From IMG/VR virus record IMGVR_UViG_3300029258_000630, positions 1 to 20,108 of that record: a stretch of DNA of 20,108 nucleotides. One strand, written 5' to 3'. The position numbers and the translations under genes are program-made. Source of the DNA: a virus. The notes under the pieces were generated by a model. The model had not been told where the DNA came from. It saw only the letters and a list, made by a program, of their open reading frames with translations, and did not search any database. This document shows positions 1-20,108 of the stretch, piece after piece (the stretch's first letter is position 1; the number at the start of each line of letters is the position of its first letter).

Positions 1-18
1 ATGGAAATAAGGAGTTAG
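1..18 (+). CDS. Possible 3' end of an upstream small gene (partial)
   Basis: Frame 1 reads a few codons and ends in TAG at 16-18. The codons gaa-ata resemble the ends of the following small genes, which finish with EIESE-type tails, so this may be the tail of another member of the cluster. AAGGAG at 9-14, inside these last codons, would serve as the ribosome binding site of the next gene. Only six codons are visible, so this is a weak call. The frame of the next gene is also open to the window edge. Confidence 0.3.
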   Translation: MEIRS

Positions 19-20
19 TC

Positions 21-308
21 GTGGTAAGATATTCACCAGAAGGAATACCAATGGATGGGCCGGATAGCGAGATAAAACTATGCAGTTCTTGCGGAAAGCC
101 TATTGCATGGGAAAAAGGGGCAACGGGCGCAAACGTCAGAGTTGGAAAACATTGTAGAACATGTGCACCAAAAACAATTGAACAACTCGAAGCCGAAAAC
201 AAGCGGATGCGCAACTGGCTTAAGCAAACTCAAACATCAACCGGGTATCAGGGTTTGGATTTTGAAACGCTGGCAGAGATAAAACAGTTTTTAGAAAGCG
301 AGGCGTGA
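21..308 (+). CDS. Small zinc-ribbon plus coiled-coil protein (95 aa)
   Basis: Product unrecognised by name. An N-terminal zinc-ribbon-like part has two Cys pairs, CSSC at about residues 21-24 and CRTC at about 45-48, typical of a structural Zn site. A short coiled coil follows (IEQLEAENKRMRNWL, about residues 53-67), then an acidic ESEA tail. The GTG start is chosen because AAGGAG lies six bases upstream; an in-frame ATG at 51 is the alternative. The stop at 306-308 is followed two bases later by the next start, so translation is probably coupled. It is the first of four similar small genes in an early or accessory phage cluster. The role is unknown; a DNA- or protein-binding adaptor is a guess from the Zn ribbon and zipper. 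Confidence 0.7.
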   Translation: MVRYSPEGIPMDGPDSEIKLCSSCGKPIAWEKGATGANVRVGKHCRTCAPKTIEQLEAENKRMRNWLKQTQTSTGYQGLDFETLAEIKQFLESEA

Positions 309-309
309 G

Positions 310-543
310 ATGGCCGTTCACTTTAACACCAACGACAATGAACAATTAGTGCGCGAGTACGAGCGCGTTTGTCAAGAGAAAAAGAAACTCGAAGCCGAAA
401 ATGCAAGGCTGAAAGAACAGCGTGATAAGGCCGCCAACTTGTTAAGGACAGCTATTACTTCAGGTGGCATAAGAGTAATGAACTACAAACTTTTAGCACG
501 AGCACGCAATGAAATTCTCAAAGAAATAGAAAGTGAGGAGTGA
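310..543 (+). CDS. Small coiled-coil protein (77 aa)
   Basis: Unrecognised small acidic/basic helical protein. Residues about 12-45 form a heptad-rich segment (KKKLEAENARLKEQRDKAANLL) predicted to be a coiled coil, and the C-terminus is KEIESEE. It has no cysteine pairs, unlike its neighbours on either side. The ATG is two bases after the preceding stop, with GAGG in the preceding gene's last codons acting as ribosome binding site. The last 26 bases are nearly identical to the end of the next gene, suggesting tandem duplication. Function unknown; oligomerisation through the zipper is the only property visible. Confidence 0.65.
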   Translation: MAVHFNTNDNEQLVREYERVCQEKKKLEAENARLKEQRDKAANLLRTAITSGGIRVMNYKLLARARNEILKEIESEE

Positions 544-544
544 G

Positions 545-829
545 ATGTTATCATTCTGGAATAAGAAAGTAGACCAGTACAACGAAATTAAAACGATGCC
601 AAACAACAGGAACGTACTACGCGGCGCGGCAGAAGTTATCTGGAGCGAAAACGAAAGGCTTAAAGCCGAAAACAAAAGATTGCGAGAGCGGAATAACGAA
701 ATGCTCAACATGTTGCGGGAAGTTTTCGAGTGTGCGTCGGGCGACGAAGATTATCTTGACAAACTCGAAAACATAGCCTTCGGGTCTGAACTTAAAGATT
801 TAATCAAAGAAATAGAAAGCGAGGCGTGA
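545..829 (+). CDS. Small coiled-coil protein (94 aa)
   Basis: Paralogue-like neighbour of the preceding gene. A strong leucine-zipper-type stretch (ENERLKAENKRLRERNNEML, about residues 37-56) sits in the middle, followed by an acidic segment and a KEIESEA tail like that of the upstream gene. The ATG at 545 is preferred over an in-frame GTG at 533, because 533 would sit inside the previous gene and GAGGAG at 535-540 sits just upstream of 545. No zinc ligands or membrane segments are visible. Homo- or hetero-oligomerisation with the other zipper proteins of the cluster is plausible but not shown. Function unknown. Confidence 0.65.
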   Translation: MLSFWNKKVDQYNEIKTMPNNRNVLRGAAEVIWSENERLKAENKRLRERNNEMLNMLREVFECASGDEDYLDKLENIAFGSELKDLIKEIESEA

Positions 830-830
830 C

Positions 831-1112
831 GTGGCTGACCAGAAATTCTACGATGAAAAGTTTGATGCAATGGCAGAAATTGACCGTTTAACAACCGAAA
901 ACAAGAGGCTAAAGGAAGAGTTGGCAGAAGCAACAATTCCTGAGTGTTATTATTGCGGTTGGGAGCCGGACATTGTAGAAGAACAAGGTAAATTTTACGT
1001 TAAATGTAGTTATGATGATTGCTTTGTTGAAACAAAACTTTATGAAACCAAAGCAGAGGCAGTTGAAGCGTGGTTTAACAACAGACCTGAAGAATACAAA
1101 GTAAATAAATGA
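831..1112 (+). CDS. Coiled coil fused to a Lar-like zinc finger (93 aa)
   Basis: Residues about 14-34 form a zipper (IDRLTTENKRLKEELAEA) like those of the three upstream genes. The C-terminal half has the layout of the restriction-alleviation Lar family (Lar_restr_allev): CYYCG at about residues 40-44, a GKFYVKC strand, a fourth cysteine near residue 63, then YETKAEAVEAWFNN, matching the family's closing Y-T-EEA-AW-N signature. Lar-type proteins of phages and prophages modulate type I restriction; many small relatives have no tested function. The GTG start is one base after the previous stop and is preceded by GAGG. This is the last gene before a promoter and RNA-rich region. The fold assignment is fairly secure; an anti-restriction role is inference. 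Confidence 0.7.
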   Translation: MADQKFYDEKFDAMAEIDRLTTENKRLKEELAEATIPECYYCGWEPDIVEEQGKFYVKCSYDDCFVETKLYETKAEAVEAWFNNRPEEYKVNK

Positions 1113-1125
1113 GAAAACGACGCGT

Positions 1126-1163
1126 AAAAAACTGTTGACAACGGCTCTTTTTTAATCTAAGAT
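1126..1163 (+). promoter_or_regulatory. Promoter P1 (sigma70-like, A-tract plus TTGACA/TAAGAT)
   Basis: A perfect -35 box TTGACA lies at 1135-1140. A 17-bp spacer separates it from TAAGAT at 1158-1163, which matches 4 of 6 bases of the -10 consensus. Six As at 1126-1131 upstream resemble an UP element. Transcription would start near 1170. The same A6-CT-N-TTGACA block recurs at promoter P2. Downstream lies a structured region without an obvious ribosome binding site, which suggests that P1 drives an RNA gene. Confidence 0.65.
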
Positions 1164-1169
1164 AATCTC

Positions 1170-1384
1170 GGAGCGTGTCGGAGTTTGCGGCTCTAATCGC
1201 TTTGCGAGGCTATTCACATACGGCACGAAGCATACCGCAAATATGCGGATACACGACATTCCTTGTGGGTGGAAGTGACCGGATAGCCCCGAATTTTCTA
1301 CGCCGTACTTATGGTGCGGTTGCCGGTCATTGGCTAGTGCTTTTGATGCGGCTTTAAATCCCGCTAGGTGTAGCGGGTTCTTTA
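1170..1384 (+). ncRNA. Candidate structured phage RNA of about 215 nt
   Basis: The segment begins at the predicted start site of P1 and ends at an intrinsic terminator. Three helical domains can be drawn by hand. Domain 1: GTGTCG (1175-1180) with CGACAT (1254-1259), extended by GGA/TCC with a two-base bulge, enclosing TTTGCGG (1184-1190) with CCGCAAA (1235-1241). Domain 2: TGACCGG (1276-1282) with CCGGTCA (1323-1329), enclosing CCGTAC (1303-1308) with GTGCGG (1314-1319). Domain 3: the terminator hairpin. It matches no RNA class I recognise: no tmRNA, RNase P or 6S hallmark motifs were seen. A 60-codon GTG-started frame (1175-1357) runs through it, but has no ribosome binding site and unconvincing composition. 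Confidence 0.5.
1360..1384 (+). terminator. Intrinsic terminator of the candidate RNA
   Basis: A 7-bp perfect stem, CCCGCTA (1360-1366) with TAGCGGG (1371-1377), has a GGTG loop and is followed directly by TTCTTT. It closes the transcript predicted from P1. Confidence 0.7.
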
Positions 1385-1558
1385 ACAACACACCTCGTAG
1401 ACCGCTCATAGATGTCAATAATGGCGAGGTTTCTTTGAATAAAAGGGTGTTCTTGGCCGTTCTCACATAGGAAAAGAATGGCACGGTTTCCTTGTATAAC
1501 CGGGTAATCAGTCCGCAAACAAGGTGAGCCCCGATAATATCGGGGTTTCTTTAACAAC
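1378..1558 (+). repeat. Four degenerate hairpin/TTTCTTT units, spacing 53-59 bp
   Basis: A TTCTTT-like core appears at 1378, 1431, 1488 (as TTCCTT) and 1547, each just after a G-rich 3' stem arm. The second and third units align over 28 bases (1420-1447 and 1477-1504) with 22 identities, sharing AATGGC, GGTTTC and ATAA blocks. The first and fourth share TTCTTTAACAAC exactly (1378-1389 and 1547-1558). Stems preceding the cores include ACCTCG/CGAGGT (1392-1397/1425-1430), CCGTTCT/AGAATGG (1457-1463/1475-1481, with a G-T pair) and the 1529-1545 hairpin. They could be tandem terminators, decayed small-RNA genes or processing sites. Function unknown. Confidence 0.5.
1529..1552 (+). terminator. Intrinsic terminator (CCCCGAT/ATCGGGG plus TTTCTTT)
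   Basis: Seven perfect pairs, CCCCGAT (1529-1535) with ATCGGGG (1539-1545), have a three-base loop and are followed by TTTCTTT. It is the strongest hairpin of the degenerate repeat series and probably stops read-through from the RNA gene. Confidence 0.65.
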
Positions 1559-1565
1559 TAGCATG

Positions 1566-1602
1566 CCGCCTAAGCCTCTGATGCAAGCTCAATTTTAGGC
1601 GG
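1566..1602 (+). other. Hairpin upstream of the tRNA
   Basis: CCGCCTAA (1566-1573) pairs perfectly with TTAGGCGG (1595-1602) around a 21-base loop, eight bases before the tRNA. There is only a weak T-rich tail (TCGTTTAT), so it may be a poor terminator or a leader structure for tRNA processing. A 12-codon frame starting at 1563 overlaps it but has no ribosome binding site. Confidence 0.4.
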
Positions 1603-1610
1603 TCGTTTAT

Positions 1611-1681
1611 GCCGGTATAGCTGAGTGGTTTAGCTCTGGTTTTGTAAACCAGTGACGGGGGTTCGATACCCTCTACCGGCT
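1611..1681 (+). tRNA. tRNA-Thr (anticodon TGT)
   Basis: A complete cloverleaf can be drawn. The acceptor stem is GCCGGTA (1611-1617) with TACCGGC (1674-1680), seven perfect pairs. The D arm is GCTG/TAGC with one G-T pair and loop AGTGGTT. The anticodon stem is CTGGT/ACCAG with loop TTTGTAA, giving anticodon TGT for ACA codons. The T arm is GGGGG/CCCTC with loop TTCGATA. The discriminator is T and CCA is not encoded. G1-C72 and C2-G71 agree with threonine identity in bacteria. It stands alone among hairpins between the small-gene cluster and the late genes. Phage tRNAs often supplement host codon supply; that use here is inference. Confidence 0.93.
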
Positions 1682-1717
1682 CATAATAGCTTGCCGTCCA
1701 CGTGGCGGTGTAGTAAA

Positions 1718-1740
1718 GGGTGTAAGTAACAATTACACCC
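1718..1740 (+). other. Perfect 8-bp hairpin after the tRNA
   Basis: GGGTGTAA (1718-1725) pairs with TTACACCC (1733-1740) around a seven-base loop. No T-run follows directly; CCCTTTCTT comes 11 bases later. It may define the 3' trailer of the tRNA transcript or be a weak terminator. An alternative pairing of AAAGGG (1715-1720) with CCCTTT (1752-1757) is possible. Confidence 0.45.
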
Positions 1741-1767
1741 GGTAATATAAACCCTTTCTTAAATCTA

Positions 1768-1796
1768 GGGCGGTCAAATCTGACTGCCCTTCTTTC
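1768..1796 (+). terminator. Intrinsic terminator (GGGCGGTCA/TGACTGCCC)
   Basis: A 9-bp stem with one G-T pair, GGGCGGTCA (1768-1776) with TGACTGCCC (1781-1789), has loop AATC and is followed by TTCTTTC. It closes the tRNA region and lies immediately against the start-less HTH-like reading frame, so transcripts from upstream would largely end before that frame. Confidence 0.7.
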
Positions 1797-1975
1797 AGGG
1801 CGTCAAATTTGAAGACGAAATACGGCTATCCAAAGAACAAATCGCAGCCTTCTTTGAAGTAGACACTCGTACAATCGAGCGATACGTAGAAAAGTTTTCA
1901 GACGAACTTGGAAGAAACGGTTACGAAGTATTACGCGGCAATCGCTTGAAAACCTTTAGGTTAGCCGTAGAAGAA

Positions 1976-2011
1976 CAATATGTTCCCGACACAGATGTCG
2001 GCAACATATTG
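1976..2011. repeat. Inverted repeat, 16-bp arms, 4-base loop
   Basis: The arms at 1976-1991 and 1996-2011 are complementary at 15 of 16 positions (a single C/C clash at 1985/2002), with loop CAGA. A six-T run starts seven bases after the stem. It lies at the 3' edge of the HTH remnant and about 50 bases before promoter P2. It could be a terminator insulating P2, a dyad operator for a dimeric regulator, or coincidence within coding sequence. Confidence 0.6.
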
Positions 2012-2051
2012 CTACATTTTTTGTGTCAAGAAAAAAATAACTTTTTTCTAA

Positions 2052-2090
2052 AAAAAACTATTGACAGACCTTATTTAGACGTAGTATCAT
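2052..2090 (+). promoter_or_regulatory. Promoter P2 for the late structural genes
   Basis: TTGACA at 2061-2066, an 18-bp spacer and TATCAT at 2085-2090 (5 of 6 to consensus) form a strong sigma70-like promoter, with six As just upstream at 2052-2057. The predicted start is near 2097, giving a leader of about 24 nt with AAGGGA as ribosome binding site for the portal gene. The block at 2052-2066 matches P1 in 14 of 15 positions. Confidence 0.7.
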
Positions 2091-2120
2091 TAACGATGTT
2101 GCAACAAGGGATAAATATTT

Positions 2121-3641
2121 ATGGGTGTCATTCAATCGAAGGCCTTACAGGATAATCTTAAACAATTAGAGTTCTTGAAGTTATCATACGTTGGCGGTTC
2201 TGCATATAAGGACGGTGAGGACGTAAACGAGCAAGATGTTCTAATTAAAACCAAGCGCGAAAAAGAAATAGAGGACAGCCAAGACAGCACCGTAGGCTTT
2301 GAAACGCGTAAGCGTATGGCTGTTTACAGACCTTATTACCGCTCTATTATTGACAGAATATCTGGTTATGTTCTTGGCGGTGAGGTAGTTAGAGATAAAA
2401 ACCTTGATGCAGTTAAAACAAATGTTCAAGACGCGATGCAAGATTGCGTGTCTTACGGATTACCATTAGGTGAGTATTGGGTTGGGGTAGATGCTCCGAT
2501 GATTACCACGAAACCTTTAACAAAACTACAGGAGCAAGAGCTATCAGCAGACCCATACTTCATCACTATTAATCCGATAAACGTTGTGGACTTAGAGTAT
2601 AATGACGAGAATGCTTTAAGGCGGTTTGTGTATATTACAAGCTATACCAAAAAGCCGTCATTATTCGAGGCAGAAGTTGTTGTATATCGTTGGTACGAAT
2701 GGACTACTGAAGAGATACGCGTTTATGAGGCAGAAGAAAACACAGATGCTATAAACCAAACACCTATTGCAACTTACAGAAACCCGTTTGATGTTGTGCC
2801 CTTTGTGCAATTCTGCCCCGATGTGCCCGTAGCCGATTTAGCCGAGATTTGCAAACACCTTTTTAATTTGGGTTCGCTTTACGATGAAGAGTTGACACGC
2901 TCTGTGTTTACTTCATGGCTTGTTGCAGGCGTATCGCGTGATGATGTTCTAGGCCGTAATCCCGTTACTGGCGAGGTTCAAGGTTCAAGAGACACAGGCG
3001 AGATGTTGTTTGCTGGCGACACAAATTCTAAGGTACACCGTATCGCGGGCGAACCTGCATCTGCTGAAAACTTGTTAAACGCTATTTATGCCGACATTGA
3101 CGAGCTTTACAGAATTGTCGGTCTACGCAACACGTATAAAAACCAAGTCGAGAGCGGCGAGGCCAAGAGGCTTGATTTTCAGAACTTAAACGCATTGCTT
3201 GTTAGGATAAGTCAGGAAGCGGAAAGAGTTGAAAACGCATTACTGCCGTTGCTTGGTGATTATGAGCGTAGCAAGTGGCCTGATGAGTTTAACGTTCGCA
3301 CACTTCAGGAGATGCTTGAAGAGTACAGAGAAGAAATGAAAATTCTTTACTTACCGACCTCTTACATTAAGCAACGTGCTAAAGAGATGATTAAGACTAT
3401 CAGGACAGGTCAAGAAAACGAAGAGTTCGTAATGGATGTTGACGAAGCGGCTCTACTTGACAAAGAACGTCTTGAGGGCTATCTGATGGTTGAGGATAAT
3501 CTCTCAGACAAAAAGAAAAATGAAATTATTGGCGTATCGGGTAATGACTACGTGTCTACGCCAGCCGAGCCGGTTCATTTACACGAGGCGGCAGAACTAA
3601 CTGAAGATATGGAAAATGGCGAAGCGAATACAGAAAGCTAA
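2121..3641 (+). CDS. Phage portal protein (506 aa)
   Basis: Likely the dodecameric portal at the unique capsid vertex, through which DNA is packaged and ejected and to which head-tail proteins bind. Support comes from its length (about 450-520 residues is usual), its position as first gene of the head module, and sequence character. This includes an N-terminal RMAVYRPYYRSIIDRISGYV helix, a SYGLPLGEYWVGVD segment, a beta-rich INPINVVDLEY region, and a long helical C-terminal half with VVPFVQFCPD. It resembles portals annotated as DUF4055 or SPP1 gp6-like; which family fits better is unsettled. ATG with AAGGGA upstream; the start lies just downstream of P2. The C-terminus overlaps the next gene by 26 bases. 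Confidence 0.82.
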   Translation: MGVIQSKALQDNLKQLEFLKLSYVGGSAYKDGEDVNEQDVLIKTKREKEIEDSQDSTVGFETRKRMAVYRPYYRSIIDRISGYVLGGEVVRDKNLDAVKTNVQDAMQDCVSYGLPLGEYWVGVDAPMITTKPLTKLQEQELSADPYFITINPINVVDLEYNDENALRRFVYITSYTKKPSLFEAEVVVYRWYEWTTEEIRVYEAEENTDAINQTPIATYRNPFDVVPFVQFCPDVPVADLAEICKHLFNLGSLYDEELTRSVFTSWLVAGVSRDDVLGRNPVTGEVQGSRDTGEMLFAGDTNSKVHRIAGEPASAENLLNAIYADIDELYRIVGLRNTYKNQVESGEAKRLDFQNLNALLVRISQEAERVENALLPLLGDYERSKWPDEFNVRTLQEMLEEYREEMKILYLPTSYIKQRAKEMIKTIRTGQENEEFVMDVDEAALLDKERLEGYLMVEDNLSDKKKNEIIGVSGNDYVSTPAEPVHLHEAAELTEDMENGEANTES

Positions 3642-4605
3642 AGAGGCAGTTAAGACAGCCAACATAGGGCAGTTGTCTAAAGACTTGCGTGCATCGTGGA
3701 AGGATACTGACACGGCAGAACGTAAGGCTGTTGCGATTATACGCAATGCTCATAAAGAGGCTTCAGATGCCATCGTAGAACGTACAATAGGCTTTGTTGA
3801 GAAGTATGGTACTTATGCGCAAGCAAAGCGTAAGGGACGCTTAAATAAGTACATGCGGCAAGTTAACAAAGCATTAAACAGAATGAGCAAAGAGCAGATA
3901 AGATTGATTGGCAAAGAAAACGTTGAAGTGTTCAAGCGGTCTTATGAAGAAACCGCTCAAGCGTATGAAGAAGTTTTTAACCCCTCAACAACAAAGATGA
4001 CTGTTAATCTCGGCAAGGTATCTAAATCGGCTGTAAAATCTTTTGAAACTATGCCCGTGCTTGGTGCTGATGTTGTAGAAGAAACAACAAGCCAGTACGC
4101 TCAGCTATCTTATCAGATAAGGAAAAACATAAGGCAGGGTCTATTGCTTGGCGAAAATCCCGTTACGGTTGGTAGACGTATTTCTAAACGGCTCGGAATA
4201 CAACGAAATCACGCGATAGCCCTTGCTCGTACAAACATTGTAACCTCTCACAACCGGGCGACTGACCTCTTAGTAGACAGGAACCCGGACATTTTTGTTG
4301 GGCTGAGATGGTTAACACAGCTTGACGAGAGAACGTGCCCGATTTGCGGCCCGAGACACGGAGAAGTTTACGACAAGCGCAAAGGTGAGGTGCCAGACTA
4401 TCCTGCACATTTTAATTGTCGTTGTGCTTTAGTGCCTGTTACGAATGTATCTATTAAACGGGCGGCAGGTCAGAACATCGGCACACAGCAGAAGCGGCTA
4501 AACAAGCAAGAGCAGGCTTGGGTTGATGAATACGGGAAAAGCTCTGTTGAGAAGTACGGAACGCAGGGCGTAACGTCTACTGAATTATTAGAAAAGGCTA
4601 GTTAA
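3616..4605 (+). CDS. Mu gpF-like head morphogenesis protein (329 aa)
   Basis: Minor head protein of the phage Mu F / SPP1 gp7 family, which binds the portal and travels within the procapsid. The C-terminal domain carries the family signature: ALARTNIVTSHNRATD, then LDERTCPICGPRHG with CPIC at residues 241-244, and HFNCRC at residues 265-270, giving a probable Cys/His metal site. The N-terminal 200 residues are helical and basic. The start inside the portal's last codons suggests translational coupling. The length is normal for the family. The stop overlaps the next start as TAATG. Confidence 0.88.
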   Translation: MAKRIQKAKEAVKTANIGQLSKDLRASWKDTDTAERKAVAIIRNAHKEASDAIVERTIGFVEKYGTYAQAKRKGRLNKYMRQVNKALNRMSKEQIRLIGKENVEVFKRSYEETAQAYEEVFNPSTTKMTVNLGKVSKSAVKSFETMPVLGADVVEETTSQYAQLSYQIRKNIRQGLLLGENPVTVGRRISKRLGIQRNHAIALARTNIVTSHNRATDLLVDRNPDIFVGLRWLTQLDERTCPICGPRHGEVYDKRKGEVPDYPAHFNCRCALVPVTNVSIKRAAGQNIGTQQKRLNKQEQAWVDEYGKSSVEKYGTQGVTSTELLEKAS

Positions 4606-5078
4606 TGGCTATTACATTTGATGCAACGGTTGGAGGCACAGCGACAAACTCTTATGTAACGGTTGCTGAAGCTAACGACTATTTTGACAGATACGTTTAC
4701 CCGTCAGGCGTTACGGCATGGCCTAGTGGCTCTGCTACTGCTACGGTAACGCTCAAGGAAAACTATTTGATGGCGGCAACAACAAGCGTAGATGAAAACT
4801 TGTTTATAAATTATAAATATGACGACGACCAAGCATTGCAGTTTCCGCGATACATGCAGGACGATGTTGAAGTCATACCAGAAGAAATTAAACGTGCCAC
4901 ATATGAAGAAGCGTTAGCGGTGCTTAACGGTTGTAGCGGTGCGGATAAAGAGATATACAACGGATACACTAGCGAGAAGCTAGGCTCAACATCCGTTAAT
5001 TATGGTTTTAAGCGTGGAACTTTACGGAGCTATATAGCGTGGGGTTTTCTGCGTGATTGGTTAGTAAAAGGAATTTAA
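4605..5078 (+). CDS. Head-tail connector, DnaT-like family (157 aa)
   Basis: The pattern is that of the family mislabelled as putative DnaT-like ssDNA-binding protein (DnaT_2), whose members are head-tail adaptors. It has NSYVTVAEANDYFDRYVYP at the N-terminus, a DQALQFPRYMQDD stretch in the middle, then IPEEIKRATYEEALAVLNG and a C-terminal YIAWGFLRDWLVKG. Such proteins bind below the portal as the first connector ring. The gene sits between the F-like protein and the scaffold, which is a usual place. The ATG overlaps the previous stop. The name DnaT should not be taken as a replication role. Confidence 0.78.
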   Translation: MAITFDATVGGTATNSYVTVAEANDYFDRYVYPSGVTAWPSGSATATVTLKENYLMAATTSVDENLFINYKYDDDQALQFPRYMQDDVEVIPEEIKRATYEEALAVLNGCSGADKEIYNGYTSEKLGSTSVNYGFKRGTLRSYIAWGFLRDWLVKGI

Positions 5079-5131
5079 TCACGTTGCAGGGCGTGATACA
5101 GAAGTTGTACTTTTTATAAGGAAAAGAAAAA

Positions 5132-5887
5132 ATGGCAGAAGAGAATGTTTCTCAAGACATGGCCGGTGGCGATGATGTAGCAGAGTTGAAAACTCAACTC
5201 GAACAGGTAAGCAAAGCAAGAGATGATTTTAAGGGCGACATGTTTAAGTTCAAAGAACAAAACAAAGAGCTTGCAGAAAAACTTGAGGCTTTGCAAGAAC
5301 AGGTAATTTCAGATGAAGATAGGAAGTTTTTGGAAGAGCAAAAAGCTAAGATTAAAGAGCAACAGGAACTTGAGGCGCGTAAGGATGTTGATAGTTTAGA
5401 CAAACTACGTAAAGCCGAAATAGCGGAAGTTGCTAAACAGTCAGAGCAAGAAAAGAAAGAGCTGAAGAAACAGCTCGAAGCTAATCAACAGCTAATCCGA
5501 GACTTGACTATCAATTCAGAGATTACCAAAGTTGCGTCTGAGTTAGGCGCAGTTAAACCGGAGCAGATTGTGGCTTTGTTATCTTCACAGTTTGAAGTGG
5601 TGAGCGATAACGGAACTACAAAGATATTTGCCCCAGATGAAAATGGCGACCCTCGCAAAAGTGAGAATGGCGTTCTAGGTGTTGCGGATGTTGTAAAAGA
5701 TTTTCTTAACAGTAATCAGCACTTTCTTAGGGCTTCAGACCTCGCAGGCGGTACGGGTACAAAAGGAAGCACAAACCAAACGGCACAGCCTAACGCAAGT
5801 TTCGATACGGTCATGAGTGAAGTTGCAAAACGGAACCTTGACCCGTTACAAGCGGCGGCACAAGTGTCAGAAGTAATCAAAGGATAA
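5132..5887 (+). CDS. Capsid scaffolding protein (251 aa)
   Basis: Likely internal scaffold for procapsid assembly. Residues about 15-135 are almost entirely charged coiled coil (Lys/Glu/Gln rich), followed by a compact segment around SELGAVKPEQIVALLSSQF. A low-complexity Gly/Thr linker then leads to a short C-terminal helix (PLQAAAQVSEVIKG) that could bind the shell. This is the layout of the GP20 / minor structural scaffold group, and it lies directly before the major capsid gene. It is preceded by AAGGA with a suitable spacer. A 53-base gap upstream holds only a weak 5-bp hairpin (5079-5096). No protease motif was seen here or nearby, so maturation cleavage is not evident. Confidence 0.8.
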   Translation: MAEENVSQDMAGGDDVAELKTQLEQVSKARDDFKGDMFKFKEQNKELAEKLEALQEQVISDEDRKFLEEQKAKIKEQQELEARKDVDSLDKLRKAEIAEVAKQSEQEKKELKKQLEANQQLIRDLTINSEITKVASELGAVKPEQIVALLSSQFEVVSDNGTTKIFAPDENGDPRKSENGVLGVADVVKDFLNSNQHFLRASDLAGGTGTKGSTNQTAQPNASFDTVMSEVAKRNLDPLQAAAQVSEVIKG

Positions 5888-5890
5888 ACA

Positions 5891-7030
5891 ATGGCAGAAC
5901 TTAGCTATGACCACACGCTTGAGCGTGATTTATCTAAGAGCTATGAAGTTCTTAGACAGAAAAGCCCTATGCTTATCGGAATGATTGGCATGGGAAACGA
6001 AGCCACAAACACAAAACATGAGTGGGAGGAATTTCAGACAACACAAAACTCTGGTGTTTTAGCGGCGGCAGGACTTTCCGCAGGCGCAACAGCTTGGACA
6101 CCGACCACAGCAACTTTTTCTAATTTTGCAGTAGGTCAGATTTTAGCTATCGCAACTCCGGCAGGTCTCACTTATGCCGAAAGAGTGCGAGTAACGGCAG
6201 TTAATACCTCAACTATCACGGTTAGTCGTGGATGGGGTGCTACAACAGCAGGAACAATTACTGCAAGCTCGACGGTTAAAATGATATCTAATCCTAAGCT
6301 CGAAAACTCGGCTAAGGGTGATGACGACACAGACGTGCCTACTATCGTTGCTAACTACACGCAGATTTTCGCCAAAACAGCAGTTGTATCAAGAACGGCG
6401 CAGAACGTTAATAACTACCTGAACATGAGCCCGATACAGTTTGCAGAAATGCAACACCTCGACACGCTCAACAGAGACCTTAACAATGCGCTTATCTACG
6501 GCACACGCGAAACAGGTTCGGCATCTGTAACACGCACAGCAGGCGGTATGTTTGAATTTATTACATCAAGCGGTAACGTTGTTACGGCTGGTGCAACAGC
6601 TCTTACATCTGCTAAACTTAACAGTCTCGTTAAAGCTATCATTGAAGACGGTGGAACACCCGACACAATCGTATGCTCGCCGGGACATGCTCAGACTATT
6701 AGCGGTTGGAACAGTTCAGTTATTCAGACTGCACGCACAGACACCACGACCGGATACTACACACAGCGTTTCCAGAGTTCGCTCGGAATGATGGCTGGCG
6801 GCGGTATCTACAACATCGTACCTGACTTCAATATGCCTATGGACCAACTCCTGTTAGTTGATAGCTCAAGAGTAAAACTTGTACCGCTTCGCGGTGGACA
6901 GTTCCGCTCATGGGATGCAACTACACCAGGTCAAGACGGTATCGCAAGACGTATTCTTGGTGAATACACTTTTGAAATTCGTGACGGTCTTACTGCTCAC
7001 GGTCTTATCACCAATTTGAAACCAGCTTAA
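5891..7030 (+). CDS. Major capsid protein, SU10 / DUF5309 type (379 aa)
   Basis: HK97-fold shell protein resembling the SU10 major capsid family. Visible features are the N-terminal SPMLIGMIGMG segment with the following HEWEEFQ, and an inserted Ala/Thr-rich beta domain (about residues 55-135). The conserved QIFAKTAVVSRTAQNVNNY region follows (about 158-180), then LNRDLNNALIYG, and a C-terminal beta strand region ending in a GEYTFEIRDG-type segment. AAGGAT lies six bases before the ATG, a strong initiation site as expected for the most abundant virion protein. A GC-rich terminator follows directly. Length and position fit the family. Confidence 0.9.
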   Translation: MAELSYDHTLERDLSKSYEVLRQKSPMLIGMIGMGNEATNTKHEWEEFQTTQNSGVLAAAGLSAGATAWTPTTATFSNFAVGQILAIATPAGLTYAERVRVTAVNTSTITVSRGWGATTAGTITASSTVKMISNPKLENSAKGDDDTDVPTIVANYTQIFAKTAVVSRTAQNVNNYLNMSPIQFAEMQHLDTLNRDLNNALIYGTRETGSASVTRTAGGMFEFITSSGNVVTAGATALTSAKLNSLVKAIIEDGGTPDTIVCSPGHAQTISGWNSSVIQTARTDTTTGYYTQRFQSSLGMMAGGGIYNIVPDFNMPMDQLLLVDSSRVKLVPLRGGQFRSWDATTPGQDGIARRILGEYTFEIRDGLTAHGLITNLKPA

Positions 7031-7042
7031 TAGAATAACAAA

Positions 7043-7069
7043 GGGGGGTGAAACTCCCCCCACTTTTTT
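7043..7069 (+). terminator. Terminator after the major capsid gene
   Basis: GGGGGG (7043-7048) and CCCCCC (7056-7061) with loop TGAAACT are followed by AC and six Ts. It is a canonical intrinsic terminator that should end many messages after the capsid gene. It is nearly the same in design as the one after the major tail gene. Confidence 0.88.
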
Positions 7070-7087
7070 GTGAGAGGAAAAGAGATT

Positions 7088-8179
7088 ATGAGAGATATTT
7101 ACGCGAGACAAGTGCAAATTGAAAAGGCTTTGAAAGAAGCTAACCCGGTGCAAAAATCACATTGTCATCTGGAGAAAGAGGGTTTATGCCCTAAGTCATT
7201 TGTCAAGCCATGCGGTAAACAAACGGGAATTGAATACATTAAAGTTGATGAAGATAAAAAGAGCGGTCAGATAATGACCGTTAGAAACTGGACACAGCAC
7301 GGCGCGGATAACGAGCCTTACTGCTGGGGGCGTTTACGTTCTGCTCATGAGGCAACTTGGGAAGCTAATTTTCAAGCAAACAAAAAGCGTATCAAGAAGA
7401 TGTTTCCTAAAGGTAGACCTGATGACGATGCACCAAAGTTCGGTCAAACGGGATACTTGCTAGGCAACGGCCCCGGTCTTAAAATTAATAAAGACTTGCT
7501 TAAACATGTTAAAGGTGATATTTGGGGTTGTAACAGGCACGGCGATTTAGATATTGACTTAGATTACTACATGGTTTTAGATGCTAAGTGTAAAGATTAT
7601 GAAACGTCTATCAAGAAACTTAACGATGATGTTATACCAGTTATGAGCGTGTTTGCTAATCCTGAAGTAACGAAACATTTCAATTCTGAAAACATCTTGT
7701 GGTACAACGTCTGGGGTGCCGGTTCAAAGTTGTGGAGTAACGTAAATAGGCTTGCAGAAAAGAAATTTGGCGTTGATAGCTTCTCTAAACTCGATAGCGG
7801 TTTTAACGTCTGTTACTCGATGTTACATGCAATGTATAAAATGGGATACGAAAAAATTGTCATACTCGGTATGGATTATGCTTTCTCGGGCGGTTATGAA
7901 TACTTCAACTCAGATGAACCGTTTATTGTAAAAGACAAAAGCGGCAAGTTTTTGATGGATGAAAAAATCAGAGCCAAATACGAGGGTATGGGTGGGATTT
8001 TCGAGACTAAAGATATGTATAATCAGGTGGCGTTTACCTGTAAGCCAATGAAGATGGCATTAACAATGATGCAGACTGCCATGTTTTGGCTAAAAGATAA
8101 TGTTGAGATAGTTAATTGCACAGAGGCGGGAATAGATTTAGGGATACCGAATGAGCCGCTCGAAAGAAATTTGGGATGA
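7088..8179 (+). CDS. DUF115 / MptE-like protein, possible glycosylation enzyme (363 aa)
   Basis: The core resembles the DUF115 domain shared by archaeal 6-hydroxymethylpterin diphosphokinase MptE and bacterial flagellar Maf proteins. It has a nucleotide-binding-like glycine motif GNGPGLK (residues 126-132), DIWGCNR (144-150), DYYMVLDAK (about 157-165), and ILGMDYAFSG (about 259-268). An N-terminal part of about 110 residues has several Cys/His (CHLEKEGLCP, PCGKQ, a later PYCWG) and may bind metal. ATG 7088 is chosen over GTG 7070, since AGAGGA lies between them and 7070 touches the terminator. The activity is not established; transferring or activating a sugar or nucleotide for virion or host modification is an inference. 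The 3' end overlaps the next gene by 29 bases. Confidence 0.68.
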   Translation: MRDIYARQVQIEKALKEANPVQKSHCHLEKEGLCPKSFVKPCGKQTGIEYIKVDEDKKSGQIMTVRNWTQHGADNEPYCWGRLRSAHEATWEANFQANKKRIKKMFPKGRPDDDAPKFGQTGYLLGNGPGLKINKDLLKHVKGDIWGCNRHGDLDIDLDYYMVLDAKCKDYETSIKKLNDDVIPVMSVFANPEVTKHFNSENILWYNVWGAGSKLWSNVNRLAEKKFGVDSFSKLDSGFNVCYSMLHAMYKMGYEKIVILGMDYAFSGGYEYFNSDEPFIVKDKSGKFLMDEKIRAKYEGMGGIFETKDMYNQVAFTCKPMKMALTMMQTAMFWLKDNVEIVNCTEAGIDLGIPNEPLERNLG

Positions 8180-8357
8180 AGTTGATGTCTGGTTTAACAG
8201 TAGAGGCCGCTACTTGGGATACTTTGGCAGACATAATTGGAAAGGTAAGTGCGTAAGAATGAAGTTTGAAAACTTTCAAGAGTTTTTAGCGATACCGAAA
8301 GAAGCGCGTTTTTACGGTCGTGCCTTGTTGTTTGGAGAAAAGGTAGATGTCGAATAA
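8151..8357 (+). CDS. Small hypothetical protein (68 aa)
   Basis: Unrecognised. The product is soluble, aromatic-rich and basic (WFNSRGRYLGYFGRHNWKGK), with no zinc ligands or membrane segment. It begins inside the end of the preceding gene, with AGGG about six bases before the ATG, and overlaps the next small gene by 11 bases. It is therefore part of a tightly coupled string after the DUF115 gene. Function unknown. Confidence 0.6.
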   Translation: MSRSKEIWDEVDVWFNSRGRYLGYFGRHNWKGKCVRMKFENFQEFLAIPKEARFYGRALLFGEKVDVE

Positions 8358-8523
8358 AACTGAATTATGGCAACAGATAGCGTCTAACTACGGCGTGAGC
8401 AACACGTCAGGTTTAAGCGACCTAGAGTGCTTGCGTCAGATTGTTAAACTTACTGACTACGCCGAATATGCAAGCGTTAACTTTGTCGAAGGTTTAAGAA
8501 TTTTTGCGGATGCGACAGCATGA
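8347..8523 (+). CDS. Small hypothetical protein (58 aa)
   Basis: A short frame with ATG at 8347 and TGA at 8521-8523 reads MSNKTELWQQIASNYG, then a Leu/Ile-rich helical part with DLECLRQIVKLTDYAEYAS. It fills exactly the gap between its neighbours, overlapping the upstream gene by 11 bases and the downstream start by ATGA. That packing is the main support for its being real. The composition is ordinary for the phage. Function unknown; a small helical adaptor is all that can be said. Confidence 0.6.
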   Translation: MSNKTELWQQIASNYGVSNTSGLSDLECLRQIVKLTDYAEYASVNFVEGLRIFADATA

Positions 8524-8897
8524 AAAAACTTTGTATTATACTTGCGTTATCTCTCGGCTCTTGTGCTGTGGCTCAAGGCGTTGCAAGTGCGGGGCTGTGG
8601 TGTATCGGTCAGTTTCTTGATAGCGAGAGACACGCCGAAAATAAAGCTGAGCTAAAAAAGATTAACAGCGGAATTTACGATATTAAATCTGCTATTGCTT
8701 ACAATAAAGCACAGCAAGAAAAACTTAGCGGTGAAGTTGTTAAAAAAGATGATATACCGGTTGAAGAAGTGGGCTACGGTTTAGCAGGCTTATTTACTTT
8801 GATTGGTGGTTGGATAAAAAGAAAAAAATTAGCGGAGTTAATCGGCAAAGTGAAGCCGTTACTAAAAAAGCTCCCTGATATGAAGTGGAGACAATAA
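8520..8897 (+). CDS. Small lipobox / membrane protein (125 aa)
   Basis: The N-terminus KKLCIILALSLGSC has a basic start, a hydrophobic core and a lipobox-like LGSC with Cys15, suggesting export and lipid attachment or at least a membrane anchor. A helical charged segment follows (about 34-70), then a second hydrophobic stretch at about 84-99 (VGYGLAGLFTLIGGWI) and a strongly basic C-terminus. Such architecture is seen in phage lysis proteins (holin or spanin-like) and in superinfection-exclusion lipoproteins, but no family is recognised. The ATG overlaps the previous stop (ATGA). Its place among head genes is unusual for a lysis gene. Confidence 0.6.
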   Translation: MKKLCIILALSLGSCAVAQGVASAGLWCIGQFLDSERHAENKAELKKINSGIYDIKSAIAYNKAQQEKLSGEVVKKDDIPVEEVGYGLAGLFTLIGGWIKRKKLAELIGKVKPLLKKLPDMKWRQ

Positions 8898-8898
8898 G

Positions 8899-11241
8899 AT
8901 GGCAACGACTTTAGGATGGACTGCGGCAAGTAATATAACAGACGGCGAGTATAACGTTATCTTGGCTGGTAGTTCAACGTCTACTCTGCAACTAAGACAC
9001 GCTGGCGGCAAAGACTGCGGCGATCTGTTTAATGCTTTTGACGTTACCGACAGCGGCGACATGTTAAACCGCTGGACTTATCTCAAGAATGAAACTGCCG
9101 GTTCAGGCTCGGTTACTTATAAGGCCGGTGTTGTCGGTGGTGGCGGCGGTATTCAGTTGGGTATCAGTAAGACGGCGGGTGCGGGTAATGAAAGCGCGGC
9201 ATCTTGGGTTGTTCGACCACTAAAGAAAATATATGACACGGGCGATGATTACTGGTTTGCTACGATATACAAAGACGGTGCTGATGATAGTTACAATATT
9301 TTCGGTGCGGGTTTAACGCAAACGTTATATCCGACAGAAGAAACTGGAGCAAACGTTTTTCAATATGGTTGGTTTGCGGCAGTTTACGAAATAAGCGGCA
9401 CACTTTACGCAAGATCTTTTTTGAACACTTCTACGGGTTCTGGTTCTGCTAGTCGTGTTGACGTTAAAGCCGCAACAGCAATAACAGCAACGGCGGGATA
9501 TTACATCATTGCTAAGTGTATCCATACGCAGTCTGACGACACTTATAGAACCGCTTGGTTTGAAGGTCAAACAATTCAGCAGGCTTTCACACGTGCCGAA
9601 GCGTGGACTTCGGGAAGTGCTTCAGCGTTGACTGGATATTTGACTGAGGGTTCGGTTGTTAGTTCTGCCACAATATCTTTCGCTTACTACACAGCAGGAT
9701 ACAGGCTAAATTATGACGAAAGCGCAACAGGAAATTTTTACACAGATTATTACGGCATGGACGGCGATGTCTGCCATTGGTACGTGCCACACTTCGGCAA
9801 TGCAAATGATTGTGGATTATGGAACACGTTAGAGGTGCCGAGTGCCGGAGGTCAAACTAAAAACGGATGGACTTTTACGCTTGACGGTGGCGCGGCTTCA
9901 ACGGGTGCGCTTTATAATTCTTATGTTGAATTTTCAATCAAACGTGAAAATAGCGAGACAAAGGTTTTCGGATATACTCACGACACAGACCAAACAATAA
10001 CACAAGAAAGTACTTCTAAATACATATTTGGCAAGTTTAGTTTTGGTGCAAATAATGTAGACGATGCTTGGCGTTACGGCTTTTTCAATTCAACTACGAA
10101 TGACTGTGCAACCAACGGGCACTCCGTAGCGAGTAACTCAAGTGGTAATTTCTTTACTTGCATCAACGGCGTAGCCGGCGCAACAACAACCGCAACATTT
10201 ACAGCCGATACAGATTATTGGATTAGGCTTGAGATTGATGAGGGCACGTCATATCTCGACATTTTCACAGGTTCGTCTACACGTTCAACAGTTGACGCGG
10301 GGCGCGGTGCTGGTGATGTTGACAGCAACACACGAGACATATCAAGTGCAACTATTAGCTGTGATGAGGTTGGCCTTAGAAATACTAACCGCACAGGTGC
10401 GAACGCAACTATGACGATGAAGGGCTACGAAACGGAGGGCAATGCTCATGCTGAACATGCTGACGGGGTGCATGATGGGTGGTATCCCGACGTAATAGCA
10501 ACCGGCGACTTTCAGCAGTTTGACGGCGCGTCTTTATATACAATAGATTACTCGACGTTCTCTGCAACACAAACAGGCGACACGCTTTTCAGACGAAAGC
10601 TCGATACTGATAATGACGGCACAGCAGACGACTTGACCGGTGCTTGGCTTAATGCCAGCGGAACTGCGGCACTCTCCGCCGAAGATGCTTACGGTATGTT
10701 GTTTGAGTTTAACCTAGACCCGACTGACACAACGGCAACCGTAACAGTAATTAGCCTTGATGGCGATGTTGATACCGAAGCTCCCGATGTTGATTATCTG
10801 TTAGTCAGAAAGAACATCGAGCAAGCCTATTACGCTGTTGGATATGAAATGAGCGATAACTCAGAAGTACAGTATGGTGAGATTAGAGTTTCGGACGATG
10901 GTGGCTCAACATTTAAGATTGTTGATTGGAACGACACAACTAAGAAAAAAGTTGGAACAGATTTTGCTTCTTACACAGCAGGCAATAGCTACAAAATACT
11001 GAATGAAGGCGTAACTCAAGACCCGTCTCCGATAGTTGAGTATGGCGATGTTACAACAATTAGACCGGTTAACTTAGGTTATAGCTCAGGCGCAACATTG
11101 CTTATACAAGTTAGAGCTACTGACGTTGGTTCTAACGCTTCAGGTTGGGTAACGGCTACTGACTTTGGAACTACGCCGGACGTAAGCGGTAAGAATGAAA
11201 TAGAATTGCTTGAAATTATAGCACAGAACACATCACCGTAA
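8899..11241 (+). CDS. Large beta-rich virion protein, probable fibre or decoration (780 aa)
   Basis: No family can be named with certainty. The sequence is rich in Gly, Ser, Thr, Asn and Tyr and low in Lys, typical of beta structure on virion surfaces. Two regions (about residues 30-275 and 310-520) look like LamG/concanavalin-type jelly rolls, with alternating aromatic strands such as DDYWFATIYKDG and TDYWIRLEIDEG. Near residue 569 there is a DTDNDGTADD segment resembling Ca2+-binding loops of thrombospondin type 3 repeats. The C-terminal 150 residues look like another beta domain. The gene lies between capsid and head-closure genes, so a head fibre, capsid decoration or adhesin is plausible. 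A tail fibre would normally be further downstream. Confidence 0.6.
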   Translation: MATTLGWTAASNITDGEYNVILAGSSTSTLQLRHAGGKDCGDLFNAFDVTDSGDMLNRWTYLKNETAGSGSVTYKAGVVGGGGGIQLGISKTAGAGNESAASWVVRPLKKIYDTGDDYWFATIYKDGADDSYNIFGAGLTQTLYPTEETGANVFQYGWFAAVYEISGTLYARSFLNTSTGSGSASRVDVKAATAITATAGYYIIAKCIHTQSDDTYRTAWFEGQTIQQAFTRAEAWTSGSASALTGYLTEGSVVSSATISFAYYTAGYRLNYDESATGNFYTDYYGMDGDVCHWYVPHFGNANDCGLWNTLEVPSAGGQTKNGWTFTLDGGAASTGALYNSYVEFSIKRENSETKVFGYTHDTDQTITQESTSKYIFGKFSFGANNVDDAWRYGFFNSTTNDCATNGHSVASNSSGNFFTCINGVAGATTTATFTADTDYWIRLEIDEGTSYLDIFTGSSTRSTVDAGRGAGDVDSNTRDISSATISCDEVGLRNTNRTGANATMTMKGYETEGNAHAEHADGVHDGWYPDVIATGDFQQFDGASLYTIDYSTFSATQTGDTLFRRKLDTDNDGTADDLTGAWLNASGTAALSAEDAYGMLFEFNLDPTDTTATVTVISLDGDVDTEAPDVDYLLVRKNIEQAYYAVGYEMSDNSEVQYGEIRVSDDGGSTFKIVDWNDTTKKKVGTDFASYTAGNSYKILNEGVTQDPSPIVEYGDVTTIRPVNLGYSSGATLLIQVRATDVGSNASGWVTATDFGTTPDVSGKNEIELLEIIAQNTSP

Positions 11242-11250
11242 GGGTTTGAA

Positions 11251-11466
11251 ATGACACCAAACGTAGACGAAAAACTGTGTAACGAAAGAACTAAACACCT
11301 TGCAGACGCGGTACACGATTTGAACTGCACTTGCGAGAAGATAAACAGACACCTTGAAAGATTAAGTGAGCACGAAATTAAGATAATGTATCTTGAGAAG
11401 GTTGTTTACGGTACGCTCGGTACGGCGGTGCTTGCCCTAATAACGTCTTTTGTGAGAATGATATGA
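11251..11466 (+). CDS. Small coiled-coil membrane protein (71 aa)
   Basis: A soluble helical region with heptads (about residues 20-50: INRHLERLSEHEIKIMYLEK) is followed by one C-terminal membrane segment (VVYGTLGTAVLALITSFV, about 51-68). This layout resembles the small XhlA-type proteins that partner holins, though it lacks any decisive motif. AAGGG precedes the ATG. The stop TGA overlaps the ATG of the head-closure gene. It might act in lysis, in membrane anchoring of neighbours, or be unrelated; the resemblance is architectural only. Confidence 0.6.
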   Translation: MTPNVDEKLCNERTKHLADAVHDLNCTCEKINRHLERLSEHEIKIMYLEKVVYGTLGTAVLALITSFVRMI

Positions 11467-11795
11467 TGTTAGATTGTGGATTTGGCCCTCATGCTGTTGT
11501 TGTAACAATTAAGACCGAGACAGGCAGAACCTCAACGGGTGCCCCGACATACAACACAACGTCATCTACGATATACGGAACGTGGGAAGATAAATCAGGC
11601 GGTCTTGTCATTACGCTAGGCTCGGCTGAAGACAAACGTATTGATGCAATGTATTACACCTCGAACGACCTAGTTAATAGTGCTGATAAGTTTACTTATG
11701 CAAGCAAGGACTACGTGTCTGCATTTGTAAAACGTGTTTATAGACCGTCTGGCGTTTTAAGTCATTACGAAGTTGGGTTAAGGGAGGATACTTAA
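11463..11795 (+). CDS. Head closure / stopper-like protein (110 aa)
   Basis: A short, beta-rich protein of the usual length for head-tail joining proteins of the SPP1 gp16 / stopper type, which close the connector after packaging. It has an N-terminal strand with a TIKTETGRTSTGAPTYN loop, a central WEDKSGG turn, and C-terminal strands ending YEVGLRED. The assignment rests mostly on position: the gene precedes an HK97 gp10-like protein and a tail terminator, the conserved order in siphophages. The first ATG (11463) overlaps the previous stop; a second ATG follows at once. Confidence 0.6.
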   Translation: MMLDCGFGPHAVVVTIKTETGRTSTGAPTYNTTSSTIYGTWEDKSGGLVITLGSAEDKRIDAMYYTSNDLVNSADKFTYASKDYVSAFVKRVYRPSGVLSHYEVGLREDT

Positions 11796-12224
11796 TTGGT
11801 AGCACCTCTTGACAAACAGCTTGCGAGAGCGGCGAAAGAAATTGAAAAGCTCGTCAAAAAAGAAAGACAGCTTTATCTTGATGCCGTGTTTGGTGTTGTG
11901 GGTGATAACATGGTTTTGGAGATTAAAGAAGCTACGCCAGTTAGAACAGGTGCGTTAAGAGCGGCTACGATTGTTGAGCCTGATAGACCCGCAGAAAAGC
12001 TAGAAATAGTTAACAACCAGAGTTATGCGGCGGCGGTTGAGTTTGGTGACACTTCACTAGCCGGTAAAGACGACGGCTCAGACTTAGTTGAAAGACCGAC
12101 AGGAGAGATAAGCCCGAAGCCTAGACCGGCGGCAATGTTTCAAAAGGGTATCGATTGGGCTAAGAAGAATTTAGAAAAAGAAGTGGCTGAACTTATGGAA
12201 GATTTACAGAAGAGGCGACTATGA
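11796..12224 (+). CDS. HK97 gp10-like tail-joining protein (142 aa)
   Basis: Matches the HK97 gp10 / tail component pattern: an N-terminal helix of Lys/Glu, then EIKEATPVRTGALRAATIVE, the characteristic TPVRTG-LR motif, followed by NNQSYAAAVEFG. The C-terminal part carries PRPAAMFQKGIDWAKKNL, equivalent to the family's RPF-- segment. The start is a TTG directly after the previous stop, supported by AGGGAGG at 11780-11786. It probably forms a ring between head connector and tail terminator. The stop overlaps the next ATG. Confidence 0.85.
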   Translation: MVAPLDKQLARAAKEIEKLVKKERQLYLDAVFGVVGDNMVLEIKEATPVRTGALRAATIVEPDRPAEKLEIVNNQSYAAAVEFGDTSLAGKDDGSDLVERPTGEISPKPRPAAMFQKGIDWAKKNLEKEVAELMEDLQKRRL

Positions 12225-12655
12225 GCAGTCAAGTTAAGATACGAGAACAGATTTATGCGGCGTTGAATGTTTCGGCAGTAACGTCAACTCATAATCTATA
12301 TCCTGAGTTACAAACACCCGAAGAAGAAGTTTTTCCGCGAGCTACTTGGCTTGTGTTAGACAATCTTTATAGCGGTGATGAAAAAATTTATAACAATAAA
12401 CATTACTCTTTGGCTGAAACTGTGGTTCAGTTGAAGGTTTATGAGGCGGCTGATACAAATACAGAAGACCCGGAAGCCGAAGCCGCCACAATGCTTGAGA
12501 CGATGCGCCGGTTGATATCCCCTGCAAATTTAACCGATGCGACTTTCAAGGTTGGTAAGACGGAAGTTCAATCAGAGAGTTCTCTGAGAGACGCTAACGG
12601 CGTGTGGATTGCCATAGGCCGATACCGGGTTTTATGGAACATGCAAAATACATAA
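12221..12655 (+). CDS. Tail terminator / completion protein (144 aa)
   Basis: The length and position (between the gp10-like protein and the major tail protein) are those of the tail terminator that caps the tail tube and docks it to the head. The sequence has an N-terminal helix (VKIREQIYAALN), an alternating strand region with FPRATWLVLDN, a helix with AATMLETMRRLI, and a final strand IAIGRYRVLWNMQ. This resembles the lambda gpU-like fold. There is no distinctive motif, so the call is mainly by order and fold impression. The ATG overlaps the previous TGA. Confidence 0.65.
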   Translation: MSSQVKIREQIYAALNVSAVTSTHNLYPELQTPEEEVFPRATWLVLDNLYSGDEKIYNNKHYSLAETVVQLKVYEAADTNTEDPEAEAATMLETMRRLISPANLTDATFKVGKTEVQSESSLRDANGVWIAIGRYRVLWNMQNT

Positions 12656-12665
12656 AGGATAACAC

Positions 12666-13457
12666 ATGGCTTTATCAAGACGTGTAGGAGAAGATGGCCT
12701 TTATACGCTTGGCGGCGGAACTTTGCTTTTTTCCGAGACTGACACATCAAAAGTTGGTGATGAGCTCGGTTACAATAGCTTAGGTAATATGTCAAGTGTG
12801 GAGGCGACATTTGACCCTGAAACATTAGAACACTTTACCTCGCAGAGTGGTAAACGTGTTAAAGATGAAGAAGTGGTATCACAGCTTAACGGAACGTTAA
12901 CCATGACGGTTGACGAGCTCTCCGTTGAAAATGTGCGTTACTTCTTTTACGGTGGTTCTGTAAGTGATGTTGCGGCTACAACAGCCGTTTCGTCGACTGC
13001 TTACGGTACTATTGGTTCGATTAAAGACCTTTACTTACCGAGAAAAGGCGCAGATAACGTTGTAGTTAAATCGGCAGGCGGTACAACTACTTACTCAGTT
13101 ACGACTGATTACACAGTTGGCACGGCTTACGAAATGACATATATTCGATGGGTTTCTACTGGCTCTATTGGAGACGGTGATGAAATTCTTGTTGAATACG
13201 ACTACACAGAAGATGCAAACAAGAAATTTGACGTGCTTGACACTACTCAGAGGCGCGGAAAAGCACAGCTTATTCTACGTTCTGATGCGGGTCAAAACAT
13301 GCGTTGGATTATCCCGCTTTGTCAGTTAAACGCTTCGGGTGCTTTCGGATACACCGGCGATGATTGGACAGAGTTCACTCTTGAACTTGCATTGCTTGAA
13401 GACAGCTCAGGTGGTTTCGGTTATATCGAAATGCCTAGCGAGAAGTGGAACACATAA
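12666..13457 (+). CDS. Major tail protein (263 aa)
   Basis: Subunit of the tail tube stacked around the tape measure. Support includes its place before the frameshifted chaperone pair, a strong ribosome binding site (AAAGGAT), and a private terminator immediately after. The beta-rich sequence has a long strand pair around MTMTVDELSVENVRYFFYGG and a C-terminal LPLCQL-type strand region (IIPLCQLNASGAFGY). A segment at about 115-185 with SVTTDYTVGT and GDEILVEYDYTED may be an inserted beta domain. The length fits siphovirus major tail proteins with an extra domain. Confidence 0.82.
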   Translation: MALSRRVGEDGLYTLGGGTLLFSETDTSKVGDELGYNSLGNMSSVEATFDPETLEHFTSQSGKRVKDEEVVSQLNGTLTMTVDELSVENVRYFFYGGSVSDVAATTAVSSTAYGTIGSIKDLYLPRKGADNVVVKSAGGTTTYSVTTDYTVGTAYEMTYIRWVSTGSIGDGDEILVEYDYTEDANKKFDVLDTTQRRGKAQLILRSDAGQNMRWIIPLCQLNASGAFGYTGDDWTEFTLELALLEDSSGGFGYIEMPSEKWNT

Positions 13458-13464
13458 GCATAAA

Positions 13465-13492
13465 GGGGGGGTTTAATCCCCCCGCTTTTTTT
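13465..13492 (+). terminator. Terminator after the major tail gene
   Basis: Seven Gs (13465-13471) and six Cs (13478-13483), with a loop of about six bases (TTTAAT), are followed by GC and seven Ts. It is a strong intrinsic terminator, near-identical in design to the one after the capsid gene. The last Ts run directly into the GGAGAG ribosome binding site of the next gene. Confidence 0.88.
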
Positions 13493-13503
13493 GGAGAGAA
13501 AAA

Positions 13504-13962
13504 GTGGCTAAAAAGAAAATTGAAAATGCTATCAAAGATAGCGAGGCGTTCTTTGAGATTGCTGGTAAGCGTTTACTTATACGCAAATGGAACTTGAGAC
13601 AGCAGATGAAATACGGCGCAGAGGTTGCTGTTATTGCAAAGAAAGTGTACGGCGAGGGTTCAGATAGTATGGATTTGGCAAGCCTCGTTGATGCTGGTAT
13701 GGATAATCTAATGCCTATTGTGGCCGAGACAATCACTAATGAAAAAAACGGCTTTGCTACGATTGATGAAGCTGAAAAGTGGCTTAACTCTGATGAGTTC
13801 GGGCTAGTCAACTTCATTAGTCTTTGTTCTTTTATAGCGCGGCAAAACATCGAAGGTAAAAAAAAAGAAATCGAAACCCTGTGTCAAGTGATACCGGGTT
13901 TGAGGACTTTATTTGCGAAGCTATCACCTGTGGTATCGAGTATCAGTCAATACTTAAAATGA
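13504..13962 (+). CDS. Tail assembly chaperone, gpG-like (152 aa)
   Basis: It occupies the conserved slot between the major tail protein and the tape measure, where phages encode two overlapping chaperones that coat the tape measure during tail assembly. The GTG start has GGAGAG five bases upstream. The product is helical with an N-terminal strand pair (EAFFEIAGKRLLIRKWNL). Codons 119-121 are AAA-AAA-AAA in a run of nine As, the probable -1 slippage site. Unshifted ribosomes make this 152-residue form; shifted ones make a fusion of about 221 residues. The overlap with the -1 frame is about 100 bases. Confidence 0.82.
   Translation: MAKKKIENAIKDSEAFFEIAGKRLLIRKWNLRQQMKYGAEVAVIAKKVYGEGSDSMDLASLVDAGMDNLMPIVAETITNEKNGFATIDEAEKWLNSDEFGLVNFISLCSFIARQNIEGKKKEIETLCQVIPGLRTLFAKLSPVVSSISQYLK
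13858..13937 (+). promoter_or_regulatory. -1 programmed frameshift signal (A9 slippery run with downstream hairpin)
   Basis: Nine As (13858-13866) provide A-AAA-AAA in the correct phase. After a seven-base spacer, AAACCC (13874-13879) pairs perfectly with GGGTTT (13896-13901). The loop's GATACC (13890-13895) is complementary to GGTATC (13932-13937), so a pseudoknot is possible. After slippage the frame continues at 13866 to the stop at 14168. Confidence 0.8.
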
Positions 13963-14168
13963 CACCAGACGAGATAGAATGTTTGTTACCGGCACTAATG
14001 AAGAAAAGGCGCATAATGCGTTTTCAGGACATGTGTGATTACAGGGCGGCGCAACATGCAGACAGCAAGGCATGGAAAGAAATAAAACGTGCTTACGTGC
14101 CAGAGAAAAAGTCTGATGACAAGATGAAGTTTTTTAGCAAGATGGGCGTACCACTAAAAAAGGTTTAA
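13866..14168 (+). CDS. gpT-like frameshift extension of the tail chaperone
   Basis: This -1 frame is read after slippage at the A9 run and adds about 100 residues to the first 121 of the chaperone, giving a G-T type fusion. The extension has a helical acidic start (GFEDFICEAITCG), then PDEIECLLPALMKKRR and a basic C-terminal tail, as expected of the part that binds the tape measure. The first stand-alone start in this frame would be a GTG at 13881 without a good ribosome binding site, so independent translation is unlikely. It ends two bases before the tape measure start. Confidence 0.8.
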   Translation, partial: RNRNPVSSDTGFEDFICEAITCGIEYQSILKMTPDEIECLLPALMKKRRIMRFQDMCDYRAAQHADSKAWKEIKRAYVPEKKSDDKMKFFSKMGVPLKKV

Positions 14169-14169
14169 C

Positions 14170-16998
14170 ATGGCAACAAAAGTTGGCTCGATAATACTAC
14201 CGATTGAACTAGACACCAAGTCTCTTAAAGGGGCGGGGCGTAAACTCCGTAACTTTGGTAAAGACTTAAAAGCACTAGTAGCTCCTGCCGTTGCTGTTGG
14301 CACGGCTTTGGCGGGTATCGGCGCGGCATCACTTAAGGCGGCGGCTGATTTAGAAAAGTCTTTGCGTGAGGTTAACACGCTTCTCGGCAAGACGGCTGAA
14401 GGCTTTGCACAAATACAGCAAGACGTAATTAAACTATCTAATCAACTAGGTCAATCGGCTAATGATTTATCATCTGCTTTGTATCAAGCGGTATCTGCGG
14501 GTAATGACTACGGCGCGGCGTTAAAAGTTGTTGAACAATCAAGCAAGTTGGCGGTGGCTGGTGTTGCAGATTTAACGGACACGGTTAATCTAATAACTAC
14601 GGTGCTTAATGCTTGGAAACTTGAGGCTAGTGAACTTGAAGAAGTGTCTGATAGCTTATTTACTGCGGTTCGTTTGGGCAAAACTACCGTAAGCGAATTG
14701 GCGGCAAGCATAGGTCAAATTGCACCGACTGCTAAAAATGCGGGTGTATCTTTAGATGAAATTAACGCTGGTTTGGCTTTACTTACGGCAAATGGTTTAA
14801 GTACGGCTGAAGCCGTTACAGGCTTAAGGGCTATTTTATCAGCAGTCATTAAGCCAAGTGAAGAGGCGGCGCAGAAAGCAAAAGAGCTGGGGATTGACTT
14901 TAGTGTGGCCGCCATTGAGAGCAAAGGTCTTGCAACATTCTTAGGTGAGATTGGCGATGCAACAGGCGGTAGCGTTGCGGCACTTGCAGAGTTCTTTCCA
15001 AACGTTAGAGCCATCGGCCCGGCGTTGACCTTAGCGGCCAATGGTGGCGAGGACTATCTTGCGGTTTTAGATGAGTTTATCGAAAAGAACGGTGCAACAG
15101 CAAAAGGTTTCAATGAGCTGGAAAACTCAACCACGAGACAGACAGAAAAACTTATTAATCAGTTTAATAACTTAAAGATTACTTTAGGTCAAGAACTTCA
15201 ACCGGCGTTTAATCGGTTCTTAACAGGCGTTACTAGATTGGGTAAGGCTCTACTGCTTGCACGAAATGTAGAAGGTGTTACAAGAAAACTTGAGATATTA
15301 GCAAAAACATTGGCCGGCGTATTTTATTCTGTGGAACCCCTTAATCAAGAGTTCGCCAAATTACATGCTGAAGGTGCAACAAGGGGCTTGACCATATTAA
15401 AAGCAGAGGCAGGCTTAACTTCGCAAGAGATTTACAAAATATCGCAAGAGTTTGAAAAGCTAAACGGTAAGAAGCTCGAAATAAATGCAAACGAAGCGGC
15501 ATTTAAGAAAACGCAAGACCTATTCAAACGCATTGCAGAGGCGCGGAGAGAGATTGGAAACTTTGACGAGCTTGCTGAAAGTGATGGTGTCTTGGCTACG
15601 CTTGCGGCTTACGAGGAGACTAAAAAGGCAGAGATAGACAGCACAAAAGCCGCACAGGAGGCGGCTAAAAAGCGTAATGCATCAATCTTAGAGACTAAGG
15701 GCGTTATAGATGAGTTAGTGGCTGAATTGGAGAGCTTGAAAGAGGTTGATATATGGGGTGAGCGTATCGCGGCGGCAGATGAGTTATTAGCTAAAGCAAA
15801 AGAACTAGGTGATGAAGAGTTAATTAGACGTGCAGAACAAGCTAAAAGTTTAGCTTTGGCTCTCAAAGAAACAGAAGAGCTTAAAAAGCAGAAAAAAGAG
15901 CAAGATGCGCTAGCTAAAGAGGCGGCGCGTTTGATTAAGATTGAAGAACAAGCCGCAGAAAAACGCAGAAAAGAAGCCGAGAAACGACAGAAGGAAATTG
16001 AAGCTAGGGCACAGTCAGTTAAAGACTTTTTAAAAGAGTTTCAAACGCAACAAGAAAACCCGGCAACACAGCAACTATTGAAAGACTACGAAAAGATTAG
16101 CGAACTTTTAGGCGACGCCTTGCCTGAGGATGTTGAAAAACTAGAGAGTGCTTTTGAGAAGATGGCGGAGAGTGCCGGTGAGGCGTTTAAGAAATCTATT
16201 GACAACATTCAAAAACGTATTGATGAGATAAAGGGTGCAATTACCGAGCAGTTACAGTTTTTGCGGCTTGATGATAAGGATTATGACAGCAGACGCAGGA
16301 AAATTGTGCAAGATAAAAGTTTGAGTAGTAAACAAAAACGCGAGGCATTAGAAAAAGTTAACGTAGAATTTCAGGCAGAGCGTGATAGGTTTAGAAAAGC
16401 TCAGAAAATAGGTTTGGCACCGGCAGACGAAAAGACAGCGCGGCGAGCAGATGAGTTAATTAAGGGCGGCTTTAGCGCAGACCAAGCAATAAGAGCGATT
16501 GGTGAAGAAATCAAGATTGAAGAGCTTACCAAAAAGCAAGAGCAGATAGCGGCAGAGCAAAAGGTTTTTGAAGAGCGTAAAATTTCACTACTTGAACAGA
16601 TAGCAAATCAAACTGCTGGCAAAACCGCAACGGGTGAACCCTTAGGAACGGGTGAGCCAACCGGTTTGGCGGACGAGATAATACGTGCAGATGCAGAGGC
16701 AAGAGCACCAATATTTGAGCCAGACCCGACTGCGCAACCTTTCACGCCTGAGGAGTTGAGCCAAATAACAGGATTGGGTGAGCCTGTTGACCCGTCTATA
16801 CTTGGTGATGGTGAAGAAGCCATTAATAACTTTGGTGATGTGAGCGGAAGCCTGTTAGACCAATTAGGACAGTTTGGTGCAAACGTTGTCGATGAATTTT
16901 CATCTGTTAACGAAAGAATGGCCGATGCAGAGGCACAACTAAGCCAGTTTAATGATTTTTTTGCACCCGGCGGTAACGTTGGGGTGGGGGCAATATAA
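14170..16998 (+). CDS. Tape measure protein, TP901 family (942 aa)
   Basis: Long helical protein that sets tail length and is ejected ahead of the DNA. Residues about 20-380 carry the TP901-type core: a hydrophobic N-terminal LVAPAVAVGTALAGIGAASL, then AADLEKSLREVNTLLGK, LSNQLGQSANDLSSALYQAV and ISLDEINAGLALLTANGLS-like repeats. Long charged coiled coils follow (about 485-640 and 690-830), with Ala/Lys/Glu repeats such as EEQAAEKRRKEAEKRQKE, and the C-terminal part is Pro/Gly-rich. No lysozyme or peptidase domain was recognised. By the usual 1.5 Angstrom per residue rule, the tail would be about 140 nm. The stop overlaps the next start (TAATG). Confidence 0.92.
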   Translation: MATKVGSIILPIELDTKSLKGAGRKLRNFGKDLKALVAPAVAVGTALAGIGAASLKAAADLEKSLREVNTLLGKTAEGFAQIQQDVIKLSNQLGQSANDLSSALYQAVSAGNDYGAALKVVEQSSKLAVAGVADLTDTVNLITTVLNAWKLEASELEEVSDSLFTAVRLGKTTVSELAASIGQIAPTAKNAGVSLDEINAGLALLTANGLSTAEAVTGLRAILSAVIKPSEEAAQKAKELGIDFSVAAIESKGLATFLGEIGDATGGSVAALAEFFPNVRAIGPALTLAANGGEDYLAVLDEFIEKNGATAKGFNELENSTTRQTEKLINQFNNLKITLGQELQPAFNRFLTGVTRLGKALLLARNVEGVTRKLEILAKTLAGVFYSVEPLNQEFAKLHAEGATRGLTILKAEAGLTSQEIYKISQEFEKLNGKKLEINANEAAFKKTQDLFKRIAEARREIGNFDELAESDGVLATLAAYEETKKAEIDSTKAAQEAAKKRNASILETKGVIDELVAELESLKEVDIWGERIAAADELLAKAKELGDEELIRRAEQAKSLALALKETEELKKQKKEQDALAKEAARLIKIEEQAAEKRRKEAEKRQKEIEARAQSVKDFLKEFQTQQENPATQQLLKDYEKISELLGDALPEDVEKLESAFEKMAESAGEAFKKSIDNIQKRIDEIKGAITEQLQFLRLDDKDYDSRRRKIVQDKSLSSKQKREALEKVNVEFQAERDRFRKAQKIGLAPADEKTARRADELIKGGFSADQAIRAIGEEIKIEELTKKQEQIAAEQKVFEERKISLLEQIANQTAGKTATGEPLGTGEPTGLADEIIRADAEARAPIFEPDPTAQPFTPEELSQITGLGEPVDPSILGDGEEAINNFGDVSGSLLDQLGQFGANVVDEFSSVNERMADAEAQLSQFNDFFAPGGNVGVGAI

Positions 16999-17420
16999 TG
17001 GCTGATAGACTAGGAACATTTGTTTATTTGAGTGGCACAACGACCGCAACATTTACTTTCGGTGAGGATTTTGAGGTGGTACCTCGTCAACAATCTAACC
17101 TGCAAATTACGCCTCTTTTCAGAAGTAATAACGCGGCGTGGAATTATGGCAGAAAGCCTAAGTATGTTGATATAAAACAGATTTGGCGCAAGTTTAGTGC
17201 AACGGGTACTGAACAATCGGACATAGAAACATTCTTTAAGCTGAAGCGAGAGCAGGCTATGGATAAATCAGGCACACTTACATATCAAGAGAGTGACGGC
17301 ACGCCGGGCTTTAGCGAGGCCGGGTGGTTTTTAACAGACATTACGGTACCAAAGGTAACGCCATCTGAAAATGGTACGTTCTGGGTTGCCGAGTACAATT
17401 TAACATTTATGAAGCCGTAA
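16998..17420 (+). CDS. Minor tail protein, distal-tail region (140 aa)
   Basis: It follows the tape measure directly and precedes the hub, where siphophages place a small tail-tip or distal tail protein (gpM-like or Dit-like slot). It is predicted beta-rich: TFTFGEDFEVVPRQQSN at the N-terminus, a KYVDIKQIWRKFSATG middle, and TPSENGTFWVAEYNLTFMKP at the end. It is half the length of a classical Dit protein and has no galectin-like tail, so the exact type is open. GGTGGGGG in the preceding gene may act as ribosome binding site. Confidence 0.6.
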   Translation: MADRLGTFVYLSGTTTATFTFGEDFEVVPRQQSNLQITPLFRSNNAAWNYGRKPKYVDIKQIWRKFSATGTEQSDIETFFKLKREQAMDKSGTLTYQESDGTPGFSEAGWFLTDITVPKVTPSENGTFWVAEYNLTFMKP

Positions 17421-17430
17421 CGGAGAGAAT

Positions 17431-18954
17431 ATGGCAGACCATGAATTATATAGTGCAACAGCCGTAGCAAAAGGCTCGTTGCAGATACAGCGTAGTTTTA
17501 ACATGGCTTCAACATTGAATTTTCAGGAAGCTATACCCTACGATGCAACGTCAACTTATTCGCTAATGGACACGGTAACTTATACCGACCCTGATGCTGG
17601 TATATTATTTGAGGGTGTGCTAATAGCCAAAAAGCCTAGCGGTGCGCCCGGTAAGGAGTTTGTCGGTTGGACTTGTCAAGATACAGCGTTGAGGGCTTTA
17701 GCGCGTGAGATATGGCGCACATCTGACACTAGCACGTTTAGATATAACATTGTCGGTTTAACGCAAACTACGACCGTTAAAGACGTGTTACAAGACGTTC
17801 TTTCAAGCGCGGTCAGTACGCTTTCGCAGATAGATGCTTACTCTTTGCCGTCTGCAACAACGGCCGTAATACCTGAGACAACTTACTCAGGGCAGACCTA
17901 TAAATCAGTTATTGATGACCTAATGAGGCAAGTGCCTAATTGGGCTTATCATGCTGTTTACGGGGTATCTGGTACGGTTACTTTAACTGTTACGGATATG
18001 GTTAATGGCGGCACTAATCGAACGGTTGATATTGGTGACGGTTCTGATACTGTGTTTACAACATCTACGGAAAGTACACACGTTGTAAATTTGAATACAC
18101 AAACGGGCGCGGATGGCAAGTTCAAGAAATTAACGCTAGAAGGTGTTGGAGATTTTACGGAATATTACCGCGTGTCTCACTTGCAACCGGCGTGGGGTTC
18201 TGCTACTGCAACGGCTAATCGTTTGTTTAGCGTTACCAATGCTTGTACTGATATCTTTACGGTGCAAGACGATGAGACGGGTGAATGGAAGTTTTACCGG
18301 GCTCCCGTTATGCTGTATTACATTAGCGGTTCTGCGTTGCTTGCTTACACGACTTTAGACCCGTCTGAGTATTACCAAGACCCTTACGACCCGTACACGC
18401 CGGGCAACTTGATTTTAACAGACTTCTTTGAACGGGCTGGCAAGACTTGGACTTCAGGAACTGCGGCAAACTTTAGAATAAGTTACACGGCAAGGATGGA
18501 TAATTTCAGTAAGACTTTATCTGCGTCATCAACAGCTTTAGACGGTGAGAAGATTATACAAGATGAAACGTGGGGCAAGTATACGATTGTTGAGCGGTGG
18601 AACTTATCGGCAACTAACACAGTTGTTTATAACACGTCTGCAACCATGAACGCTATACTAAATGACTACGGTGCAATATATCTCAGGCCGAATAAAGACG
18701 GGCGCGTAGTTACTTTCCAATACGGAGATATACCGTATGAGTTAGGTGATAAGATAACCAACTTAGATAATCTAAGAGTGGCGAGTATGCAGATTAATCC
18801 TGATGCCAGAACAATAACGATGACGCTATCAGACGATTTAGAGGCTTTGCCCTTGAATTACTACGCCAGGTTGAGAAACAATTTAACGGACGTTCAACCG
18901 CAAACAAAACAGAAAAGAAGGTTTGGCGATAGAGAGGACAGACGCGATGCCTAA
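17431..18954 (+). CDS. Tail hub / baseplate protein (507 aa)
   Basis: Likely the trimeric gp27-like hub (Tal N-terminal type) at the tail tip. It lies after the tape measure and small tail protein and has the alternating beta character of hub proteins. The N-terminal part (SATAVAKGSLQIQRSF, then DTVTYTDPDAGILFEGVLIAKK) resembles tail-tip OB-like domains. The middle has KSVIDDLMRQVPNWAYHAV, a helix seen in hubs. The C-terminal part has LGDKITNLDNLRVASMQINP and RTITMTLSDDLE, strands typical of the gp27/gp44 fold. It is rich in Thr and Ser. No peptidase or lytic domain was noted. The ribosome binding site is GGAGAG. The end overlaps the next gene by eight bases. Confidence 0.72.
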   Translation: MADHELYSATAVAKGSLQIQRSFNMASTLNFQEAIPYDATSTYSLMDTVTYTDPDAGILFEGVLIAKKPSGAPGKEFVGWTCQDTALRALAREIWRTSDTSTFRYNIVGLTQTTTVKDVLQDVLSSAVSTLSQIDAYSLPSATTAVIPETTYSGQTYKSVIDDLMRQVPNWAYHAVYGVSGTVTLTVTDMVNGGTNRTVDIGDGSDTVFTTSTESTHVVNLNTQTGADGKFKKLTLEGVGDFTEYYRVSHLQPAWGSATATANRLFSVTNACTDIFTVQDDETGEWKFYRAPVMLYYISGSALLAYTTLDPSEYYQDPYDPYTPGNLILTDFFERAGKTWTSGTAANFRISYTARMDNFSKTLSASSTALDGEKIIQDETWGKYTIVERWNLSATNTVVYNTSATMNAILNDYGAIYLRPNKDGRVVTFQYGDIPYELGDKITNLDNLRVASMQINPDARTITMTLSDDLEALPLNYYARLRNNLTDVQPQTKQKRRFGDREDRRDA

Positions 18955-19645
18955 TTTTTCTAAACTAGATTTCATTACGCGAGACGATATGCAAGGTAAT
19001 GAAAGCGACCTTTGCATACTTCAGGCAGATATAGACGATGGTAACACCGGAGGAATTAAATTTGCGTACGCCTCCGGTTCGGCTGTTGTTGCGATTGGCT
19101 CAGAGTTTACGGCCTTTAACGCAAGCGGTCAAGACCTAACAAGCGGTACGGCGGCTGTCTTTGGGAGGGACAGCAACAAAGCCCCTTTTTCATTTAAGCG
19201 CGGTGGTTCTGGTGGCGGTGGCGGTACTGAAAACGCCTACTTCAAGTTGCCTGATAAAACCATCTCTGTTGCGGTTTCTGCGGCTGACGGCTCAAGTGAT
19301 AATGATAGCGCGTCTGCTACGTACACCTTTAGCTCGGTTGCTAGTGTTTATGGCTATGTCTTTTATTATTCTAGAACACGCTATGACTCTACAACGGGAA
19401 CTTATACTCTATCTAACGGTTGGAGCTTCAAGCTCAATTCTTCAACAGAGCGACCAAATAAACCTTTTGCCAATTCTACAAATGATACGGTAGCAGACGT
19501 TACGCTAAACTTGACGGCTGGTGCAAGCGTTACTAGTTTAAGTATTACGGCGTATGCAAGTGCAACAACAAGCGGGGTTGGTTCATCGGTTGAGTTTTCC
19601 GGTAGTATAACTATTCACGCAATATCATTTTTGAGTATTTCGTAA
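18947..19645 (+). CDS. Distal tail protein, first of a paralogous pair (232 aa)
   Basis: ATG 18947 (MPNFSKLDFITRDD) is preferred to an upstream GTG at 18923, since it aligns with the start of the paralogue that follows. The N-terminal domain of about 90 residues is shared with the next gene: the LDFI-RD opening, an IKFAYASGSAVVAIGSEFTA segment, then LTSGTAAVFGRDSNKAPFSFK. A glycine stretch (GGSGGGGG) at about residue 93 links to a variable, Ser/Thr-rich beta domain. This is the architecture of small receptor-binding or adaptor proteins: a conserved anchoring domain plus a variable tip. The specific function is not known. Confidence 0.68.
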   Translation: MPNFSKLDFITRDDMQGNESDLCILQADIDDGNTGGIKFAYASGSAVVAIGSEFTAFNASGQDLTSGTAAVFGRDSNKAPFSFKRGGSGGGGGTENAYFKLPDKTISVAVSAADGSSDNDSASATYTFSSVASVYGYVFYYSRTRYDSTTGTYTLSNGWSFKLNSSTERPNKPFANSTNDTVADVTLNLTAGASVTSLSITAYASATTSGVGSSVEFSGSITIHAISFLSIS

Positions 19646-20108
19646 TGACTGATTTTTCAACACTAGATTTTATACAGCGTGATGCAACGGCTTTGATTAG
19701 CCAGCTTGTTGAGTTGCAAGAAGATATTTCAGACGGTGCTTTAGGTGATGTTCAGTTTGCTTATATTGACGGTAGTTCAGTTGGTACGGTTGGCAGTCAA
19801 TTTCAGGCTAGGAACATTGCAGGCGGTAATTTAACGAGCGGTACGATTGCTTATTTAGGTTATGACAGCAATGAACAACCTTTTATTTATAAGGAATTGC
19901 CGGATGCCGGTGGTTATTCGGGTGGCTGTGATATTTATTCTTCAACAATAAGCGCATCTTGCAACTCTTCAGCAAGCGAAACTCAGAGTGTTAGTGATAG
20001 CGACAGCGAAAGTACAACCTTCACCACTAACAGCACGATATACGGGGTTGGTGTTAAGTATACATATAGCGTATCTGCTAACGTGAGCGGTGTTACAGCC
20101 CCGTTTGA
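19645..20108 (+). CDS. Distal tail protein, second paralogue (partial, runs off the window)
   Basis: The ATG overlaps the previous stop (TAATG). No stop occurs in the 154 codons to the window end, so the gene is cut off. The N-terminus MTDFSTLDFIQRDA, then VQFAYIDGSSVGTVGSQFQA and LTSGTIAYLGYDSNEQPF match the upstream protein's domain in order and spacing. The rest, with SSTISASCNSSASETQSVSD and a strand region, has no counterpart in the first protein. It is likely another distal tail protein anchored in the same way. Confidence 0.7.
   Translation, partial: MTDFSTLDFIQRDATALISQLVELQEDISDGALGDVQFAYIDGSSVGTVGSQFQARNIAGGNLTSGTIAYLGYDSNEQPFIYKELPDAGGYSGGCDIYSSTISASCNSSASETQSVSDSDSESTTFTTNSTIYGVGVKYTYSVSANVSGVTAPF

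Follow-up and report, generated by a model that had tools for sequence, protein, structure and literature searches.

The interval 1126-1384 probably holds the promoter and the first third of a non-coding phage operon of about 630 nt, in which an abiF-type RNA (U5) lies directly 5' of a tRNA-Thr gene. The window analysed here is the whole stretch of 20,108 nt of IMG/VR record IMGVR_UViG_3300029258_000630. The abiF RNA serves as antitoxin in the AbiF/Abi_2 type III toxin-antitoxin system, whose toxin AbiF is a ribonuclease of phage defence with kinship to the ancestor of Cas13. We suggest that the leader of this phage tRNA operon releases an RNA that mimics the antitoxin and acts against AbiF, and we favour this explanation, taken as a whole, with moderate confidence. 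The order of the operon, namely promoter, structured leader, U1, U2-U4, abiF-type RNA, tRNA-Thr(UGU) and terminator, is well supported (Table 1).

Table 1. Elements of the tRNA operon and of the region up to the portal promoter; positions are those of the window.
Feature	Positions	Strand	Basis
Sigma70-type promoter TTGACA-17-TAAGAT of the non-coding operon	1135-1163	+	Same relative place in L001/L002
Structured leader of about 190 nt (the three domains of the preliminary description), specific to this phage	1170-1356	+	Fold z -1.7; absent from L001/L002
U1: hairpin CCCGCUA-GGUG-UAGCGGG plus tail UUCUUUAACAAC; conserved leader element	1360-1389	+	Tail like rrn boxA
U2: hairpin ACCUCG...CGAGGU, flanks like abiF RNA (AACACACC ... 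GGUUUCUUU)	1392-1442	+	Model R1, E = 0.16
U3: third hairpin unit, tail GGUUUCCUUGUAUAA	1455-1499	+	Repeat with U2
U4: hairpin GCCCCGAU-AAU-AUCGGGGU plus tail UUCUUUAACAACUAG	1528-1561	+	Fold z -2.9
U5: abiF-type RNA, AAGCCUCU-GAUGCAA-GCUCAA between CCGCCU and AGGCGG	1566-1603	+	RF03085, model R1
tRNA-Thr, anticodon UGU	1611-1682	+	ARAGORN; Rfam 64.9 bits
CCCTTTCTTAAATCT, between tRNA and terminator	1752-1766	+	Identical in all three phages (window, L001, L002)
Probable operon end: 9-bp hairpin GGGCGGTCA-AATC-TGACTGCCC plus TTCTTTC	1768-1796	+	Sequence and fold
Separate promoter TTGACA-18-TATCAT for portal/late genes	2061-2090	+	Kept in L001/L002

Exact-TTGACA promoters of this form occur twice in the 20-kb window, at 1135 and 2061, both on the plus strand, while about 0.5 per strand are expected in shuffles. 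The interval does have its own promoter, as the preliminary description had claimed, and it occupies the same relative place in two related phages. These relatives are IMG/VR contigs (L001 and L002) whose portal proteins share 55-57% identity with the one encoded in the window. Upstream of the portal gene they carry a TTGACA-17-TACAAT promoter, a short leader with U1, tRNA-Thr(UGU), a terminator (a hairpin with TCTCTTTTTT, in the same place as 1768-1796) and a second promoter. Searches via the portal, adaptor and capsid proteins gave no close phage in IMG/VR beyond these two and nothing in bacterial genomes, and DNA patterns for U1 or for the tRNA-terminator block matched the same two contigs alone. 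The promoter lies about 45-50 nt from the hairpin in the relatives and about 195 nt in the window; the extra 150 nt or so correspond to the three helical domains described earlier. No abiF RNA was found in L001 or L002. Except for the abiF RNA and the leader material inserted in the window, L001 and L002 share the layout of the operon.

Two further observations concern the relatives. The tRNA leader of L001 (4551-4767) has several extra small hairpins, such as CATCTTTAAGATG, GGTGTGACGACACC and GCGCAAAACGTTGTGC, thus the tRNA leader expands in more than one lineage. The reverse complement of the shared 15-mer CCCTTTCTTAAATCT is similar to the leaders with ribosome sites (GATTTAAG...TTAAGAAAGGG) of small L001/L002 genes, hence the tRNA trailer could be antisense to them; such a small-gene partner is absent from the window.

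Searches of Rfam, phages and plasmids gave no homologue of the 190-nt leader part (1170-1356), which L001/L002 also lack. In the Rfam covariance search of the interval tRNA alone was above the cut-off, with abiF below it; the interval itself matched no Rfam class, in agreement with the earlier statement that it belongs to no known one. The matches to MicC and rdlD were far below the cut-off and were set aside as chance. There was no covariance match of manA or other phage tRNA-cluster RNAs of Rfam in 1100-2120, up to E 5, no degenerate tRNA was found in the leader, and the phage DNA search gave tRNA matches alone among the matches listed. The region 1169-1384 folds slightly better than shuffles (z = -2.1; 5 of 200 as good), and without the final hairpin z = -1.7, with 12 of 200 shuffles as good. 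The claim of a highly structured RNA thus holds to some extent for the whole and is weak for the 190 nt upstream of the hairpin.

The interval was also described as non-coding, which agrees with what we find: the GTG at 1175 is preceded by no usable ribosome site, and the open reading frames of the interval have no match in Pfam or PHROG. That the interval is instead a gene, with ORF 1175-1357 encoding a small protein of 60 aa, is very improbable. This reading could call on a tblastn match (E 3e-5, 39 aa, 44%) to Mycobacterium phages of the genus Pipefishvirus. However, the matching frame is a GC-rich open frame on the strand opposite an annotated gene, with a promoter-like TTGACA...TATTGT inside the match, and the ORF, which has no ribosome site, is unmatched in plasmids, L001/L002, Pfam and PHROGs. 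We judge this unexplained match to be due to chance. In phages Philly and Obutu the matching frame is antisense to gp12 and the gp12-gp13 gap.

The preliminary description took the hairpin at 1360-1377 as the terminator of a stand-alone RNA of about 215 nt ending at 1384. The hairpin is present and stable (-12 kcal/mol, z -3.5), but as a terminator it is unremarkable: its tail is no more than TTCTTT, and terminator-like sites in 4 kb number 2 versus 3.9 expected in shuffles. It is, in addition, conserved. Local alignment of U1 to the leaders of L001 and L002 gives a score of 34, the best of 1000 shuffles reaching 27-28, and the stem differences are compensated with pairing kept: the leader of the relatives reads CCCCG-UAGGUGUA-CGGGG-UCUUUGACAAUUAG and that of the window CCCGC-UAGGUGUA-GCGGG-UUCUUUAACAACA. 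The loop UAGGUGUA and the tail UCUUURACAA are common to all three phages. Since the counterpart in the relatives continues into the tail UCUUUGACAA and lies inside the tRNA leader, it is unlikely that an RNA has its 3' end at U1. No promoter-like site was found between 1163 and tRNA-Thr, and with the hairpin standing between the only promoter and the tRNA, transcription would have to pass through U1.

These results bear on what U1 is. The original view was a free-standing small RNA of 1170-1384 that stops at the hairpin 1360-1377, the tRNA being transcribed from another start. It has on its side the good promoter at 1135-1163, the stable final hairpin followed by TTCTTT and a fold weakly better than shuffles, and partial termination may occur at U1 with the rest of the polymerases reading through. 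Still, we regard it as quite unlikely, since terminator-like sites are no commoner than in shuffles, a terminator has no need of a conserved loop (UAGGUGUA) or of a RACAA tail, the relatives have U1 between promoter and tRNA, and no second promoter precedes the tRNA. Nor is the 215-nt unit supported as a stand-alone RNA: it is not conserved, and more hairpin units and the abiF-type RNA follow directly downstream. U1 is best regarded as a leader element, whose boxA-like tail possibly helps the polymerase through the untranslated leader. In its full form this reading, which has a real chance of being right though we place it somewhat below an even one, takes U1 and its copies as boxB-boxA-like antitermination sites, where a hairpin is followed by a boxA-like sequence (UUCUUUAACAA) recruiting NusB/S10. 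The polymerase would thereby cross the untranslated structured leader into the tRNA. Leaders of rrn operons have a hairpin and then boxA (PMC6614801), and the same order is seen here, with a boxA-like sequence after a hairpin in the leaders of both the window (UUCUUUAACAAC) and the relatives (UCUUUGACAAUUAG). The tails UCUUUGACAAUUAG and UUCUUUAACAACUAG match rrn boxA, boxA-like sequences are found in 36 of 105 rrn leaders as against 2.2 in shuffles, and in each of the three phages U1 is placed after the promoter and before the stable RNA. U1 thus resembles the rrn leader element (boxB-boxA-boxC) in that a stable-RNA operon has in its leader a hairpin and then a tail like UCUUURACAA; it differs in that the operon is a phage tRNA operon without boxC. 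On the other side, the boxA motif is short and degenerate, boxC is absent, and stem-UYUCUUUU tails occur also in phage abiF RNAs. Antitermination would account for U1 without any counter-defence role, and it is compatible with the release of an antitoxin-mimicking RNA from the same leader.

After U1 come three further hairpin units, 53-59 nt apart and each with a GGUUUCYUU end. U2 and U3 form a 44-nt direct repeat (73% identical, spacing 57); the fold of U2 taken alone is no better than shuffles (z -0.5), and that of U3 has z -0.4. For the tail common to U2-U4, an equally good reading is an abiF-type tail (stem-UYUCUUUU), belonging to an abiF-type element. U2 is the second-best match in the whole window of a covariance model (R1) described below. 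U1-U4 were rejected as full abiF RNAs, with the Rfam model finding U5 alone and model R1 giving E 0.16 for U2 and E 7 for U4. An array of CRISPR repeats was rejected too, because the stems differ between units and the 3' tail alone is common to them.

The abiF-type RNA U5 lies about 180 nt downstream of the interval of the preliminary description, in the same transcript, and ends 7 nt before tRNA-Thr. Against RF03085 it scores 25.3 bits, with E 2.5e-4 for the 20-kb record and that family and E 0.013 for 236 nt and all families. This is below the curated gathering cut-off of 37 bits, hence we name it abiF-type and do not file it as a formal member of the family. Its signatures AAGCCUCU and GCUCAA are exact, with their 7-nt spacing, at 1571-1592. 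The outer 6-bp stem CCGCCU/AGGCGG, kept with other bases, and the inner AGC/GCU helix are both present. Model R1, built from 54 phage abiF RNAs with the window excluded, has its top match in the window at 1559-1615 (E 6.4e-5), and the covariation of the outer stem is real in these 54 relatives. A DNA search of 1126-1610 against 72,556 plasmids returned a single match, which is exactly U5, on the Synechocystis plasmid CP101711; U5 and the abiF RNA of this plasmid have the same 22-nt core, UAAGCCUCUGAUGCAAGCUCAA. The plasmid RNA scores 45 bits and lies downstream of a TTGACA and just upstream of an Abi_2 frame broken by a stop. No match to an Abi_2 gene (PF07751) was found in the 20-kb record. 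Thus U5 has the signatures, spacing, outer stem and inner helix of the abiF RNA (RF03085; AbiFr, RCd22); unlike that RNA it scores below the cut-off, occurs in one copy without an AbiF gene and is joined to the leader of a tRNA instead of a toxin gene.

Such orphan RNAs are frequent in phages. A search pattern for the abiF core, biased towards exact cores, matched at least 120 stretches of IMG/VR viral contigs, and 86 among the at least 120 matches listed have the 7-nt spacing seen in the window. Our sample consists of the first 120 stretches of the scan; several records are fragments, and some phages are related to each other. The RF03085 cut-off was passed by 43 of 48 sampled IMG/VR records and by 10 of 11 cultured phages, in most of which the RNA is unannotated. 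An Abi_2 gene accompanied the abiF RNA in 1 of 48, 0 of 24 (including the window phage) and 0 of the 11 cultured phages, so 82 of 83 records are without it. Unannotated abiF RNAs without an Abi_2 gene are found in the phages S-SZBM1, Lolly9, Baka, Thibault, Acj61, CRP-143, CGphi29 and Mimi and in two Aeromonas T7-like phages (L283 and L288). In cultured phages the RNA lies in some cases within a tRNA cluster and in others upstream of terminase or between head genes.

The position next to a tRNA is recurrent. Of 59 non-redundant sites, 14 have a same-strand tRNA or tmRNA no more than 200 nt away; positions drawn at random from these records give 2.5 (maximum 10 in 200 trials). The RNA is often found 2-7 nt upstream of tRNA genes; annotated examples of the link are S-CREM1, S-SZBM1, Lolly9 and Mimi. 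The gap is 4 nt in S-CREM1 (tRNA-Gly), S-SZBM1 (tRNA-Ala) and Lolly9 (tRNA-Asn) and 7 nt in the window (tRNA-Thr). For RNAs immediately 5' of a tRNA, the core mostly ends 15-19 nt short of it (19 in the window), hence the RNA itself stops a few nucleotides before the tRNA. Since the remaining 45 of the 59 sites are not beside a tRNA, tRNA processing cannot be the general route. The closest described case is the abiF sRNA of Synechococcus phage S-CREM1 (PMC9964418, OP535465), likewise an orphan RNA just upstream of a phage tRNA; unlike U5 it scores above the cut-off, and its tRNA/ncRNA cluster also has wcaG and manA RNAs. The authors give it no role beyond a possible function during infection (PMC9964418). 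In the literature searched, a toxin-less phage abiF RNA is discussed for S-CREM1 alone, without a tested role.

AbiF is a HEPN ribonuclease toxin that is neutralised by its RNA, which acts in trans and binds the protein directly (PMC12373285; review PMC12737573). We propose the following sequence of events. RNA polymerase would read through U1, perhaps aided by the boxA-like tail. RNase P, cutting the 5' end of tRNA-Thr, would separate the abiF-type RNA from the tRNA and give it a defined 3' end. The freed RNA would then bind and silence the HEPN ribonuclease AbiF of the host in trans, like the bacterial antitoxin RNA. The phage, having the antitoxin RNA without the AbiF gene, would thereby possess a counter-defence decoy, and the neighbouring tRNA-Thr may also help translation during infection. 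Among the roles offered by the preliminary description (regulator, packaging RNA or decoy), decoy was a fair guess for the neighbouring abiF-type RNA. Both the counter-defence function of U5 and the steps of release and silencing we infer from the arrangement described above. We put forward more tentatively, as possible rather than probable, that many kinds of phage carry orphan abiF RNAs as AbiF inhibitors, with the tRNA leader and release by RNase P as a recurrent form and the array of related hairpins U1-U5 perhaps serving as decoys for several toxin variants. The absence of abiF RNA from L001 and L002 and the score of U5, 25.3 bits versus the cut-off of 37, count against the role proposed for U5.

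The abiF-type RNA might alternatively be a functionless leftover of an AbiF module once present in the phage. AbiF systems do occur in phage genomes, as one contig (L218) shows with an abiF RNA adjoining an Abi_2 gene, and the window copy is under the Rfam cut-off. We nevertheless consider a leftover unlikely: a toxin remnant was found neither here nor in 70 of the 71 other IMG/VR records searched, the loop signature is perfect, the changed stem bases still pair, and the position 2-7 nt 5' of different tRNAs is repeated in unrelated phages. An RNA that counters AbiF, as we propose for U5, would have precedents. In principle it resembles the RNA anti-CRISPRs (Racr; PMC10651486), where a phage has a mimic of the RNA of a defence RNP without the protein; Racr, unlike U5, mimics CRISPR repeats, and its function was tested, whereas U5 is known from sequence. 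It also resembles the ToxI mimicry of phage PhiTE escape mutants (PMC3475682), in which a type III antitoxin-like RNA of the phage silences a host ribonuclease toxin. The ToxI of PhiTE, in contrast to U5, consists of ToxIN pseudoknot repeats from selected escape mutants and is not a stable tRNA-operon element.

A DNA region of phage sk1 is reported to protect phage 712 from AbiF, to judge by a title (Rince et al. 2000) in the references of PMC12737573. We rejected this region as an abiF RNA, with none recognisable in sk1 or 712, and this too counts against the role proposed for U5. Separately, sk1 has a second, weaker tRNA at 27645-27717 (39.9 bits), which phage 712 is without.

Orphan abiF RNAs in many phages, repeatedly at tRNA 5' ends, suggest an unrecognised RNA-based counter-defence and a simple processing route. 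This is directly testable, because cultured phages of Mycobacterium smegmatis (Thibault, Baka, Lolly9), Synechococcus, Acinetobacter and Aeromonas carry the RNA, mostly unannotated.

Some further features of the window were observed. Between the tRNA operon and the portal promoter there is an open frame (1784-2155) without a clear start; it has a helix-turn-helix-like stretch LSKEQIAAFFEVDTRTIERYV and looks like a gene fragment. The small protein of 831-1112 is weakly similar to restriction-alleviation proteins of the Lar family: PHROG 599 gives E 3.5e-4, and Pfam PF14354 gives E 9e-4, which falls short of the PF14354 cut-off. Directly after the major capsid gene, 7070-8179 encodes a protein with an MptE-like domain (PF01973, E 3.9e-10), which is kept in L002 (73% over 193 aa) and is unusual among head genes.
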